Source: an uncultured Poribacteria bacterium | GTDB taxonomy: Bacteria; Poribacteria; WGA-4E; WGA-3G | Assembly (NCBI GenBank): GCA_951828385.1 | Contig: OX639973.1 | Span: 3,835,200-3,899,199, forward strand | Reading direction: 5' to 3' | Length of the DNA stretch: 64,000 bases | In this document: piece by piece, positions 1 through 64,000 of the stretch | How positions within the stretch are numbered: position 1 is the first letter of the stretch | Layout: every line of letters starts with the position of its first letter | Notes under the pieces: generated by a model | What the model was told of the DNA's origin: nothing | The model's database searches: none | The model's input: the letters and a program-made list of their open reading frames with translations, nothing else | Made by a program: the position numbers and the translations under genes

Positions 1-627
1 GGATTGACCGCAGAAGCATGGATATATTTTCAAGAACCACCGCAACCCCTCAGTTTTTGGTCAATTATTGGGCAAGAAGGGCGATTCAATCTGGTTATTC
101 ATGGTAATGGTGGCACGTTAGGTGCATGGGGATACGACGAAGATGCGAACGGAGGTCCAATAGTTGCCGGCGGTACACCACTGCCCAAAGAAGAATGGGT
201 GCACGTCACAGCAATTTATGATGCATCAGCGGGGAAAGGATTTAACGGAAAGGGCGGCAATTGGTGCTGCCCAGGTGGTCATCTCATCAAATCAGACAAG
301 CCATTTCGTATCGGCGGTATCATCTTCCAAGATCCGGAACAAGTGCGGTTTGGTGGGGAAAATGTGAAACTTCGGGGTTATATTGATGAAGTCCGAATTT
401 CCAATATCGTGCGATATGTCGGACCGGAGTGGGAGGTACCTAAAGGAAGATTCGAGGTCGATAAACATACCATTTCGCTGTGGCATTTCGATGAAGAAAC
501 CGGTTTTAACCGTTTCAAAGATGCGTCCGGAAATGGACATCATCTCTGGAGGAGCGGTGTTATTGGCAGTTTGGCTGTTGAAGCAGAAAGAAAACTCACA
601 ACCACATGGGGACAACTTAAGCGATGA
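1..627 (+). CDS. Secreted LamG/concanavalin A-like protein, C-terminal part (5' end outside window)
   Basis: The reading frame is open from the first base, so the gene starts before the window. The visible 208 residues form a laminin-G/pentraxin-like jellyroll: a start like LTAEAWIYF, a middle HVTAIYDAS strand pair, FRIGGI, then GYIDEVRISN and LWHFDE, which are the usual LamG strands. Such domains bind glycans or proteins outside the cell. The last residues, TTTWGQLKR, match a C-terminal motif found in three other secreted proteins of this window. The stop overlaps the next start (ATGA at 624-627), so the two genes are probably translationally coupled. The function beyond ligand binding is unknown. 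Confidence 0.85.
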   Translation, partial: GLTAEAWIYFQEPPQPLSFWSIIGQEGRFNLVIHGNGGTLGAWGYDEDANGGPIVAGGTPLPKEEWVHVTAIYDASAGKGFNGKGGNWCCPGGHLIKSDKPFRIGGIIFQDPEQVRFGGENVKLRGYIDEVRISNIVRYVGPEWEVPKGRFEVDKHTISLWHFDEETGFNRFKDASGNGHHLWRSGVIGSLAVEAERKLTTTWGQLKR

Positions 628-1559
628 AACAAAAACTTACCTATATTGTGTCGGGAACAATTATACTATTAGGATGCTTTCTGCTTACGGTAAACCTTTG
701 GGCACAAGCATCTGACGTTACGCACATTGCCTTCGTTTCTCGGCGAACAGGGAATAGTGACATCTACATTATGGATATAAAAGAAAAAAATATCCAAAAC
801 TTCACAAACCACCCAGCATGGGACTTTTCTCCAACCTTCTCGCCCAATGGCCGATGGATGGCTTATGTGTCCGACCGAGATATTTATCTGATGAATTTAG
901 CAGCAAAAGAGCGTCACCGGTTAACAGAAGGTCGGAGCCCTGACTGGTCCCCAGACGGTGAATCTATTGTCTTTGTCTCCAGTCGATCAGGTCAGTCTAA
1001 TATCTACAAAATGAATGTCAACGGCGAAGCGGTTCAACAACTGACAAACGAGGGAAGTAATGACAGTCCATCGTGGTCGCCGGACGGTGAATCAATTATT
1101 TTCAGTTCCAATCGGGATCACGGAATATTTTTGTCGGTCTACGTGATGACTGCCGATGGAAGAAGGCAAAGGAGGCTGGCAGACGGGAGCAGTCCGGCGT
1201 GGTCTCTCGATGGCAAACAGATTGCCTATATTTTAGATATTGCGGGAAGTGGCGTTTATGTTATGAACGCAGAAGGCAAAAACAGTCGGCGGTTGACACC
1301 GGAAAATACATGGAGCGAGAGTCCGGCGTGGTCACCGGACGGTCAATGGATTGCCTATGGAACAGAACTTGAAAACCCATGGGGAAACCAGAATCGAGAT
1401 TCAAATATTCATCTCATCAGTCCGATTGGTGGCAAATCACGGCAATTAACAGACCATCCTGCGCTGGATACTTTTCCGGTGTGGGTGCCTTCTGGTTTTC
1501 TCTCCGTTTCTCCAACTGTGAACACACAAACGACTTTGTGGGGCAAACTGAAGCAGTGA
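624..1559 (+). CDS. Secreted TolB-like (PD40) beta-propeller protein
   Basis: 311 residues with an N-terminal signal peptide (hydrophobic residues about 6-25, cleavage after NLWAQA). The rest is about six WD40-like/PD40 repeats of the type WSPDGxxIxFxSxR...IYxMNxxG, as in the C-terminal domain of TolB, so a six-bladed propeller acting outside the inner membrane is expected. There is no TolB N-terminal domain, so it is not TolB itself. The C-terminus TTLWGKLKQ carries the TT[TL]WGxLK motif seen in the upstream LamG protein. The 4-bp overlap with the LamG gene suggests the two work together. No enzymatic motif is seen. Confidence 0.9.
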   Translation: MKQKLTYIVSGTIILLGCFLLTVNLWAQASDVTHIAFVSRRTGNSDIYIMDIKEKNIQNFTNHPAWDFSPTFSPNGRWMAYVSDRDIYLMNLAAKERHRLTEGRSPDWSPDGESIVFVSSRSGQSNIYKMNVNGEAVQQLTNEGSNDSPSWSPDGESIIFSSNRDHGIFLSVYVMTADGRRQRRLADGSSPAWSLDGKQIAYILDIAGSGVYVMNAEGKNSRRLTPENTWSESPAWSPDGQWIAYGTELENPWGNQNRDSNIHLISPIGGKSRQLTDHPALDTFPVWVPSGFLSVSPTVNTQTTLWGKLKQ

Positions 1560-1664
1560 AAATAAGTATCACGTTTTTCATATTAGAAAGTTTGACTCCG
1601 ATTGATCTTGATTACGAAAGCTGCACCTCTTCGGGCATTTTTTAAACTGTTTCGCCCCTTTTTG

Positions 1665-1705
1665 TGCAATTTTGCGGCGTACTCGCCCAAATGCGACGTG
1701 CATTA
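1665..1705. repeat. Fragment of repeat family D
   Basis: About 40 bp (GCAATTTTGCGGCGTACTCG and CCCAAATGCGACGTGCATTA) match the reverse complement of part of 45545-45620 next to the sulfatase gene. It is a partial copy in intergenic DNA. No gene is seen in 1560-1880. Confidence 0.6.
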
Positions 1706-1815
1706 ACAGCCATCATACCAAGATTATGGACATATTTGGCATTGGCATGAAAATTGCTAACATATTAAACAACGCTGAGTAAACCATGGGAGAGCCTTTC
1801 TCCTTGGAGAAACAC

Positions 1816-1862
1816 GGAGCGATGCGATCGGCTTTCCCATATCTCACTTGCCGCATCGCTCC
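1816..1862. other. Hairpin with perfect 11-bp arms
   Basis: GGAGCGATGCG (1816-1826) and CGCATCGCTCC (1852-1862) are perfect inverted arms around a 25-nt loop. There is no following T-run, so it is not an obvious terminator. It may be a remnant of a small mobile element or an RNA structure. Confidence 0.5.
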
Positions 1863-1881
1863 ATCTATCAATCCGAAACAC

Positions 1882-2049
1882 TATATGCAACGCCAGTTTG
1901 ATTAATCATTTCGGTTGTGTTGCGGTTCTATTTTCGCATCACAGAGACATCAATTGTAGCACAAACTTCATAGTTTGTGGCGTATATGATGTCCATTAAC
2001 AGTGAACGCTACATAAGTCCAACATTTATCAAACTCACGTTATATGCAA
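1882..2049. mobile_element. MITE family A, copy 1, with 9-bp target duplication
   Basis: The core is 1891-2040, 150 bp. Its ends are imperfect inverted repeats (CGCCAGTTTGAT... and ...ATCAAACTCACGT). It is flanked by the direct repeat TATATGCAA at 1882-1890 and 2041-2049. The same core occurs at 44790-45354 and 53397-53545 with different flanking duplications. It contains the small palindrome with arms CACAAACT/AGTTTGTG. It encodes no protein, so it would have to be mobilised in trans. It ends 11 bp before the next gene and its right duplication supplies part of that gene's AAGGA ribosome-binding site. Confidence 0.75.
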
Positions 2050-2060
2050 GGAAAAAAATC

Positions 2061-2450
2061 ATGAAAAGATGGAAAGGTCTACTCCTCATACTCGCTTGTT
2101 TATCATATATCGGCTGTGCCACGCTTTTGACAGATCGGGAGTATATCTTGATCAATCGTCCAGTAGACGGGAAGGTAACTTTCCACGGCGAAATTTACTG
2201 GCTTCCAGAAAGTGCGGATATTCGGAAAATTGTGCTGCTCGGCTCTGGACAATTACAAAACATCGAAGTCCATGTTCGCGATGAGAGCAGACAATGGGAA
2301 CTCGTTAAGAAAGTACCCGGCGGTCGGCTTCCGTTTGAAATTCCACTCACTGCGGAGACAGATGCCGTCAAAATTGTGAAGCTTTCAAGAACAGCTAAGA
2401 GTCGCATTGAGACAATTCAGTTTTACACGGCTGCGGATAAAGAGGATTAA
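2061..2450 (+). CDS. Small lipoprotein of unknown function
   Basis: 129 residues. The start chosen is ATG 2061 (MKRWKG), 8 nt after AAGGA; an earlier in-frame ATG at 1977 lies inside a MITE and is unlikely. A lipoprotein signal is clear: a basic N-terminus, a hydrophobic stretch LLLILACLSY, and lipobox IGC with the modified Cys at about residue 18. The mature part has a short beta-rich domain (VHVRDESRQWELVKKVPGG, then FEIPLTAETDAVKIVKLS), resembling a discoidin-like ligand-binding strand set, but I cannot assign a family. The nearby MITE may have displaced the native promoter. Confidence 0.75.
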   Translation: MKRWKGLLLILACLSYIGCATLLTDREYILINRPVDGKVTFHGEIYWLPESADIRKIVLLGSGQLQNIEVHVRDESRQWELVKKVPGGRLPFEIPLTAETDAVKIVKLSRTAKSRIETIQFYTAADKED

Positions 2451-2476
2451 CAATATGCAAGGACTTGGAGGCTTTC

Positions 2477-2599
2477 ATGAAAACGCTTAGTTCTCTTTTA
2501 GGTCTAAACTTACGGATTTCCTATATCGCACTGATCGGTATTTTCTGTTTCCCTTGCCTTGTCTTTGGCGTTGAACCTATCGGAAATGAGACAGTTTGA
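2477..2599 (+). CDS. 40-residue orphan signal-peptide ORF (short peptide or gene remnant)
   Basis: ATG 2477 is preceded by TGGAGG with 5-6 nt spacing. The 40-residue product has a basic start (MKTLSSLLGLNLR), a hydrophobic core (ISYIALIGIFCFPCLVFG) and VEPIG after a plausible signal-peptidase site, then stops. It looks like the signal peptide of a longer exported protein cut short soon after the cleavage site. Either it is a genuine micro-peptide or the remains of a gene whose body was lost before the following 1117-residue protein. Confidence 0.4.
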   Translation: MKTLSSLLGLNLRISYIALIGIFCFPCLVFGVEPIGNETV

Positions 2600-2656
2600 T
2601 GGAGGCATAAACTTGAACATCTTCAGTTAATTCGTCCGTCCGGAGGAATACAACCG

Positions 2657-5600
2657 ATGAACACGTTAAAACGAGCGATTAACTTCATACTTGTAGCAAC
2701 TTGCGTCCTGAGTATGTCTGTGTTCTATGGGTGCGGCGCGGACAGCCTCGGACCCTACCAACCGCTCTTGCCCGCCATTGACAGCGAAGCGAAGTTCTCA
2801 AACAGATTTCAATTGGAAGAAGAACCCCAATTCTTCTATGATCTTTATGGTAAAGAAATCGTGGAAGGCAGCGAACTCACTAAATACACAGATCAGAAAG
2901 AATTTGACCAGAACGGTAAATTAGCTGTTGGGTGGGGCGGTCAACTCGATAGCCTTCGCTTCACGGCGCAACTGGACCGGACAATCATAGCTGAGGAATC
3001 TTTTCTCGGTAGACATACTGAGTTTATTATTGGCGATCACCTACGCCTCAAACCGGCTTCCCTGTTTCCAAACCGATATATTCTATACAAAAGTGAGTTT
3101 GATGGCCTTCGGTGGGACATCTCTTTCGCGCAGGAGCACCATCTTTTTAGCCTTATCCACTCACGGATTTCTAATCCAATTCAACTATCAGATAATCCAC
3201 CGGGGCAAATGCTCGGACAGGATCTTGGCCGCCGAAACGGGTTGAACGCAACGTCAGGTGTCAGGAACATTGAAAACGCACGGCTCGTCGGTTTTCGAGG
3301 ACAAGGACTTTTAGGCGGACTTTTCCGCGTCGGGTTTACTTATGTCAATTTGTATAAAGAACACCCGGAACGCCTTATTAACTCACTCATGGGGACCGTT
3401 GCCAATACACCGCCTGAAAGCATATCCGTTGTTTTTCGTGATGACTCGCCTGAGGACAATCATACGCTGGCATTCACAGATTTTCGTGCTTATGATCCGG
3501 ACGGACATAGCGATAATATCCAAGCCGGTGTCGGTGCAGCTGTCAAAAGCATGAAGATTACAATTGTTACACAAGCATTTGAAAAATTACCCTTTGCAGC
3601 TACAGCGAAAGGCGTTGAACCCGCCCTTCTCCCTGAAATGACGCACCAATTCGATGTTTTCGCTGACGAGCTTGTTCCGGTTGATCATGCCGGAGGGCCT
3701 TCCGAGATACGCGATTCTGTTGACGGGAAGTGGAGAATTGTCAGCGGCTTCAATAAAATGAAATACGATCTTATCCTGACGGATGAGAAGATTAACATTG
3801 ACCCGCGAACCGTCAAATCCGTTGTCTTTGAAATGGTTGTTGCAGGCGATTATAATATAGCGGTTATCGGCTTTAGTGAAGCAAACAGAGCAGCGTCAGA
3901 CCCGGAACTACAAGAGTGGATTAAAACCACAGATGGTCGCATTCAGATGCCGTATCGCGACATAATTGAGGCTCCGGGGAATTACGGTCAATCTCCCGAT
4001 TACATCAAAAACAGGAAAAAACTTGCTGACAATCCGACGCAATGGAAAGGTGAAGGGAGACCTCGGAAAATTCAGTACCGCTATGGTGCCGCACGTGCCG
4101 CGACGCTCTACGGTCTTGACCTTGAAGGGACTGTCGGCAACGTTTTCATCAGGGCACACTACTCTATTAATGGTAAATACAAACAGTACCCCACTATCCC
4201 GAAAGATAAAGTAGGATTTAGTCGCACCAAAACGACTGTTCAAGGGCCAGATGGTGAGGAAGAAACAGGTGTTTCTATTGATTTCAACAGCAGACTCCCA
4301 GTCGATGCAAATGGTATCCCGACATATTCGGAAACTGAGGGCGAACGTTTTGAAGCTTTTTTAGGCGGGGACGGCACAGATGAAGATGACACCGGGAAAC
4401 TTGGTAGAGAAACAGCATGGTTCGTCCAACTTAAGTCTCGCTTTAGCAAACTTCACTTAGAAGCGGTCTTGTATCATATTGACCCAGGCTACACAACCAA
4501 CTACCTGAATTGGGGTGCAAATCCGGACCGAGACCAAGTTTACACGCTTGAACGCGGCAGACAAAATGTACCTTTGGAAGATAGAATTGCAGAGGAACTC
4601 ACGCCATGGGACGAAACCAATTATGCACTGATTGAAGATGATGATGATGACGATGACCAGCCCGATGACGCTGATTTTGATGGCGTAATTCCACGTGCTG
4701 ATGACCGAGATCAGAACGGGATATTAGATTTTCAAGAAAATTTTCTTATTTTTGACGCGGACCCGCCTGTGTTTACCAACATTATTGATCTAAATAATAA
4801 CGGTATTGTTGATCCGATTGAGGATGATTTTGAACCAGAATACGAATACGGTATAGACCGTCAGGGGTATCACCTCAAAGCGAAATACGACCTACTCGCT
4901 AACCTCACTGTTCAAGTGGGTTGGTTAAACGAAAGCGAAATTTCAAGCCGACGGAAAAATAACGCTAAATACATACACGTTATTTATAAACGCGACATCC
5001 CCGATTTTGGCAGCTTTCACTTCCAAAATCGATTTGTCCGAGCGCAGGATGATATTCCAGATTACACCATTGCCCTACCTGTCGGAGAATTGGAGCCAAT
5101 CCACATTAATGACGAACTTGATTTTTATAACGCACGGGCGAATACAACAACCCTCCAATGCCTCTATACCGCAGTGCCAAACTTGACACTTGAAGCTAAA
5201 CTTCTGGTTCTCATGCAAAAACAGTTTGAACAAGATAAAGAAAAGGCACTTTTTACGGATATTGAATACGACCCGATATCAGAGAACTTTGAAACTGATG
5301 AACGCGTTGATTTTATGGTGCCAATTGAGCAGGTTCGGGTTTCCGGAGAGAGACATGACTATCCGTTCTATCCTGATCACGGCATCAACGCGCTTGACCC
5401 GACGGACACCGGTTTAATCTATAACGCTGCGAATTGGAAAAAACGCCGTTACCCCGAACGGAACATCCGTAATCAACTCACTATTCTGAAGGCGAAATAC
5501 GAGATTCCACTCGGTGAACTCCCTTATATCAACAAAATTATTGAGGGTTTAACGCTAACGCCGATGGTTAAGTACGTCTGGGACCGCGCTTTTGACCGAA

Positions 5601-6010
5601 CTGCTGAGGAAATTCCAAAAACACTCAACCCGGACCTGTTCCTTCCAACCGACGATCAACCGGTTGAATATTTGCGATTCAACCGTCGAAGTCGAGAGGA
5701 TATTCTCGGTGTTCGTCTTGATTATCAGTTTACGCAAAGATTAAGTATCATTGGCGGATTCCAATACCGGAAATTTTCCAACCGGGATAAAAACTTCGGG
5801 AACTACCTATGGACCTTCCCAGCTGACGTTGCTATTCCAAACCTATATCGCCCTGACCTGCGAACTCGTATTTTTGAAATCCAAGCCATCAGCAGAGGCT
5901 CCTGGCTCGGCTTCTATATCGTTATCCTTTCAGGTCACCGGAGAACCACGAACCTGTTTCAACGGACGACGAGTAATACAACGTTTGTTCGAGCGATGAT
6001 GGGTTTCTAA
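2657..6010 (+). CDS. Large lipoprotein/outer-membrane beta-barrel-like protein with Asp-rich insert
   Basis: 1117 residues; GGAGGA lies 9 nt before the ATG. Residues 1-26 form a lipoprotein-type signal (hydrophobic core, lipobox FYGC). The body is rich in alternating beta strands with aromatic ends, and the protein ends in Phe, as many outer-membrane barrels do. At about residues 655-735 there is a poly-Asp run followed by DFDGVIPRADDRDQNGILD and DLNNNGIVDPIEDD, which look like calcium-binding thrombospondin-3 or dockerin-like loops. I do not recognise a named family. A lipidated N-terminus plus a barrel-like tail is unusual. It converges with the next gene with a 4-bp overlap of coding ends. 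Confidence 0.8.
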   Translation: MNTLKRAINFILVATCVLSMSVFYGCGADSLGPYQPLLPAIDSEAKFSNRFQLEEEPQFFYDLYGKEIVEGSELTKYTDQKEFDQNGKLAVGWGGQLDSLRFTAQLDRTIIAEESFLGRHTEFIIGDHLRLKPASLFPNRYILYKSEFDGLRWDISFAQEHHLFSLIHSRISNPIQLSDNPPGQMLGQDLGRRNGLNATSGVRNIENARLVGFRGQGLLGGLFRVGFTYVNLYKEHPERLINSLMGTVANTPPESISVVFRDDSPEDNHTLAFTDFRAYDPDGHSDNIQAGVGAAVKSMKITIVTQAFEKLPFAATAKGVEPALLPEMTHQFDVFADELVPVDHAGGPSEIRDSVDGKWRIVSGFNKMKYDLILTDEKINIDPRTVKSVVFEMVVAGDYNIAVIGFSEANRAASDPELQEWIKTTDGRIQMPYRDIIEAPGNYGQSPDYIKNRKKLADNPTQWKGEGRPRKIQYRYGAARAATLYGLDLEGTVGNVFIRAHYSINGKYKQYPTIPKDKVGFSRTKTTVQGPDGEEETGVSIDFNSRLPVDANGIPTYSETEGERFEAFLGGDGTDEDDTGKLGRETAWFVQLKSRFSKLHLEAVLYHIDPGYTTNYLNWGANPDRDQVYTLERGRQNVPLEDRIAEELTPWDETNYALIEDDDDDDDQPDDADFDGVIPRADDRDQNGILDFQENFLIFDADPPVFTNIIDLNNNGIVDPIEDDFEPEYEYGIDRQGYHLKAKYDLLANLTVQVGWLNESEISSRRKNNAKYIHVIYKRDIPDFGSFHFQNRFVRAQDDIPDYTIALPVGELEPIHINDELDFYNARANTTTLQCLYTAVPNLTLEAKLLVLMQKQFEQDKEKALFTDIEYDPISENFETDERVDFMVPIEQVRVSGERHDYPFYPDHGINALDPTDTGLIYNAANWKKRRYPERNIRNQLTILKAKYEIPLGELPYINKIIEGLTLTPMVKYVWDRAFDRTAEEIPKTLNPDLFLPTDDQPVEYLRFNRRSREDILGVRLDYQFTQRLSIIGGFQYRKFSNRDKNFGNYLWTFPADVAIPNLYRPDLRTRIFEIQAISRGSWLGFYIVILSGHRRTTNLFQRTTSNTTFVRAMMGF

Positions 6011-9000
6011 TGTTTTGGGAAAAGCGTTCCCAACAGGCGTGTTACCGAACTGTTAACTGTCGGCGCAATGTGTAATTGATCCTGTAGATGTGCTCTGTAG
6101 GGTGTGGTGACCCCCAAAATGAAACGGGTAATCGTATCATCATCTGTAGAGAGGCAGATGCCAGTCCCTTCTGAAACCTCCTCCGATACGCGAATTTCGC
6201 CAGCTCTGATGCTAAGACTTGCCTGATGTTCCGTCCCTTTGATGCCGATTGTGCCTTCCCACCCTTTGTAAGTGTCGCTCTCGTTCAGTCGTTTCAAAAG
6301 TAGTGGGGAAAGTTCGCGAAGTAGCATCGGCAGATTGACGATCTTGAACATCCATACCCACCCCCATCCTGCATCCTCCGACGTGTACCCAAAGTTGTGG
6401 AACAGCTTTCTGACGTGATCCTTATCTCCTTCTGCTTCCGGCTCGTAACGAATCCGTTTATATTCACGCTTCACCAGTGCGTTATGCAACGTGCAGAGCA
6501 GTGCGGCACCGACCTCCGCAAGCAAACCTTCCGGATGTGTGGAACCTTCGGAAGGCACGGGTTTGAGACAGAATTCGGTGATGTGGACACTCTTTACCTT
6601 CTCATAGCATTGCGCTTGCACATACCCGAGCAGTTCTCCATCTTTCTCTGCGAGATAAATCAACCGAGTTTCCGAGGTTCTGCGCCTTTCGGCGCGTCTC
6701 GGTCTGCGTTCCACCCGGTCGGCATAAAATGCGTTGAGTACGCTTGCCATCGCGACCTCATCCCCAAGCGTGTAAGAACGGACGACTACACCCTCAACCA
6801 CTTTTGTCTGTTCGTGCCGCAACGCTTTGGTGAATTCTCGCGTCAATAGCCCGTCAACGAACCCAAAACTCCTGTACATGCCGTGGGCGTTGTTCTCCGG
6901 GTCGGTATGAAGAGAGATACAAGCGCGCTGGCGGACCAGTTCATGCGACATTGACGCACCGAATGCCCACCGCGCGAATCCCTTCCGGCGATATTTTGAC
7001 GAGGTATGTACCCAACTCACGTAAGTCCCCGGAACATGCGTGTTGTGAGGAAAATGGTGTGTATGGAGAATTACATTGCAAATGGCAACACGATCACCCG
7101 CAATGCTCGGATAGTGATATAAACCCCCATTGCGTTTGACATCCATCGTTAGGACAGGCGCGCCATTTTTGTCCGTGAGCTCTTTGTATGAGAACGCTTC
7201 GGCGGCTGGGTGCCCAATTTTTTCAAGTAAGTACCCAGTTTCGAGTTGGTATCTGTGATCCTGGTCGGGCGCGATCTCCACGAGCCGATCTACGACTTCG
7301 CTGCTTCCACCGTTACGAACCAACATCAGTACTGCCATTGCCACAAGTCCGTCGTCACCCGTTTCAACTGTTAGTCCCTTAAGCACTTTCACCGCTCGGT
7401 CATCGCAGCTATTGATTAGTTTTGCCGATGCAATCAGTCGTTCGTATCTGTCCGCCGCGTGTAGGGGCGAGGTCACCTCGTCCTTACACGCCGAAATCCG
7501 ATGCTCAGTGTCGTCAGTGATTTCGAGAAGGCTATCGATTGCATCGCTTCTGTCGCTTGTGTCCGCGGTTGTGTCCCGAATCATTGCGTTGAGGTATCCA
7601 CGGACCTCTGCCGCAAATTCGTCGCTGTTATTCGGAAACCGCAATGGAAGCCGATGGACAGTCGTGCCGATCTCTTCAAACCACGGAAACAGGTCCTCAC
7701 CGACCGCGCGACTGAGGTGATAGATCCGTCTATCCACCGGTGAGAAGGTTGTGTGCGGCATATTCTTTTCCGTATCGCTATCCTTTTCAGAGAATACCTC
7801 AGTAAGCCGGACAAACAGATCCTCACCATATTTCTCAAGGAGCGTCTTCAGTATCCAGATCGACTTGCGAGAGCGTTGCTCGTAAACCCTCGCGATGTCA
7901 ATCGGTTCTTCAGTTTCGGCGTTTTCACGAAATTGCCGCTCAGCCTCGGCGACCATCTCTGCTGCTTCTTTCTCAAATCCGAGTAATTTCATTGCCCAAA
8001 TACCAAAGAAGAACTGGAACCCATCAAAAAGAACACCCTTCGCCCTCCCAAACGGCGTTTTCTCGGCGATCAATCCACTCGCCTCAACACCGAGCAAATA
8101 GGCGAGTCTTGAGGGACTGACACACGCCCCGATTGTCATGACCGAATCCTCCCAACCGGAGCCATATTTATGAACACACGACGGAATCAGATCAATTTTC
8201 CATTCAATTTTCTCACCTTCAGGAAATTTCGAGAGCATCTCCTCCGTCAGTTTTTTAGCAAACGCCATACAGGTGTCCACACGGTCCTCGACGAACTGCG
8301 TATAGAAAATCTTGATCTTTCCGTCCTCTCTGATCTGTTCTTCGATCGGAATTTCATCGGGGATTATCTCTGTATCTGTTGTCAGAGAGGGTTTTTGCTG
8401 GGGTGTTTCTTCGCGGTTGGTTCCCAACCAATCGATGAATCGTCCAGATACACGGTGATTCTCCCATTGAAAGAGTTGTGTGTTGATTAATAGGACGCGT
8501 CCTGATCCAAAATCGAGACATGCCCCAACAGGTTCTCCTGTCTCGTTATGCTCAAGGAAAACGCTACCCTCCGCCGGAGCATCAAGGATACCGCAATACG
8601 TGAGCCCCAGATCATCGATTCCCAAACCATCGGTAATTTCGTGGTGAGTGAGGCAGAGGTCTTTCTTTGTATAACCCCGCAAAGGATTCGCGTCGGTATC
8701 CATTTCGCCTTGCCCTTCAGGTAACGGAAGAAATTGCGCACCGAAAAGAGAGGCAACCTGATTAATCCCCAATTCCGAAATCGGCTCACGGACATCTCGC
8801 TCGAACCGGCTTGTGCTGGCGGCTAAAAGCAGTCCACCGCCACTTTCTACAAACTCGCGGATCAGTTGGAGTTCTGCATCGGTGTATTTTAGCGATGTGT
8901 TGCTGCAAATCGTCAGTACATCGTAATTTTTTTGTAGGGGAGAGGTTACCTCGCCCTGACTGAGATAATCCCGGTTGTTCGTAGTTTGATAGATGCTGTC

Positions 9001-9081
9001 CGGCTCAATTTGTATCAATCCGTTTGACCAGCCGCTATCGCGTGAAGTATCCACTAAAATCCGAATACGCTCTTTTGTCAT
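6007..9081 (-). CDS. Multidomain protein: amidotransferase-like fold, M60-like region, two GNAT domains, SCP2-like tail
   Basis: 1024 residues. Residues 1-225 resemble a ThuA/class I glutamine-amidotransferase-like or DUF4350 fold (VLTICSNTSLKYTD, EFVESGGGLLLAAS, GSGRVLLIN). Residues 255-530 are like the C-terminal region of M60-type mucin peptidases, but no HExxH zinc site is present. A helical stretch (about 530-640) is HEAT-like. Two acetyltransferase domains follow: the first with SSKYRRKGFARWAF for CoA binding and MYRSFGF, the second ending at RKLFHNFGY. The last 110 residues resemble a sterol-carrier/SCP2 domain, as in Eis-type acetyltransferases. Two palindromic repeats lie in frame inside the gene, each coding for EVTSPL. 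The substrate is unknown. Confidence 0.75.
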   Translation of the reverse strand: MTKERIRILVDTSRDSGWSNGLIQIEPDSIYQTTNNRDYLSQGEVTSPLQKNYDVLTICSNTSLKYTDAELQLIREFVESGGGLLLAASTSRFERDVREPISELGINQVASLFGAQFLPLPEGQGEMDTDANPLRGYTKKDLCLTHHEITDGLGIDDLGLTYCGILDAPAEGSVFLEHNETGEPVGACLDFGSGRVLLINTQLFQWENHRVSGRFIDWLGTNREETPQQKPSLTTDTEIIPDEIPIEEQIREDGKIKIFYTQFVEDRVDTCMAFAKKLTEEMLSKFPEGEKIEWKIDLIPSCVHKYGSGWEDSVMTIGACVSPSRLAYLLGVEASGLIAEKTPFGRAKGVLFDGFQFFFGIWAMKLLGFEKEAAEMVAEAERQFRENAETEEPIDIARVYEQRSRKSIWILKTLLEKYGEDLFVRLTEVFSEKDSDTEKNMPHTTFSPVDRRIYHLSRAVGEDLFPWFEEIGTTVHRLPLRFPNNSDEFAAEVRGYLNAMIRDTTADTSDRSDAIDSLLEITDDTEHRISACKDEVTSPLHAADRYERLIASAKLINSCDDRAVKVLKGLTVETGDDGLVAMAVLMLVRNGGSSEVVDRLVEIAPDQDHRYQLETGYLLEKIGHPAAEAFSYKELTDKNGAPVLTMDVKRNGGLYHYPSIAGDRVAICNVILHTHHFPHNTHVPGTYVSWVHTSSKYRRKGFARWAFGASMSHELVRQRACISLHTDPENNAHGMYRSFGFVDGLLTREFTKALRHEQTKVVEGVVVRSYTLGDEVAMASVLNAFYADRVERRPRRAERRRTSETRLIYLAEKDGELLGYVQAQCYEKVKSVHITEFCLKPVPSEGSTHPEGLLAEVGAALLCTLHNALVKREYKRIRYEPEAEGDKDHVRKLFHNFGYTSEDAGWGWVWMFKIVNLPMLLRELSPLLLKRLNESDTYKGWEGTIGIKGTEHQASLSIRAGEIRVSEEVSEGTGICLSTDDDTITRFILGVTTPYRAHLQDQLHIAPTVNSSVTRLLGTLFPKH
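7459..7489. repeat. Palindromic repeat inside a coding sequence (copy 1)
   Basis: Near-perfect palindrome: GTGTAGGGGCGAGG on the left and CCTCGTCCTTACAC on the right. It is read in frame on the minus strand as KDEVTSPLH within the GNAT/SCP2 protein. It is the same unit as at 8934-8960 and 33765-33791. Confidence 0.75.
8934..8960. repeat. Palindromic repeat inside a coding sequence (copy 2)
   Basis: GTAGGGGAGAGGT then TACCTCGCCCTGAC. On the minus strand it encodes QGEVTSPLQ, the same reading frame as the copy at 7459-7489, so both insertions keep the host protein open. Confidence 0.7.
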
Positions 9082-9238
9082 TTGTCTTATTCCTTATTTA
9101 TCAGATTGGTCCTTGGGTTTGCTCATTAGCTTCACCTTAAGTTTGGGTTTTTGATTGGTTTAAATTTTGCTTCGGTACCATGATAATCAATTCCTTCTTC
9201 TATTCAACCATATTTACAGAACTTTCTTCAATTTTTTG

Positions 9239-9288
9239 TTGCAATCAGATAGATTGTTTGTTATAATGCTTTATAATGATTAATCATT
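9239..9288 (+). promoter_or_regulatory. Sigma70 promoter with a 14-bp palindromic operator for the R-M gene
   Basis: TTGCAA (9239-9244), a 17-bp spacer and TATAAT (9262-9267) form a near-consensus promoter. A perfect palindrome AATGATTAATCATT sits at 9275-9288, on the expected transcription start. The downstream protein begins with a MerR-like helix-turn-helix, so self-repression at this site is a reasonable guess. Confidence 0.65.
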
Positions 9289-9314
9289 GTAAAACATTAA
9301 CAGGAGATTCCACT

Positions 9315-11642
9315 ATGAACACCAAACCCGATTATCTTACAATTAAGGATGCCGCCGAATTATTAGGTGTAACCCCAACAACCCTTCGCAATTGGGATAA
9401 ATCCAAAAAACTTGTTGCTCATCGTAACCCTGTAAATGGCTACCGATTATACGATGTTGAAGATGTGACAAAAATCTTGCGCGATAGAGGTGAAAACGAT
9501 CAGGCATATAACTTGGACGTTGTTTCTGATCAAACTGATGCCCAAATCTTTTTATTTCCAGATTTATTTTCTCAATCAGAGTCAAAACAGGACACTCGGA
9601 CACTCAGGTTGTTAGTCCGACAAATGAGCAAAGCTTTTCGTGATTCAATGGGGGGTGGTTTGCTTGAACGTTTTGAAGAAATATCAAAGGTACTATACTG
9701 CAAACTCTATGACGAACGGCAATGCAGAACCAACGATAACTACACGAAGCAGTTCTATTTTTCATCTGAGGCACCTTTAAATGAAACCTACCAAAGAATA
9801 GCGACACTTTATGAAAAGGCCATAAGTCTTTTACCCTATATCTTCACAAATTCTCAGCGTAAACTAAGTAATGACCAAAAAGCAATCGTCCGAATCGTTG
9901 AGCTTCTGCAGCCGGTCAGTTTGAGTAATATCCCTGCAGATATAAAAGGGACAGTATATGAAGAGTTAGTTCGGAATACATTTGAGAAGTCAGATAACCA
10001 ACAGTTTTTTACACCACGTCAAGTCGCAGAATTTATGGTGCGTTTCACCAATCCTCAATTGGATCAAACTTTATGTGATCCTGCTTGTGGTAGTGGTGGC
10101 TTTCTAATAGAAGCCTCAAAGCACATTGGACGTGTTTTATTCTCACAAGGAGAGGGAGAATTTTCGGCAAACCGAATTGCTCAGTATCTATCAAATCACA
10201 TTATCGGTTTAGAGATTGACAGACGAATGGCGTGGGTTGCACAAATGAATCTCATTATGCACGGTGACGGAGATGGTAACATTTATCACTTAGATGGCAA
10301 CGGTTCACTCGGTTTTTCAGACAATCTGAATCGTCTTGTCAAGTCAAATGAGTTAGATATTATTTTGACAAATCCACCATTCGGCAGTGATCTCTCAGAT
10401 AAAACGGATCTCTCCAAATATCAATTGGGCGAAGGAAAAACCTCTCGACGTAGAGGAATTCTCTTTATCGAACAGTGCATACGTTGGTTGAAGCCGGGCG
10501 GGCGTTTAGGAATTATTATTGAAGACAGTGTATTAAACGGAGCATCAAATGAAGATGTACGACGATTTGTTTTACAACATTGTGTTGTAGAAGCAGTGAT
10601 TAGCTTGCCCAATGTTACGTTCATGCCGTATTCAAGTTCAAAAACATCAATACTTTTCTTACAGAAAAAAAACAATAATCAAGAAACACAACCCCATATT
10701 TTTATGGCAAACGTGGAACAAATAGGACGAAAACAAAACGGCGATCCGCTCTATACTGGACAACGAGGCAAAGACGGTTCCCGTGAACTTTTGAGTGAAT
10801 TACCAGATGTTGTCAACGCTTGGCAAACTTACACTATAAGTGGTGTTCAATCAATAACACACTTATCACCCAAAATATTTGTATGTCCCCCTGAAAGATT
10901 TACAGACGGTATTGGGGAACGACTTGACGTTCAATTTCACCATCCTTCTCGGGCAACCGCCGAAAGGACATTAAACCGTTCAATCTATCCAACTCCTAAA
11001 CTCGCAGAACTGATTGTTGTACGTAATGGAATGGTAATACCGTCAACACAGGATCCTGATGAGATTTGGCAATATATAGGATTAGCAAACATTGTTGCGG
11101 CAACGGGCGAATATAGTGTATCCAATGTTCTTGGCCGCCAACTTAAGAGTGGGGTTCGTCGTTTTCATCCGCGAGACATTCTTTTTTCAAAACTACGCCC
11201 CGAACTTCGTAAATGTGTTTTAGTTCGGGACGACGAAGATGATGGCTATGCCTCATCGGAGTGTCTTGTTTTTCGCACATTAGAAGACGCTTTCGATGAC
11301 CCTCTCCTAAAAGATATAGCGTCGAAGAAAAAATCACTACAGCAATATCAAGTCAATAGAGAGTATCTGTCATTCATACTTCGTAGTGATATTGTATTCG
11401 GGCAACTGGTCTATCAAATTACAGGCAGTGGACGCCCAAGAGTTAACCAATCTGCGATACTTGGATTAAGAATTCCATTGCCTCCGTTACCCGTACAACT
11501 CGAAATTGTTGCCGCGTACAAAATGGCTTGGAAACATCACCTCGAGTGTCGAACCCGGAGCGAAACCGCATTACGAGAGGGAAAGGAAGCCTTAGAAGCA
11601 GCGTATCACCACGCAAACGATAGACTTTGTCCCCTGCCGTAG
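9315..11642 (+). CDS. HTH + N6-adenine DNA methyltransferase + HsdS-type specificity domain fusion
   Basis: 775 residues. The start chosen is ATG 9315, 8 nt after AGGAG; an earlier in-frame start at 9276 overlaps the palindrome. Residues 1-60 are a MerR/excisionase-like HTH (LTIKDAAELLGVTPTTLRNW, then NGYRLYDVEDV). Residues about 60-500 are a type I (HsdM-like) gamma methyltransferase with SAM motif DPACGSGGF at about 255-263 and catalytic NPPFG at about 353-357. Residues about 540-760 form a type I specificity (HsdS) target-recognition unit, with one TRD and a coiled-coil-like end. It methylates adenine in a DNA target set by its own TRD. A putative nuclease is encoded convergently next to it. 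Confidence 0.9.
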   Translation: MNTKPDYLTIKDAAELLGVTPTTLRNWDKSKKLVAHRNPVNGYRLYDVEDVTKILRDRGENDQAYNLDVVSDQTDAQIFLFPDLFSQSESKQDTRTLRLLVRQMSKAFRDSMGGGLLERFEEISKVLYCKLYDERQCRTNDNYTKQFYFSSEAPLNETYQRIATLYEKAISLLPYIFTNSQRKLSNDQKAIVRIVELLQPVSLSNIPADIKGTVYEELVRNTFEKSDNQQFFTPRQVAEFMVRFTNPQLDQTLCDPACGSGGFLIEASKHIGRVLFSQGEGEFSANRIAQYLSNHIIGLEIDRRMAWVAQMNLIMHGDGDGNIYHLDGNGSLGFSDNLNRLVKSNELDIILTNPPFGSDLSDKTDLSKYQLGEGKTSRRRGILFIEQCIRWLKPGGRLGIIIEDSVLNGASNEDVRRFVLQHCVVEAVISLPNVTFMPYSSSKTSILFLQKKNNNQETQPHIFMANVEQIGRKQNGDPLYTGQRGKDGSRELLSELPDVVNAWQTYTISGVQSITHLSPKIFVCPPERFTDGIGERLDVQFHHPSRATAERTLNRSIYPTPKLAELIVVRNGMVIPSTQDPDEIWQYIGLANIVAATGEYSVSNVLGRQLKSGVRRFHPRDILFSKLRPELRKCVLVRDDEDDGYASSECLVFRTLEDAFDDPLLKDIASKKKSLQQYQVNREYLSFILRSDIVFGQLVYQITGSGRPRVNQSAILGLRIPLPPLPVQLEIVAAYKMAWKHHLECRTRSETALREGKEALEAAYHHANDRLCPLP

Positions 11643-11674
11643 GAAATTATGTAGAATCCTTGAAAATTTCGTGA

Positions 11675-12469
11675 CTAATTTTCATCGTCTTTATTACCTA
11701 AACGATTTCTAGGCGAATGTTCATCAATTTTTTTAAGGAAATCCTCGAAAAGGCGTACTGTATCACTTAGGTTTTCAGCCTTTCGTCTTGTACTATGAAC
11801 AATACGCCAAAGTTTTCCATAGTTACCCGGATCAGGCACAAATTCCTTTTTTCTCTCGCTGTAGACAAGGACTTTCTCGCCTTCAATCTTTCCTTTTGTT
11901 ATTTTTAGTCGTACATCGCGCTCTTTAGCTATTTCACCCGCTGGCAGAATTACACCAGCAAAAATGTAAGGAAATTCGCCAATAATTCTTCCATCTTTTC
12001 CTAAGTCTGTCCATTTCCAACCAATTAACAGAAGCATATCTTTGTCAGGATCAATTGATATTGTTGGCGTACTGAAACGTGCTGCTTGCTCATCTGATTC
12101 GGCATCAACAGCTTTCATCTCGATTCTAAGTAGTGAAGTTAATGTGTCATCGCGGAAGTAGAAGTCAGGATATTCATGTGCGGTAGCGAAAGTTAATAAA
12201 TACTTACCATCATACCTCTCTTTGATGATAGCATTCATCTCGGTACTGAGAGCGTACTCAAGCATTGTCCCAATCCGAGTTCGATAGCTAGACAATTGGC
12301 GTTTATCCGTTGGCAGAGGTTCTACCTGACGGGTGCGCTTGGATAAGCGTTGAGGGCTAAAATTCGCGTTAACTCTCTGGATAGCTTTAGCCAGTAATTC
12401 ATTGAAATACTTTGAAATTTCCTCAATATCCGATTTACTTTGTGAAAGTAGTTCTGGCAGCGTGGGCAT
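11675..12469 (-). CDS. Putative PD-(D/E)xK restriction endonuclease
   Basis: 264 residues, convergent with the methyltransferase gene, 32 bp apart. The core shows a helix with Glu71 (GTMLEYALS), then PDFYFRDD (Asp102) and LLRIEMKAVD (Glu117, Lys119), which fits the PD-(D/E)xK nuclease fold. The N-terminus has a basic, Arg/Lys-rich segment that may contact DNA. Position beside a methylase-specificity fusion suggests it is the cleaving subunit of the same R-M system. It lacks helicase or translocase motifs of type I HsdR. The assignment rests on the motif and context; I do not recognise a named family. Confidence 0.65.
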   Translation of the reverse strand: MPTLPELLSQSKSDIEEISKYFNELLAKAIQRVNANFSPQRLSKRTRQVEPLPTDKRQLSSYRTRIGTMLEYALSTEMNAIIKERYDGKYLLTFATAHEYPDFYFRDDTLTSLLRIEMKAVDAESDEQAARFSTPTISIDPDKDMLLLIGWKWTDLGKDGRIIGEFPYIFAGVILPAGEIAKERDVRLKITKGKIEGEKVLVYSERKKEFVPDPGNYGKLWRIVHSTRRKAENLSDTVRLFEDFLKKIDEHSPRNRLGNKDDEN

Positions 12470-12656
12470 AAGCAGCCTTTTGATTTCTGATATAGGATAT
12501 GTGTATTGTTATGGTACTATGTGTGGTATTTGAAAGCAAGCAAAATTATCTGGGGGCAGTTTCAGGCTCACTTACTTTTTTTCTTGCACTCCGACCTTGA
12601 AGTTGCTATGATAAGTATAAACCAGCACACTCTTCTTGGCAACTTCGGAGACATGC

Positions 12657-13784
12657 ATGAACAACTATCGTATTGCAATTATCGGGTTAGGCGGCATGGG
12701 TGGAGCTCATGCCCAAGCGGTAGCGTTAGAGACGAACTGTGAACTCATCGCTGGCGCAGAAATCAACCCTGAACGCGCGAAAGCATGGAGCGAACGCTTC
12801 GGTGTCAAAGCCATCTATGACGACTACGAAAAGATGCTTGATGAACAAAAACCTGATATTGTCATCGTCCCAACGCAGGCACCGATGCACTATCCCCCAA
12901 CAATTGCAGCAGCACGGCGTGGTATCCACGTCTTCTGTGAGAAGCCGACTGCCCTCAACCTGATTGAAGCCGATGAAATGGTTGAAACCTGCGACCAACA
13001 CCACGTCAAGTTTGCCATTAATCATATCAAACGCGCCAGTCCTTACAACCGTCACGTTCTGTCGCTGATCGAAAAAGGCGAAATTGGGGACATCGTATTG
13101 CTGCAGGCAACCGACAAAGGTGGACGCAAGGTGGGTAATTCGCTGATGGAGATGGGGACGCATCTCTACGATTGGTTACGGCTCTTCGGCGGTGATGTCG
13201 AATGGACACACGCACATCTCGTTCAGATGGATGGGCGGCAATCAACCGTTGATGACATCAAACATACCCAAGAGGTTCACCCACATGATCGCGATGCTGG
13301 ACTTGTGCTTGGAGAACGCGGACACGCTTCTTTCCGATTCAAGAACGGCATCCACGCCGATGTACAGTTCCTCGCGCAACCACAGACCAACGATAACGCC
13401 TACGGTATTGATATTATCGGTACCGAAGGCAGGATCGCTATCCGAGAGAGCGTCGGCACAACGATGTTCATCCACAAAGGACAACATAAGACACCCGCAG
13501 AAGCGTGGGAACCTGTGCATCTATCCTCCGAAGACCTCGACGAGCAAGGGAACCCACGAGATAAAGCATCAATACGGCTGCTATTGCAACGCCTCATGCT
13601 ACGCGACCTGATTGAAGCCATTGAGGAAGATCGTGATCCCTTTGCGAGTGGTAGGGACGGCCGGGATTGCCTTGAGATGATTCATACGACATGGGAATCG
13701 CATCGCCAAGAGGCACGCGTCTATATGCCACTCACACCACGCGAACACCCGCTTGAACGGTGGAAAAGAGAAGAAAGTAATTGA
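12657..13784 (+). CDS. Gfo/Idh/MocA-family oxidoreductase
   Basis: 375 residues; start ATG 12657 is 6 nt after GGAG. The N-terminus has the NAD(P)-binding Rossmann signature YRIAIIGLGGMGGAHAQA. The family signature CEKPTALN lies at about residue 103. The C-terminal half is the usual alpha/beta substrate domain (GTHLYDWLRLFGGDVEW). Members oxidise or reduce sugars, inositols or related polyols with NAD(P). The substrate cannot be told from sequence. The next gene, 38 bp downstream on the same strand, is a methyltransferase, and the two may be co-transcribed. Confidence 0.9.
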   Translation: MNNYRIAIIGLGGMGGAHAQAVALETNCELIAGAEINPERAKAWSERFGVKAIYDDYEKMLDEQKPDIVIVPTQAPMHYPPTIAAARRGIHVFCEKPTALNLIEADEMVETCDQHHVKFAINHIKRASPYNRHVLSLIEKGEIGDIVLLQATDKGGRKVGNSLMEMGTHLYDWLRLFGGDVEWTHAHLVQMDGRQSTVDDIKHTQEVHPHDRDAGLVLGERGHASFRFKNGIHADVQFLAQPQTNDNAYGIDIIGTEGRIAIRESVGTTMFIHKGQHKTPAEAWEPVHLSSEDLDEQGNPRDKASIRLLLQRLMLRDLIEAIEEDRDPFASGRDGRDCLEMIHTTWESHRQEARVYMPLTPREHPLERWKREESN

Positions 13785-13822
13785 AAACAGCGAACTGATA
13801 CCGCGCCAGCAAGGAGCGATTT

Positions 13823-14503
13823 ATGCAACGTTTGGATATTCTTCACCCGTCGATTGACGACTATTTACTCGATATTATTCCTGAGCGCGATGAAGTACTC
13901 ACAGAGATGGAGACACACGCACGCGCAAACCGATTTCCAATCGTCGGACCACTCGTTGGACGCGTCCTGCACCAATTGGTGTTGCTAACCAATCCGACAC
14001 GAATTTTTGAGATGGGGTCGGGCTTTGGCTACTCGGCGTACTGGATGGCAAAGGCATTGCAAAAACCGGAAGCCTCTATCATCTGTACCGACGGTTCGCA
14101 AGAGAACGCAGATCGCGCAGCGGGGTATCTCGCACGCGGCGGTATCGCGGAGCGCATCGATTATCGTGTCGGCAATGCCCTCGAAATCATCGACGAAACC
14201 GAAGGCGAGTTCGACATCATCTACAACGACATCGACAAAGACGGATATCCCGAAGCGTTTCGGAAGGCGATTCCACGGCTCAGGAGCGGTGGGTTGTTCA
14301 TTACAGATAACATGATCTGGGGTGGACGCGTCGTTACACAGGAACCCGGTAGTCCTCCAGAAGGACTTGATGAGCGGGAGCAATGGTTCCATGCCGCGAC
14401 AATCGGTGTTAGGGAGCTGACGCAGCTTCTTTACAGTTCACCCGATGTATTCACGACGATTATTCCGCTTCGCGATGGCGTTTCGGTTGCGGTGAAACGC
14501 TGA
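13823..14503 (+). CDS. Class I SAM-dependent O-methyltransferase (caffeoyl-CoA OMT type)
   Basis: 226 residues, AAGGAG 6 nt before the ATG. Motif I is FEMGSGFGYSAYWMA at about residues 54-68, followed by CTDGSQEN as the ribose-binding acidic loop, and the metal-binding segment YNDIDKDGYPEAF at about 133-145, then GGLFITDNMIWGG. This matches the Methyltransf_3 family of small cation-dependent O-methyltransferases. It probably methylates a catechol-like or related hydroxyl group. It sits downstream of the oxidoreductase gene in the same direction. Confidence 0.9.
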   Translation: MQRLDILHPSIDDYLLDIIPERDEVLTEMETHARANRFPIVGPLVGRVLHQLVLLTNPTRIFEMGSGFGYSAYWMAKALQKPEASIICTDGSQENADRAAGYLARGGIAERIDYRVGNALEIIDETEGEFDIIYNDIDKDGYPEAFRKAIPRLRSGGLFITDNMIWGGRVVTQEPGSPPEGLDEREQWFHAATIGVRELTQLLYSSPDVFTTIIPLRDGVSVAVKR

Positions 14504-14533
14504 AGTAGCGATGTAAACGCGGTTAAGACGCGC

Positions 14534-15460
14534 CTACTTCGGTTTTGTCGGTTTCAAATGTTGCTCAAGGAATGCTTTGGTCAATTCTGGAACTTTTGGA
14601 TCTTTGAACCAGCCGTGACCACCGCCTTCCACCTTATAAAACGTCACCGGTGCTCCGACTGCCTCCAACGCATCTTTCAACAACACACTCTGTTGATACG
14701 GAACAAGTTTGTCTTGATCGCCGTGGATAATCAGAAAAGGTGGATCGTCTTTGGACACGTAAGTGATTGGGTTCGCTTTCGCGACGCGATCCTTATGTTC
14801 TTGAATGGGGCCCCCTACCAATTGGGACTCTGGAGAATCAGGTGCATTATGCACCAGTCCGTCCGGAAGGCGTTGCGCGTCCATCTGAAGGAAGTCTGTA
14901 GGACCGAAGTAATCAACGACGGCTTGCACCTTGCTGGATACCTCTAAATTCTCTCCTACCTCGAATGCCTCTACATCGCCCGCCGTGCCGAGCATAGCAA
15001 CAAGGTGTCCACCAGCGGATGAACCCCACGCCGCGAAACGATTGGGATCAAGGCGATAAGTCTCTGCATTCGCGCGCAGCCACCGGACAGCGGCTTTTAC
15101 ATCCTCGATTTGTGCGGGGAAGATGGCGTGCTGACTTAAACGGTAGTTGATACTTGCACCCGCATAACCGGCTTTAAGATATGCCATCGGGTTGTAATGC
15201 GCCTTGCTGCCACCACGCCAAGCACCCCCATGCACCCAGATAATGAGCGGTAGGTTTTCGCCTTCGTCGGGTACATAGAGATCAAGCTTCTGGCGTTCGT
15301 GTCCGTCGGTGACGTAAGCAAGATCCCGATGGACTTTTATACCTTCGAGGGCTTTTAAAGTTGCTGCGGGGTCCCGACGTTGCGCCAGAACCAGAGCAGC
15401 GACAAGAAAAAACAGGAGCAAGACGAGCGGAGTTCCGATTTCCATCATTGGTTTCCGCAT
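14534..15460 (-). CDS. Exported alpha/beta-hydrolase esterase (BD-FAE-like)
   Basis: 308 residues with an N-terminal hydrophobic segment (about 10-27) ending LVLAQ, acting as signal peptide or anchor. GGAGGAG precedes the start. It has the oxyanion-hole HGGAWRGG, nucleophile elbow GSSAGGH, acid loop HGDQDKLVP and catalytic His in GGGHGWF, in the correct order for the carboxylesterase/feruloyl-esterase-like group of alpha/beta hydrolases. It likely deacylates a sugar or aromatic ester in the periplasm. It is transcribed in the same direction as the RHH gene 16 bp upstream, so the two probably form an operon. Confidence 0.9.
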   Translation of the reverse strand: MRKPMMEIGTPLVLLLFFLVAALVLAQRRDPAATLKALEGIKVHRDLAYVTDGHERQKLDLYVPDEGENLPLIIWVHGGAWRGGSKAHYNPMAYLKAGYAGASINYRLSQHAIFPAQIEDVKAAVRWLRANAETYRLDPNRFAAWGSSAGGHLVAMLGTAGDVEAFEVGENLEVSSKVQAVVDYFGPTDFLQMDAQRLPDGLVHNAPDSPESQLVGGPIQEHKDRVAKANPITYVSKDDPPFLIIHGDQDKLVPYQQSVLLKDALEAVGAPVTFYKVEGGGHGWFKDPKVPELTKAFLEQHLKPTKPK

Positions 15461-15475
15461 TGACTTTCTCCTCCG

Positions 15476-15823
15476 TTATGGCGGGGTTTCATTTGCCTTC
15501 TGTTCAACAGGTTCAGACGGGTTTGTGTCCTCGGCAATCATCACCTCAAGTTCAGCTTTCAAGCCTTGAATCTGAGAAATCTTTTCCGCCATTTTATCAA
15601 ACATCTGCTGTTTGAATTTGATGCCTTCATCAATGAGGAATGCTGTCGCTTCAGAACGACTGTTAAATTGCCCGGATGCCACAAGTTCGTCAATCCGACT
15701 GAGATTTTCCTCATCGACTCTGACCATAACCACATTATCTCTTCGCCTCGGTCCTCTTGGGTGCCGCGGTCCACGTCTCCCACGTTGCCTTCTGCCTTGT
15801 TGTTTTGGATTCAATTCTGGCAT
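15476..15823 (-). CDS. Ribbon-helix-helix (CopG/Arc-like) regulator with RG-rich N-terminus
   Basis: 115 residues, AAGGAG 8 nt before the ATG. Residues 1-28 are very basic (RRQRGRRGPRHPRGPRRR), which could bind nucleic acid. Residues about 30-70 form an RHH: the beta strand DNVVMVRVDEE, then helices LSRIDELVASG and SRSEATAFLIDEGI. A helical, acidic tail follows, which may mediate oligomerisation. Its promoter overlaps two perfect palindromes, so it likely represses its own gene and the downstream esterase gene. Confidence 0.8.
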   Translation of the reverse strand: MPELNPKQQGRRQRGRRGPRHPRGPRRRDNVVMVRVDEENLSRIDELVASGQFNSRSEATAFLIDEGIKFKQQMFDKMAEKISQIQGLKAELEVMIAEDTNPSEPVEQKANETPP

Positions 15824-15860
15824 TGTAAAATCTCCTTTTTGCTAAAATACAAGTTAATCT

Positions 15861-15904
15861 AATTACATGTAATTATTATACAATATTACGTAATAGGTTG
15901 TCAA
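15861..15904 (-). promoter_or_regulatory. Consensus promoter overlapped by two palindromic operators
   Basis: On the minus strand TTGACA (15899-15904), 18-bp spacer, TATAAT (15875-15880). A perfect 10-bp palindrome ATTACGTAAT (15885-15894) lies in the spacer and a perfect 14-bp palindrome AATTACATGTAATT (15861-15874) lies at the start site. Both share ATTAC/GTAAT half sites, as expected for an RHH dimer array. Confidence 0.75.
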
Positions 15905-16133
15905 ATTAAGTTTTCATTTATGGATTATCAGTTCTTTGTCCGCTGCGGAAAACCGTGTGCAGAATGTCTAATATGGACAGAAAATGCTGAAAAGATACAA
16001 CGAAATATCTCTGGTGCTACCTTTCAATCCGAACTTTTAACAAAGTATTTATACATCCTTTGCAATTTCATGGTTTCGCTGTTAGAAGATTGACATCGGT
16101 TGAAATTTGGGGCTTGTTGCAGTTCGGTATTTT

Positions 16134-16190
16134 CTACTAAAACCTACTAAAACCTACTAAAACCTACTAAAACCTACTAAAACCTATAAG
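16134..16190 (+). repeat. 10-bp tandem repeat at the left end of the IS607 element
   Basis: Five consecutive copies of CTACTAAAAC, the last followed by CTATAAG. Such direct repeats near IS607 ends may be binding sites for the TnpA recombinase. Confidence 0.8.
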
Positions 16191-16225
16191 CATCTCATAA
16201 AATACAAAGTTATATAGTTTTTTTC

Positions 16226-16255
16226 TTGACAAACCTTTTATTTTTCTGCTATAAT
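16226..16255 (+). promoter_or_regulatory. Promoter of tnpA
   Basis: TTGACA (16226-16231), 18-bp spacer, TATAAT (16250-16255). The start site falls close to 16262, leaving only a short leader with GGAAGG before ATG 16278. Confidence 0.7.
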
Positions 16256-16277
16256 ATGGGAAATGGAAGGTAAAATC

Positions 16278-16859
16278 ATGCCTTCTCACCGCACGCCCGG
16301 CGGTCAACGTATGTATGATTTAGCAGAACTCTTAGGTGTAAATGATTTGACCTATCCTACGATTGGTTATGCCCGCGTCTCGAGTTCGGATCAAAAGGAA
16401 GATTTAGAACGTCAGCATGCTGTCCTTGAGGCATTTTGTAATAAGAAGGGTTGGCAGACTGAAATCATAAGAGACCTCGGCAGTGGAAACCTGAATTACC
16501 ATAAGAAAGGCTTACTCCGCCTCCTTGAGTTACTGGTGCGGGGTCAAATGTCGCGTCTGGTTATCACACATAAGGACAGACTCCTTCGCTTTGGTGCAGA
16601 GATCGTTTTTCGTATCTGTGAACTCAAAGGTATAGAGGTTGTCATTATCAACAAAGGTGAGCAGCCTTCTTTAGAGGAAGAACTCACACAAGATGTCCTG
16701 GAAATCATGACTGTATTTTGTGCGAAACTCTACGGACGACGTTCTCATAAGTCAAAGAAAATGGCAGAAGAAATAGAGAAGATCGTCTCCGAAGAAAAAC
16801 AGCAATTGGAACTACATTTTGGCACTCCGCACACAGAAAATAGCACTGAATCCGAATAA
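16278..16859 (+). CDS. tnpA: IS607-family serine recombinase TnpA, short N-terminus
   Basis: 193 residues from ATG 16278 (GGAAGG 7 nt upstream); ATG 16263 is another possible start but lies at the transcription start. The catalytic domain begins IGYARVSSSDQKEDLERQ, with the nucleophilic Ser in RVSSSDQ, followed by THKDRLLRFG and a family-typical basic tail GRRSHKSKK. IS607 TnpA usually begins with a full MerR-like HTH ending RTPGGHRRY; here only the tail of it, HRTPGGQRMY, remains. This may be a natural short form or a truncation. The gene overlaps tnpB by 41 bp. Confidence 0.85.
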   Translation: MPSHRTPGGQRMYDLAELLGVNDLTYPTIGYARVSSSDQKEDLERQHAVLEAFCNKKGWQTEIIRDLGSGNLNYHKKGLLRLLELLVRGQMSRLVITHKDRLLRFGAEIVFRICELKGIEVVIINKGEQPSLEEELTQDVLEIMTVFCAKLYGRRSHKSKKMAEEIEKIVSEEKQQLELHFGTPHTENSTESE

Positions 16860-17910
16860 CAAGCAATCCACGCTTATGTCTCAGCACGCGGGTTATGCCC
16901 GTGTTGCCTTCAACTTTGGTTTGTCGTCCTTCAAAGTCGGCTTAGACCAAGACGAATGGCGAAGTCATGTTGACATAAAGCGTGAGTTTAACGCTGTCAA
17001 ATACGATAAGTTTGACTGGTGTAAAGACCTGTCGCAAAATGCGTCTAAGAATGCTATCCACAATCTTGGAGACGCTGTAACCCGTTGGAAAAAAGGACAA
17101 AACAAGTTCCCCGTCTATAAGAACCGATCTGGTAAATGCTCTTACCAAGCAGACAATGGCTACGGAACTGTTGAAGTCCATAAGAAACGTATCAACCTTC
17201 CCAAAATAGGGTGGATACGCATGCGTGAGGAACTGCGCTGGACAGGTGAAATCACCAAGGTCGTTGTGTCAAAGCACAATGACAAATGGTATGCTTCTAT
17301 CACCGTCAGACGCCTCGATAGCAACAACTACAAGCATCAGCCTGACTTGTTCACTGACAAACACCCTATCGGCATAGACGTAGGTATCAATACACTGGCG
17401 ACATGCTCTAATGGCGATACCTATGATAACCCACGCCCCCTAAAGCGATATGAACGCAAGTTAGCACGTGCGAACCGTCGGCTCTCTTGCAGGCAGAAAG
17501 GCAGTCAGAATTGGTATAAGGCAAAGCATATACTTACTTCTGTCCATGCGCGTATCGGTAATATCCGAGAAGACGCTCACCACCAAGCAACGATACAGAT
17601 TGTCCGCAAAGCCTCTGCTATCGGTATAGAGACACTGAATATCAGCGGACTACTCAAGAACCGAAAGATCGCTAAAGCCTTATCGGATTCAGCACTTGGT
17701 GGCTTTCTGTCTAAACTGAAGTATAAAGCCGATAGGCGTGGCATCCCTATAGACGAAGCGGATAGGTTCTTTGCCAGCAGTAAAACCTGTAGCAACTGCG
17801 GACACAAGAAAGCAGATTTGCTGCTTTCTCAACGCACCTATCACTGCTCCGAATGTGGCTTTGACTGCGATAGAGACCTAAACGCGGCTATCAATCTATG
17901 TCCCGCTTGA
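16819..17910 (+). CDS. tnpB: TnpB RNA-guided endonuclease (IS607-associated)
   Basis: 363 residues. RuvC-like catalytic residues are present: Asp in HPIGIDVGINTL, Glu in IGIETLNISG and Asp in DCDRDLNAAINL. The zinc finger CSNCG...CSECG lies between them near the C-terminus. This is the full catalytic set, so the protein may be active. TnpB uses an omega RNA from the 3' end of its own gene to cut DNA and promote retention of the element. The start overlaps tnpA, and upstream starts in this frame are not better supported. Confidence 0.85.
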   Translation: MALRTQKIALNPNNKQSTLMSQHAGYARVAFNFGLSSFKVGLDQDEWRSHVDIKREFNAVKYDKFDWCKDLSQNASKNAIHNLGDAVTRWKKGQNKFPVYKNRSGKCSYQADNGYGTVEVHKKRINLPKIGWIRMREELRWTGEITKVVVSKHNDKWYASITVRRLDSNNYKHQPDLFTDKHPIGIDVGINTLATCSNGDTYDNPRPLKRYERKLARANRRLSCRQKGSQNWYKAKHILTSVHARIGNIREDAHHQATIQIVRKASAIGIETLNISGLLKNRKIAKALSDSALGGFLSKLKYKADRRGIPIDEADRFFASSKTCSNCGHKKADLLLSQRTYHCSECGFDCDRDLNAAINLCPA

Positions 17911-18056
17911 CCTTCAAACCGTCGCCACGAGTTGCGAGGAGACGATAAACGCCTGTGGAGTTTCTCTAAGACCTCACTTGAGAGGCACGAAACGCTGAAG
18001 CAGGAAGTATGGCAGAAATCAAAGAACAGTGTAGAGGTTTATAGGTTTTTATAGAT
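17911..18056 (+). ncRNA. Candidate omega (guide) RNA region of the IS607 tnpB
   Basis: 146 bp between the tnpB stop and the presumed right end, without an ORF. By analogy with known TnpB systems, the scaffold RNA covers the 3' end of tnpB and this tail, with the guide lying just past the element end. The position is inferred from the family, and I did not fold it. Confidence 0.4.
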
Positions 18057-18162
18057 GCTATCACATTCTTGAGGTTTTGTTAAGTCCTATACAACGGTAT
18101 AATAGGTTGTGTAAATTAAACCAGCCGGAGCAAATTATTGAAATAAGGAGAGACCCAACCAG

Positions 18163-18417
18163 ATGGCTACAATGAAGTGTGGTAGGTGCGGTTCTGAGAA
18201 GATTATGCCTAACTTACGGATCCGCGATCGCTACGAGGCAGGAATGGGGCAAGACTTGGAAGTTGAAATACAGGGTAACCCTGATGCCTTGATTTTCAAA
18301 CAGGCTCATAGAGAGGCATTAAAAGCGACTGTCTGTGGTGAGTGTGGCAATGTGGGGCTCTCCGTTGAAAATCCACAACGGCTATGGAAAATCTACACCG
18401 AAAAAAAGAATACTTAG
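18163..18417 (+). CDS. Small two-CxxC zinc-ribbon protein
   Basis: 84 residues. KCGRCGSEKIMPNL near the N-terminus and VCGECGNVGL near residue 64 supply four Cys for one zinc ribbon, with about 45 residues between the knuckles. AAGGAG is 12 nt before ATG 18163, and ATG 18172 is an alternative start. A TATAAT at 18098-18103 has no clear -35. Proteins like this often bind nucleic acid or another protein; nothing more specific can be said. It lies just outside the IS607 element. Confidence 0.6.
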   Translation: MATMKCGRCGSEKIMPNLRIRDRYEAGMGQDLEVEIQGNPDALIFKQAHREALKATVCGECGNVGLSVENPQRLWKIYTEKKNT

Positions 18418-18502
18418 CATGGACTTCTATGCTGGAATTGATGTTTCAGCACAGTTAAAAACCGCATATACTAATAAATCTTTACACATCCAGGGAGGAC
18501 CG

Positions 18503-19996
18503 ATGGAATCAACCGAGTCGGACTTCAAACGTTTTATTTTTATTTTAATTGATGGAGTACCTCATGAAATCTTTAAAGCATTGATTGAAAACGGTGATCT
18601 ACCGAATATTAAGAAATATGTGGTAGATCAGGGCAGTCTGAACAAAGCGGTCTCCGTCTTTCCCTCAACCACAGGGCCTGCCTTTATTCCGTTTTTCATG
18701 GGGGTGTATCCGGGGACAGCCAACCTCCCTGGTATTCGGTGGTTATCCAAATCAAACTTTCAGAATCCACATCGGTTCAAACGTCCCGGTATCTGTAGTT
18801 ACATGGGAATTGACGGGTTGAGTTTTGAAGCCGACGTGCCTTCTAATTTCAAGACCCTGTTTAACTTTTTCTCATCCGTCAGCAACATCTATAACCCAGT
18901 TATATGTGGGTGTCCACCCTCCAAAGATCTGACAGGCTCGATTAAACCCTTCATCTATACTTATGCCCACTTTTCGCATCGATGGCGATTTGTCAATCAA
19001 ATTGCAGTCCGTCATCTACACAAAGCCGCTGAAGCAGGCGACCAGTTTATCATGTGTCTCTTTCCGGCTGTTGATACTTTTTCACACCTTACAGCGATAC
19101 AATCTCCGCAGGTGCTCCGGACCTACCGAGAAATAGACACCGCAATTGGGCATCTCGTCCACATTTTACAAAAGGCAAACACCCTTCAAGAGACATTGAT
19201 TCTAATTACCAGCGACCACGGCATGACTGACACGCACACGCATATTGATATTCCACAGCATTTAGACGATGGAGGGTGGCGGTGTTTGCATTATCCAAAG
19301 ATTTGGCGACAAGGTGCCGTATCCGCCAGCATGGTCTCAGGAAACGGGATGACGCACCTCTATTTTAAAAATAGTTCGGCTGAAAAGGGATGGGGCGAAC
19401 GAACACCTTTTGAGAAACTCTATCAAATGGGTGTTATTGGTGCCCTGATTGAATTGGAAGGAGTGGGACTCGTCGCAGGGCAGAGCGAAACTGGAGACAT
19501 CATCGTCCAAAGCCGCGGCGGACAAGGAAGAATCTCCTGTCACTCACAGGACACAGATCTCGAAAAGCCACAAAGTGTAGCAACGACTTTTAAATGCGCG
19601 GACGCGCTGCGCTTTTCATACCAATTCACTGGGACAGATCCGCTTGGATACGGGGTTCACTACAAAAATCTATCCTCGCGGAAAGCACTCCGTGAGACTT
19701 ATGAGAGTCCGTATCCAGATGGCATCGTCCAATTGTGGCAGGTTTTCAAGAGTGAGCGAACCGGCGACCTTGTACTAAGTGCGGAGAGCGGTTATGATCT
19801 ACGCGCCCGTTATGAAGTGCCTGAACACCACACGACCCACGGTGGATTAATTGCCGAACACATGCACATTCCACTTGTGACGAATTATCCAATTGCAGAA
19901 CAGTACATCCGATCTGTTGATGTCTTTCCGACGGTGCTAAACCTATGCGGGCACAACATATCGGAACAATACATTGACGGACGGGTTGTCAGGTAA
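18503..19996 (+). CDS. Alkaline-phosphatase-superfamily phosphodiesterase/nucleotide pyrophosphatase
   Basis: 497 residues from ATG 18503, preceded by GGGAGG with 4 nt spacing; a longer reading frame begins upstream but overlaps the zinc-ribbon gene. The metal-binding Asp is in FIFILIDGVP, the nucleophilic Thr in VFPSTTGPAF, further metal ligands in LFPAVDTFSH and ITSDHGMTDTH, and the last His in HTTHGGL. This is the type I phosphodiesterase/nucleotide pyrophosphatase (NPP) pattern. There is no clear signal peptide, so a cytoplasmic site is possible. The substrate is unknown. Confidence 0.85.
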   Translation: MESTESDFKRFIFILIDGVPHEIFKALIENGDLPNIKKYVVDQGSLNKAVSVFPSTTGPAFIPFFMGVYPGTANLPGIRWLSKSNFQNPHRFKRPGICSYMGIDGLSFEADVPSNFKTLFNFFSSVSNIYNPVICGCPPSKDLTGSIKPFIYTYAHFSHRWRFVNQIAVRHLHKAAEAGDQFIMCLFPAVDTFSHLTAIQSPQVLRTYREIDTAIGHLVHILQKANTLQETLILITSDHGMTDTHTHIDIPQHLDDGGWRCLHYPKIWRQGAVSASMVSGNGMTHLYFKNSSAEKGWGERTPFEKLYQMGVIGALIELEGVGLVAGQSETGDIIVQSRGGQGRISCHSQDTDLEKPQSVATTFKCADALRFSYQFTGTDPLGYGVHYKNLSSRKALRETYESPYPDGIVQLWQVFKSERTGDLVLSAESGYDLRARYEVPEHHTTHGGLIAEHMHIPLVTNYPIAEQYIRSVDVFPTVLNLCGHNISEQYIDGRVVR

Positions 19997-20051
19997 GTCG
20001 AGAACGATTACTGAAATATTGATTAAATCTTCATGAAACCCCGCCTTCCCA

Positions 20052-20083
20052 AATTATGCACCTCTTTTTCCATAACTCGCGTC
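20052..20083 (+). promoter_or_regulatory. ECF-type promoter motif, cut off from its gene
   Basis: AATTATGCACC (20052-20062) and GCGTC (20079-20083) match the pair upstream of two other ECF sigma genes (23095-23125 and 34971-35003). Here a TnpB element lies between the motif and the sigma gene at 21755. Confidence 0.45.
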
Positions 20084-20089
20084 TTTAAT

Positions 20090-20214
20090 TGTGATAGCAC
20101 CCACTACCTAAAGGTAGGGGCTTCGGTTTCATAGCGACTGCGGTTTTCTCAGAAAGTCCACCGTCTAACTGTCGCTCCACCAGCGGGAAATTCCCTGAAA
20201 CTCTGAAGCGAGTA
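20090..20214 (-). ncRNA. Candidate omega (guide) RNA 3' scaffold of the lone tnpB
   Basis: This region downstream of the tnpB stop ends in the hairpin at 20104-20117 typical of omega-RNA scaffolds. The guide would be read from about 20070-20090, in DNA that resembles an ECF sigma promoter region. Inferred from family knowledge; the fold was not computed. Confidence 0.45.
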
Positions 20215-21348
20215 TCAGGCATATCGTGCAGAATCGTTCACGGCTATCCCTGCCCGCAAAATATTTATTGCAGCGTTGATGTCCCTATCGTGGTGTGAAC
20301 CACATTCAGGACACGTCCACTGCCTATCAGAGAGAGAAAGATTTTCGTTGTGATACCCACAATCGCTACAAGGTTTCGTTGTGGCAGTCCATTGACTGAC
20401 TTGTTTGAAATGACGCTTATGTTTTTGACACTTATACTTCAATATCTCAACAAACTGGTAGAAGGCAAGATCGGAGACTTTCCGTCCCCACAAGCGTTTC
20501 ATGCCGTCAAGGTTCAACGTTTCAAGGACTATGGTATCAAAGCGTTTACAGAGTTTACTCGCCAGTTGCCAATGAAAGTCTTTGCGCTGGTTACTAATTT
20601 TCCGATAGAGGCGTGCGATTGCTCGGACACACCGCCACCAACCGTTAGAACCTTTCTTTTTTCGAGAAAGTGATTTGTTGAGAGACTGAAGTTTGTTCAA
20701 AGATTGTTTCAAGGGTTGTGGGTGTTGTATTTTCTCACCCGTGCTAAGTGTCAAGTAAGCGTCTTTCATACCGAAGTCTGCCCCAACTCTCTGACCTGTT
20801 GCTGACAGTTCTTTGGTATCTGTGTGGTCTGTCACTATACAAATCCAATAACCACCGCAGTTATCACGTTTGAGTGTGATACGTGCGATAGTCCCGTAAA
20901 ACTCACGGTGTTTATGAAATGTGAAGGGAATGCGTTTGAAAGACCAAATCTGTTTCTTATCATTCCACTCACGAAAAGTTATTGTAATACGATTATATTC
21001 TAACGCATAACCCGCTTGTGTAAAGGTAATGGATTTAAACTTATGTCTTGGCTTTCGTTTAGGCTTACCGCCTAACTTCTTGAAAAAACGCACATAGGCT
21101 TCGTCAATACGTTTAAGTTCTTCTTGGATCGCTTGACTGGGCAAAGACTTCCAATGTGGGTGTGTCGTTTTCTTCAGTTCTTTCACGTGAGCAGACATAG
21201 TATGATAGTTCGCATAAGGTAAACCGTCTTTGTATCTCTGGTCTTGCCACCTATGGAAGTAATCATGCACCTGCCACATATCGTCAAGCAAGTTTCCAAT
21301 GCGGATTGTGTTCGATTGATCGTATAGCGAATATTTATAGGCTTTCAT
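20215..21348 (-). CDS. tnpB: TnpB RNA-guided endonuclease (IS200/IS605 type)
   Basis: 377 residues. RuvC residues: Asp in RVGADFGMKDAYL, Glu in TIVLETLNLDGM, Asp in HHDRDINAAINI. The zinc finger is CSDCG...CPECG. N-terminal region with typical PRHKFKSITFTQ. The catalytic set is complete. Its promoter is a perfect sigma70 consensus with a cruciform-forming leader. It is only distantly related to the IS607-linked TnpB 3 kb away, so two separate TnpB elements have landed here. Confidence 0.9.
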   Translation of the reverse strand: MKAYKYSLYDQSNTIRIGNLLDDMWQVHDYFHRWQDQRYKDGLPYANYHTMSAHVKELKKTTHPHWKSLPSQAIQEELKRIDEAYVRFFKKLGGKPKRKPRHKFKSITFTQAGYALEYNRITITFREWNDKKQIWSFKRIPFTFHKHREFYGTIARITLKRDNCGGYWICIVTDHTDTKELSATGQRVGADFGMKDAYLTLSTGEKIQHPQPLKQSLNKLQSLNKSLSRKKKGSNGWWRCVRAIARLYRKISNQRKDFHWQLASKLCKRFDTIVLETLNLDGMKRLWGRKVSDLAFYQFVEILKYKCQKHKRHFKQVSQWTATTKPCSDCGYHNENLSLSDRQWTCPECGSHHDRDINAAINILRAGIAVNDSARYA

Positions 21349-21358
21349 GGTTTATCAA

Positions 21359-21440
21359 GTATCAAGCATTTATCCCCGTTTTAGTGGGAGGCAAGCATAT
21401 TACCAAGCGGTAATACTAAAACTGCTTGCCAACTTGATAC
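21359..21440 (-). promoter_or_regulatory. Structured leader of tnpB (nested inverted repeats)
   Basis: Three nested arms: GTATCAAG (21359-21366)/CTTGATAC (21433-21440), GGCAAGCA (21390-21397)/TGCTTGCC (21423-21430) and ATTACC (21399-21404)/GGTAAT (21409-21414). The whole 82-bp leader can fold between the promoter and the start codon, and may limit translation. Confidence 0.65.
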
Positions 21441-21444
21441 TTTA

Positions 21445-21473
21445 ATTATACCACATTTTTAGGTCAATGTCAA
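21445..21473 (-). promoter_or_regulatory. Perfect consensus promoter of tnpB
   Basis: On the minus strand TTGACA (21468-21473), 17-bp spacer, TATAAT (21445-21450). Confidence 0.8.
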
Positions 21474-21552
21474 ATGTTTTTGATACAACAAACCCATACG
21501 CCGTCTACATCCCCAAGCTAAAGCATGGGGTCTTGACGGGGGAGTGATAAGT

Positions 21553-21728
21553 AACCCAAGTTGCTACCAACGAATTTTGAGCATTGTAACACGGTTTTTC
21601 CGACACTTTCTTCACCCCGTAGGGGTGTTATGTCTATAGAAACCCAAGTTGCTACCAACGAATTTTGAGCATTGTAACACGGTTTTTCCGACACTTTCTT
21701 CACCCCGTAGGGGTGTTATGTCTATAGA
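21553..21728. repeat. 88-bp tandem duplication upstream of the first ECF gene
   Basis: Two near-identical copies start at 21553 and 21641 (AACCCAAGTTGCTACCAACG). Each ends in the hairpin CACCCCGTAGGGGTG. The second copy stops 26 bp before the sigma-factor start, so the repeat forms its leader. Confidence 0.85.
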
Positions 21729-21754
21729 AACAAAAATACACGCTGGAGTCTTTT

Positions 21755-22948
21755 GTGAAAAACGAAGATGTTGTGTTAATCCAACGTATTCTTGCAGGCG
21801 ATGAGAATGCTTTTGAAAGTTTGATCAGAAAGTACCAGAAGCAGGTTCACGCGCAGGCATTACGAAGCATCAATGATTTTCAGATCGCTGAAGATATTGT
21901 ACAGGAAACCTTTCTGCAAGTCTATCAGCGGTTGGAAACCTTGGAAGACCCGAAACTCTTTCCAAAGTGGCTTTATGTGATTGTCAATCGACGCTGCATC
22001 GCATGGCTCCGCAAAAACAGGCTACAAACCCAGCCATTGGAAGAAACCGACATCTCAGAGATAGAGACAGAGGCGTATTCCCGATACATCGCCGCAGAAC
22101 ACGCTAAAACGACTGCTGAGGCACAGCGCGATCTCGTCCAAAAACTCTTGGCGAAGTTGAAGGAGAGCGATCGTGAAGTTATCACACTCCACTACTTTGA
22201 AGAGATGTCGTCTTCAGAAATAGGCGAATTTTTAGGCGTATCTGAAAATACGATTAAGAGTCGGCTCCGGCGTGCGCGACAACGGTTAAAGAAGTATGAA
22301 TTCATGATTCAAGAGACGTTAGACATTACAATCGAAGGAGAGCATCGCTCCCAAAAACAGTTGAAAGGAGAAATTAGCATGACAGACGAAGTGAGAGATA
22401 ACACCGAAGTTGAAGCGAATGCGGAAGAAACGCAACGCCAGATTGCTAATCTGCAACAGCAAATTAAGGTTATCGCTGCTGAATCGGACGCTTTTCTTGC
22501 GTCACGAAGAAATGAAGCACTGGAAACATTACGCCGTGTTCCCTATGATGCTGAAAGACCGATTTCATGGGGTTATGTGGGTGGGTATCGCACCTCTCCG
22601 GGAAAGATGTCGGGACGCGTCGCATTTTGGTCGGATAACATTGATAACTTTCTATCTAAAGCACCGGATGCCGACATCGTGAAACTTGCGAGTCTCTTCA
22701 CAAATCCTACTATAATCGCTGTTTTAAGACAGTTGGTAGAAGGAAAGAGATCGGTCTCGGATTTGGCAAATGGGTGTGGTCTCCCAGAAAGTGAGATAGA
22801 GAAAGCCGTAGAAACGTTAATGGACGCGACATTAGTGGAACGCACGGAAGATGATCTCATTGAACCTAAAAATGATGCTGTCTCTTTTTTCCTGAACTTT
22901 GTGAGCATGACAACCGTCCATCTCGGGCACATCAAGCCTGATAATTAA
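21755..22948 (+). CDS. ECF sigma factor with C-terminal winged-helix extension (paralogue 1)
   Basis: 397 residues. Start is given by context (codon TTG/GTG-type at 21755, reading MKNEDVVLIQRILAGDE). Residues 1-90 are sigma region 2 (AEDIVQETFLQVY, FPKWLYVIVNRRC), 125-185 region 4 (LHYFEEMSSSEIGEFLGVSENTIKSRLRRARQRL, shown here as one helix-turn-helix). Residues 205-245 form a coiled coil (EETQRQIANLQQQIKVIA). Residues 305-385 resemble an ArsR-like winged helix (VLRQLVEGKRSVSDLANGCG). No anti-sigma gene is adjacent. An internal RBS and in-frame ATG at 22379 could make the extension on its own. Confidence 0.85.
   Translation: MKNEDVVLIQRILAGDENAFESLIRKYQKQVHAQALRSINDFQIAEDIVQETFLQVYQRLETLEDPKLFPKWLYVIVNRRCIAWLRKNRLQTQPLEETDISEIETEAYSRYIAAEHAKTTAEAQRDLVQKLLAKLKESDREVITLHYFEEMSSSEIGEFLGVSENTIKSRLRRARQRLKKYEFMIQETLDITIEGEHRSQKQLKGEISMTDEVRDNTEVEANAEETQRQIANLQQQIKVIAAESDAFLASRRNEALETLRRVPYDAERPISWGYVGGYRTSPGKMSGRVAFWSDNIDNFLSKAPDADIVKLASLFTNPTIIAVLRQLVEGKRSVSDLANGCGLPESEIEKAVETLMDATLVERTEDDLIEPKNDAVSFFLNFVSMTTVHLGHIKPDN
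22365..22381 (+). promoter_or_regulatory. Internal ribosome-binding site and in-frame ATG in ECF paralogue 1
   Basis: AAGGAG then 8 nt and ATG 22379 (codon 209). The product would be 189 residues with coiled coil and winged helix only. The paralogue has the same site at the same codon. Confidence 0.55.
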
Positions 22949-23094
22949 ATTCAGTTTTCGCTGGCGGGGGTTTAGAAGAACCGGAACTCGGTTTTTTCTA
23001 ACCTTCGCCACTGGAACGCCATATTTCAGGCAACCTTTCAGTAAATATTTCCTTTCAAACCTAAAATATTTCCTTTCAAACCTACTTTTTTCAA

Positions 23095-23125
23095 AATTAT
23101 GCACCCTTTTTTCTTAGTTCGCGTC
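23095..23125 (+). promoter_or_regulatory. ECF-type promoter motif before paralogue 2
   Basis: AATTATGCACC (23095-23105), 15 bp, GCGTC (23121-23125). GCGTC resembles the CGTC -10 element used by many ECF sigma factors. Just upstream is a direct repeat of TTTCCTTTCAAACCTA. Confidence 0.5.
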
Positions 23126-23242
23126 ATTATATAGTGACGTGAACGGATAGCATGTCGTTTCGTGTTTTGTAAGTGTATTTATCCGAAAAATATGTAATCG
23201 TATAGGGTTCCTTAATGAAAAGAGTCTTTCTGGAGATGTCCG

Positions 23243-24508
23243 ATGAGAAGTGACGATGTTCAGTTGATCCAGCGCATCCTTGCAGGCGATGAGACCGCCT
23301 TCGCGACTTTGGTTGAGAAGTATCAACAGCAGGTTCACGCGCTTGCGTTTCGGAAAGTAGGGAATTTTCAGACCGCCGAGGATATCACACAGGAGACCTT
23401 CCTGCAAGTCCATCAGAAACTCGCAACGCTAAACGATCCAGCGAAGTTTTCAGGATGGCTCTATGCGATTGTGAATCACCTCTGTATCGCATGGTACAGA
23501 AAAAACCGGTTACAAACCGAGTCGCTACAAGAGATCCATATCTCAGAAATAGAAAAGGATGCCTATTCTCGGTATATCGCGACGGAGCACGCAAAAACAA
23601 CTGCTGCAGCGCAACAAGATTTGGTCAAAAGGCTACTTACCAAGTTGAAAAAGAGCGACCGTGAGGTTATCAGGCTCCACTATTTTGAAGAGATGACCTC
23701 TTCAGAAATAGGTGAGTTCTTAGGCGTATCTGAGAATACAATTAAGAGCCGCCTCCACCGTGCCAGACAGCGACTAAAAAATTACGAATCCATGATTCAA
23801 GAGGTATTGGATATTACGATTGAAGATAAACATCGTTCCCAACCCCTGTCGGAAGGAGAAACCATTATGACAAATGAAGTGAGAAACGGATCCAACGTGG
23901 ATGCAAGGTTGGAAGAAATGCAGCGTCAGGTCACCGATCTACAGGCACAAATTAAGGACATCGCAGCGAATTCGGGGGCTTCTACTGGAGAACGTCCCAC
24001 CACCTCAAGTGATACCCTTTTCCGCATTGCGGCTGACTCCGATGCTTCCACTGGCTCAGACAAAAAACAGGCACTTGAGGCATTACTCCAACTCCCTCAT
24101 CATGTGAAAGACCCGATCACGTGGTGCTACGCAGGTGCCTATCACGCCGCCTCTGGCCACAGATCAAGCCGAGGCTCAGTCTGGACGACCAACGTTGATA
24201 GTTTCCTATCTAACGCACCAGATGCTGAAATCGTGAAGCTTGCGAAGTATTTCACGAACCCCACTATAGTTGCTGTTTTAAGACTGTTAGTGGGGGGCAA
24301 GAAATCGGTCACGGATTTGGCAAACGGGTGTAGCATCTCCGAAAGTGAGATGGAGGAAACTGTGGCATTGTTAATAGACGGAGCGTTAGTAAAACGCACC
24401 GAAGACGATCTTATTGAACCTAAAAACGATGCGGTTTTTTATTTTCTAAATTTCGTCGGTATGGTAACCGTCTATCTGAATCCCGAAGACTACCACCCTC
24501 AAGATTAA
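23243..24508 (+). CDS. ECF sigma factor with C-terminal winged-helix extension (paralogue 2)
   Basis: 421 residues, closely similar to the protein at 21755 along its full length; a tandem duplication 300 bp apart. Sigma region 2 is AEDITQETFLQVHQ and SGWLYAIVNHLC; region 4 is SSEIGEFLGVSENTIKSRL. The coiled coil is EEMQRQVTDLQAQIKDIA. An insert rich in Ser/Thr (about 240-265) is absent from paralogue 1. The winged helix is VLRLLVGGKKSVTDLANGCS near residues 340-400. ABC-2 permease genes follow after a MITE, so it may control transport. Confidence 0.85.
   Translation: MRSDDVQLIQRILAGDETAFATLVEKYQQQVHALAFRKVGNFQTAEDITQETFLQVHQKLATLNDPAKFSGWLYAIVNHLCIAWYRKNRLQTESLQEIHISEIEKDAYSRYIATEHAKTTAAAQQDLVKRLLTKLKKSDREVIRLHYFEEMTSSEIGEFLGVSENTIKSRLHRARQRLKNYESMIQEVLDITIEDKHRSQPLSEGETIMTNEVRNGSNVDARLEEMQRQVTDLQAQIKDIAANSGASTGERPTTSSDTLFRIAADSDASTGSDKKQALEALLQLPHHVKDPITWCYAGAYHAASGHRSSRGSVWTTNVDSFLSNAPDAEIVKLAKYFTNPTIVAVLRLLVGGKKSVTDLANGCSISESEMEETVALLIDGALVKRTEDDLIEPKNDAVFYFLNFVGMVTVYLNPEDYHPQD
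23853..23869 (+). promoter_or_regulatory. Internal ribosome-binding site and in-frame ATG in ECF paralogue 2
   Basis: AAGGAG followed by 8 nt and ATG 23867, also codon 209. Conserved position and spacing with paralogue 1. Confidence 0.55.
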
Positions 24509-24509
24509 T

Positions 24510-24636
24510 TATAGTGAATCCTAAAAATAAATACACATCTTTGTAGCATAACCTGTTAGGTTGTGCCAGTCTGAATGCCTGTTATAGGCATTCAGACTGT
24601 TTGAGTGTGCCCAATTAATTCTAAACTTTACTATAG
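24510..24636. mobile_element. MITE family B, copy 1
   Basis: Ends TATAGTGAAT... and ...TTTACTATAG are short inverted repeats. Inside is a perfect 13-bp hairpin, CAGTCTGAATGCC (24567-24579) with GGCATTCAGACTG (24587-24599). The small palindrome here is GCATAACCT/AGGTTGTGC; compared with the usual GCACAAACT/AGTTTGTGC, both arms changed together. It sits one base after the stop codon region of the sigma gene. Confidence 0.8.
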
Positions 24637-24653
24637 ATTGTAGGAATCGTTTG

Positions 24654-26162
24654 ATGTTTTTGGTGCTATTGAGGCGCGAGATTCTCGCCCATTTGATCAC
24701 ATTTCGTTTCGCTATTACGGTGATTACCTGCTTGCTGCTCGTTGCCACAACCATGTTCATCAGAATTAATGATTATGAACAACGGTTAGCGAGCTACAAT
24801 GCCGCCAGAGATGCGCACCGTGATGAACTTTTATCCACCCGAACCTACTCCTTTTTAATGCCGAAAATCGATCGACCGCCGAATCCGCTGAGTATTTTTA
24901 ACGCCGGTATGGACAGCCGGATCGGTAATACGCTGCGGATTTATTATACACATGTCCCCGTCTTGTGGGATGCGCATTCCCACAGTTCTGGCAATCTTTT
25001 CATCGATCATTTCTACCGAATTGACCTCGTCTTTGTTTTTCAATTTGTGCTTTCACTATTGGCACTGCTGTTCGCCTACGATGCGATTGCTGGTGAACGT
25101 GAAAGCGGCACAATGCGCCTGACAATGAGCCACCCGGTACGACGCGGGAGTATCTTGGCGGCGAAGTACGTTGGTGCAATGACATGTCTAATCCTGCCGC
25201 TCATCATCAGTTTTATCATCGCTTTGATTTGGATCGTATCAACGGGTTCAATCGTCTTTAGTGAAGCGGATTTTCTGCGAATCGCAGGCATCCTGCTAAC
25301 TTCGATGATCTATCTTTCTGCTATCTACCTGATAGGATTTTTTATTTCCGCTTCGGTGCACCGCACCGCCACTGCACTCATGCTCTCTCTATTTGTCTGG
25401 GTGGTCCTGGTGTTAGTTTATCCTTCTGTTAGTGTGTCGATGGTTGATCAACTGATAAAGCCCGAAAGGGGTCTGATAGATTCGAGTTACGATGCGATGT
25501 GGCAAATACGACTGGCAGCGAATAAAGAGGCGATGGAATATCTTCAGAGCGATGCGATTGAAGGCGAAAGCGAGCACTTTAACGTAGATGGCTCTCGCGG
25601 TGGATTAAATGTCGGTCTCAGTAACCAAAGAACACTGATGCGTATAGATTTCAGAGCGTACGATTGGCAATCCATCAGCCCGGAATCCGAAAAATACGTG
25701 CCGCACGTCATCCGCTACCATCAATTCTTAGCACCCTTACACATTGACGCAGCGGAGAAAATGGGATTGATACGCCTGCCTGCCTTAGATCAAATCCGGT
25801 TTCGGAGAGCCAGAATTGCGCAGAACCTACTTCGATTCTCCCCCGCAGCGATGTATAATCTCGCAACACAGGCGTGGTTGGGAACAGACCTTGATGGTGT
25901 TGTGGACTTTTTTGAGGCGGCACGCCACTACCGACGCACGCTGATTAATTACTTTTATGATGAAGATGCCTTTTCAAGTCGACAGTGGTTTGCGAGCGAC
26001 AAAGGTGCCATCAACTTAGACGATCTGCCGGGATTTGCCTATCAACGTACCAGTCTCTGGGTAAGTGTTTCACGGGCACTCCCCGATCTGCAGTTGTTAA
26101 TACTACTCAATGTTGCGTTGTTCTTGGCGACCTTCGCTATTTTCGTCAGGCAGGAGATTTAG
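24654..26162 (+). CDS. ABC-2-type transporter permease (paralogue 1)
   Basis: 502 residues from ATG 24654 (AGGAA 7 nt upstream). A membrane helix at about 17-38, then a large loop, then a helix cluster from about 125 (VFVFQFVLSLLALLFAYDAIAGERESGTMRL split by the ABC-2 motif AGERESGT), further helices to about 265, an extracytoplasmic domain of about 200 residues, and a last helix near the C-terminus. This is the ABC-2/DUF3526 permease arrangement. No ATPase gene is present here, so the partner must be elsewhere. The next gene is a related permease, 51 bp downstream. Confidence 0.85.
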   Translation: MFLVLLRREILAHLITFRFAITVITCLLLVATTMFIRINDYEQRLASYNAARDAHRDELLSTRTYSFLMPKIDRPPNPLSIFNAGMDSRIGNTLRIYYTHVPVLWDAHSHSSGNLFIDHFYRIDLVFVFQFVLSLLALLFAYDAIAGERESGTMRLTMSHPVRRGSILAAKYVGAMTCLILPLIISFIIALIWIVSTGSIVFSEADFLRIAGILLTSMIYLSAIYLIGFFISASVHRTATALMLSLFVWVVLVLVYPSVSVSMVDQLIKPERGLIDSSYDAMWQIRLAANKEAMEYLQSDAIEGESEHFNVDGSRGGLNVGLSNQRTLMRIDFRAYDWQSISPESEKYVPHVIRYHQFLAPLHIDAAEKMGLIRLPALDQIRFRRARIAQNLLRFSPAAMYNLATQAWLGTDLDGVVDFFEAARHYRRTLINYFYDEDAFSSRQWFASDKGAINLDDLPGFAYQRTSLWVSVSRALPDLQLLILLNVALFLATFAIFVRQEI

Positions 26163-26213
26163 GGTTCAAACCTCACGGCAGCGTCCTGTCTCTGTCAGTC
26201 CGTTAGGAGAAAA

Positions 26214-27686
26214 ATGATTTTCCACATCGTCATACGGGAACTTTATGATCATCTAAGTAGCCTCCGTTTTGCACTCACAACACTATTAATCCTAATACTG
26301 ATGATTGTCAATGCCGTTGTGTATCTCGGAGAATACAAGCAGCGAATGGGCATATATCGAGGGCGGACGATTGCATCACAAAACCGACTGCAATCTCGGT
26401 GTGATATGCTGTATCATCTGGTGCTAAGGGGCCCTGGACACCTCTACAAAAAACCGAGTCCTCTATCTTTCTGTGCAGAGGGCGGAGAAAAACTTCTGCT
26501 CGACGAAGTACGTGGCAACACTGACGGGCGGATGCGTCGCTGGTGGAACGGAGACGCTTCCTACGAATTCACAGAAATATGGGGGTTAACCTATCCACCC
26601 AATGTTGATATATTGTTCATTTCAGAGCAAGTGCCAAGCGAGAAAAGTATCATGCCGAACTACATCAAAATCGATTGGGGGTTCGTGACGGCTGTTCTAT
26701 TAAGTTTTATGGGCATTCTGTTTACGTTTGATTCCATCTCCGGTGAACAAGAACGTGGCACACTGCGGTTGATGCTATCAAATAGTATTTCACGGAGTGC
26801 CGTGATTTGTGGTAAATTTCTCGGGGCTTTCTTTACGATTGCAATGCCTTTTTTACTTGGAGCGATTGTCAGTATCTCCATCATATACTTTTCGGAAACC
26901 GTTCTGTTCAACGGCAGCCACTGGGTCCGGTTGGGGTTGATCATCTGTGTCGCGTTGATTTATACCTCAATTTTTATTTTCTTGGGAATCCTTGTTTCCA
27001 GTCGCGTCAGAGAATCCTCAACGAGCTTGGCGATCCTATTATTGATTTGGACAGTTTGGGTGGTGCTACTGCCAAACGCCCTCGGCTCCCTTGGTAACCG
27101 TTTGCACACCCGTCCTTCCGCCAGAGAATTTATGGCGCAGGCACGGGACTCACGCGAAGATTTACAGGAACGCTACTTTGCCCGTATCAAAGAACCACCC
27201 AAACGAGAAACGCCGGCGACACTCGCAACAGCATTAGGTGCGGAATATATTAATAAAGATGCAGAATTACGGGATCGCTTGCATACAGGCTACCTTTCTG
27301 CCGAACTTCGTCAGATTCAAACGGCTCGGTCGCTTACCCGTATTTCGCCAGCAGCTATTGTCCAATACGCTTTTGAAGGGCTGGCAGGCACCGGCTTGCC
27401 GCGCCATTTAGACTTCATCGCTCAAACACGCCAATACGCGAAACAGTTTCGGCAATTCCTCATTGATACTGACCGTGCAGATCCTGAGAGTCCGCATGCA
27501 GTCGGTATCCCAGAAGGCACCTCCCAAAAACCGGTGAACTTTGATGCTGTCCCGAAATTTGAAGATCGACACCATTTTAGTGCGGATTTTAATGCCGCAA
27601 TTATGGATCTACTTCTGTTGATTCTATTTTTGCTGGTGTTCTTCGTTGGCACCTTCCTCTCTTTCCTACGCACAGAAATTGGGTGA
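26214..27686 (+). CDS. ABC-2-type transporter permease (paralogue 2)
   Basis: 490 residues, AGGAG 5 nt before the ATG. Same plan as the preceding permease: first helix about 17-38, a loop of about 110 residues, helices around the motif FTFDSISGEQERGTLRL, then SAVICGKFLGAFFTIAMP, and a C-terminal large loop before the final helix LLLLILFLLVFFVGTFL. The two permeases probably form a heterodimer. Their cargo is unknown. Confidence 0.85.
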   Translation: MIFHIVIRELYDHLSSLRFALTTLLILILMIVNAVVYLGEYKQRMGIYRGRTIASQNRLQSRCDMLYHLVLRGPGHLYKKPSPLSFCAEGGEKLLLDEVRGNTDGRMRRWWNGDASYEFTEIWGLTYPPNVDILFISEQVPSEKSIMPNYIKIDWGFVTAVLLSFMGILFTFDSISGEQERGTLRLMLSNSISRSAVICGKFLGAFFTIAMPFLLGAIVSISIIYFSETVLFNGSHWVRLGLIICVALIYTSIFIFLGILVSSRVRESSTSLAILLLIWTVWVVLLPNALGSLGNRLHTRPSAREFMAQARDSREDLQERYFARIKEPPKRETPATLATALGAEYINKDAELRDRLHTGYLSAELRQIQTARSLTRISPAAIVQYAFEGLAGTGLPRHLDFIAQTRQYAKQFRQFLIDTDRADPESPHAVGIPEGTSQKPVNFDAVPKFEDRHHFSADFNAAIMDLLLLILFLLVFFVGTFLSFLRTEIG

Positions 27687-27939
27687 CTCATCGCACGCGA
27701 TTATACCCTTGACAGGCGATAAATTTCCCTACGCCAAACCTCCATCTGTTGTTAGTAAGTGGGTAAGCCAGTGAGTAAGTGGTTCTGATTTGACCTTTTT
27801 CACTAAATATGCTATGATTTTATTGACAGCGGTGCCGCACGGGTGGAAGTGCCGCCTGTGCCTTTGAGGCGCGCCTATATGGTTTAGCTTTTCCAATCAT
27901 AATCTTATTGGCGGTTTCCTTTATTAGTCGTCACAGTAA

Positions 27940-28176
27940 TTTTGCCCAGAGAACAGATGCCAAAACTTTTTTCATGGTATTACGGAAGCATCTCAGAGTG
28001 ACAATTCTGATCAACTTTACATGGAAACTGACCGTTTGATGCACCTTATCAACGGACTGGATAAAACAATGAACGCCGAAGCGGTGATTGCGGCAATTAT
28101 TAACGATGTCCGTGATTTTTCCGGCGACGCGCAACAGAACGATGATATGACGATTGTGGTTATCAAAGCGTTGTAA
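27940..28176 (+). pseudogene. C-terminal remnant of a PP2C/SpoIIE (RsbU-like) phosphatase
   Basis: An open frame of 78 codons with no proper start reads FFHGITEASQSDNSDQ near its beginning and ends AQQNDDMTIVVIKAL. These match the end of SpoIIE-type phosphatases (TDGVTEA and DDxTxVVxK motifs, where the Asp pair binds metal). The catalytic N-terminal part is missing. It marks a lost regulator of an anti-sigma pathway. The flanking 27687-27939 holds no recognisable gene. Confidence 0.7.
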
Positions 28177-28329
28177 GCATTTAGAGCGAAGTCAAACTGC
28201 GAGAGATATTCGATTTTCAGCAGTCAGCAAAATGGCAACTGGAATGCTAAACAACTGGACTGTGGGTTTTATAACCATTAGAGTCCCGTTTTATTTATTC
28301 ATCAAACAGAGAAAGGAAGGGACATTACT

Positions 28330-28554
28330 ATGGAAGGTTTCGCTATGGGTTTAAGTTTAGGAATTGCTATAGGTATCGGCGGAGGTTTCAGCCCAGGGCT
28401 CGTGACAGGGATCGCAAGCGGACGCAATAAACTTCAGAAGCAGTTAGACAAAGCAATAGGTGACAAAGAAATCTCTATTCACGATAAAAATGGTGAACCG
28501 TTGACGATCGAAGCACTTTTCGAGTTCCTCGACAAAAACTATAAGAAGGTTTGA
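28330..28554 (+). CDS. Small Gly-rich single-span membrane protein
   Basis: 74 residues, GGAAGG upstream of ATG 28330. Residues 6-30 are a glycine-rich hydrophobic segment (GLSLGIAIGIGGGFSPG) resembling a Gly-zipper. The remaining 45 residues are charged and helical (LQKQLDKAIGDKEISIHD, ALFEFLDKNYKK). Function unknown. It lies 16 bp before a dioxygenase gene in the same direction. Confidence 0.55.
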   Translation: MEGFAMGLSLGIAIGIGGGFSPGLVTGIASGRNKLQKQLDKAIGDKEISIHDKNGEPLTIEALFEFLDKNYKKV

Positions 28555-28570
28555 CATCAAAGGAAAAGTA

Positions 28571-29404
28571 ATGCCAATATTAACACAAGCACACCATGAC
28601 CACTTCGATGAATACGGCTACATGGTTATCGAAGATGCTGTCCCGATTGAACTTTGCGAGGCAGTCGTTGACGCGATTTTTGATTACTTGGAGATGGATC
28701 CTTCAAATCCGAATGACTGGTACCGCGCCCCGCATAAACCCGGTGCAGGCATGGTGGAAATGTATTTTCATCAAGCGATGTGGAACGTTTATCAACACCC
28801 ACCGATCTATCAAATCTATACCGAGGTCTATGGCACAGAAAAGATTTGGGTTCACATTGATAGGGTCAACATGAAACCGCCGAAACATCCCGACTATCCT
28901 GAGTGGGACCATAAGGGTATGTATCATTGGGATGCGGATACCTCAAATCTGCCGGTTCGATTTAGCACACAAGGTGTTTTGTTTCTCAGAGACACCGCCG
29001 ACAATCAGGGGTCTTTTGTCTGTTGGCCCGGCGCGCATAAGTCTCTGATTGCTGAAGAAAACCCGTGGGGGCCAGAACTTACGCCGGAAATATATAGGGA
29101 AAAATTTATACAGGTACCGGCAAAAGCGGGTTCGTTGCTTATATGGCATGTGGCACTTCCGCACGGGAATGGTCGCAACACGTCCGATAAGCCGCGCTTA
29201 GCACAATACATGAACTATTATCGTGCGCCGAATCCTATGAATGAAGAACGGCGGCAAGAACGCATTACACTGTGGCAGGAGCGCAGAGCATTAGGCCGCG
29301 GCCCCTATCCTGGTGACCCAAGAGGTTGGGAAGCGAAAAACTACGGATCACCAGCACTCACACCTTTGGGACGGAAATTATTGGGGCTTGATTTGTGGGA
29401 TTAA
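28571..29404 (+). CDS. Phytanoyl-CoA dioxygenase (PhyH)-family Fe(II)/2-oxoglutarate oxygenase
   Basis: 277 residues. N-terminal YGYMVIEDAVP strand typical of the family. The iron ligands appear as His and Asp in MYHWDADTS (HxD) and a distal His in ALPHGNGRN, followed by Arg in SDKPRLAQYM, which would bind 2-oxoglutarate. The jellyroll is complete. It hydroxylates an unknown small molecule. Members are strikingly expanded in Poribacteria. AGGAAAAGTA precedes the start. Confidence 0.9.
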   Translation: MPILTQAHHDHFDEYGYMVIEDAVPIELCEAVVDAIFDYLEMDPSNPNDWYRAPHKPGAGMVEMYFHQAMWNVYQHPPIYQIYTEVYGTEKIWVHIDRVNMKPPKHPDYPEWDHKGMYHWDADTSNLPVRFSTQGVLFLRDTADNQGSFVCWPGAHKSLIAEENPWGPELTPEIYREKFIQVPAKAGSLLIWHVALPHGNGRNTSDKPRLAQYMNYYRAPNPMNEERRQERITLWQERRALGRGPYPGDPRGWEAKNYGSPALTPLGRKLLGLDLWD

Positions 29405-29433
29405 TCAGGGGAACGCAAATCCCTATAAAAAAT

Positions 29434-29481
29434 TTGACAAAGAAAAAAACACGTGATATAATATTAACACTGTAAAGTTAA
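29434..29481 (+). promoter_or_regulatory. tetR promoter and operator
   Basis: TTGACA (29434-29439), 17-bp spacer, TATAAT (29457-29462). An inverted repeat TTAAC-8-GTTAA (29464-29481), containing TTAACACTGT, follows directly. The same core recurs at 30162-30174. Confidence 0.7.
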
Positions 29482-29508
29482 ATCACTATGTAAACCGAAA
29501 GTGAAGCA

Positions 29509-30114
29509 ATGGGCATTAAAGAACGGAGAGCCAGGGAAAAAGAACACTTACGGCAGCAAATCCTTTCTGCAGCGCGGGAGTTGTTTGTCAATGAAGGTTA
29601 TGAGAACGTTTCCATGCGGAAGATTGCCAATAAGATCGAATACTCACCGACGACGATCTATCTTCATTTCAAAGACAAGGCAGATCTGTTAGATTCCGTT
29701 TGTAAGGAGACACTCCTGAACCTGCTAAACACGCTTGAGCAGCTAAAAAGAGATACCACCGACCCCGTCGAGACGCTGAGGAAAAGTGGAAAAGCATACG
29801 TCGAGTTTGGCTTAGAATACCCGCAGGATTACAAACTTACGTTTGTTATCCGTCCACAGTTCCAGAAAGGTTTAGGATTGGACGAAGGATCGGTTGGCGA
29901 AAAGGTGTTTGATTATTTGCGTGAAATGGTCTCTGAATGCATTCAAGAGAAAATATTCAGACAAGTGGATGTTGAGACCACCGGTCAGGTAATGTGGGCA
30001 GCAGTTCACGGTGTTACATTGCTTTTGATTGATTTCCCCGATTTCCCTTGGACAGAGAAAGATAAATTAATTGACACGGTAATTCACACGACCATTGAGG
30101 GTTTAAAAGCATAG
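29509..30114 (+). CDS. TetR/AcrR-family transcriptional regulator
   Basis: 201 residues. The N-terminal HTH is clear: ILSAARELFVNEGYENVSMR (start), then KIANKIEYSPTTIYLHFKDKADLL. The ligand-binding part contains MWAAVHGVTLLLIDFP, the WHG-type C-terminal domain. A probable operator overlaps its own promoter and another copy lies before the next gene, so it likely represses both itself and the VCBS lipoprotein gene. The ligand is unknown. Confidence 0.9.
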   Translation: MGIKERRAREKEHLRQQILSAARELFVNEGYENVSMRKIANKIEYSPTTIYLHFKDKADLLDSVCKETLLNLLNTLEQLKRDTTDPVETLRKSGKAYVEFGLEYPQDYKLTFVIRPQFQKGLGLDEGSVGEKVFDYLREMVSECIQEKIFRQVDVETTGQVMWAAVHGVTLLLIDFPDFPWTEKDKLIDTVIHTTIEGLKA

Positions 30115-30161
30115 ATTCAAAACTATTTGGCGAAAGCCGAATATATTTTTTCGCCTATAAC

Positions 30162-30174
30162 TTAACACTGTTAA
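30162..30174 (+). promoter_or_regulatory. Second TetR operator candidate
   Basis: TTAACACTGTTAA shares the core TTAACACTGT with the site at 29464. It lies 34 bp before the start of the lipoprotein gene. A -10-like TATAAC is at 30156-30161. Confidence 0.6.
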
Positions 30175-30207
30175 TTTATTTATCTATGTTAATATAAGGA
30201 GCATCAA

Positions 30208-31878
30208 ATGAAAAAGCGAAATCCATTTCACAAACGCTTTTTTTCTGTAGCCAGACGAAACCTGTTTTTCATACTATTTTTTGGCGTATGCCTGTCGAGT
30301 TGTTCGGGGCGATCTAACGAAGGGGTTGCTCCGACAATGATGCCTGCGTCTACGGAATTCACTTTCAAGCAATACAAAGTCGAAACCGGCATTGCGAAAC
30401 ACCAAACCGTTTTGACCGGTTTTCTTCTTGGTGGTGATTGTGCCGAGCTTGCTGTGGTAAACATTGACGCAAATGGTAACCGGCACTTGCGCATCTACGC
30501 GTTCAGTGAGGACACTTGGGTATCCAAGCTTGACACACCCTTGCGTCCTGAAGTGCTGTTCGTAGATGTCGTAAGTATCGGTGGGCGCGATCGCTTAATC
30601 ACGTACGAACCGGGTCGCCTGAATTGGTTTGATCCGGACTCAGCGAAAGACCGTGCGCTGGTTGAAGTCACTACGAACTACAACGCGACGGGTGAAAGTG
30701 GGGTTCCATATCTTGACATCAGTCGGGACGTAAACGCTGACGGTCTTGACGACTTGGTAGTACCAGACATCGATGGTTTCTGGATCGCCACGCAATTGCC
30801 TGATGGATCGTTCACCGACCCGATAAAACTGGGCCCGCCCGACCCGTTTCTCGACAAAATTGCTTTGGACGATAGTCGCAGTTACCGCGAGGTCGGGATA
30901 ACTCCCTTAACTGTCCATTGGTATCTGAGTCGTCTCCACCAGATGGACTACGACCAAGATGGACGCAGCGATCTCGTATTCTGGAACGCGGACCATTTCG
31001 ATGTTTATCGTCAAGATACGCATGGGATGTTTTCCACAGCGGCAGAGACTTTCACTGTTGACATCCCATTCGACACCGACAGTGCCTACTCGATTGCTTT
31101 TGACTTCAGCGGCGAGAATATGTTCTCGCTCATCTTCGGCTTCAGAAAGAACACCAAGCGGAGGGTGCTGCATACGTTCCAAGACCTGAACGGCGACGGC
31201 GTTTCCGACCTGGTGATCCATTCATTAGAGGGACGGAGCCTTGGGAAACAACGCAGCCTGTACGCGGTGCATTTCGGCACGTCAACACCCAACGGAATCG
31301 TGTTTGCACGGGATGTCAGCATGACAATCCGACCGCGCGGGACTGCTGGCGGATTGCAGCCGTGGGGCTACTCGTCTCAATGGTTGGAAGATCTCGATGG
31401 CGATGGTAATATTGACATTCTGTTCAAAGATGTCCAGACTGGGCTTGTTGGGATGAGCCGCGCCATGATCGGCAAGTCGATTGCGATAGATCTCGAATTC
31501 TATCGCATGGAAAACGACAGGCACCCCGACAAACCCACGACGATGCGTAAAATCAGGCCGGACTTAGATATCTTTGAGAAAGATAGGGTCTTCTTTCCAG
31601 TGGTACTGCTTGGCGATGTGAGCGGTGACGGACGCTCAGACCTGTTGGTTGGAAAGAACTGGGAAGAGCTGCACGTCTTTCTCGGCGTTCCCGGACCGGA
31701 ACTGTTAGCGCGGAAACCTCAAAAGGTGGTAGTCGCTATGCCTAACGACGAGCGAAACGCTCGACTGGTGGACCTCAACGGGGATAACAAGCGAGACCTC
31801 CTCATACATTATCCGTCCTCCACTGATCCGCATCGGGTGACACTGTTGATCGCCCAATATAGTGAAGCCCATAAATAA
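30208..31878 (+). CDS. VCBS/FG-GAP-repeat lipoprotein, C-terminus completed by a MITE
   Basis: 556 residues. A lipoprotein signal ends in CLSSC (Cys at about residue 31). The mature protein has at least six FG-GAP/VCBS repeats with calcium-binding loops such as DVNADGLDDLVV, DQDGRSDLVF, DLNGDGVSDLVI, DLDGDGNIDILF, DVSGDGRSDLLV and DLNGDNKRDLLI, consistent with a seven-bladed propeller exposed at the cell surface or in the periplasm. The last seven residues (YSEAHK region) and the stop codon come from the left end of a family B MITE, so the original C-terminus has been replaced. TetR control is likely. Confidence 0.85.
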   Translation: MKKRNPFHKRFFSVARRNLFFILFFGVCLSSCSGRSNEGVAPTMMPASTEFTFKQYKVETGIAKHQTVLTGFLLGGDCAELAVVNIDANGNRHLRIYAFSEDTWVSKLDTPLRPEVLFVDVVSIGGRDRLITYEPGRLNWFDPDSAKDRALVEVTTNYNATGESGVPYLDISRDVNADGLDDLVVPDIDGFWIATQLPDGSFTDPIKLGPPDPFLDKIALDDSRSYREVGITPLTVHWYLSRLHQMDYDQDGRSDLVFWNADHFDVYRQDTHGMFSTAAETFTVDIPFDTDSAYSIAFDFSGENMFSLIFGFRKNTKRRVLHTFQDLNGDGVSDLVIHSLEGRSLGKQRSLYAVHFGTSTPNGIVFARDVSMTIRPRGTAGGLQPWGYSSQWLEDLDGDGNIDILFKDVQTGLVGMSRAMIGKSIAIDLEFYRMENDRHPDKPTTMRKIRPDLDIFEKDRVFFPVVLLGDVSGDGRSDLLVGKNWEELHVFLGVPGPELLARKPQKVVVAMPNDERNARLVDLNGDNKRDLLIHYPSSTDPHRVTLLIAQYSEAHK

Positions 31879-32026
31879 GTGGACATCTTTGTAGCACAAA
31901 CTTCCAGTTTGTGCTCATACATTATCCGTCCTCCACTGATCCGCATCGGGTGACACTATTGATCGCCCAATATAGTGAAGCCCATAAATAAGTGGACATC
32001 TTTGTAGCACAAACTTCCAGTTTGTG
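31801..32026. repeat. 113-bp tandem duplication of a gene end plus MITE start
   Basis: 31801-31913 and 31914-32026 are nearly identical. The unit contains the last codons of the VCBS gene and the first part of MITE B. The duplication must have happened after the MITE inserted. Confidence 0.85.
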
Positions 32027-32097
32027 CCAGTCTGAATGCCTGTTATAGGTATTCAGACTGTTTGAGAGTGCCCAATTAATTCTAAACTTTACTATAG
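31971..32097. mobile_element. MITE family B, copy 2
   Basis: Full-length copy with TATAGTGAAG and CTTTACTATAG ends and the long hairpin. A partial copy starts at 31858 inside the VCBS gene end. Confidence 0.8.
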
Positions 32098-32210
32098 AAG
32101 TCATATTGAGTAAAACATAGAAATGTAGTAAAATAGTGGAATAAAAGGCGATACTTTACATCCCTTTATTTTCACTTTTGATACCTATTTCCTTTATGAA
32201 AGGTGCTCTT

Positions 32211-33079
32211 ATGGCAAATACGTCTGAAAAGTCTCCGAGATACAATGGTATTCCGAAGCAAGTTTCGCGTAAGGATTTTAATCGTTATATCTTGCCACAT
32301 CTGAAGAAACGCATCAAAGGTCCAAAGCCGAAACTTTCTTTCTACAAGATATTCAACTATATTCTCTATGTTTTGCATACCGGTATTCAATGGGATCAAC
32401 TCCGCACACGACGGAATGAACTCCATTGGTCGAATGTCTATAAATGGCATAATCGCTGGTCAAAAGATGGTTCCTATGAGAACCTTTTTCAGGCCTCCAT
32501 CATCCACTTACTTGATACCGACAAACTTGACACGACACGCCTTCACGGAGATGGTTCAAACACCGTTGTGAAAAAGGGGGTGACGGTATCGGATACTCCG
32601 GACACAAACATCAGAAAGGCGAAAAAGAGGTGACGATCACCGATAACCATGGGTTCATCATAGGTCCGATAACGATGAAACCCGTCAACGCACATGATAC
32701 AACGATTTTGCCGGAAGCCTTCAGCGATATAATCGCTTTTAGTCAACGGATGGGTATGGATCTTTCGGGTTCTGCTCTCACGCTTGATTCTGCCTTTGAT
32801 TCTAAGGCGAATCATCAGTTGATTAGAGAACACGGATTGAAACCCGTGATTTATCCGAACCGTCGGAATGCTAAAGAACCCATCGTCATCGCTCGTAAGT
32901 TTCGCTGGTTTGACAAAGAGATATACAAAGAACGCTATAAGGTCGAGCGAACTTTCGGGTGGCAAGACACTTATCGAAAACTCGCTCTGAGCTACGATAA
33001 ACTTAAAGAGACGCGTTTAGGGTTTCGTCATTTGGCATATTCTATGATTAACTTTCGTATAACTTTCAACGATTCATGA
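32211..33079 (+). CDS. IS5-like DDE transposase in two frames (-1 frameshift)
   Basis: Reading MANTSEKSPRYNGI from 32211 (AAGG 8 nt upstream) to KK at 32576, then a -1 shift at the run AAAAAGGGGG (32571-32580) joins to GDGIGYSGHKHQKGEK and the second frame ending at 33079. The combined 289-residue product has the N-terminal DUF4096-type domain, first catalytic Asp in LHGDGS, second Asp in TLDSAFDS and Glu in YKVERTFGW. IS5/IS427-group transposases often use such programmed frameshifts, so it may be active, but a mutation is also possible. Terminal inverted repeats were not found. Confidence 0.7.
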
Positions 33080-33133
33080 CGCGTACTCGCTATGAGTTCA
33101 TAAACAAAATAGATGGTTTATTTTTCTAAAACC

Positions 33134-33154
33134 GGGTTCCCCGAACGGGGACCC
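33134..33154. other. GC-rich hairpin upstream of the barrel gene
   Basis: GGGTTCCCCG and CGGGGACCC pair with one bulged base, separated by AA. It lies 9 bp before the AAGGAG of the next gene and could modulate its translation, or be the end of the preceding transcript. Confidence 0.4.
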
Positions 33155-33175
33155 ATTGACTCAAGGAGAAAAACA

Positions 33176-33739
33176 GTGAAACGCTTGACTTTTTACCTCA
33201 CCTGCATCCTTTTAGGAATAACCTTAAATTTCTCAGTTCAGGCACAAGGGACTGACCTCACCAAAAATTTCGGTATCGGACTCCAGGGCGCAACGCCTAC
33301 TTTTGGTGGAATTAGTTTTCGCTATACCGGATTCGCACCTGTTTACCTTCAAACCGTTGGACGTTTTATCCTCAGTGACCAAGATAGCGACCACATGTTA
33401 GGTGCTGGTATCTCGTATGCCATCTTCGAGCATCAAAGCAGATGGAACCTATCCCGACTCTATTTTACCTTAGAAGGTGCTTGGCGGTACGAAAGAAGGA
33501 TGGACTCCATTACCCCGGAATCCGAAATTACCACGCAGCACGAAAAAACGAGAGACTACACTACCACGATATTAGGCGGTGGCATCGCCTTTGGCGGCGA
33601 ACTTGTGTTTTCACTTGGCGGGATTCCGCTCGGTTTGAACGTGGAAGTCGGTCAAGGATTTGGCAGGGAAAAAACCGACTCTGAATCTAAAGGTCTCGCT
33701 GGCGTGTACGTAGGAATGGGCATACATGCCTATTTTTAA
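33176..33739 (+). CDS. Small secreted beta-barrel outer-membrane protein
   Basis: 187 residues from GTG 33176, 7 nt after AAGGAG; an upstream in-frame ATG at 33113 lacks a signal peptide and a good RBS. The signal peptide (MKRLTFYLTCILLGITL) is cut after SVQAQ. The mature part has about eight amphipathic strands (FGIGLQGATPTFGGISFRY, LYFTLEGAWRYER) and ends in AYF, as outer-membrane barrels do. It resembles the OMP_b-brl group. Function unknown. Confidence 0.75.
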   Translation: MKRLTFYLTCILLGITLNFSVQAQGTDLTKNFGIGLQGATPTFGGISFRYTGFAPVYLQTVGRFILSDQDSDHMLGAGISYAIFEHQSRWNLSRLYFTLEGAWRYERRMDSITPESEITTQHEKTRDYTTTILGGGIAFGGELVFSLGGIPLGLNVEVGQGFGREKTDSESKGLAGVYVGMGIHAYF

Positions 33740-33764
33740 TGGCTATCGGAAATGCTCGGTTTTC

Positions 33765-33791
33765 GTAGGGGCGAGGTTACCTCGCCCCTAC
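33765..33791. repeat. Palindromic repeat (intergenic copy)
   Basis: GTAGGGGCGAGGT, one central base, then ACCTCGCCCCTAC: perfect 13-bp arms. It is the same unit that lies twice in frame within 6007-9081. Confidence 0.85.
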
Positions 33792-33853
33792 ACCTACGAT
33801 GCCATGAGCCGTTTTGCTTTCTTTTCCGCGCGATCATCAGCAGTCTATACTAT

Positions 33854-34759
33854 TCAATCTGACCTCTGCGCCTGCTGCGCCGAGACTTGTGTCTCCCATT
33901 CTTCCCACGTCGGTTTGTGCCCTTCAGTAAGGACAACAAGTGGTACCCTACCGCCCGCCAGGGCTTTGTCTTTTACGAACTCGGCGGCTGCACGCTGCTC
34001 AACAGTCAAATCAGCGCGGTCAGGTGTAGGAAAATAGCGGAAGTCAATACTCCAGCGGGATTTCCGAGTCGTGTTCACTTTGCTCGTATGGACGCAGAGA
34101 TTCGACATGAACAAGGCACCACCGGGGTTAAGTGGAATAGGCACAGGCGTACCCCGAGATTCGACATCTTCCTCCATTCGGATATTTGAATCCGCGCCTC
34201 GCGCGCCGTCTAATAAACCCCAACGGTGACTGCCCGGAATAACCCAGCAACATCCATTCTCTACCGTCGCTTCAACAAGCGGCACCCATACCGTGACCAT
34301 GTGGAGACCTTCCGTGTGCTTCTCCTTCTTTCCGATGGTTGACTGGTCGAGATATTGGCTGTCTTGGTGCCACGGGAACGAGGTAATCACGCTTCGGGGG
34401 AGTTTCGTCCGTAACGCAGGTGTGCCGATATTCGAGACTTCAGCACCTAAGAGCGGGTGGAGCACATCAAGAACACCGGGGAGGTTATAAAGATCATAAA
34501 ATTCGCGTCCGAACATACCAAAAGACCAGTTGCGCGGCAGGATATCCAACTCTTCGCAGATCGCGGCATAGCGTCTTTCAAAAGATTCGCTTTCATAGCG
34601 CGATGATAGTTTGCCTTCACTATACAACTCACGGCTATACGCATCAACCTTTGCTTTGATGAAGTCACGGATGGGATCTAAATCTCGGTTATCAATAATG
34701 TTTCTGAGCACTACATAACCATCGTGCTCATAAGCGTCCTTGATTTCTTGATTCGTCAT
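33854..34759 (-). CDS. Phytanoyl-CoA dioxygenase (PhyH)-family oxygenase, second copy
   Basis: 301 residues; AAGGAG upstream of the ATG on the minus strand. Family start YEHDGYVVLRNII. Iron site His and Asp in FPWHQDSQYL, distal His in NLCVHTSKVN and Arg in SRWSIDFRYF. The two dioxygenases of this window differ strongly in length and sequence, so their substrates probably differ too. No pathway gene is adjacent. Confidence 0.9.
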   Translation of the reverse strand: MTNQEIKDAYEHDGYVVLRNIIDNRDLDPIRDFIKAKVDAYSRELYSEGKLSSRYESESFERRYAAICEELDILPRNWSFGMFGREFYDLYNLPGVLDVLHPLLGAEVSNIGTPALRTKLPRSVITSFPWHQDSQYLDQSTIGKKEKHTEGLHMVTVWVPLVEATVENGCCWVIPGSHRWGLLDGARGADSNIRMEEDVESRGTPVPIPLNPGGALFMSNLCVHTSKVNTTRKSRWSIDFRYFPTPDRADLTVEQRAAAEFVKDKALAGGRVPLVVLTEGHKPTWEEWETQVSAQQAQRSD

Positions 34760-34970
34760 TGGCTAATCTCCTTCCGTCGTTGTTGCACAATCTCAATATA
34801 CATGTTATCATGCATGCTTAGCAGATGCAATATCTATTGAATTTCTCAACCGATAGACAAAGGAGAACAGTCGTGAAATAGTTCATAAATATGAGTTGTA
34901 AGTGTTGGCAATATAGCGGAAGCGAATTGGAAATTTCTGATCAAAAATTCAGATTTTTTTCAATTATGAC

Positions 34971-35003
34971 AATTATGCAACATATCCCCTGTAAAATTGC
35001 GTC
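34971..35003 (+). promoter_or_regulatory. ECF-type promoter motif before the WD40-sigma gene
   Basis: AATTATGCAAC (34971-34981), 17 bp, GCGTC (34999-35003). Third copy of the pair found before the ECF genes at 21755 and 23243. It lies 60 bp before the start codon. Confidence 0.5.
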
Positions 35004-35063
35004 ACTAATAATTGTAAGCCTAAATTGGTTGACTAACGCAAACAGACGATAAAGGATTTTCTG

Positions 35064-37814
35064 ATGAAAACAGATGACATTGAACTGATTCACAGCATAT
35101 TGTCAGGCAACGAGCATGCTTTCAGTATTTTAGTTAAAAAATACCAAAAAAGCGTCCACGCCTTGGCATGGCGGAAAGTTGGAGATTTCCATATCGCCGA
35201 AGAAATCACCCAAGACACTTTCCTGCAAGCGCACAAAAAACTCGCTTCGTTGAAGAATCCGAGTCAGTTTGCCGGGTGGCTTTACGTGATCACAGACCGG
35301 CTTTGCAGATCATGGTTCCGAAAGCGGGAACTGCGGACGCAATCACTGGAAACTATTAGTGAAGAAACACTTGAAGAAACCGCTTACTCGAACTATGACC
35401 GCGAACAACGTGAAGATGCAGCCGTTGAACATCGCCGTCGAATCGTGCAAGGGCTCATGGCAAAACTGCCGGAAAGTGAACGGACGGTGATGGTACTTTA
35501 CTACCTTGGAGAAATGACTTGTGAAGAAATTAGCAAGTTTCTGGGGGTATCCTCGAACACGGTTAGAAGTCGACTCCAACGTGGGCGAAAACGATTAAAG
35601 AACGAAGAACCGATAATTCAAGAGACCCTGGGTAGCGTCCCATTAAGTCCAAATCTCATCGAAAACATTATGCGAAACATTGAGGCAATCCAACAGACAT
35701 CGCCTTCAGGCGGTAAACCGTTTCTACCGTTAGCGGCTCTGGGTTCATCGGCTATTTTGATTATTTTATTGATGGGCGCGAGCAATCAATTCATTGCGCG
35801 TTCTCAGCCGCCCTATAGTTTCGATGCGCAATCAGAAAGCACTATTGAAATCGTTGACACACCCGTTATCCGTAATATCATATCGAAACCCGATGTGCAA
35901 AACCGAGTTGGAAGTGATACTAACCCCGGTAGAAACAGCAGCAAAGGTCTAACAACAGGAACTGAGTCTATGAAAAATAATACAGCACAAGCATCCATGC
36001 AATGGAATCTACCAGAAGACGCTAAAGCCCGTCTTGGTAAAGGTAAGATCAGTGAAATACAGTATTCTTCCGATGGGGCACTTCTCGTTGTTGCGACGGG
36101 TATCGGTATTTGGATCTACGACACAACAACATATCAAGAGATCGCACTTCTTACAGCACATACGAGTGCAGTCAAGCACCTTGCCTTCAGTCCGGATGGA
36201 AATATCCTTGCGAGTAGTGGCGAGGATGGCACCATTCTACTGTGGCATAGAAGCACAGGTGCCCAAAAAGTGCTTACCAGTGCCAGCGGTTCGAGATGGG
36301 CCTCAAACTTGGCTTTCAGTCCCGATGGAAAGATACTTGCCCGTGGAAGTGGCGATACTATCCGATTTTGGGACACTATCACTGGAGAACAGAAAGGCGC
36401 GCTCACAGGACTCCCAAATATCAATAATTTATCATTTAGTCCGGATGGAAAAACAATTGTGAGTGTAAGTTGGGGGGATGGCGAAATCTGTATATCGGAT
36501 ATAATTACCGGTAAACCTCAGAAAACATTCACTGTGCAGATGACAGATAATGTATTTAGCGTAGCCTTCAGTCCGGACAGTAAAATAGTCGCTATTGGCA
36601 ATAGCGATGGTATCATCTACCTCTCAGATTTAAATACAGGTAAACTTATGCGAACACTCACTGGCCATTCGGAGGACGTTCAAAGGGTAGTGTTTAGTCT
36701 GGATGGCAAAGTGCTTGCAAGTTCATCATATTTAGACGAAACAGTCCGTCTCTGGGATGTCCACACCGGCGAACACAGACGAACACTTACTGAACACACG
36801 GGCGATATTGAGGGTTTAGCCTTCAGTCCGGATGGTAAAACCCTCGCAAGTAGCGGAAGTGGTGATGGCACCATCCGTTTTTGGGATGTCCGCACAGGCG
36901 ATCAAAAACACGCAGTTACTGGACATGCGGATTGGGTCCGTAGTATAGCGTTCAATCCCGATGGAAAATTTGTCACAAGTGGGCATGGCGATGGTGCTAT
37001 TCGATTCTGGGATGCGGAAACCGGACTACACTTGAAAACATTCAAAAAAGGGTACGCGGCGTCAGGTTTGGTATTCAGTGAAGATGGGAAAACGCTTGCT
37101 TATGCAGAGGGTTTAGACATCCGTCTCCAGGATGCAAGTACTGGCGAAGAAAAAATGCGACTGACCGGGCATGAGTGGGGTATGCATAGTATGGTGCTCA
37201 GTCCCGATGGAGATATACTCGCGAGTGGCAGCGAGGACACGACCATCCGCCTGTGGGATATGCACACGGGTGAACATAAAAGAACACTCAAAGGACATGA
37301 GCGCAGAGTCTATAGCGTGGCGTTTAGTCCGGATGGTAAAACGCTCGCAAGCGGCAGCGATGACAATACGATCCGATTATGGCGTGTTGACACTGGTGAG
37401 ACCGAGAAAATACTTACCGGACATGCCGGTGAGTTTGAAGGTGTCGATAACGGTCCATCCAGTGTCGAAGGTGTCAAGAGTGTGGCGTTTAGTCCGGATG
37501 GTAAAACGCTCGCAAGTGGCGGTGGTGATAACGTTATTCATCTATGGGATGTAGAGACAGGTAAAAGGAAGATGACACTCAGCGGACACACGCATTGGGT
37601 GTTCAGCTTGGCGTTCAGTCCGGATGGTAAAGTGCTTGCAAGTGGCAGCGTAGACAGTGACATCCGCCTATGGGATCCGCACACAGGTCAGCATAAGAAA
37701 ACACTGACGGGTCATGGTGATTGGGTCAGGAGTATTGCGTTCAGTTCGGATGGCAAAACCCTCGTTAGCGGCAGTGATGATGGCTCCGTGCTTCTTTGGA
37801 AAATCGACCCTTAA
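35064..37814 (+). CDS. Membrane-anchored ECF sigma factor fused to 14 WD40 repeats
   Basis: 916 residues. Residues 1-95 are sigma region 2 (AEEITQDTFLQAH, FAGWLYVITDRLC), about 125-182 region 4 (YLGEMTCEEISKFLGVSSNT). A linker leads to one strong membrane helix at about 220-242 (LPLAALGSSAILIILLMGAS). A low-complexity linker with PYSFDAQSESTIEIVD follows. Residues about 310-916 hold 14 WD40 repeats (AFSPDGKxLASGS...IRLWD), enough for two seven-bladed propellers. With the sigma part in the cytoplasm, the propellers would be outside. Release by proteolysis could free the sigma factor. This is an unusual one-protein sensor. Confidence 0.85.
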   Translation: MKTDDIELIHSILSGNEHAFSILVKKYQKSVHALAWRKVGDFHIAEEITQDTFLQAHKKLASLKNPSQFAGWLYVITDRLCRSWFRKRELRTQSLETISEETLEETAYSNYDREQREDAAVEHRRRIVQGLMAKLPESERTVMVLYYLGEMTCEEISKFLGVSSNTVRSRLQRGRKRLKNEEPIIQETLGSVPLSPNLIENIMRNIEAIQQTSPSGGKPFLPLAALGSSAILIILLMGASNQFIARSQPPYSFDAQSESTIEIVDTPVIRNIISKPDVQNRVGSDTNPGRNSSKGLTTGTESMKNNTAQASMQWNLPEDAKARLGKGKISEIQYSSDGALLVVATGIGIWIYDTTTYQEIALLTAHTSAVKHLAFSPDGNILASSGEDGTILLWHRSTGAQKVLTSASGSRWASNLAFSPDGKILARGSGDTIRFWDTITGEQKGALTGLPNINNLSFSPDGKTIVSVSWGDGEICISDIITGKPQKTFTVQMTDNVFSVAFSPDSKIVAIGNSDGIIYLSDLNTGKLMRTLTGHSEDVQRVVFSLDGKVLASSSYLDETVRLWDVHTGEHRRTLTEHTGDIEGLAFSPDGKTLASSGSGDGTIRFWDVRTGDQKHAVTGHADWVRSIAFNPDGKFVTSGHGDGAIRFWDAETGLHLKTFKKGYAASGLVFSEDGKTLAYAEGLDIRLQDASTGEEKMRLTGHEWGMHSMVLSPDGDILASGSEDTTIRLWDMHTGEHKRTLKGHERRVYSVAFSPDGKTLASGSDDNTIRLWRVDTGETEKILTGHAGEFEGVDNGPSSVEGVKSVAFSPDGKTLASGGGDNVIHLWDVETGKRKMTLSGHTHWVFSLAFSPDGKVLASGSVDSDIRLWDPHTGQHKKTLTGHGDWVRSIAFSSDGKTLVSGSDDGSVLLWKIDP

Positions 37815-37831
37815 ATATCGCTGAACTATCA

Positions 37832-38791
37832 TTATCGTTTAATCTTGAGAGCGCCCCACAAGGTTGAGGATTTTCTTTTGGGAGAAACGGCTAAGGGTTT
37901 TGGTGACCAATCTGGTGTCCGAGCCCAGTGTAAGTCCACAGCAATGGCAACACCCGCATTACCGTCAGCGTTCATCACGTATATGCCGTAAAGACCGTCA
38001 CGCTTTGATGAATAGGCGATCCGTTTCCCATCCGGCGACCACGTCGGATGCGTATCTTCGGATTTACTGTTCGTTAGATTCTCTTCCGCTTTACCATCCA
38101 CGTTAATGATATAGATGTCCCAGATTTTGTCGCGCCAAGATGCAAATGCGATCTGTGTGCCGTTAGGAGACCACGCCGGATCTGTGTCCCAAAATCGTGA
38201 GGTAGTAACTCGTCTTATGTTCGTACCATCAGCGTTCATCACAAAGAGGTCCGATCCAAAAACACGGGTTGATTCAAAAGCAATCTGCTTTCCGTCTGGC
38301 GACCACGCCGGATAGATATCTGCCCCTGGATGATCGGTGAGTCGTGTTAGGTTTGTGCCGTCGGCGTTTATCACATAAACTTCTGGATTCCCATGCCGAA
38401 ATGATGAAAAAGCAATTCGTTTTCCATCTGGAGACCACGCGGGACCACCGTGATCAACAGGGTGTTGAGTTAGGTTAATCGGTTGCTTTCCGTCTGCAGA
38501 CATTACATAGATTTCAAAGAAAAATCCATCTCGATCTGATACAAAAGCGATCTGTTTTCCATCCGGTGACCAGACCGGTTCCGCATCGTAGAACTCGTCT
38601 TGGGTCAACTGTTTAACATTTTTACCGTCAGGATCCATCACATAAATATCTTGTTTTTCAGGAGTACCAGACGTAAAAGCGATTTGCGCTTCAGCACCAA
38701 GGATCAGACCGATCAATACAGCAGCCCCCAATAGCAGAAAAACAACAAAATTTTTTCGGAGTTTGTTTGATGCTTTCAATTGGATTCTCAT
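37832..38791 (-). CDS. Secreted TolB-like (PD40) beta-propeller protein with TxWGxLK tail
   Basis: 319 residues from the ATG at 38791, 6 nt after GGAG; a longer frame starts upstream at 38872 but the signal peptide supports this start. The signal region is FVVFLLLGAAVLIGLILG with cleavage after AEA. Six PD40 repeats of the type AWSPDGKxIAFxSxR...IYVMNADG form a propeller. The C-terminus SSTLWGALKIKR carries the TT[TL]WGxLK motif. It lies between two sigma/propeller genes that converge on it. Confidence 0.9.
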   Translation of the reverse strand: MRIQLKASNKLRKNFVVFLLLGAAVLIGLILGAEAQIAFTSGTPEKQDIYVMDPDGKNVKQLTQDEFYDAEPVWSPDGKQIAFVSDRDGFFFEIYVMSADGKQPINLTQHPVDHGGPAWSPDGKRIAFSSFRHGNPEVYVINADGTNLTRLTDHPGADIYPAWSPDGKQIAFESTRVFGSDLFVMNADGTNIRRVTTSRFWDTDPAWSPNGTQIAFASWRDKIWDIYIINVDGKAEENLTNSKSEDTHPTWSPDGKRIAYSSKRDGLYGIYVMNADGNAGVAIAVDLHWARTPDWSPKPLAVSPKRKSSTLWGALKIKR

Positions 38792-38928
38792 TTTTTTCTC
38801 CATTGGAAAATTTTCACATAAACGTTTAACAGTGAGGTTTTGGTCTTGTTTTTCTGTTTGATGATTCTCCACAGGACTATTGACTTTTTCCTATTGCTTT
38901 ATTCTTTTACCACCCATGTGGTGTTCAT

Positions 38929-41922
38929 CTATTCTTCTTCAAGCGAGAGATGAAAGACCCCGAGTTGGAAAGTAGCAATGTACAATCTGTCGTTCTTGGC
39001 TACAAGCGAAACAACTGTATCCGTTGCGTGTGGGTCAAACTCCCATGGCACACTGTTCTTGGCGACAAGCGGAACAACTTTTTTGGGAGCACTTGGAGAG
39101 ATTTTATGCCATTTGCCACGCTTATCTAAACGATAGACCCCAGTATCGCCAATACCATAAACCGTGGTGCCATCCACAGCGAATTTGTCAATGACGACAT
39201 GTGCTCCCATTTTATCAGTTATGACGCGCCAATGTGTGCCGACTTGTGAAGCTAAAACCCCTCTGTCCGTTGCAACGTAAACGGTTGAACCGACAAAGAT
39301 TATTTCCTTAAAACTGCTATAGCGGAGTGGAAGGTTTGACGTAACGTCTCTCCAACTCTCTCCACCATCAAAAGACTGAAACAACCCGCCATTCCGCTTG
39401 CCTACGTAGATAGTTTCTGCGGAAACTGCTAACTTGAACCCTTTATTCAATCCGGTATGAGACCGTTTACCGATATCTACTAGTCCAGTATTCATCCATT
39501 CAGGGGCGCCGGGCTTCCATTTGAAAAGCCGCCCCAAGAATTCTATGTAGAACGTTTCATTGCTGACTGCAAACCCGCCGATGCCACCATATACGTCAAG
39601 CAGGTATAATGAAGCGGGTACGTTTTTAATGACCGGACGACCTGCAGCCAAACTCGCTTGTTTCAGTTCTTCAAAATGTGCTTCTGTCCAAAACTCCGTG
39701 ACCAGTGCTTCACCATCAAAATCAGGTATGTTTTCAACTGGAATGAGTGCTTTGCCATCTGCAGACAAACGCAAAACACGCAGGTTGGCACCTTCATCCA
39801 TAATTACATAGAGTACATTATCAACAATTTTTAACTTTGAAAATGCAAAGAAACCGCTGTAAAGGCTTTCGTACACGCTTTCCCACGACACACCTCCATC
39901 GGTCGATTGGAAGATACCTTCACTGGTATGTGCATAGAGCCTATTGTTGAAAAGCACCAAATCCAGTGTTATCGTTCCTGCCATCCCATTCGTAAATGAG
40001 TGCCATGAGGTCCCCGCATCAGTTGTACGGTGAACACCGAATATCCCTGCTCTGTAAAACGTCCGTTCGTCTACTGCTACAAATGGCTGCTTGTTCAGCG
40101 TAAATGAACTCAGATCTGATTCAAAATTTGTCCACGTCTGTTCACCATCTGTGTAGGAGGGGTTTGTAACCCCGATTCCGCCCACACTTTGCGTTAAGAA
40201 CGTTTCATCAACAGCCAAAAGCTTTATACCGGTTGGTGTCCGTACTAACGCAGATTTATCTTTAGGCGTTATATCCGTCCATGATGTTCCCAAATCGGTT
40301 GACTGGTAAATCCTGTTTAAACTCGCGTTGTCATCGCTTGTTATTTCTTCAGCAGTCTTTGTCGTTGTGAACAGATCAGGACCTGCACTAACATAGAGAT
40401 TCTTCTCAAAGACTTCTAAAGCGTAAATCGCTTTGGCAGTGCCCACACGGAGTTGGTCCCAGGCACCTGCATTGAGTCGGTAGAGACCTCGGTTTGTGCC
40501 AGCAAATACCATGTTTCCAACCGCAGCCATTGTATAAATTCTTTTGTCTGTTAATCCATCGTTGATAGGTACCCACTGTTTACCGGCATCCGTAGATCGG
40601 AAAACGCCCTTATCAAGAAGGGCGAGATACATTATAATAGGTGCTTGTGAACCCTGCGCTTGTGCCCCATTCGTGATAACCAATCCAGTAGGATGTCCTC
40701 TCGGTAAGAAATCACCAAGTTCATTCCACGTCTCACCCCTATCCGTCGAAGTGAATATTTTATGAGAAGCGAAGTAGAGAGTGCCTCTATGCTCCGTAAT
40801 CGGTAAGAATTCTTCAGTCGGTAAACTTGTGTTGATGAGGGACCACGCATTTCTATCATTTGCCAATCTGTAGAGACCTGTTGCAGTAATAGCGTAGAGT
40901 TCGCCCTCAGATGTAGAGAAAAGCTTAATACTGGCACCGCCTTGGAGTCCATTCACCTGTGTCCACTGCGAGCCAGAAAACCTATTGGAATCGCCCCATG
41001 TATTGGAGGCTAAAACCTTCTCTGACACCTGTGAACCGGTCCTGTCGTTTCTACCCGGTGTAATAGCACGTCCAAGCCTATTCTGGATATCCGGTTTCGA
41101 CGTAGTATCAAGTACTAAAGGTGCATCAACAATTTCAATCGTGGGTTCAGATTGCGCCTCGAAACTATATGGTTTCTGGAAACGAGCAATGTACTGACTG
41201 CTCACACCGAGCAGCAATATAACCAATACCGTAGCTGCACCAAAAGCTGCCCATGGGAGCGAGGGTTTTCCGGTTGACGGCGATGCCGGATTTATGTCAG
41301 TGACTCGCCGAACAATGTTCTCGGTTAGGTTGGTAGGTAACTGTACGCTACCGAGTACCTCGTGAACCAAAAGTTCCTCTTCTGTCCGTAAACGTTTCCG
41401 CGCCCGCTGCAGCCGACTCGTAATTGTATTCACCGACACCCCTAAGAACCTACCTATTTCCTTCGTATCCATTTCACCGAGATAGTAGAGCGTTACGACG
41501 GTGCGTTCACTCTCCGGCAGTTTTTCGAGCAGTTTTTTAACGATTGTACTGCGATGCTCGGTTGCTTCTGTTTCGCGTTCCGCTGATATATGATGGGCAT
41601 AAGAAGATTCTTCTATCTCTTCCATGGGTGTGTCCTCGAGCGATTGCATCGTAGGTTTGCGCCTTTCGAGCCAATTAAGGCAAAGCCGATTGGCAATGAC
41701 ATACAACCATCCCGCAAACTGATTAGGATTTTTCAGTGTCACAAGTTTCTTGTATGCTTGGAGGAAGGTGTCCTGCGTAATTTCTTCAGCAACGTGGAAA
41801 TCACCGACCTTCCGCCACGCGAGTGCGTGAACACTCTTTTGGTATTTTCGGACCAAGATGGTAAATGCCTTGTCGTCGCCATCCAAAATTCCGTGAATCA
41901 GTTGAACATCGTTGTCAATCAT
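38929..41922 (-). CDS. Membrane-anchored ECF sigma factor fused to BNR/YCF48-like propellers
   Basis: 997 residues, GGAG 7 nt before the start. Same N-terminal plan as the WD40 fusion: sigma region 2 (AEEITQDTFLQAYK, FAGWLYVIANRLC), region 4 (LGEMDTKEIGRFLGVSVNT), membrane helix near 225-247 (AFGAATVLVILLLGVSSQ), linker PYSFEAQSEPTIEIVD. The remaining 650 residues have repeated Asp-box signatures (STDRGETWNEL, STDAGKQWVPI, STDLGTSWTDI, TTDAGTSWHSF, STDGGVSWESV, SFDGGESWRDV), as in sialidase/photosystem assembly-type propellers. The promoter region upstream is filled by a MITE. Confidence 0.85.
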   Translation of the reverse strand: MIDNDVQLIHGILDGDDKAFTILVRKYQKSVHALAWRKVGDFHVAEEITQDTFLQAYKKLVTLKNPNQFAGWLYVIANRLCLNWLERRKPTMQSLEDTPMEEIEESSYAHHISAERETEATEHRSTIVKKLLEKLPESERTVVTLYYLGEMDTKEIGRFLGVSVNTITSRLQRARKRLRTEEELLVHEVLGSVQLPTNLTENIVRRVTDINPASPSTGKPSLPWAAFGAATVLVILLLGVSSQYIARFQKPYSFEAQSEPTIEIVDAPLVLDTTSKPDIQNRLGRAITPGRNDRTGSQVSEKVLASNTWGDSNRFSGSQWTQVNGLQGGASIKLFSTSEGELYAITATGLYRLANDRNAWSLINTSLPTEEFLPITEHRGTLYFASHKIFTSTDRGETWNELGDFLPRGHPTGLVITNGAQAQGSQAPIIMYLALLDKGVFRSTDAGKQWVPINDGLTDKRIYTMAAVGNMVFAGTNRGLYRLNAGAWDQLRVGTAKAIYALEVFEKNLYVSAGPDLFTTTKTAEEITSDDNASLNRIYQSTDLGTSWTDITPKDKSALVRTPTGIKLLAVDETFLTQSVGGIGVTNPSYTDGEQTWTNFESDLSSFTLNKQPFVAVDERTFYRAGIFGVHRTTDAGTSWHSFTNGMAGTITLDLVLFNNRLYAHTSEGIFQSTDGGVSWESVYESLYSGFFAFSKLKIVDNVLYVIMDEGANLRVLRLSADGKALIPVENIPDFDGEALVTEFWTEAHFEELKQASLAAGRPVIKNVPASLYLLDVYGGIGGFAVSNETFYIEFLGRLFKWKPGAPEWMNTGLVDIGKRSHTGLNKGFKLAVSAETIYVGKRNGGLFQSFDGGESWRDVTSNLPLRYSSFKEIIFVGSTVYVATDRGVLASQVGTHWRVITDKMGAHVVIDKFAVDGTTVYGIGDTGVYRLDKRGKWHKISPSAPKKVVPLVAKNSVPWEFDPHATDTVVSLVAKNDRLYIATFQLGVFHLSLEEE

Positions 41923-41945
41923 CAGAATGCTCCAGAAAAGAAACG

Positions 41946-42070
41946 ATAGTAAAGTTTAGAATTAATTGGGCACTCTCCAACAGTCTGAATCCCTATAACA
42001 GGCATTCAGACTGGCACAAACTGGAAGTTTGTGGTACGAAGATGTCCGCTTATTTATGGGCTTCACTATA
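41946..42070. mobile_element. MITE family B, copy 3
   Basis: Inverted orientation; ends ATAGTAAAG and CTTCACTATA, with the long hairpin. It starts 24 bp upstream of the BNR sigma gene, so it has probably displaced that gene's ECF-type promoter. Confidence 0.8.
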
Positions 42071-42096
42071 AGTTCGCTTTAAAACACAGTTTGGTA

Positions 42097-42777
42097 TTAA
42101 CGGCTTTTCACTCGAATCTCTTGGAATGTTCCTATAGGTAGATATCTTGATAGAACTTTCCGAACGGTTGCTTCTGAGAGTTGCTGTGGCGTAATTAAAA
42201 CACATTTATTCCGTGAACTCGTCCAGTCTCTCTCAAAATTCTTGTAACTTACACGACGCTCACCGAAATTGGCAAGGTGCTGAAGATACACTTCCGCAGA
42301 TCGGTCATCGTAACGAGACATCGGCAAAATTTCCGGTCTCCGTCCTTGCAATTGAACCATTACAATAGGTGCCCAACCTTTCGCGACAAATGCCTTTAGG
42401 ACATCAAACGAACAGTTGGAGACAATAGCGACATGCTGTGCTTTCCCGCGCGTCGTCAAGTAGAAATCGTCAAGTCCACCTCTACTAATGTCCGGAGTCT
42501 CTTTAAAAACATTTCTGACGTAAGGCAACTCGCGTAAATTAACAGCAGCAGCTTTTGGCAAACTACTGTCGGTGTGCCTTGAATCTGTTGGCATCGCCTT
42601 CGCAGCAGTAGTAGCTGCCGTTTCAGGGACGTAGTACTGTGTTTTGGACGGTGAACCGCAATTAATTGTCAAAATCACGAAAACCAGTAATACAATACAG
42701 ACAGGCACAGTTGAATATGAAAAGCCCGCAATCAAGGTCCCGCGAACATTTTTTGAAGAAAACTTATTACGTTGCAT
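42097..42777 (-). CDS. Lipoprotein, possibly a degenerate C39-like cysteine peptidase
   Basis: 226 residues. The lipobox is ILTINC, Cys at about residue 40, after a hydrophobic segment (VPVCIVLLVFVILT). The mature part has NCSFDVLKAFVAKGWAPIVMVQL and later FERDWTSSRNKCVLITP, an order that recalls the C39-like peptidase fold with an N-terminal Cys. The expected catalytic His is not evident, so activity is doubtful. It lies 75 bp downstream of the membrane-protein gene on the same strand and may be in its operon. Confidence 0.6.
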   Translation of the reverse strand: MQRNKFSSKNVRGTLIAGFSYSTVPVCIVLLVFVILTINCGSPSKTQYYVPETAATTAAKAMPTDSRHTDSSLPKAAAVNLRELPYVRNVFKETPDISRGGLDDFYLTTRGKAQHVAIVSNCSFDVLKAFVAKGWAPIVMVQLQGRRPEILPMSRYDDRSAEVYLQHLANFGERRVSYKNFERDWTSSRNKCVLITPQQLSEATVRKVLSRYLPIGTFQEIRVKSR

Positions 42778-42852
42778 AATTTTATCCCCCTTTTAAAGTT
42801 AATGACACAATTTTTGGAGGATAACGTGCATAATTCTGTAAAAAAACGAAAA

Positions 42853-44766
42853 TCAGCCCGGTAATGCGCCTTGGTAGTTTACACCGGTAAATATCCCGAT
42901 CACCATCCATAACCCGACGATGCCGAACTCGCCTATGATTAATCCCATAAAGAGGGGGCGGAATTGCCGATAGTATCCGATGCCGCCTGATTTTAGTGCG
43001 AGATACTTCAAAAACCAACCGACACACATACAAGACCAGAGGAAATAGGATGAATAGACGGCACCCATGACGTACCCAATCGGGTGGAGTTGCCACCACA
43101 TGAATTGACGCTGCATAATCAGTAGAAAGCCAGTGATGCCGGCACCCAAGAGCATGCTGTATGCCTCGTCTAATTTCATGTCTTTCGGATACTGAATCAG
43201 TGAAACGATATGATTAAAGTACCTTGGCGATCCGATAAAGGGACCCCTTTGGAGATTTAAGCCCCCTTTTTCATAAATCAAGGGCAATGATGCAGCGTAG
43301 GAAACACCGATAGCGACAACAATAGCGAGTGCCATCGCACCGAGTATGCTTCTCCGGTTTACTCGCACTGGGTCCGCCGCTTTTAATCCGTGCAAAACGC
43401 TCGGCATCAAGATACCGCCCCAGTCGCGCATCATCACACGCTGAAACCCTAAGAGGGACAGACTGCTTGCGTCTATGATCCTTGAACCGGCAATAATCTC
43501 AAAGTACTCCACCGGGTACATCGGTGCTTGGATCAGTAGCATTCCGCCATTGACCACCATCCACGTCAACGCAGTAGAAGCAATCAAGAAAAGTAGGATA
43601 ATGCTACAAGCAACCCAAAGCGACATCCCAGCGTAGGCACAGAGACCCGCAAGCAGTAAGAAACTAAAGATGGTTCCCAAAACTGCCCATCTATACGGCA
43701 ATGCTTCATCTGAATCATCGATTGTTGTAGCGGTAGCCGATTCCAGGAATGTTCGCTTCAGGAGGTCTTTGATATGTGAACGACTGTTAAGCAGGAAGGC
43801 GAGGACCATGACGACATAGGCAGCCATCGTCTGTCCTCTCGCTGATATCCACGGACTGATAGGGATAGCAAAAGCGTTGATGATGATGTACTGGAGTTTG
43901 AAGAATAAGAAGAAAAACCAGCAGCTAAACGATACCTCCATCGCGAGAAAATAGGTTATACCGATAACTGAAAAATAGAGAAAGAATCGGAATTGGGGCC
44001 ACCACCCCATCACAATCCAGGGGCGTTCCGTGAATGGGGTGTACAGGTCGTACCGATTCGGAAGGCGCGGCAGCGACGGCACATATTCATGCAGTCCGTT
44101 AAGCAGATGAAATGCGGCGGCGATCCCAAATCCGACCCATACAAGTGGATTCCTGAAAAAGCCATCCAGAGAACGATGCGCTGAGGCCTGCTGAACCATC
44201 TCTACGGGTATAGTAACAAGCGGAAATATGAACCGCTCGCGTTCAATCCACTGTTTCCGAATCACAATTGATACACAGATGATTAGACAGTAGAGGAGGA
44301 GGATAAAAACCGTCCAGACGATGAGTGGTTTTACCCAGAGTAGCCAAGGCACAAGCGATTCACCCTCATAGAAATCGGTAACAGCGTGCGTATCCCACAC
44401 AATTAGCCATTCGGAAAAATGTGGGTGAAGCGTTTCTGCCCATTCGTTTTCAGGTGTTGCGAAATAGACGGGTGCCGCCAAATAAGGGAGTAAGTACCCT
44501 ATCATCCCCTTTGATGGAATCGCTGAACTCACACCCATCATTACCCATACGACCATCAACTCCGCCGGACTGAGCACCGCCCGAGGTGCGACTTTTTTTA
44601 GAATGGGATTGATAACTAAGGTGAGAAAAATCAGCGTAAAGACTGCCCCTAAAGGAAAGTGATTTCCAGAAATATCTGTCCCTTGGAGATAGTAGTCGTT
44701 ATACGGCGTGATGGCTGTTTGGACGATGACGAGTACCAAACCGGTCAAAACTGCTCGTACGGTCAT
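42853..44766 (-). CDS. Polytopic membrane protein (DUF6785/DUF6784-like)
   Basis: 637 residues with at least twelve hydrophobic spans, including VLTGLVLVIVQTAITPYN, AVFTLIFLTLVINPIL and LVPWLLWVKPLIVWTVFIL. Conserved-looking segments LSPAELMVVWVMMGVSS and the tail PLFMGLIIGEFGIVG are typical of the DUF6785 membrane family seen in Poribacteria and Planctomycetes, remotely like oligopeptide transporters. A transport role is a guess. AAGGGGG precedes the start. The lipoprotein gene follows downstream. Confidence 0.75.
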   Translation of the reverse strand: MTVRAVLTGLVLVIVQTAITPYNDYYLQGTDISGNHFPLGAVFTLIFLTLVINPILKKVAPRAVLSPAELMVVWVMMGVSSAIPSKGMIGYLLPYLAAPVYFATPENEWAETLHPHFSEWLIVWDTHAVTDFYEGESLVPWLLWVKPLIVWTVFILLLYCLIICVSIVIRKQWIERERFIFPLVTIPVEMVQQASAHRSLDGFFRNPLVWVGFGIAAAFHLLNGLHEYVPSLPRLPNRYDLYTPFTERPWIVMGWWPQFRFFLYFSVIGITYFLAMEVSFSCWFFFLFFKLQYIIINAFAIPISPWISARGQTMAAYVVMVLAFLLNSRSHIKDLLKRTFLESATATTIDDSDEALPYRWAVLGTIFSFLLLAGLCAYAGMSLWVACSIILLFLIASTALTWMVVNGGMLLIQAPMYPVEYFEIIAGSRIIDASSLSLLGFQRVMMRDWGGILMPSVLHGLKAADPVRVNRRSILGAMALAIVVAIGVSYAASLPLIYEKGGLNLQRGPFIGSPRYFNHIVSLIQYPKDMKLDEAYSMLLGAGITGFLLIMQRQFMWWQLHPIGYVMGAVYSSYFLWSCMCVGWFLKYLALKSGGIGYYRQFRPLFMGLIIGEFGIVGLWMVIGIFTGVNYQGALPG

Positions 44767-44780
44767 CTATTTCCCCCTTC

Positions 44781-45363
44781 TTATACCAACGCCAGTTTGA
44801 TTAATCACTTTGGATGTGTTGCGGTTCTATTTTCGCATCACAGAGACATCAATTGTAGCACAAACTTCCCAGTTTGTGGCTTCTTATACCAACGCCAGTT
44901 TGATTAATCACTTTGGATGTGTTGCGGTTCTATTTTCGCATCACAGAGACATCAATTGTAGCACAAACTTCATAGTTTGTGGCTTCTTATACCAACGCCA
45001 GTTTGATTAATCACTTTGGATGTGTTGCGGTTCTATTTTCACATCACAGAGACATCAATTGTAGCACAAACTTCGCAGTTTGTGGCTTCTTGTACCAACG
45101 CCAGTTTGATTAATCACTTTGGATGTGTTGCGGTTCTATTTTCGCATCACAGAGACATCAATTGTAGCACAGACTTCCTTCCCAGTTTGTGGCTTCTTAT
45201 ACCAACGCCAGTTTGATTAATCACTTTGGATGTGTTGCGGTTCTATTTTCACATCACAGAGACATCAATTGTAGCACAAACTTCCCAGTTTGTGGCGTAT
45301 ATGACGTCCATTAACAGTGGACGCTACATAAGTCCAACATTTATCAAACTCACGTTATACCAA
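44781..45363. repeat. MITE family A, amplified array of five units
   Basis: Units start at 44781, 44884, 44987, 45090 and 45197 (103, 103, 103 and 107 bp). Each carries the palindrome with arms CACAAACT/AGTTTGTG. Only the last unit has the full right end (...ATCAAACTCACGT at 45354). The whole array is flanked by TTATACCAA on both sides (44781-44789 and 45355-45363), so it began as one insertion and then grew by tandem duplication. Confidence 0.85.
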
Positions 45364-45375
45364 ATCTAAAAAATA

Positions 45376-45497
45376 TAGGACTTACGCAATTTTGACTGCA
45401 GCCCGTTCTGTTAGATGAGAATTTTCGGAAAACACAGCGTTCTGGTGGCACAAACTATGAAGTTTGTGGTACAAAAGAGCAGCATGCATAAGTCCTA
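45376..45497. mobile_element. MITE family C
   Basis: 122 bp with inverted ends TAGGACTTACGCA and TGCATAAGTCCTA (12 of 13 match). It contains a variant of the same small palindrome (CACAAACT...AGTTTGTG). No ORF. Confidence 0.7.
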
Positions 45498-45544
45498 AAA
45501 TAAATTCGCATTTCAGAGATTTTGAAACTCATAAGAGATTCCTG

Positions 45545-45675
45545 AAAGCAAGAGGCGCAATAATGCACGTCGCATTTGGGGTTTTTGCTGGGGTGTTTCT
45601 TCAAGTACGCCGCAGAATTGCGCTACTACGAACCAGTTTTTCGTTAATGCGAAACGATTATTCAGAAATGGTATT
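45545..45675. repeat. Repeat family D, left copy
   Basis: Contains GCGCTACTACGAACCAG, ATTCAGAAATGGTAT and a segment also found at 1665-1705; GTTTTTGCTGGGGTGTTTCT here also occurs inside 6007-9081 (near 8395). It is inverted relative to 47181-47240. Confidence 0.65.
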
Positions 45676-45687
45676 ATGGACAAAGTC

Positions 45688-47148
45688 TTAATGCGAAGCG
45701 ACACGAGGTATCATCTGAGGGTGTGCATAGACAGCGGCATCGAAGCTCTTTTGCATCAATTCCCACTTGACAGCTTGGTAATCCGCATGTTCGGAAAGGT
45801 CGTTGTGTTCCCAGGGGTCATTATCGAGGTCATACAATTCACAAATCCCTTTTTGATGGTACACGACGAGTTTCCAGCGTCTGTCTCGGTACATGGTGGC
45901 GTGGGTCTGGTCAGGCATTGAGATTGCATCGAAAAATTCACAACGCACCGCCTCGCGATGTTCATTGGCAGGTGTATCGCCGCGTAGAAGTGGCGCGAGG
46001 GATTTGCCCTGCACATAGTAAGGGATGTCTACACCGAGCGCATCATACAACGTCGGGACAATATCGAGCAGTTCAACAAGTGCATCACTTTGGACATCCT
46101 GCAAGAATTGGTTTTGCCATGAAATTATGAGCGGCACCCGCACGGATCCTTCGTAAAAACGACACCCTTTGTATACTAAGCCGTGGTCCCCAAGTGCTTC
46201 CCCGTGATCGGATGTGAAGATAATGATAGTATCGTCCCGAAGGCCTTGGGCATCAAGGTAATCAAGTGTGCGTCCAAATTCGTGGTCAAGTTGTTCAATC
46301 ATCGCATAGTAAGACGCTTGCATCCGTTTGTCGTCCCATTCAGCGGGTGGTTTCGCCTTAGATTGGAAATCAATGCCAGCATCTGTCAATTTTGACTGAA
46401 AGGCAATATCGCTCTCCTGAAAGTAAGGTCCGGGCAGCGTTTCTGGGTCATATCGCCGGTAATACTCCCAAGGCGCATCAAACGGCGGGTGTGGGTCAAA
46501 CGGATTGATGCTCAGCATCCACGGCTGATTTTCTCGCCGATTCTTCTCAATAAATTCAACTGTTTTTTTGGTGCACCAGTAGGTCTGGTGGAGTTCTGGT
46601 GGAATGTTATCGCGATCGGATGTCGGGGCGTGCACGCGTCCGGCTCTATTCGGATACTTTTGGGAGATAGCCTTTCCAGCGATCAACGCTGCCGGATCAA
46701 CACCTTGCGCGCGTTGCCAATCTGCGTATTCGTGCCCCAACGCATTCGGCTTTCCGTGGTCATGGCTATATTGGAAGTAGCGGTAGCCGTCATTGACCCG
46801 GTTTTCTTGTGCTTCATAAGCACTTGCGAGATGGAGTTTACCAATCAATCCGCAGTCGTAGCCGTCTTGGGTGAGTGCGTGCGTAATCAATCGGTCTTCG
46901 TAGTGTTCAGGGAAAACCTTGTTGCCGTTGCCGGTAACACTCACAGCTGACGGATACATACCCGTCATGAAACTGGCACGGGAAGGCGTACAGATCGGAG
47001 ATTGACAATAGGCGTGAGTGAATGTGACCGACTGCTTTACAAATGCGTCGAGTCTTGGTGTGTGGATATGCGGATTTCCTAACGCGCCGATGGTATCGAA
47101 GCGTTGTTGGTCTGTACAGTACCAGAGAATATTTGGACGTTTTTCCAT
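45688..47148 (-). CDS. Arylsulfatase-family sulfatase
   Basis: 486 residues from ATG 47148 (AAGGAG 5 nt upstream); a 30-codon upstream extension reads through repeat D and is rejected. The metal ligand is in WYCTDQQRFD, the formylglycine Cys53 is in the motif PICTPSRASF (CxPxR), and further ligands in IIFTSDHGEALGDHG. The protein lacks a signal peptide, so it may act in the cytoplasm or use another route. It desulfates a sulfated glycan or related substrate after activation by a maturase elsewhere. It is flanked by inverted repeats. Confidence 0.9.
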   Translation of the reverse strand: MEKRPNILWYCTDQQRFDTIGALGNPHIHTPRLDAFVKQSVTFTHAYCQSPICTPSRASFMTGMYPSAVSVTGNGNKVFPEHYEDRLITHALTQDGYDCGLIGKLHLASAYEAQENRVNDGYRYFQYSHDHGKPNALGHEYADWQRAQGVDPAALIAGKAISQKYPNRAGRVHAPTSDRDNIPPELHQTYWCTKKTVEFIEKNRRENQPWMLSINPFDPHPPFDAPWEYYRRYDPETLPGPYFQESDIAFQSKLTDAGIDFQSKAKPPAEWDDKRMQASYYAMIEQLDHEFGRTLDYLDAQGLRDDTIIIFTSDHGEALGDHGLVYKGCRFYEGSVRVPLIISWQNQFLQDVQSDALVELLDIVPTLYDALGVDIPYYVQGKSLAPLLRGDTPANEHREAVRCEFFDAISMPDQTHATMYRDRRWKLVVYHQKGICELYDLDNDPWEHNDLSEHADYQAVKWELMQKSFDAAVYAHPQMIPRVASH

Positions 47149-47180
47149 TTTTACTCCTTTTCGCGGATTTTGTAGGGTTA

Positions 47181-47242
47181 TTATACCATTTCTGAATAAA
47201 TGCTTCTCATTATCGAAAACCGGTTCGTAGTAGCGCAATTTA
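47181..47242. repeat. Repeat family D, right copy
   Basis: ATACCATTTCTGAATAA and GGTTCGTAGTAGCGCAATTT match the reverse complement of 45613-45675. The repeat truncates an aldo/keto reductase gene. Confidence 0.7.
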
Positions 47243-47250
47243 TTGCGCTC

Positions 47251-47400
47251 TTACGTATCGAAAAAGTTGATTCCAGCTTGTAGTGCCTGACTTAGTATCG
47301 AAAACGAATCTTCTTCCGACGCATGTCTGCCGAAATTGACGGTGCCGAGACAGAGACGGCTGACCCGTAGTCCAGTCCGACCGAGATAGGTATATTCCAT
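47251..47400 (-). pseudogene. Aldo/keto reductase, N-terminal fragment
   Basis: Starts with ATG 47400 after AGGAG (8 nt). 49 codons read MEYTYLGRTGLRVSRLCLGT, NFGRHASEED, then QAGINFFDT and stop. This is the standard AKR beginning, ending just at the catalytic Asp (FFDT). The remaining 270 residues are absent; repeat D and the sulfatase gene follow. No downstream AKR piece was seen. Confidence 0.75.
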
Positions 47401-47513
47401 AACGACTTCTCCTATAATTGTATTGGTGTTGGTAACCTTGAAATCTGACAGTTAAGAACTTCTATAACCATTCTATCAAATCTCGGCTTTTTGATTAACA
47501 AAAATCTGGTGAT

Positions 47514-47776
47514 TATAGTAAAACCTATAATTAATTGGGCACTCTCAAACAGTCTGAATACCTATAACAGGCATTCAGACTGGCACAAACTGGAAGTGTG
47601 TGCTACAAAGAGGCTGGCACAAACTAAAAGTGTGTGCTACAAAGAGGCTGGCACAAACTAAAAGTGTGTGCTACAAAGAGGCTGGCACAAACTAAAAGTG
47701 TGTGCTACAAAGAGACTGGCACAAACTAAAAGTGTGTGCTACAAAGATGTTTATTTATTTTTAGGATTCACTATAG
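47514..47776. mobile_element. MITE family B, copy 4, with internal 34-bp minisatellite
   Basis: Ends TATAGTA and CACTATAG. Five copies of a 34-bp unit (GGCACAAACTAAAAGTGTG TGCTACAAAGAGGCT-like) start at 47582, 47616, 47650, 47684 and 47718. The unit is the small palindrome plus a few bases, with mutated right arm. This explains why the element is twice the usual size. Confidence 0.85.
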
Positions 47777-47872
47777 TTGTCAGTTGTCAAGATTTTCTGC
47801 TTGTCACGCTGACGAAGATGTGATATATTTGTTTTAAATTCACGGAGCATCTAAGCGCAAAGAGGTGAATCC

Positions 47873-49363
47873 ATGCGCATTGCAGTCGGCTGTATTGGAC
47901 ACGAAACTAATACATTTTCTCCAGTCGTGACGACTCTTGATAACTTCAAAAACGGGAGTTACCACCGCGGGGACGAGGTTATCACCGCCTTCCGAGGGAC
48001 CCGAACAATTACCGGCGGTTTCCTTGATGTCGCGGAACAACTCAATTTACAACCTATCCCCCTGCTGTGGGCGTTTGCGACACCCTCTGGCACGGTAGAA
48101 CATGCTGCTTATCAGACGCTTAAGGCAGAGTTTCTCACGCTGTTGCAGAACGCTGGAGAGCTTGATGGCGTGCTTCTCGACTTACACGGCGCAATGGTGA
48201 CAGATGAACTTGAAGACGCAGAAGGCGACTTAATCCAGGCAGTGCGTGAAACAGTGGGTGCAACGTGGATCGTCACGACGCTCGACCTACACGCGAATAT
48301 CACCGCTAAAATGGCAGACGCTTCCGATGTGATCATCGGATTTGATACTTATCCGCACGTAGATTGCTATGAACGTGGGTTTGAAGCCGGGCAACTGCTC
48401 TTTGGTATAAATGAAGGAAAAATCCAGCCGACGATGGCATACCGCCAACTCCCTTTACTGACCGCGCCCCCCGCACAATGTACAATGAAACCGCCAATGA
48501 TAGAGGCAGTCAGGACACTTCATGCGCTTGAAACCGAGCGCGGCGTTGTGACAGCTACCCTCTCTATGGGATTCCCGTTCGCTGATATAACGGATGCAGG
48601 CGTTTCAATACTCGTTACCACCAACGGCGATATGGCACTCGCGCAGGTTTATGCTGATCAGTTTGCGTCCGATATCTGGGAGATGCGTACACAGTTCACC
48701 TTTGACTTACACACCATCGAATCCGCAATTGAGATCGCTAATCAGACAGATGGCAAGCCAATTGTGCTCGCCGATGGCGCGGATAACCCCGGTGGTGGTG
48801 GCCCCTGTGATGGTACAACGATTCTGCAGAAATTCATAGAGGCAGACGTTCAAGATGCCGTGATCGCGGTGATAGCGGATCCCGAATCGGTCGCTCAGGC
48901 AGTCGCAGCAGGTGTCGGGAACAGCGTTCAATTGAATGTCGGTGGAAAAACGGACACACAACACGGTGCACCCGTCGCACTCACAGGGTACGTTAAAGTG
49001 CTTTCTGACGGCAGATTTGTTCTCAAGGGTCCGATGGGACGTGGCACCACTGGGAACATGGGTAGGACAGCTGTCATTCAAGTCGGCGGCGTTGAGGTTA
49101 TCTTGACGGAGAGGCGGATTCAACCTTACGATGCTGAGGTGCTTCGGAGTGTTGGGATTGAACCGCAGACGCGCAAACTCATCGCCCTCAAATCTGCTGT
49201 GCATTTCCGAGCGGATTATACACCCATCGCACATCAAATCTTAGACGTGGATACCCCCGGTGTTCATAGCCCAAATCTCTTCAACTACGATTACCAGAAA
49301 CTAAGGCATCCGATCTACCCGTTCGACCCGACCATCACTTACGAAAAAACCGGTTCTCGTTAG
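47873..49363 (+). CDS. M81-family metallopeptidase (MlrC-like)
   Basis: 496 residues; AGAGGTG 5 nt before the ATG. N-terminal IGHETNTFSP, then LLDLHGAMV and VTTLDLHANI, and FDTYPHVD form the zinc-binding motifs of the M81 family (microcystinase C, MlrC). The C-terminal MlrC domain has LADGADNPGGGGPCDGT. The family hydrolyses linear peptides or unusual amides; the substrate here is unknown. No mlrA/B genes are visible, so a role in microcystin breakdown is not implied. Confidence 0.9.
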   Translation: MRIAVGCIGHETNTFSPVVTTLDNFKNGSYHRGDEVITAFRGTRTITGGFLDVAEQLNLQPIPLLWAFATPSGTVEHAAYQTLKAEFLTLLQNAGELDGVLLDLHGAMVTDELEDAEGDLIQAVRETVGATWIVTTLDLHANITAKMADASDVIIGFDTYPHVDCYERGFEAGQLLFGINEGKIQPTMAYRQLPLLTAPPAQCTMKPPMIEAVRTLHALETERGVVTATLSMGFPFADITDAGVSILVTTNGDMALAQVYADQFASDIWEMRTQFTFDLHTIESAIEIANQTDGKPIVLADGADNPGGGGPCDGTTILQKFIEADVQDAVIAVIADPESVAQAVAAGVGNSVQLNVGGKTDTQHGAPVALTGYVKVLSDGRFVLKGPMGRGTTGNMGRTAVIQVGGVEVILTERRIQPYDAEVLRSVGIEPQTRKLIALKSAVHFRADYTPIAHQILDVDTPGVHSPNLFNYDYQKLRHPIYPFDPTITYEKTGSR

Positions 49364-49498
49364 TTTTCTATGAAGAACGGAACGCTGTGTATAGCAAAAA
49401 TGAGACTGTGGTTTTACCGCTCAACCTCGGGAAATCCACAGAAATACCCCAGCCAAACACCTACATCCATATTTGTATTTTACTCTCCAACCCACATT

Positions 49499-49634
49499 TA
49501 TAGTGAATCGTAAAAATAAAGAGACATTTCCGCCCCCCGGTAGGTGCGATTTCCTAATTGTCCAAACTTTAGTAAATTTACTTGCTTTTCTTTTGATTTA
49601 CTTACTTTTCTTTTGATTTACTTGCTTTTCTTTT
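49499..49634. repeat. Degenerate MITE B-like ends and 20-bp tandem repeat
   Basis: TATAGTGAATCGTAAAAATAA at 49499 and CCAAACTTTAGTA near 49562-49574 resemble the two ends of family B around an unrelated GC-rich core. Three copies of the 20-bp unit CTTGCTTTTCTTTTGATTTA follow at 49581, 49601 and 49621 (partial). Confidence 0.55.
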
Positions 49635-49921
49635 AAAAGTACCATATAATTAGTCAGATTTGGTCTTTATTAAGAATAAAATTGACTGATTATAACCCAA
49701 GTTGCTGGGTGTCCGTCTATCGGATATCCTTTATATATAGCGTTTTTATCTACACAACACTCTTTCCAGACTTTACGGGATGCAGATGCGACACCTTAAT
49801 AGATACCTCCAATTGCCATATCTTATAGGAACGGTCTTATCGGACGTTTCCGAGTCGCCTTTCGCTGCGGTAAATCCGCAGGCCTTTAGAGGTTGCTTGG
49901 CCGCCCTCAAAGCGCGTACCT

Positions 49922-49980
49922 ACACTACTACTAATAATAATACTACTACTAATACTATTACTCCCCCCCCCCCCCCCCCC
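49922..49980. repeat. Low-complexity ACT/AAT triplets and an 18-base C run
   Basis: Repeated CTA/AAT triplets are followed by 18 C's at 49963-49980. A run this long is prone to slippage in cells and to sequencing errors. No gene is convincingly placed around it; the open frame crossing it runs on into MITE B. Confidence 0.8.
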
Positions 49981-50012
49981 GCTTTACAAACAATAAGTAA
50001 AGTTTATCCATT

Positions 50013-50140
50013 TATAGTAAAGTTGAGAATTAATTGGGCACTCTCAAACAGTCTGAATACCTATAACAGGCATTCAGACTGGAACACAAACTGGAAGTTT
50101 GTGGTACGAATGTGTCTATTTATTTTTAGGATTCACTATA
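50013..50140. mobile_element. MITE family B, copy 5
   Basis: TATAGTAAAG... to ...GATTCACTATA, with the long hairpin and the small palindrome. The uninterrupted TGTCTATTTATTTTTAGG here is the intact version of the site where MITE A inserted at 53391. Confidence 0.8.
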
Positions 50141-50402
50141 CTTCAGAACTGATATGTCCACAGGAAATTCTTCCGGGGTGGGCTGCATGCCGCGCACCCC
50201 TCGCGCCGCCTTCAAGGCGCCACTATTTCTATGCCGCCGGCGTTTCTTTCTGCGTTCCGCACACTATCGAAAAGGCGTTCCGCGGGCATATTCCTCTGCT
50301 ATCGGAAGTATCTCTGGACACGTATTTTTATGAAATTCAAACTTATGCCAAAGGTTTTGGACTTAGCAGAACCGAGGCGTTCACGACCACTTTTTGCTAA
50401 CT

Positions 50403-53063
50403 ATGAACATCTTGAAAGATATTATTCAACGCTGTCACCAACGGCGTGAAAAGTCGCTCCAGCAACGGAAAACGGTGATAACCCCGGCACTCTATAAGGC
50501 GGTTCCGTATCATTTTACAGTCTACTGCGCGCATAGATACCCCGTGAAACTCTATGAACTTGAGCAGGCAGATGTCTCATTTATGCCGATAGGTCACGCC
50601 CCGGCGTATGAAAGCGGCCCAACAGATTCTGGCGGTGAACGGTTCTTGACACGCCAAGGCATAGATGATTGGGATGTTAGACAATGGCACGACTCATACG
50701 GAATTCAGGTGTACACAGGTATCCCATCCGCAAGGGATACTGCCCGTTGGCACGATCTCAATTTTACATACGAAGCGGTGTGTGCTGCACCAGATGCTGT
50801 TTCAGTCTGTATTGAGACTTTGGTTAACATCGTCGCAAACCCACTACTGACAATTACAAAGTCTGGTGGACTGCGCTTCTCATGCCGAGTTCGAGATTAC
50901 CTCCACCCGAATACTGAGGCAGCAAGGCAGTACATCTATAAGCGGACACCAACGCCAGAAAACGCATATCAACGAGAGGTATACCTTGAAATCTTTGGGG
51001 ACAAGGGATTCAATCGTTGGGATGGACGTTACGAGATTCTGCTCGGTAATCTGTTAGATCCACCTATAATTTCCAAAGAGGTGCTCTTTACACCTATTGA
51101 CGCGCTCCGCGATACGCTTCACCAACCGGTGATGCTTGGTGAAAAGGGGCTGCAATCTGTTGTCTTAGATCATCCTGAAGTGGCACCAGCATCCTCGGGG
51201 TCACATAATTTAGACCTTGCGAAACAGGCACTTATAAAACGCGATTTCTCGTATATCAAGCCAGAGTCTGACACGCTGCTTGCTGTGCGGGACGGAAAAC
51301 TCAGCCCATTGGCGATAAAACGTCCACCCATAGTGCTGCAAAAGTCAGGAGAAGCGCGAAAGGATTATGAAACACTTGAAAATAACGCCGTTCAGATACA
51401 ACGCGTTTTTGATGGGAGTGCACGCGTTCTTGCACTTATTGCTGAGAAAGGTGGCGGGAAAAGTTACGGTGTAGAGACTTATGTCCTCAACAGCGGTGCG
51501 ATAAACCTAAGGGCGGAAGTGCCTCAAATCTTCTTGAATCCAAGATATAGCGAAACGGTGGAAGAGCTCCTTGGACAGGATGATGAAACAGAACGGCTCT
51601 GTATTTTGGACAACGTGCAAAACTACGAACTGTTTTCTGAATGCAGGTTATCAATGGATATATTGGAGGCGTGGAGCGTCAGTTGGCAAGGACATGCCTT
51701 GGGGCATTTTGCTAAAGCCTTACTAAACGCCGTAGAAAACACAGGGGACCCAGATGAGAGTGCTGTCAGACGGATTCGTACAACGCTGCACGCCTTTGAA
51801 AGGCAGGCAGACGACCTGATTCAACAGATGTACCAAGCGAACGTGACCGGCACGGTGTCGGCGCGTGCGTCCATTTCGGATCCACATTGGACGTTTTGGC
51901 ATCGGTTGCAGCATTTTTTTGCGTATTATAAGCGGGATGCCGATGCACCGATGATCTGGTATCAGAACGCCCTAGAGTTTTGGGTACCGCCCCTGCTGCA
52001 TCGGCGCGTCAAACGGCTGCTGTTAATGTCATCAAGCCTCACCGAACGAGATGTCCGCCAAGCGTTTCCGAATACAGAAATTGAAGTGACTCGCCTCAAA
52101 CCGACAGCCTGGGTCGCGGGGAACAAGGTTTTTCAGATACGTACGGATCCTTACCTGTCCGAAACGCTTTTAGAATACTATCACAATTGGAATATTCTCG
52201 GCGTGTCTAAAACAGGGCAGCGCATTTTCTCGGGTATCCGGGCAGAAATTGAACGCGACCCAAGTGTTAAGCATGCGATCGTCACTTATATGCCGATTGT
52301 CAAACAGTTGAAAGATATTTTGGAAATAGAGAATGTCTGTCTTGTATCGCATTTCAAAGACCGGAGCAAGTTTGCATCCGCTTTTGAAGAAGCACAGGTT
52401 GTTTGGATCGTCGGTACACCGAATTGGGCACCGGGTATCATTTGGCGGCGGTCACAGATTCTGTATGGCGCCGACGAAAGGCCGCTCTCGTATGAGACAG
52501 ATACGGAGTCTTATCGGTATAAAGATGAACGCGTTCAGCGTGTTTATGAACAGCATACTGTTGGGAAGCTTTCAGAAATTGTAGGGCTTACTGGACTGAA
52601 TCGTTCATCAGGTAAGACGGTTGTGTTGGTTACAAGCGTTCCATTGCCGGACATTACCGACAGACCTGAAGTGCTGCTCTTTGACTGGGAAGATTTTGAG
52701 GTTGCTGGTGGATTAAACAAACTCCCTGAGACGATAGCAATACGCGAGCGTTTTGAAATTGAACGTGCTCACATCACCGCGGACACCCGTAGAACTGAAG
52801 TGGAACGTATTTTGGGGTGGTGTTCCGCAAGACAGGCAAACCGAGTATTGCATAAATTAAGGGGTGGGAACATTCCACGTGTGCTTTTCCGAAAACAGAT
52901 TTTCGCTCTGCTGGCGAATGGCGAGAGAAAGGCATCAGAACTGGTTGAAGCCATTGAAGGTCATCCGACATCAATAAGAAACGAACTCACGCGTCTCTTG
53001 AATGCTGGTGAAATTGTGAAAGTACGATGGGGTGTATATTCGCTGCCGCCACCAACTGAATGA
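50403..53063 (+). CDS. Orphan helicase-like P-loop ATPase, possible primase-like N-terminus and winged-helix tail
   Basis: 886 residues from ATG 50403; no good RBS is seen, and TTG 50394 is possible. Residues about 60-175 contain QVYTGIPSARDTARWHDLNF and LTITKSGGLRFSCRVRDYL, faintly like the primase-polymerase layout, but this is weak. Walker A is AEKGGGKSYG at about 347-356, a Walker B-like strand is RLCILDNVQN (Asp about 403), then MSSSLTERD (SF2 motif III-like) and LTGLNRSSGKTVVL (motif VI-like). The last 90 residues form a winged helix (KQIFALLANGERKASELVEA, TSIRNELTRLL). A role in DNA replication or repair of a mobile unit is an inference only. Confidence 0.6.
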   Translation: MNILKDIIQRCHQRREKSLQQRKTVITPALYKAVPYHFTVYCAHRYPVKLYELEQADVSFMPIGHAPAYESGPTDSGGERFLTRQGIDDWDVRQWHDSYGIQVYTGIPSARDTARWHDLNFTYEAVCAAPDAVSVCIETLVNIVANPLLTITKSGGLRFSCRVRDYLHPNTEAARQYIYKRTPTPENAYQREVYLEIFGDKGFNRWDGRYEILLGNLLDPPIISKEVLFTPIDALRDTLHQPVMLGEKGLQSVVLDHPEVAPASSGSHNLDLAKQALIKRDFSYIKPESDTLLAVRDGKLSPLAIKRPPIVLQKSGEARKDYETLENNAVQIQRVFDGSARVLALIAEKGGGKSYGVETYVLNSGAINLRAEVPQIFLNPRYSETVEELLGQDDETERLCILDNVQNYELFSECRLSMDILEAWSVSWQGHALGHFAKALLNAVENTGDPDESAVRRIRTTLHAFERQADDLIQQMYQANVTGTVSARASISDPHWTFWHRLQHFFAYYKRDADAPMIWYQNALEFWVPPLLHRRVKRLLLMSSSLTERDVRQAFPNTEIEVTRLKPTAWVAGNKVFQIRTDPYLSETLLEYYHNWNILGVSKTGQRIFSGIRAEIERDPSVKHAIVTYMPIVKQLKDILEIENVCLVSHFKDRSKFASAFEEAQVVWIVGTPNWAPGIIWRRSQILYGADERPLSYETDTESYRYKDERVQRVYEQHTVGKLSEIVGLTGLNRSSGKTVVLVTSVPLPDITDRPEVLLFDWEDFEVAGGLNKLPETIAIRERFEIERAHITADTRRTEVERILGWCSARQANRVLHKLRGGNIPRVLFRKQIFALLANGERKASELVEAIEGHPTSIRNELTRLLNAGEIVKVRWGVYSLPPPTE

Positions 53064-53150
53064 TACTCACAACGCCTAAAGTATTGTAGGTTGGGTTGAG
53101 CGGAACCGAGCAAAGCGATGAAACACACCAAGTGCATTTCGGTCCCCTAC

Positions 53151-53230
53151 TCCCTTGTAGCAATCAACGAGATAGCGAAACCCAACCTCCCAAAGGGTAT
53201 CGTTATTATAGGTTTCCGTTGGGTTTCACT
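53151..53230. repeat. Repeat family E, copy 1
   Basis: 80 bp (TAGCAATCAACGAGATAGCG ... GGTTTCCGTTGGGTTTCACT) match 53711-53790 almost exactly. A longer inverted motif GTAGGTTGGGTT precedes copy 1. Confidence 0.8.
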
Positions 53231-53288
53231 ACGGGACACTTCAATTTTATTTTCAAGCTCACTGATTGCACATTACCCCCATCTATGA

Positions 53289-53569
53289 TATAGTAAAACC
53301 TATAATTAATTGGGCACTCTCAAACAGTCTGAATACCTATAACAGGTATTCAGACTGGCACAAACTGGAAGTTTGTGGTACGCATGTGTCTATTTAATCC
53401 ATTTTGATTAATGATTTCGGATATGTTGCGGCTCTATTTTCGTATCACACAGCGGTGAGTTGTAGCACAAACTTCCCAGTTTGTGCAGTATAGAACAGAA
53501 ATTAACAGGCGCGCGACATAAGTCCAACATTTATCAAACTCACGTTATTTATTTTTCGGATTCACTATA
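53289..53569. mobile_element. MITE family B, copy 6, interrupted by MITE A
   Basis: B runs 53289-53396 and 53546-53569. MITE A (53397-53545, 149 bp) sits inside with the direct repeat TATTTA on both sides (53391-53396 and 53546-53551). Restoring the site gives the intact sequence of copy 5. Confidence 0.85.
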
Positions 53570-53710
53570 AAATATCAATAACTTGAGACGCGTATGTGCG
53601 TGGAAACCGTCAAGGTGTTGGGTTTCTCTCAGTTTTCTGTTTGACATGCCTTTACGATGCGGTCTGAGTCTTGTGTTCCTTTTCAGCGTTTTGTGAATAT
53701 CCGTTCAACC

Positions 53711-53790
53711 TCCCTCGTAGCAATCAACGAGATAGCGAAACCCAACCTCCCAAAGGGTGTCGTTATTATAGGTTTCCGTTGGGTTTCACT
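53711..53790. repeat. Repeat family E, copy 2
   Basis: Second copy of the 80-bp direct repeat, 560 bp from the first. The DNA between 53570 and 53915 shows no gene. Confidence 0.8.
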
Positions 53791-53915
53791 CGGTTTGGCG
53801 CGTAGATGGTCAGATTTTTTTCAGTTTTTAGTAACCCAGAAACAGGTATGAGCGTTATCTTTCAAGAAGGAACCTTGAAATGGAACGCGTCCCCGCGTGT
53901 TCTGGGATTTTTTTC

Positions 53916-54267
53916 TTGACAAATTATGCGAAACATGCTTTAATTCGTTCTAAATATCATATTAGGTCAAAAAAAGTAGTTTTTAATTTGACAAATATGA
54001 GGAATTAGGTTATAATTAAAGTATAAAGTCGTTTTGAATATCATATTAAGTCAGAAAAAACGATTTTTAATTTGACAAGTATGAGGAATTAGGTTATAAT
54101 TAAACGATAATGCCGTTCTAAATATCATGTTAGGTCAAAAAAAGTAGTTTTTAATTTGACAAGTATGAGGAATTAGGTTATAATTAAACGATAACGCCGT
54201 TCTAAATATCATATTAAGTCAGAAAAACGATTTTTAATTTGACAAATGTAAGGAATGGTATTATAAT
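53916..54267 (+). promoter_or_regulatory. Array of five tandem sigma70 promoters
   Basis: TTGACA with 17-bp spacers: 53916-53921/TTTAAT 53939-53944; 53988-53993/TATAAT 54011-54016; 54072-54077/TATAAT 54095-54100; 54156-54161/TATAAT 54179-54184; 54239-54244/TATAAT 54262-54267. The last four units repeat with period 83-84 bp and carry an A/T-rich upstream block (AAAAAAAGTAGTTTTTAATT) before each -35, which could act as an UP element. All face the small HTH gene and the giant surface-protein gene. Confidence 0.85.
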
Positions 54268-54357
54268 ATTGACCAGACTAATGTTGATCCATTTTGGATG
54301 CATTAGAATTTCGTGGAAAGGTTTCACGCGAAATTTTAAAACAGGGGGGAATTTCGC

Positions 54358-54570
54358 ATGCCGAGACGAGTCAGTACGAAGCAACTTTTAATGGCCTGCC
54401 AGATGTCATTTGAAGGAAAAAGCAATCGCGAAATCGCTGACACGCTCGGTTTCACCGAGACGACTGTCTCGAATTGGCGTAAGTTGGAAGTCTGGCAAGA
54501 ATTCGAGGCGGAACTGATTAAGGCGTACAAGGAACAAGTGTTAAACTTCGAAAGCGCAACCCCCTCGTAA
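54358..54570 (+). CDS. Small HTH DNA-binding protein
   Basis: 70 residues; a G/A-rich RBS (CAGGGGGGAATTTCGC region) precedes ATG 54358. Residues 8-46 make a homeodomain-like HTH (QLLMACQMSFEGKSNREIAD followed by TLGFTETTVSNWRKL), similar to the N-terminal HTH of terminase small subunits or transposase regulators. No phage genes are nearby. It stands directly after the promoter array and 205 bp before the large surface-protein gene, so it may autoregulate that transcript. Confidence 0.65.
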   Translation: MPRRVSTKQLLMACQMSFEGKSNREIADTLGFTETTVSNWRKLEVWQEFEAELIKAYKEQVLNFESATPS

Positions 54571-54775
54571 TTTCGGTGTTTTAATTTTCGGTGTTTATAA
54601 CTCAAAAACGCGGGCATCCTGACGTAAGAGCCCCGCATACAAAAAGGTTAGTTTATTTGTTTTTTAGAATGGGTTTACTTCCCTGAATCCATTCGACTGT
54701 TGAATGGAAGTCACGCTGAAAGGCGTGAACTTAACAAATTTTTTTTTCTATTTACATTTTGGAGGAAAATAACCT
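54571..54775 (+). promoter_or_regulatory. Structured 5' leader of the giant surface-protein gene
   Basis: Two small hairpins: CATTC-7-GAATG (54690-54706) and TCACGC-6-GCGTGA (54711-54728), followed by a T-run (54740s) and GGAGG 10 nt before the start. A weak GCGGG/CCCGC stem lies at 54610-54636. No separate promoter is evident, so transcription may come from the array upstream. Confidence 0.4.
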
Positions 54776-57700
54776 ATGTCAAATCGATTGACATTTTCCT
54801 TAGCAAGTTTAAGTTTAATTTTCGCATTGGTCTTTAGTGCGATGCCTGTGATGGCACACGATGGGCATGATGCAGATCCTGGTCATCCCACAGTGGATAT
54901 TGTGGAGGGAGCATATACTACAGCGAACGCGAAAGCTCGTGGCAATTTTAGAATAAAAATTGTTGCCAAAGTTGGCGCGTCAACGGATTCAGCCCTTTTT
55001 GATTCCGATGATGATCTTGATGTTGATGATGTGGCTGTCAAGACTTATACTGCTGATGGTACACCTGGAACCCTTCCGACTTCCGAAATTACGGTGACTG
55101 CAGAGATTGGCAACGTTGCTGGTAAGCATGAGTTGGAAATCTCTCTAGACCTTAGCGATACTGCTTATCAGAGTGTTAGAAGCATCCAAGTGGTCGTTGC
55201 AGCAAATGGTGTTAATGGCAACCGTGTGGGAGCTGAGGGTGGTAACGAAGCGACAACTAAGACTTTTGATAGCTTACCATCGGTGGTGCCTAACATGGCA
55301 GCGATGGCGGTTGCGCAAAAGAAGGATGCTAACGATATGGCGATACCGGGTAGGTATACGCTAACCGTTACGTTTACAAATGCGGATGGTACTCCGGCTA
55401 CAGCTAACCCCAATCCCCAACCTGCGCTAAGCGATATCATGATTGAGATGAAGGATAGCGCAACGCCAGTTGATAGTAATGGTGATGCGATAACGGATCT
55501 TGCTCAGCTATTAACTGATGATGCCACTGCCGACGATGGGATTTACGCTCAGGATTACCAGTTGACGTTTGGTACTAGGATGGTAACCTTTACGCTTGTT
55601 GATGGTTATGCCGCTAATAGTCCCAGCGCGGTGATAGATCTGGATGCGGTAGTACCAGATCCGGTCTACCAAAATCCGCCAGATATTACGCTTACTGTGG
55701 TTGGGCACAACGAAGCTGATAAGTCGTTTCAGATCAGTGTTTCCACGACTCCTACTGCTGATACTGATGGTGAAGCAGGGGCAGATATAGATGGTGCTGA
55801 TATCAGAGCGAACTTGATGATCGAGGACGGTAGCACACCTGCAGGTGATGTGGGTGTTAATCTCCTTGATGGTGATGCTGCAAATGAAAGAATTGGTCCC
55901 AATAGTTATCGAGCATTCTTAGAGTATGGTCCGTTCGATACCTTGCCGTTGACTATAAGTATAGACCCCAATGCTCTCTCAGATAATGCGGATGCAGCTG
56001 ATGTAGATCCTGTGACGGCTATGGTCGGCGATGGTGGGCCCCCGGTTGTTACACCCGGTGCACCCGATGCCCCGACGCTCGATATGGCGACAGCCGGAGA
56101 TATGGAAGTTACCTTAACGTGGACAGCCGCGACCACAGGTGATGCTGCTACATCGTTTGAGTATCGTCTGGACGGTGAAATTGAAAGTCCAATCATTGAC
56201 AGTGATGCTACGACAACCAGGCACACGGTAACAGGTCTGACCAATGGAACGCCATACGACTTTGAAGTGCGTGGCGTTAATGCGGCTGGTGGTGGCGCGT
56301 GGAGTAATTCATTGCCCGCAACGCCGATGGCACCAATGGTAACAGACACTATGAATCCGACGGTGGAGATTACGGTGCTGAGCGTTGATGGGAACGGGAA
56401 GCATACCCTGGACGCTGATGGTAATGTGAGATTTGATCTCCTTTTCTCTGAAGAGTTGGCAAAAGGAAACAGTGTTAGTCGTCTTCAGGCGGCGGACTTT
56501 TTTGTTACGCGTAACGGCCAGATCATGATACTACCTGGGACGGCACTGAGTGCTGCCATGCCGACTACGATGGCTGCTACCACGGCTCCTTCTGGTAATC
56601 AAGAGAGATATATCTTAACGATCGCCGCGGGTACTGATCCGCAGGAAATACAGATTCAACTTTTTGGACTTGAAGTGCTTGGCGGGCAAGTGGCGGATCC
56701 GAGTGGTAATCCACTCGTTCAAACGGATGCGATTAGCAAGTTTGATACGATCCCGCCGGATGTGCGCATTACGGTTGTTGGTGCCAGTGCCGTGAGTGGG
56801 ACACCTTTCACGTTCTCGGGTGAGCCAAAGTCCAAATTAACGTTCCGATTTGCTTTTACTGAAGAGTTGTCTCCAGCATTTACAACAACTGATATACATA
56901 GATCGGTTGGTGGTGATAACTTCAGATTGCTGGCAGATTCTGATCCTCGACCGGTGCCGGGTGTGCCTAATGCCTACACGGTGGTCGTGACGGCTATCGA
57001 CATGAATCAGTCGACAACGGTTCTGATCAAAAGATTGGAAATAGCGGATGCTGCTAAGAATCAACTTCAAAACGATAGGTATGCAACTTATGCGCCTGCA
57101 ACAACTGCACCGGTCGCAACTATTACAGCACCTGATATCTTCAATTGTGGTATAGACGGTAATCCGGTAACAGTCACTATCACTGACAATGAAGCTATCG
57201 GTTCAGGTGAAGGTATAGCCGCGGGCGAGATTACAGTGAGTACGGGTTGGCAGATCCGAACAGGTTCTTTCAGTGCTCCCCCTGCTGGTGCTAATACTAA
57301 GACCGTAAGGGCTACGTTTAACGTCATTCGTAAGGATGTTGAGAACGGAGCTGACCGGAGTTGGCTCGGTATTCAAGAGGTGACCATTACAGTCGCAGCA
57401 GATGCTGTTAAGGATGACACGAATCGGGGGAACGCAGCAAAGTCCGATACCAATACTGCTGGTCCCGTGATCACGGTTCCTGCTGGTCAGTATGTCGTCG
57501 TTATCAGAGATAATGCGTGGCGGACCTCACACCTCAACTTCGTCAGAACCCTTTACCTCGGTGACTATAACGTTAGAGCCGAGAATGTCCAGGTTCAGAC
57601 TTGGGACTGCATGCCAGATTTGGGGTTGATCTTTGATGTGACCGTGGATGCCTCTCCAGGTATTGGCGGTGGTGGCCTCATGGTCTTGCAATCTCGGGAT

Positions 57701-60076
57701 CATAAAGATACAGCGAATCCGACTATTGCCAAAGGTACTGTCGGTATCAGCGAAATCATGTGGTCTGAAGATAGAGGTTTACCGTTCGGTGCTACATCTA
57801 ATCTCCAGCATGCACGAGAGCAGTGGATTGAACTTCACAATACCAATACTTTCGACGTTAAAGTTACGTTGTTTGAGCTGATAAGAACGGAAGCGTATCG
57901 TACCAACGACGCAAGCCGTGCGGGCTTAATCGATGTAATGGGTAACTACGATATTGGCGGTCGTTGGGATGTTCAGGTTAAAAACGATGATGGCAGTCCG
58001 AAATATGGTACGGACGGCAATAGTGAATTCGGTCATGATTTCGTCAGTATGAAGCGCGTGGCACCTGCTGCAGATAAAAACTACGCACATGGTGAGAAAC
58101 AGGGTCGTAATGCAGGACATTGGTCCGCATCGACTTCTGTATACTACACCAAGAGAGCGGGTTTGGCAGGTACAGGTCAGATTCCACTTGACGATCTGAA
58201 CTATGACTTCGTGGGTTCACCAGGTCGTGCCAATACTTTCTCTGCTCCAGGTCCGATTACACGAACGAATCTTCCGAAGAACCTTATTTTCACCGAGGTC
58301 GCGAACCGTAGAGACCAAACGTTGGAATGGATTGAGCTGAAGAACAACTCTGACGCTGAAATCAATCTGAAGAAATATCAGATTTCTTACGTGACGGCGA
58401 AAGGTACCGATACACTGCTCTACAACTTCCCGGACAACGATAATATCAAGCTCGCAGCGGGTGAGTTGTTACTCCTCTTGGACACGGATCCGAGAGATAA
58501 CGATGCGCATCCGATCGCAGTTGCATTCAACCGCGATGGCGGCAACGATCAGGGGCTCGGTATTGGTGCTGACGCGATAAAGTATAAGGTTGCGAATTTC
58601 GCCGAAGGCGGACTACCGAACGACGGTAAATTCGTGTTGATCCTGCGTAACAGAAACGATAGGCTCAAATCGCATGAAGGCGTTTTAGACGCTATCGGGT
58701 ATTCTGATAATCTCAAGGATGATTCTCTGCATACGACTCTCTGGCCGTTGAAAGTCTTTGGTGGTCTAGATGCCAGAAACACGATAGCAGTAGAGACTGT
58801 CCATCGCCGTCAACATGTGATAGACCCGGATAAGAACACACATGGCGACGACAAAGATGAGCATCAGGCACTACGCGATGTCGGTTATACGGGCATCGGT
58901 TATAAGCGCCATGCACAGCGGATTGCAGCGAACGGTGGTACCCCTGGCTACGAGGACACTCGGAAGAACGAGGTTCCCCAAGTCACGGCTACCGGAACTT
59001 TAACCATCAGCGAGATTATGTACGATCAAGGTGATGGTGAGTATCCGCAGTGGATCGAGATCTATAACAGTTCTCCGACCGATCCGGTTAATCTTCATGC
59101 TGGTGATCATGGCTGGAGACTGATCATCGAGAACTTTGATGATGGCGAGATTCCAGTAAAACGCTTGTCTGGGACGCTTAACTTTAGAAGCAGCGATGTC
59201 CAGACGATTTTGCCACAGCAAACCGTGATGATCGCTTCAACACGTGCGAGAAACTCCGGTAGTGCGTTCTTCGATACACGTGTCATCTTCCCAGCAACGC
59301 GCGTCTTCTCCGTTTGGGATGATGCACGCGGTGAATTGGATATGACACGCTCCACGGATCCGATCCTCAGCGATAAAGGTTTCTATATCGAGCTGATTGA
59401 CGGTAAAGGTAACTTCGCTGATGGCGTAGGTAACCTCGTCAAATCTCCGAACCGTCGTGTCGCGGCTAATAAGGCATGGGAATTGTCCGATGTCACCGGC
59501 GAAATGATGGACGATATGGGACGTAGTTCCATACTCCGTAAATATCGCGACCTTAAGACGAAGACGCGATATTCTGACGCTGAAATCGAAGCGATGGGTG
59601 TCGAGGCCGCTGGCTGGCTCGCTGCACATGAAACGGACTTCCGTGATGTTCGCGAGACGTGGTATGGTCATGGGGATGACATCGGTTCCCCCGGTATCAC
59701 CGGTGGACGTGTCCTGCCTGTGAGCTTGTCGAAGTTCCGTCCGGAACGGCTCGAGAGTGGTGCCATCGTTATCCGTTGGGTCACCGAATCTGAAACGAAC
59801 AACGCTGGATTCAATATCCTGCGGAGTGAAACCAAAGACGGTGAATTCAAGCAGATTAACACGAAATTGATCGCAGGTCACGGTACGACGAGTGAGCGTA
59901 ATACTTACACGCATACCGATACATCTGCGAAGCCCAATGTTGTTTACTACTACCAGATTCAGGATGTCTCTCTTGATGGTAAAGTCCAAACCCTACGGAT
60001 GAGCCGTCTGAAAGGACATATCTCACCTGCTGGTAAAGCAACAACGACATGGGGTGAACTAAAAGCGTTGCAATAA
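54776..60076 (+). CDS. Giant secreted surface protein with fibronectin III and lamin-tail domains
   Basis: 1766 residues. The signal peptide (LASLSLIFALVFSAMPVMA) cleaves before HDGHDADPGH, a His/Asp-rich stretch. Residues about 430-515 form a fibronectin III domain (PDAPTLDMATAGDMEVTLTW). Two Ig/cadherin-like domains follow to about 900. Three lamin-tail domains are marked by ISEIMWSEDRGLPFG, IFTEVANRRDQTLEWIELKN and ISEIMYDQGDGEYPQWIEIYN. Near the end, LSKFRPERLESGAIVIRWVT starts a last Fn3-type domain. The tail is ATTTWGELKALQ with the TT[TL]WGxLK motif. It may form a surface layer or matrix; its promoter array suggests high expression. Confidence 0.85.
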   Translation: MSNRLTFSLASLSLIFALVFSAMPVMAHDGHDADPGHPTVDIVEGAYTTANAKARGNFRIKIVAKVGASTDSALFDSDDDLDVDDVAVKTYTADGTPGTLPTSEITVTAEIGNVAGKHELEISLDLSDTAYQSVRSIQVVVAANGVNGNRVGAEGGNEATTKTFDSLPSVVPNMAAMAVAQKKDANDMAIPGRYTLTVTFTNADGTPATANPNPQPALSDIMIEMKDSATPVDSNGDAITDLAQLLTDDATADDGIYAQDYQLTFGTRMVTFTLVDGYAANSPSAVIDLDAVVPDPVYQNPPDITLTVVGHNEADKSFQISVSTTPTADTDGEAGADIDGADIRANLMIEDGSTPAGDVGVNLLDGDAANERIGPNSYRAFLEYGPFDTLPLTISIDPNALSDNADAADVDPVTAMVGDGGPPVVTPGAPDAPTLDMATAGDMEVTLTWTAATTGDAATSFEYRLDGEIESPIIDSDATTTRHTVTGLTNGTPYDFEVRGVNAAGGGAWSNSLPATPMAPMVTDTMNPTVEITVLSVDGNGKHTLDADGNVRFDLLFSEELAKGNSVSRLQAADFFVTRNGQIMILPGTALSAAMPTTMAATTAPSGNQERYILTIAAGTDPQEIQIQLFGLEVLGGQVADPSGNPLVQTDAISKFDTIPPDVRITVVGASAVSGTPFTFSGEPKSKLTFRFAFTEELSPAFTTTDIHRSVGGDNFRLLADSDPRPVPGVPNAYTVVVTAIDMNQSTTVLIKRLEIADAAKNQLQNDRYATYAPATTAPVATITAPDIFNCGIDGNPVTVTITDNEAIGSGEGIAAGEITVSTGWQIRTGSFSAPPAGANTKTVRATFNVIRKDVENGADRSWLGIQEVTITVAADAVKDDTNRGNAAKSDTNTAGPVITVPAGQYVVVIRDNAWRTSHLNFVRTLYLGDYNVRAENVQVQTWDCMPDLGLIFDVTVDASPGIGGGGLMVLQSRDHKDTANPTIAKGTVGISEIMWSEDRGLPFGATSNLQHAREQWIELHNTNTFDVKVTLFELIRTEAYRTNDASRAGLIDVMGNYDIGGRWDVQVKNDDGSPKYGTDGNSEFGHDFVSMKRVAPAADKNYAHGEKQGRNAGHWSASTSVYYTKRAGLAGTGQIPLDDLNYDFVGSPGRANTFSAPGPITRTNLPKNLIFTEVANRRDQTLEWIELKNNSDAEINLKKYQISYVTAKGTDTLLYNFPDNDNIKLAAGELLLLLDTDPRDNDAHPIAVAFNRDGGNDQGLGIGADAIKYKVANFAEGGLPNDGKFVLILRNRNDRLKSHEGVLDAIGYSDNLKDDSLHTTLWPLKVFGGLDARNTIAVETVHRRQHVIDPDKNTHGDDKDEHQALRDVGYTGIGYKRHAQRIAANGGTPGYEDTRKNEVPQVTATGTLTISEIMYDQGDGEYPQWIEIYNSSPTDPVNLHAGDHGWRLIIENFDDGEIPVKRLSGTLNFRSSDVQTILPQQTVMIASTRARNSGSAFFDTRVIFPATRVFSVWDDARGELDMTRSTDPILSDKGFYIELIDGKGNFADGVGNLVKSPNRRVAANKAWELSDVTGEMMDDMGRSSILRKYRDLKTKTRYSDAEIEAMGVEAAGWLAAHETDFRDVRETWYGHGDDIGSPGITGGRVLPVSLSKFRPERLESGAIVIRWVTESETNNAGFNILRSETKDGEFKQINTKLIAGHGTTSERNTYTHTDTSAKPNVVYYYQIQDVSLDGKVQTLRMSRLKGHISPAGKATTTWGELKALQ

Positions 60077-60124
60077 TACGAAAGGCACGCGATCGCGATT
60101 CTCGTGATGGCGTGCTTTCGCTTA

Positions 60125-60205
60125 GCAACAACTCGGTTATTCAGGGAGAAGTCTATAACCGAACTAACCTAACGCAAAGCGGTGGATTCCCTGTCCACCG
60201 CTTTT
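60125..60205 (+). terminator. Repeat F copy 1 with rho-independent terminator
   Basis: AAAGCGGTGGA, 7-nt loop, TCCACCGCTTT then T/G (60176-60205): an 11-bp stem, a good terminator after the surface protein. The upstream half holds a second stem, CGGTTAT ... ATAACCG (60134-60160). The whole module recurs at 63918-64000. Confidence 0.8.
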
Positions 60206-60216
60206 GCCTTTTAATA

Positions 60217-60245
60217 GTTAACAGTTAACAGTTAACAGTTGTCAG
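60217..60245. repeat. Short GTTAACA tandem repeat
   Basis: Four imperfect units of GTTAACA, followed by TTTTTTCTGCGAAAAAATC, a small hairpin that recurs at 63147-63165 (TTTTTTCGCAGAAAAAAC). Confidence 0.6.
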
Positions 60246-60395
60246 TACGATTTTTTCTGCGAAAAAATCTTTTGGTTGTTAGTTATAGTAGAGTCAATAA
60301 TTACTTATACATTGCGAAAGATAGACGATGCAAATCCATAGAGAAAAACATAACATTTATGCTGCTTATAGCAGCTTATATTGAAGGAGTTAACT

Positions 60396-63041
60396 GTGCT
60401 TAGAAAGCTTAGAAAATCCCACATTCTGTTTTTAATTTGCGTTTTTGGGTTCGCCCTTTGTTTGACAAACGGGTTCGCTGATGAGGGACTGCCCCCCATT
60501 CTTGAGTTCCCAACCGCTGATGGCGCGGGATATATACAAGGCAACGCTGAATTTCAAAGGGGCCCCGATAGAATCATCGGTACCAATGATTTTGAAAAGA
60601 TGCGGGACCTCCCGCGCGATAGTCAAGACTACCAACTTGGCACCAAAATCGGCTGGTTTTTTATAGCGTCTCGGAACAATCCGGACCGAGGCTGGATCTG
60701 TACCGGCTTTTTGGTGGGTCCCGATCTGTTTATGACGAACCACCACTGTATTCATGACGATGACGGTCTCCTCCCGATTGCGGGTGCCAAAATTTTCATG
60801 GATTATTATCAGGATCGCGATGTGGATCCGACGTTCGGCGGTGTCACAGCGAGCGTGACAGAGATTTTACGGATGGATGAACCTAAGGACTACGCGCTCC
60901 TGAGACTCGATACGCCGATCGGGGATACTTATGGATGGCTCGAACTGGATACGGAGGCTGGCTTCAATTCGAGTCAGAGCGTGAAACTGATTTCGCATCC
61001 CGATGGCAGGTCGAAAGAGATTGTCCGGCGCAACACTGAAATCGTGGATATTCCTGCGGGACATCCCTTGGCGGATGCTCCGTCCGCGCTGGCGTATCTT
61101 GCAGACTCTGAGGGTGGCTCCTCCGGTTCACCGGTTTTCCTGCGTGAGGGAACGACCGTTATTGGAATCCATCATTCCGCTTGGACCCGCGGTGGCGTGC
61201 CAACCTTTAATGCCGGCACTTTGATGTCGTACATTGTGCCTGAAATCCAACAGTGGTTGCCGAGCGGGCCGCCTACGCCGCCTGGACCACCAATTGACCC
61301 ACCACAGCCACCACCTACGGTGACAGGCATCCACATGTACTGGACAGATACGGGGGCAGGGCAGATTCAGCGCGCAAACCTCGACGGCTCTGATGTTGCA
61401 GACCTCGTCCAGGGATTGACAACCCCAACGGATATTGCTGTGGATGTAACAGGTGAAAAAATATATTGGACAGATGCGGGGTTAGGGCAGATTCAGCGCG
61501 CAAACCTTGACGGGTCTAATGTTGAATACCTTATCACAGGACTGAGCAGCCCAACCGGTATCGCCTTGGATGTTGCAGGCAATAACGTCTATTGGACAGA
61601 TACGCTCACGGGTGCAATCCAGCGTGCGAACCTCGACGGCTCTAATGTTGAAGACCTCATCTTCGGATTGATATCGCCAACCGGTATCGCCTTGGATGCT
61701 GTAGGCAATAATGTCTATTGGACAGATACGGGGTTAGGGCAGATTCAGCGCGCAAACCTTGACGGTTCAGACCGCCAAGACCTCATCACAGGACTGAGCA
61801 GCCCAACCGGTATCGCCTTGGATGTCACAGGGAATAAAATCTATTGGACAGATACGGGGGCGGGCGTGATCCAGTGTGCTGACTTGGACGGTTTCAACCA
61901 GCAAGACCTCATCTTCGGATTGATATCGCCAACCGGTATCGCCTTGAATGTGCAAGAGAATCAGATGCATTGGACAGATACGGGGGCGGGTGCAATTCAG
62001 CGTGCGAACCTCGACGGTTCAAGCCGCGTAGACCTCATCACAGGATTGTTGTCGCCAGCCGGTATTACCCTCAGTATACCAGAGATGGGCGGAACCCTGG
62101 TCTTTAATCCGAGCAGCATCCCGGATCAGACGTTCACTGTCGGTCAGGCAGTGAGTCTCCAATTGCCCGCGCCCACGGGTGGCACTCGGCCATACAGCTA
62201 TACCCTCACCCCGGGACTCCCGGCAGGTCTATACTTTGATCCCGTCGGCGATGCTTATGGGTTTATCGGTGGCACACCTACCATAGCCGCGTCGCCACGC
62301 CTCTACACTTACACCGCTACAGATGCAAGGGGTGCGTCTGCTGCTTTGACATTCACGATTACGGTAACAAGTACCACGCGTGTGGATGTCAATGGCGATG
62401 GCGTGGTGGATGTCGCGGACCTTGTGATTGTCGCGATGGCTTACGGGACGCGAGTGCCAGCGGGTACCGATCTTCCCGCGGATGTCAATTTGGATCTCGT
62501 TGTTAACCTGTTAGATCTCACGCTTGTTGCACAGGCGATTGATGCTGCTGGTGGTGGTGCGAATGCGCCTTCTCTCGGCGATATAGTAGCGGTCGCCGAG
62601 GCATCGAACGCCTTATCGGGTGGAAACCTCGCATACCGCAATGTTGCCAATGCGCTTGCCGATGCGAAACTCGAAAAAGGGATACCCGAAACCGTGCTGC
62701 AAGCACTGCAGCGCCTACTCATAGAAATGGAAATGGCAGAGATACCCGAATCAACAGCACTGTTGCCGAACTATCCGAACCCGTTCAATCCTGAAACGTG
62801 GATACCGTATCACTTGGCAACCGATGCGGACGTAACATTGACAATCTACGATCTGCGTGGCGGCGTTGTACAGCAGTTGAGTTTGGGACATCAGGCGGCT
62901 GGCGTTTACGAGAGCCGTGGGCGTGCAGCGTATTGGGATGGTAAAAATCAACTCGGTGAACACGTCGCGAGTGGCCTCTATTTCTATACGCTCACCGCGG
63001 GCGAATTCACCGCAACCCGAAAGATGCTGATAGCGAAGTAA
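60396..63041 (+). CDS. Secreted serine protease with YWTD propeller, dockerin and FlgD-type C-terminal domain
   Basis: 881 residues from GTG 60396, 6 nt after AAGGAG; a longer frame from TTG 60381 includes the RBS. Signal peptide LFLICVFGFALCLTNGFA. Residues about 75-275 are a trypsin-like protease with His in MTNHHCIHD, Asp in PKDYALLRLD and Ser in EGGSSGSPVF. A Pro-rich linker follows. Six YWTD/LDL-receptor class B repeats (YWTDTGAGQIQRANLDGSDV type) make one six-bladed propeller. Then a putative Ig domain, a dockerin-like pair (VDVNGDGVVDVADL, DVNLDLVVNLLDL), and a tail LLPNYPNPFNPETWIPY with FlgD-like sorting features. Confidence 0.9.
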   Translation: MLRKLRKSHILFLICVFGFALCLTNGFADEGLPPILEFPTADGAGYIQGNAEFQRGPDRIIGTNDFEKMRDLPRDSQDYQLGTKIGWFFIASRNNPDRGWICTGFLVGPDLFMTNHHCIHDDDGLLPIAGAKIFMDYYQDRDVDPTFGGVTASVTEILRMDEPKDYALLRLDTPIGDTYGWLELDTEAGFNSSQSVKLISHPDGRSKEIVRRNTEIVDIPAGHPLADAPSALAYLADSEGGSSGSPVFLREGTTVIGIHHSAWTRGGVPTFNAGTLMSYIVPEIQQWLPSGPPTPPGPPIDPPQPPPTVTGIHMYWTDTGAGQIQRANLDGSDVADLVQGLTTPTDIAVDVTGEKIYWTDAGLGQIQRANLDGSNVEYLITGLSSPTGIALDVAGNNVYWTDTLTGAIQRANLDGSNVEDLIFGLISPTGIALDAVGNNVYWTDTGLGQIQRANLDGSDRQDLITGLSSPTGIALDVTGNKIYWTDTGAGVIQCADLDGFNQQDLIFGLISPTGIALNVQENQMHWTDTGAGAIQRANLDGSSRVDLITGLLSPAGITLSIPEMGGTLVFNPSSIPDQTFTVGQAVSLQLPAPTGGTRPYSYTLTPGLPAGLYFDPVGDAYGFIGGTPTIAASPRLYTYTATDARGASAALTFTITVTSTTRVDVNGDGVVDVADLVIVAMAYGTRVPAGTDLPADVNLDLVVNLLDLTLVAQAIDAAGGGANAPSLGDIVAVAEASNALSGGNLAYRNVANALADAKLEKGIPETVLQALQRLLIEMEMAEIPESTALLPNYPNPFNPETWIPYHLATDADVTLTIYDLRGGVVQQLSLGHQAAGVYESRGRAAYWDGKNQLGEHVASGLYFYTLTAGEFTATRKMLIAK

Positions 63042-63052
63042 GTAGCGGTCAG

Positions 63053-63175
63053 CGGTCAGCAAGAATGGTTGTCAGCAATCAGTAATCAGTAATCAGCAAA
63101 GAGGGGTTTAGATAAATCTAACATCTCTTTGCTGACAACTGAAAGGTTTTTTCGCAGAAAAAACCGCCCTGACCG
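63053..63175. repeat. Dense inverted repeats, possible bidirectional terminator
   Basis: GCGGTCAGCGGTCAGCA ... and CAGCAAAGAG ... CTCTTTGCTG, with a second stem GGTTTTTTCGCAGAAAAAACC, nested inside flanking GCGGTCAG/CTGACCGC arms. The AATCAGT unit is also tandemly repeated. It could end transcripts from both sides. Confidence 0.65.
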
Positions 63176-63218
63176 CTGATGGCTAATCTGCTGATAGCCA
63201 ACCAAAAGGTATTCAAAC

Positions 63219-63710
63219 ATGTCTACAAAAAACTTTTTTATCTGTTCATTGACCCTTTTCATTATATTTTTTGGAATAGGATGTGACCGTATGGAAACGC
63301 AAGTCATAGGAAAAGGTGATGCTGCAGGTGCAGATGACGTCCGAAACATCGGCACCGTTGTCTTCGGATTTACAGCGACTGAGTGGGGCACGGACGCATA
63401 CACCATCAACGCTGCGACGCTGCAGGACGATACGTTGCGCGTCAATGTATCTTACAGCGGCGGTTGTGAAACGCACGCGTTCACCTTGGTTGCCGAGGAG
63501 CGGTTCTTAGAATCACTTCCAGTGCAGCTGCGGGTGTCGCTCGCCCATAACGCGAATTCGGATACATGCGAAGCGTTAATCACCGAGGACTATCACTTCG
63601 ATCTCACGCCTCTCAAAGAAGCCTATCAAATAGGCTACCGGAAGGATACAGGCACTATCATTTTACGTCTGAAAGGGGCACCTCCCGGCGAACTTGCGTA
63701 TGAATTTTAA
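63219..63710 (+). CDS. Small lipoprotein of unknown function
   Basis: 163 residues; AAAAGG 9 nt before the ATG. The signal FFICSLTLFIIFFG ends in lipobox GIGC (Cys about residue 23). The mature part has an all-beta look: FGFTATEWGTDAYTINAATL, VNVSYSGGCETHAFTLV, FHFD-like DYHFDLTPLKEAY, then TGTIILRL. One Cys pair (GGC..., TCEAL) may form a disulfide. No family is recognised. Confidence 0.75.
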   Translation: MSTKNFFICSLTLFIIFFGIGCDRMETQVIGKGDAAGADDVRNIGTVVFGFTATEWGTDAYTINAATLQDDTLRVNVSYSGGCETHAFTLVAEERFLESLPVQLRVSLAHNANSDTCEALITEDYHFDLTPLKEAYQIGYRKDTGTIILRLKGAPPGELAYEF

Positions 63711-63758
63711 TCCGTCGCAAAAACCTTTACAATAGAAGATGCCCCGGAAATCAATAGG

Positions 63759-63887
63759 TTATGCTACAGACCCGCGGACGGCACCTTCTCGGAGGGTCAT
63801 ATTGAAAATGCCTTGTGGATACCCGACGACAGGATCCCAGCGGAGCAGATAGAGCGTTGCTGTTTCCGTTGTCAAATCCGTTTGCAC
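63759..63887 (-). pseudogene. Possible C-terminal coding remnant
   Basis: A 42-codon open stretch without a start reads TLYLLRWDPVVGYPQGIFNM then TLREGAVRGSVA and stops. It has the composition of protein-coding DNA, but the rest of the gene is absent upstream. It may be the last piece of a deleted gene or chance. Confidence 0.3.
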
Positions 63888-63917
63888 CTATTCCGCAGGT
63901 AAAGTTGCAGCTTTCGC

Positions 63918-64000
63918 GCAACAACTCGGTTATTCAGGGAGAAGTCTATAACCGAACTAACCTAAACGCAATGGCGGTGGATTCCCTGTCCACCGCTTTT
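63918..64000 (+). terminator. Repeat F copy 2 with terminator (cut by window end)
   Basis: Same 80-bp module as 60125-60205: the CGGTTAT/ATAACCG stem followed by GGCGGTGGA ... TCCACCGC and T's. It follows the lipoprotein gene. Confidence 0.75.

What the first reader, a model, noticed from the sequence alone, without database searches (positions are those of the whole stretch)
9239..12469. Compact R-M system with HTH-methylase-specificity fusion and autoregulatory operator
One protein combines a MerR-like HTH, a type I-like adenine methylase and an HsdS recognition unit; its promoter overlaps the perfect palindrome AATGATTAATCATT; and a PD-(D/E)xK nuclease gene converges 32 bp away. In most R-M systems the controller is a separate C protein. 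Here control, modification and recognition may be one polypeptide, which would time nuclease activity after entry into a new host.
Basis: partly seen in the sequence, partly recalled or inferred. Interest (0 to 1): 0.7.

Follow-up and report, generated by a model that had tools for sequence, protein, structure and literature searches.

The report
Self-regulating DrdI-like restriction-modification cassette
This is a two-gene bacterial anti-DNA defence cassette related to the known restriction system DrdI, whose protective methylase carries an extra DNA-binding head that probably switches off its own gene through an operator conserved in Poribacteria, Bacteroidota and Ignavibacteria (as half-sites in a cyanobacterium): a new combination of known parts.

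Summary
Gene 9315-11642 (+) encodes a MerR-type winged HTH, a gamma-class N6-adenine methylase and one HsdS-like target domain. A PD-(D/E)xK nuclease gene (11675-12469, -) converges on it, 32 bp away. The same order recurs at ten loci (five Poribacteria, Microcystis, Ignavibacteria, three Bacteroidota). The nuclease gene lies next to the methylase gene at all ten (dead in two, cut by a contig end in one). The closest characterised relative is DrdI (GACN6GTC): M.DrdI is 36% and R.DrdI 30% identical, and M.DrdI lacks the HTH.

The 14-bp palindrome is the centre of a larger operator, TTTTAYAAKG-N6-CMTTRTAAAA. It lies over and just downstream of the -10 box and is a 42-bp perfect palindrome in one relative. 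It precedes the methylase gene in nine of ten loci; Microcystis keeps the half-sites at wider spacing. It occurs once in the 6.66-Mb genome, and no copy precedes the nuclease gene.

Best reading: a Type II (IIP/IIH) DrdI-family system whose methylase represses its own promoter, as EcoRII, SsoII and Ecl18kI methylases do. Direct timing of the nuclease by the HTH is not supported; indirect timing through overlapping convergent transcripts is possible but untested. New variant of a known kind.

The parts
9232..9243 (.). Left border of the cassette: TTTTTTGTTGCA, direct repeat of 12577-12588; one copy at empty sites in congeners
   Evidence: read from sequence
9239..9244 (+). -35 box TTGCAA of the methylase promoter (invariant in five Poribacteria)
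9262..9267 (+). -10 box TATAAT, 17-bp spacer, TG before it
9261..9302 (.). Extended operator: four half-sites; a 42-bp perfect palindrome in relative L009/L032, with a degenerate right outer half-site here
9269..9294 (.). 26-bp core operator CTTTATAATG-ATTAAT-CATTGTAAAA (1 mismatch to TTTTAYAAKG-N6-CMTTRTAAAA); best site in the genome
9275..9288 (.).
9302..9307 (+). Ribosome-binding site AGGAGA
9315..11642 (+). HTH~gamma-MTase~TRD fusion, 775 aa
9333..9488 (+). MerR/HTH_17-type winged HTH (residues 7-58)
   Evidence: secondary structure
9939..10739 (+). N6_Mtase catalytic domain (DPACGSGG residues 255-262, TNPPFG residues 352-357)
10917..11519 (+). HsdS-like single target-recognition domain (residues 535-735)
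11487..11627 (+). Predicted long C-terminal helix (residues 725-771), likely dimerisation helix
   Evidence: low-confidence model
11675..12469 (-). PD-(D/E)xK restriction endonuclease, 264 aa, R.DrdI homologue
12113..12169 (-). Catalytic motif P101-D102 ... E117-x-K119, invariant in the eight aligned family members
12577..12588 (.). Right border of the cassette: TTTTTTCTTGCA direct repeat

Best explanation
The locus is a two-gene Type II restriction-modification cassette of the DrdI family. The 264-aa PD-(D/E)xK nuclease cuts an interrupted palindrome. The fused gamma-methylase~TRD acts as a homodimer and methylates adenine in both half-sites of the same sequence (half-site possibly GAC, as in DrdI). 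In this clade the methylase has an extra N-terminal MerR-type winged HTH. As the enzyme accumulates, its HTH pair binds the two-fold operator that covers the -10 box and start site, and so represses its own gene. Shown here by sequence: domain order, linkage to the nuclease, relationship to DrdI, conservation and uniqueness of the operator. Inferred: enzyme activities, dimer state, binding of this HTH to this operator, and the sign (repression). Any effect on nuclease timing would be indirect: overlapping convergent transcripts, or a changing methylase-to-nuclease ratio.
For: Homology to the DrdI pair on plasmid pDrdI: methylase 36% over 703 aligned columns (E 2e-139), nuclease 30% (E 2e-29), TRD 44%. 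M.DrdI makes GACNNNNNNGTC (PMC6430315) and is listed as a homodimeric M~S chain (PMC3874165). The other pDrdI N6 methylase has a truncated S gene next to it, matching the inactive type I M.DrdORFCP. Linkage: nuclease gene at all eight loci found with the methylase query, and methylase gene at all five loci found with the nuclease query in 84 Poribacteria-phylum genomes. Operator: 26-bp site with 0-1 mismatch at -20/-21 from the ATG in five Poribacteria; two tandem sites (0-3 mismatches) in Ignavibacteria and Bacteroidota; 0/300 shuffles in nine of ten; spacer 6 is the unique best or joint best spacing in nine of ten, and Microcystis keeps the half-sites at spacers 15 and 25. Only site with 2 or fewer mismatches in the 6.66-Mb genome. 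A 17-bp promoter spacer with the operator over the -10 box fits repression, not MerR-type activation through a long spacer (general knowledge of MerR activators). Precedent for HTH-methylase autorepression.
Against: No binding, methylation or cleavage data. The methylase structure model is poor (pLDDT 55). GACN6GTC is not depleted in the host genome, so specificity is not supported independently. M.DrdI itself lacks the HTH and in pDrdI the two genes are arranged differently. The Microcystis operator departs from the common spacing.
Confidence: 0.8

Rival explanations
1. Same R-M system, but the HTH helps DNA target recognition or DNA loading by the methylase, and the operator is bound by an unrelated host regulator.
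For: Binding was not tested; MerR-like HTHs also serve non-regulatory roles, for example in IS607 recombinases.
Against: The operator travels with the cassette across phyla and occurs once in the genome. M.DrdI methylates without an HTH. HTH-bearing members have the operator or its half-sites.
Confidence: 0.12
2. A timing circuit: the derepressed methylase promoter initially drives transcription through the convergent nuclease gene and blocks it; once the methylase represses itself the nuclease comes on.
For: Stop codons 35 bp or less apart, or overlapping, in all eight loci where both ends can be measured (for L015, whose frame is interrupted by one stop, the gap is about 8 bp by reading past it). 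No terminator-like site was found between the genes. Antisense control of nuclease genes is known for EcoRI and Eco29kI.
Against: No transcript data. Terminators of other types may exist. In EcoRII the fused repressor does not affect the nuclease gene.
Confidence: 0.25
3. The palindrome is an RNA hairpin in the 5' leader that controls translation.
For: It lies close to the ribosome-binding site, and a short stem can form.
Against: The -10 box lies inside the left half of the extended palindrome, so most of it is not transcribed; leader folds are no better than shuffles (z 0.03, -1.26, -0.15); in Bacteroidota the symmetry is imperfect as RNA but conserved as DNA half-sites.
Confidence: 0.03
4. 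A type I R-M remnant, or a component of BREX or MADS.
For: The methylase matches hsdM, PglX and MAD2 models.
Against: All are far below the family cut-offs (MAD2 250 of 720, hsdM 47 of 243). No HsdR or other MADS/BREX gene; the cassette holds only two genes between its borders.
Confidence: 0.02

Closest known systems
DrdI R-M system (Deinococcus wulumuqiensis NEB 479, plasmid pDrdI; GACNNNNNNGTC)
   Same: Homologous nuclease (30%) and homologous M~S fusion methylase (36%; TRD 44%), found close together
   Different: M.DrdI has no N-terminal HTH; R.DrdI is 396 aa against 264; the genes are divergent and about 2.3 kb apart with an IS4 transposase between them
HTH-methylase autorepressors: EcoRII, SsoII/Ecl18kI, ScrFI
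   Same: Methylase with N-terminal HTH, and an operator at its own promoter
   Different: SsoII is an m5C methylase, and EcoRII, Ecl18kI and ScrFI are so from my own knowledge, their HTH being of another type; here a gamma m6A M~TRD protein with a MerR-type winged HTH. Ecl18kI also affects its nuclease gene through overlapping promoters, which this gene arrangement cannot do
AhdI (Type IIH, 'Type 1 1/2')
   Same: Type II nuclease with a type I-like methylase; bipartite palindromic site
   Different: AhdI has separate M and S subunits and, from my own knowledge, a separate C protein
C-protein-controlled Type II systems (PvuII, Esp1396I)
   Same: HTH-operator autoregulation
   Different: No separate C gene in the cassette

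Membership tests
DrdI-family Type II (IIP/IIH) R-M | Nuclease homologous to R.DrdI | tested here: met
   30% identity, E 2e-29; PADLOC REase_II PDLC03462, 8e-25
DrdI-family Type II (IIP/IIH) R-M | Single-chain gamma m6A methylase fused to one TRD | tested here: met
DrdI-family Type II (IIP/IIH) R-M | Methylates and cuts GACN6GTC | not testable with these tools
   TRD 44% identical; no site depletion in the genome
HTH-methylase autorepressor (EcoRII/SsoII class) | N-terminal HTH in the methylase chain | tested here: met
HTH-methylase autorepressor (EcoRII/SsoII class) | Symmetric operator at its own promoter | tested here: met
HTH-methylase autorepressor (EcoRII/SsoII class) | Binding and repression shown | not testable with these tools
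   needs gel shift and reporter
HTH-methylase autorepressor (EcoRII/SsoII class) | m5C methylase family | tested here: not met
   N6_Mtase with TNPPFG motif; so it works like this class but is not a homologous member
C-protein R-M | Separate small HTH controller gene | tested here: not met
   only two genes between the cassette borders
Type I R-M | HsdR translocase/nuclease and two-TRD HsdS | tested here: not met
MADS | MAD2 equivalog score and neighbouring MAD genes | tested here: not met
   250 bits against cut-off 720; no other MAD gene in the cassette

The most novel reading that the evidence does not exclude
A DrdI-type methylase that is also a MerR-type repressor and forms a built-in timer with its convergent, 3'-overlapping nuclease gene: methylase transcription interferes with the nuclease until the methylase represses itself.
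Probability: 0.22. Interest if true: 0.6.

Novelty: new variant of a known kind. Interest (0 to 1): 0.42.

Why it matters
It shows that autorepression by an HTH-methylase fusion, described in the reviews read here for enzymes such as EcoRII and SsoII, probably arose separately in the type I-like adenine methylases, with another HTH type. It supplies a precise predicted operator and a small two-gene cassette for testing how R-M systems without a C protein control methylase dose and enter new hosts. It also gives smaller homologues of R.DrdI (264 against 396 aa), useful for enzyme discovery.

Tried and rejected
Site depletion: GACN6GTC, and all 64 half-sites with spacers 3-11, counted in 464 kb of the host and 400 kb of a congener without the system; GACN6GTC 72 against about 81, no signal, and the lowest motifs are also low or of mixed sign in the control. 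No GACN4-8GTC in the locus, so no sign of methylation control of the promoter under a DrdI-like specificity. Viral-contig scans with single proteins found nothing; with the alignment they found only short HTH matches, and the four tested are IS607 transposases. Nuclease against PDB sequences: nothing significant. RNA-hairpin rival rejected. A paper search for MADS MAD2 gave nothing relevant, and one combining MerR with adenine methylases gave no paper that holds the word MerR. The convergent order of the EcoRII genes, which I recall, was not confirmed in the papers searched, so I do not use it. Other N6 methylases of the host genome are unrelated at the N-terminus.

Full report
WHAT IS THERE. 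The window comes from a 6.66-Mb single-contig genome whose nearest named matches are Candidatus Poribacteria MAGs. Two convergent genes lie at 9315-11642 (+) and 11675-12469 (-), with 32 bp between their stop codons. The first product has a MerR/HTH_17 winged HTH, an N6_Mtase domain and a single HsdS-like target-recognition domain. The start is 9315, behind AGGAGA, not 9276: the earlier ATG is part of the operator, and its frame is closed by TAA in L009/L032. The second product has no Pfam or NCBIfam hit. It matches a PADLOC Type II nuclease model (8e-25), and it has an invariant E71, P101-D102 and E117-x-K119 in the eight aligned homologues. Its AlphaFold model (pLDDT 73) resembles restriction endonucleases: SwaI Z 8.7, HincII 7.1, NlaIV 6.7, EcoRV 6.7 (the Z values are moderate), with EcoRV also leading the Foldseek list.

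LINKAGE AND DISTRIBUTION. A search of 84,980 species genomes with the fusion gave eight loci: three Poribacteria, Microcystis, Ignavibacteriaceae and three Bacteroidota/Bacteroidia. All have the same domain order from the HTH on (43-94% identity), and all have the nuclease gene next to the methylase gene, on the other strand. The reverse search with the nuclease in 84 genomes of the phylum gave five loci, all with the fusion. Together with the window this makes ten distinct loci. The nuclease is dead in L009/L032 (deletion with frameshift) and interrupted by one stop in L015, and its start lies beyond the contig end in L014; the methylase frame is open in all. Loss of the nuclease before the methylase is what an R-M pair would show. 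Sampling 386 cyanobacterial and 395 Bacteroidota genomes found few further and only distant nuclease relatives, one of them beside an M~TRD gene without HTH (L034). The family is rare and patchy.

CASSETTE BORDERS. In the genus the downstream oxidoreductase gene is near universal (36 of 38 genomes). In at least a dozen of these the sequence left of 9243 is joined to the sequence right of 12577, which is the empty site. The borders carry TTTTTTGTTGCA and TTTTTTCTTGCA; empty sites have one copy. Two congeners keep only the nuclease-side leader (12465-12562, or 12472 onward), apparently scars of a lost cassette. So the unit is about 3.34 kb with exactly two genes and no C gene. The direct repeats may be a target duplication or microhomology; I did not separate these.

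RELATION TO DRDI. The best characterised relatives of both proteins lie together on Deinococcus wulumuqiensis plasmid pDrdI: methylase 36% (E 2e-139), nuclease 30% (E 2e-29). The paper on that strain assigns M.DrdI, motif GACNNNNNNGTC, to this plasmid together with an inactive type I methylase and an m5C methylase (PMC6430315). The only other N6 match on the plasmid sits beside a short S gene, so the fusion is M.DrdI by elimination; the records do not state it. M.DrdI is listed as a homodimeric M~S chain (PMC3874165). M.DrdI and L034_M have no HTH. TRD identity to M.DrdI is 44%, and 54-63% to the non-poribacterial members, so the half-site may be GAC or similar, but this is inference; genome site counts give no support either way.

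OPERATOR. In five Poribacteria the promoter TTGCAA-17-TATAAT is followed by the palindrome, and the -35 box, the -10 box and most operator positions are invariant. In L009/L032 the palindrome is 42 bp and perfect, in L010 34 bp. A common 26-bp form, TTTTAYAAKG-N6-CMTTRTAAAA, fits with 0-1 mismatch at -20/-21 in all five. It fits twice in tandem, about 35 bp apart, with 0-3 mismatches, in Ignavibacteria and Bacteroidota. No shuffle of 300 matched as well in nine of ten loci. The exception, Microcystis, has the half-sites at spacers 15 and 25, close to the 6/16/26 helical phase. The motif was derived from these loci, so the shuffle test is not independent for them, but the same geometry in separate phyla is. 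In the whole genome this is the only site with two or fewer mismatches, and the reversed control pattern finds seven with up to three. No copy lies upstream of the nuclease in the seven loci tested (7-9 mismatches).

MECHANISM. Most likely the methylase represses its own promoter: the operator covers the -10 box and start site, and the promoter spacer is a normal 17 bp, unlike the long spacers that MerR activators need (general knowledge). This is the logic of the dual-function methylase repressors EcoRII, SsoII and Ecl18kI (PMC12707154, PMC3874152). In EcoRII the nuclease gene is not affected; in Ecl18kI it is, through overlapping promoters, which this layout cannot do. Here the tail-to-tail genes, with stops 35 bp or less apart or overlapping and no terminator-like site between them, leave room for transcriptional interference, so that self-repression of the methylase would release the nuclease. 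That is untested.

NOVELTY. Each part is known; the combination of MerR-type HTH, gamma m6A methylase and TRD in one chain, with a conserved operator, was not found in the papers searched, a limited open-access library. REBASE could not be consulted. I rate it a new variant of a known kind.

Noticed in passing
16263-17910 (+): IS607-type element: serine recombinase (NF033518, 177.6 bits; match starts at profile position 21, so the HTH is incomplete) followed by a TnpB-like gene. Viral-contig matches to the methylase HTH that I tested are IS607 transposases, so the HTH might derive from such an element; this is only a lead.
   Followed up: partly
44777-45296: Five tandem copies of a 103-bp unit, 95% matching, each holding TGATTAATCA, the inner part of the operator palindrome.
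   Followed up: partly
L037-L056 (host genome sample) and L057-L076 (congener): GACGTC is strongly under-represented: 6 against about 85 expected in the host sample, 19 against about 79 in the congener.
   Followed up: no
L032 (7300-7420) and L015 (3552-4334): Nuclease gene disrupted while the methylase frame stays open: candidate orphan methylases.
   Followed up: yes
L081 and L082: Remnants of the nuclease leader at the cassette site without either gene: scars of a lost cassette.
   Followed up: partly
G000:C1, loci L002-L008: At least seven other type I-like N6 methylase genes in the same genome, a large R-M repertoire.
   Followed up: no

What the first reader, a model, noticed from the sequence alone, without database searches (positions are those of the whole stretch)
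53916..54267. Five consensus sigma70 promoters in tandem
Five TTGACA boxes each have a -10 box (TATAAT in four, TTTAAT in one) exactly 17 bp away, in units of 72-84 bp, all pointing at the HTH gene and then the giant surface protein. Array growth by duplication with preserved promoter parts suggests selection for very strong expression, or sites for a repressor, perhaps the HTH protein itself.
Basis: partly seen in the sequence, partly recalled or inferred. Interest (0 to 1): 0.75.

Follow-up and report, generated by a model that had tools for sequence, protein, structure and literature searches.

The report
Tandem promoter array before surface-protein gene
In a sponge-symbiont type bacterium (Poribacteria), four perfect and one conserved variant "on-switch" sequences are lined up in front of a small DNA-binding-protein gene and a giant surface-protein gene, and related species have repeatedly built their own versions of the same arrangement, which points to selection for very strong and perhaps tunable production of the surface protein.

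Summary
Five TTGACA boxes start at 53916, 53988, 54072, 54156 and 54239, each 17 bp from a -10 box (TTTAAT once, TATAAT four times), spaced 72/84/84/83 bp, all on the + strand before a 70-aa HTH gene and a 1766-aa surface protein. The genome (6.66 Mb, Poribacteria-like) uses this consensus: 138 perfect matches against 2 for the control. It is not chance: three of only five such closely spaced pairs in 40 genomes lie here.

Comparison changes the picture. (1) The TTTAAT "promoter" is not a decayed copy; it is conserved with TGN-TTTAAT in seven other loci. (2) Orthologous arrays exist, and units diverged to about 61% identity keep all 12 promoter bases in 10 of 12 cases. (3) Other congeners amplified different promoter units (about 166 or 215-220 bp) at the same place. 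(4) An own-genome paralog keeps two tandem promoters although its HTH gene is deleted, so the array serves surface-protein expression. (5) Each unit carries a motif whose only exact genome copies lie in the array, a candidate HTH site (untested).

Best reading: a recurrently rebuilt, very strong sigma70 tandem-promoter cassette; a new variant of a known kind.

The parts
53832..53912 (+). Terminator-like hairpin with T-run just upstream of the array; resembles the 3' half of a conserved sRNA-like element
   Evidence: Hairpin -28.1 kcal/mol, z -3.7; R1 model match 53802-53908 at 23.4 bits, but a reverse-strand match at 27.2 bits shows mainly that the stem is a palindrome; terminator-like site 53881-53904; conserved in L095 and L097
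53916..53944 (+). P1: TTGACA-17-TTTAAT with TGN before the -10; conserved variant promoter, not part of the 84-bp repeat
   Evidence: same TTGA(C/G)A-14-TGN-TTTAAT in 7 further loci, each 61-72 bp before a perfect promoter
53946..54256 (+). 84-bp tandem repeat array, 3.7 copies
53988..54016 (+). P2: TTGACA-17-TATAAT
54072..54100 (+). P3: TTGACA-17-TATAAT
54156..54184 (+). P4: TTGACA-17-TATAAT
54239..54267 (+). P5: TTGACA-17-TATAAT, gene-proximal, about 84 nt leader to the HTH start codon
53960..53974 (+). Unit motif TATTAGGTCAAAAAA (candidate operator); further copies at 54044-54058, 54128-54142 (1 mismatch), 54212-54226
   Evidence: All three exact matches to TATTARGTCARAAAA in the 6.66-Mb genome are in the array; conserved at near-fixed distance before the promoters in L095 and L097
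54358..54570 (+). 70-aa helix-turn-helix protein, candidate locus-specific regulator
   Evidence: GerE PF00196 24.1 bits vs cut-off 23.5; AF2 pLDDT 86.5, HTH plus long C-terminal helix; close homologs 69-89% identical next to related surface genes
54571..54775 (+). Conserved HTH-to-surface-gene spacer with GAATGGGTTTAYTTCCCTGAATCCATTC hairpin-like element and GGAGG ribosome site
   Evidence: Same elements upstream of many surface genes in congeners
54776..60076 (+). 1766-aa secreted/surface protein: signal peptide, fn3, two lamin-tail (LTD) domains; presumed product of the array
   Evidence: relatives in 30 of 40 genomes

Best explanation
The array is a cluster of real, very strong housekeeping-sigma (sigma70-type) promoters. 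Successive promoters load RNA polymerase onto the same transcription unit (70-aa HTH gene, then the giant surface protein), so output adds up. The cluster grew by tandem duplication of a promoter unit, and promoter bases were kept by selection while the rest of each unit drifted. Related species rebuilt comparable clusters from other units at the same place. Shown: sequence grammar, conservation of the promoter bases, recurrence, co-occurrence with surface genes, persistence without the HTH gene. Inferred: that all promoters fire, that HTH and surface gene are co-transcribed, that the product is abundant, and that the HTH protein modulates the cluster by binding the motif in each unit.
For: Perfect consensus x4 with constant 17-bp spacer; the consensus is genome grammar, 138 vs 2 control. 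Units defined by the flanking motif: 10 of 12 keep all 12 hexamer bases, mean identity elsewhere 0.615; 12 random other columns give 0.57 intact units on average and never 10 in 20,000 draws; the same-geometry scan peaks exactly at the hexamers. Promoters of 11/12 or better within 1 kb upstream of HTH homologs: 1.49/kb on the gene strand vs 0.07/kb on the other strand and 0.02-0.05/kb elsewhere. 13 of 14 loci of the close HTH group have two or more (11 of 14 without the sRNA promoter). TTTGACTTAAT-type promoters: 28 in 40 genomes, 0 in control, mostly before surface genes and often in tandem. Paralog L145 keeps two promoters 219 bp apart with the HTH deleted. Synthetic precedent: tandem core-tac promoters raise E. 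coli output stepwise up to five copies, about 4.4-fold (PMC3293061).
Against: No transcription data. Closely spaced strong promoters can interfere with one another. The gene-proximal unit has decayed in both orthologous arrays (L095, L097), so not every copy is needed. P1 lacks the -11 A that matters for melting (own knowledge). UP-like A/T content upstream of the -35 (0.79) is only about 1.5 sd above other perfect promoters of the genome. The published poribacterial transcriptome, in the passages read here, does not report such a gene (PMC5087111). More distant HTH subfamilies usually have one promoter only or none.
Confidence: 0.72

Rival explanations
1. The array is mainly a set of operator sites: the HTH protein (autoregulator) binds the AATATCATATTNNGTCARAAAA motif next to each -35 and represses or activates all promoters cooperatively, giving a switch-like response.
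For: The motif's exact copies in the genome are all in the array and the HTH gene is single-copy in this genome. The motif is conserved before promoter-defined units in three species. A similar ATATTAAGNCA.AAA element follows the -10 in the TTGACTTAAT-type loci.
Against: No binding evidence. Tandem promoters persist where the HTH is deleted (L145) or not detected (G003). The strict motif is sparse in other loci. The A/T tracts may simply be UP elements.
Confidence: 0.4
2. The array is a neutral tandem duplication; tandem repeats in a strong-promoter region expand and contract and carry the promoter along.
For: The 168-bp super-period and unequal copy content between species show ordinary duplication. 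Gene-proximal units decayed in two species.
Against: Hexamers are intact in 10 of 12 diverged units; different promoter units were amplified at the same place in several congeners; tandem consensus pairs are rare elsewhere.
Confidence: 0.12
3. The array is a phase-variable or recombinational switch for surface variation (invertible promoters or a donor for cassette recombination), because the same 5' cassette precedes many different mature surface proteins.
For: Promoter-HTH-leader-signal peptide parts are shared among divergent surface proteins.
Against: No inverted repeats flank the array. Several loci per genome each have their own promoters, so there is no single expression site.
Confidence: 0.08

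Closest known systems
Natural tandem promoters of abundant surface/cell-wall protein genes (e.g. the multi-promoter cell-wall-protein operon of Brevibacillus brevis; own knowledge, not found in the held library)
   Same: Several sigma-type promoters in a row in front of a cell-surface protein gene, read as a means of very high expression.
   Different: There, as far as I recall, the promoters are distinct sequences; here they are tandem duplications of one near-perfect unit, followed by a small HTH gene, in Poribacteria, and rebuilt in congeners from other units.
Engineered tandem core-tac promoter clusters (PMC3293061)
   Same: Head-to-tail copies of one consensus-type promoter; output rises with copy number up to five.
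   Different: Synthetic, E. coli; here natural, with an extra conserved unit motif and an HTH gene as first gene.
E. coli kps region 1 with three tandem promoters and IHF (PMC5738388, abstract only)
   Same: Natural tandem promoters of a surface-structure gene cluster.
   Different: Not presented as tandem repeats of one unit; promoters are coupled by supercoiling and regulated by growth phase.
LuxR/GerE-type HTH domains and phage phBC6A51 protein (2ao9)
   Same: HTH fold with a long helix; PF00196 just above cut-off; best structure match 2ao9 at Z 7.1.
   Different: Stand-alone 70 aa, no sensor domain; Z of this size can reflect a common arrangement only; function unknown.

Membership tests
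sigma70-type consensus promoter | TTGACA and TATAAT separated by 17 bp | tested here: met
   Four perfect copies; fifth has TTTAAT
sigma70-type consensus promoter | consensus used genome-wide | tested here: met
   138 vs 2 in control pattern
sigma70-type consensus promoter | mapped transcription starts | not testable with these tools
   no transcript data available
sigma70-type consensus promoter | UP element upstream of -35 | tested here: inconclusive
   A/T 0.79 vs 0.64 sd 0.10 for 30 other perfect promoters
tandem-promoter surface protein operon | two or more promoters in series, same direction, before a surface-protein gene | tested here: met
tandem-promoter surface protein operon | abundant surface-layer product | not testable with these tools
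   no SLH or S-layer family hit in the protein; abundance unknown
operator array of an autoregulator | regulator gene adjacent and single-copy, sites locus-specific | tested here: met
operator array of an autoregulator | regulator binds the repeat | not testable with these tools
   needs EMSA or DAP-seq
invertible (phase-variable) promoter | inverted repeats flanking the promoter segment | tested here: not met
   only inverted repeats found lie at 53617-53790, not flanking the array
LuxR/GerE HTH domain | PF00196 above curated cut-off | tested here: met
   24.1 vs 23.5 bits, 28 residues only, several other HTH families close

The most novel reading that the evidence does not exclude
Poribacteria of this genus carry a dedicated expression module for giant surface proteins: a small RNA gene, a recurrently amplified array of near-perfect promoters each with its own operator, and a tiny HTH protein encoded first in the operon that reads the array. 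Promoter copy number and HTH level together set surface-protein output, and the module is reused before many different surface proteins.
Probability: 0.3. Interest if true: 0.65.

Novelty: new variant of a known kind. Interest (0 to 1): 0.52.

Why it matters
Natural head-to-tail arrays of near-perfect consensus promoters look rare here: closely spaced perfect pairs were found in only 2 of 40 genomes searched. This one suggests that evolution repeatedly reached the design that engineers use to overexpress genes, at one gene family, in an uncultured sponge-symbiont lineage. It marks which surface proteins these symbionts probably make in bulk, gives ready-made strong promoters for the phylum, and offers a comparative system for how promoter copy number is selected.

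Tried and rejected
DNA search with the whole array in 40 genomes found only weak 38-nt matches; orthologous arrays came through the HTH protein instead. Rfam gave nothing above threshold for the region or for the sRNA element. The first tandem-pair pattern (15-45 bp gap) missed the array because its gap is 55 bp; repeated with 45-75 bp. CRISPR-like or iteron readings were considered and dropped: the repeat is promoter-bearing, few copies, same strand, next to a protein gene. Conservation of the unit motif is partly by construction (units were found by it), so repeats it with promoter-defined units. The 5' leader hairpin that holds the GGGGGG ribosome site in its loop is only mildly significant (z -2.2) and folds differently in L095 and L097. 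RNAalifold on the sRNA shows no two-sided compensatory changes, so its structure rests on folding and conservation only. Foldseek gave no PDB match at E <= 0.001 for the HTH model. No open-access paper on Brevibacillus tandem promoters was found.

Full report
What is there. The sequence holds five TTGACA boxes at the stated places, each 17 bp before a -10 box: TTTAAT for the first, TATAAT for the other four. The steps are 72, 84, 84 and 83 bp. Tandem Repeats Finder sees 3.7 copies of 84 bp (86% matches) and a better 168-bp super-period (91%), so a two-unit block was probably duplicated. The reversed-pattern control shows that the consensus is real promoter grammar in this genome: 138 matches against 2 in 6.66 Mb. 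Closely spaced perfect tandem pairs are rare: five in 40 genomes, three of them in this array.

Where it is. The window lies in a single 6.66-Mb contig. Named relatives that carry the HTH gene are all Poribacteria MAGs. Downstream are a 70-aa HTH protein (54358-54570) and, 205 bp later, a 1766-aa protein with signal peptide, fn3 and two lamin-tail domains. Upstream is a hairpin with a T-run that looks like a terminator, ending just before P1.

Orthologous arrays. HTH homologs occur in 15 of 40 genomes searched and 45 GTDB loci. Many sit before surface-type proteins with a shared signal peptide (MSNRLTFSLASLI and variants). Two loci, L095 and L097, have arrays homologous to ours with about 83-bp units: a conserved P1, three perfect promoters and one decayed gene-proximal unit. 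Other loci amplified different units: 215-220 bp with TTGACTTAAT-type promoters (L066, L067, L068, L089) and 166-167 bp containing the P1+P2 pair (L082/L104, L102). Of 14 loci of the close HTH group with enough upstream sequence, 13 have at least two promoters of 11/12 or better in 1 kb; leaving out the promoter of the small RNA, 11 do (my count). On the gene strand the density is 1.49/kb against 0.02-0.07/kb elsewhere. The more distant HTH groups mostly have one such promoter 81-90 bp before the HTH start, or none.

Selection on the promoter parts. Twelve units from three species, found by their upstream motif rather than by the promoter, average 61.5% identity outside the hexamers, yet 10 keep all 12 hexamer bases. 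Twelve random other columns leave 0.57 units intact on average and never 10 in 20,000 draws, and a scan with the same 6-17-6 geometry peaks exactly at the hexamers. This is the strongest evidence that the boxes work.

P1 is different. TTGA(C/G)A-14-TGN-TTTAAT occurs in seven further loci, always 61-72 bp before a perfect promoter. It is a conserved element, not a failed copy. The TGN resembles an extended -10; the missing -11 A suggests a weaker or assisted promoter (inference from general promoter knowledge).

Role of the HTH protein. The AF2 model is a confident HTH with a long C-terminal helix; the nearest folds are phBC6A51 (2ao9, Z 7.1), LuxR/GerE domains and terminase small-subunit DNA-binding domains. 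Every unit carries AATATCATATTNNGTCARAAAA just before the -35; its core's three exact genomic copies are all in the array, and the HTH gene is single-copy in this genome. That makes it a candidate for reading the array. But the paralog at G000:C1:3791500-3799500 keeps two tandem TTGACTTAAT promoters 219 bp apart while only the last 22 codons of its HTH gene remain, and the G003 locus has tandem promoters and the surface gene with no HTH found. So the promoters serve the surface gene; the HTH role is additional and unproven.

Mechanism. Most likely several polymerases load in series and transcription sums, giving high expression of a surface protein. Engineered tandem core-tac promoters in E. 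coli behave this way, rising stepwise to five copies and about 4.4-fold (PMC3293061). Whether Poribacteria do the same is untested, and the poribacterial transcriptome paper consulted does not mention such a gene in the passages read (PMC5087111).

A neighbouring find. At ten loci a conserved 118-nt element with a strong hairpin follows a TTGACTTAAT-(17/18)-GTATAAT promoter. It matches no Rfam family. A covariance model finds strong copies (E below 1e-20) in 9 of 40 genomes, all of this genus and mostly at surface-protein loci, including one in this genome at 3798712-3798827. The hairpin just before P1 in the window resembles its 3' half; the sequence alignment supports this, while the model match is modest and also scores on the reverse strand.

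Verdict. Repressor or activator sites for the HTH protein remain possible. The thing is a new, comparatively well-documented variant of a known kind.

Noticed in passing
G000:C1:3798712-3798827 (minus), window 53832-53908, L080, L081, L092, L098, L100, L132, L157, L169, L171: Conserved 118-nt small-RNA-like element with its own promoter near surface-protein loci of this genus; no Rfam family; strong copies in 9 of 40 genomes.
   Followed up: partly
L145 (G000:C1:3791500-3799500): Second surface protein (1578 aa, 56% identical over 1361 residues) with tandem promoters but a deleted HTH gene, of which only the C-terminal 22 codons remain.
   Followed up: yes
L146 (G000:C1:1347500-1354000): Third paralog is split into two overlapping frames (394 and 1048 aa) and has no strong promoter upstream; probably a decaying copy.
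   Followed up: no
window 54571-54775: Spacer between HTH and surface gene is conserved across loci, with hairpin-like GAATGGGTTTAYTTCCCTGAATCCATTC; a possible leader element.
   Followed up: partly
L113, L117, L120, L123-L127: In two genomes many near-identical HTH copies sit at contig starts, 0-46 bp from the edge, so assemblies break just upstream; in two uncut loci (L076, L087) the C-terminal end of another surface-type gene lies directly upstream.
   Followed up: partly
window 31801-32027, 44777-45296, 47580-47747, 53455-53485: Dispersed TTGTAGCACAAACTTCCCAGTTTGTG-type repeats, partly in tandem arrays (103 bp x 5, 34 bp x 5).
   Followed up: no
window 50394-53063: 889-aa ORF without any significant Pfam or NCBIfam match, directly upstream of the array region.
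   Followed up: no
window 60381-63041: Downstream gene combines a trypsin-like domain, LDL-receptor class B repeats, a dockerin-type region and a T9SS-type sorting tail.
   Followed up: no
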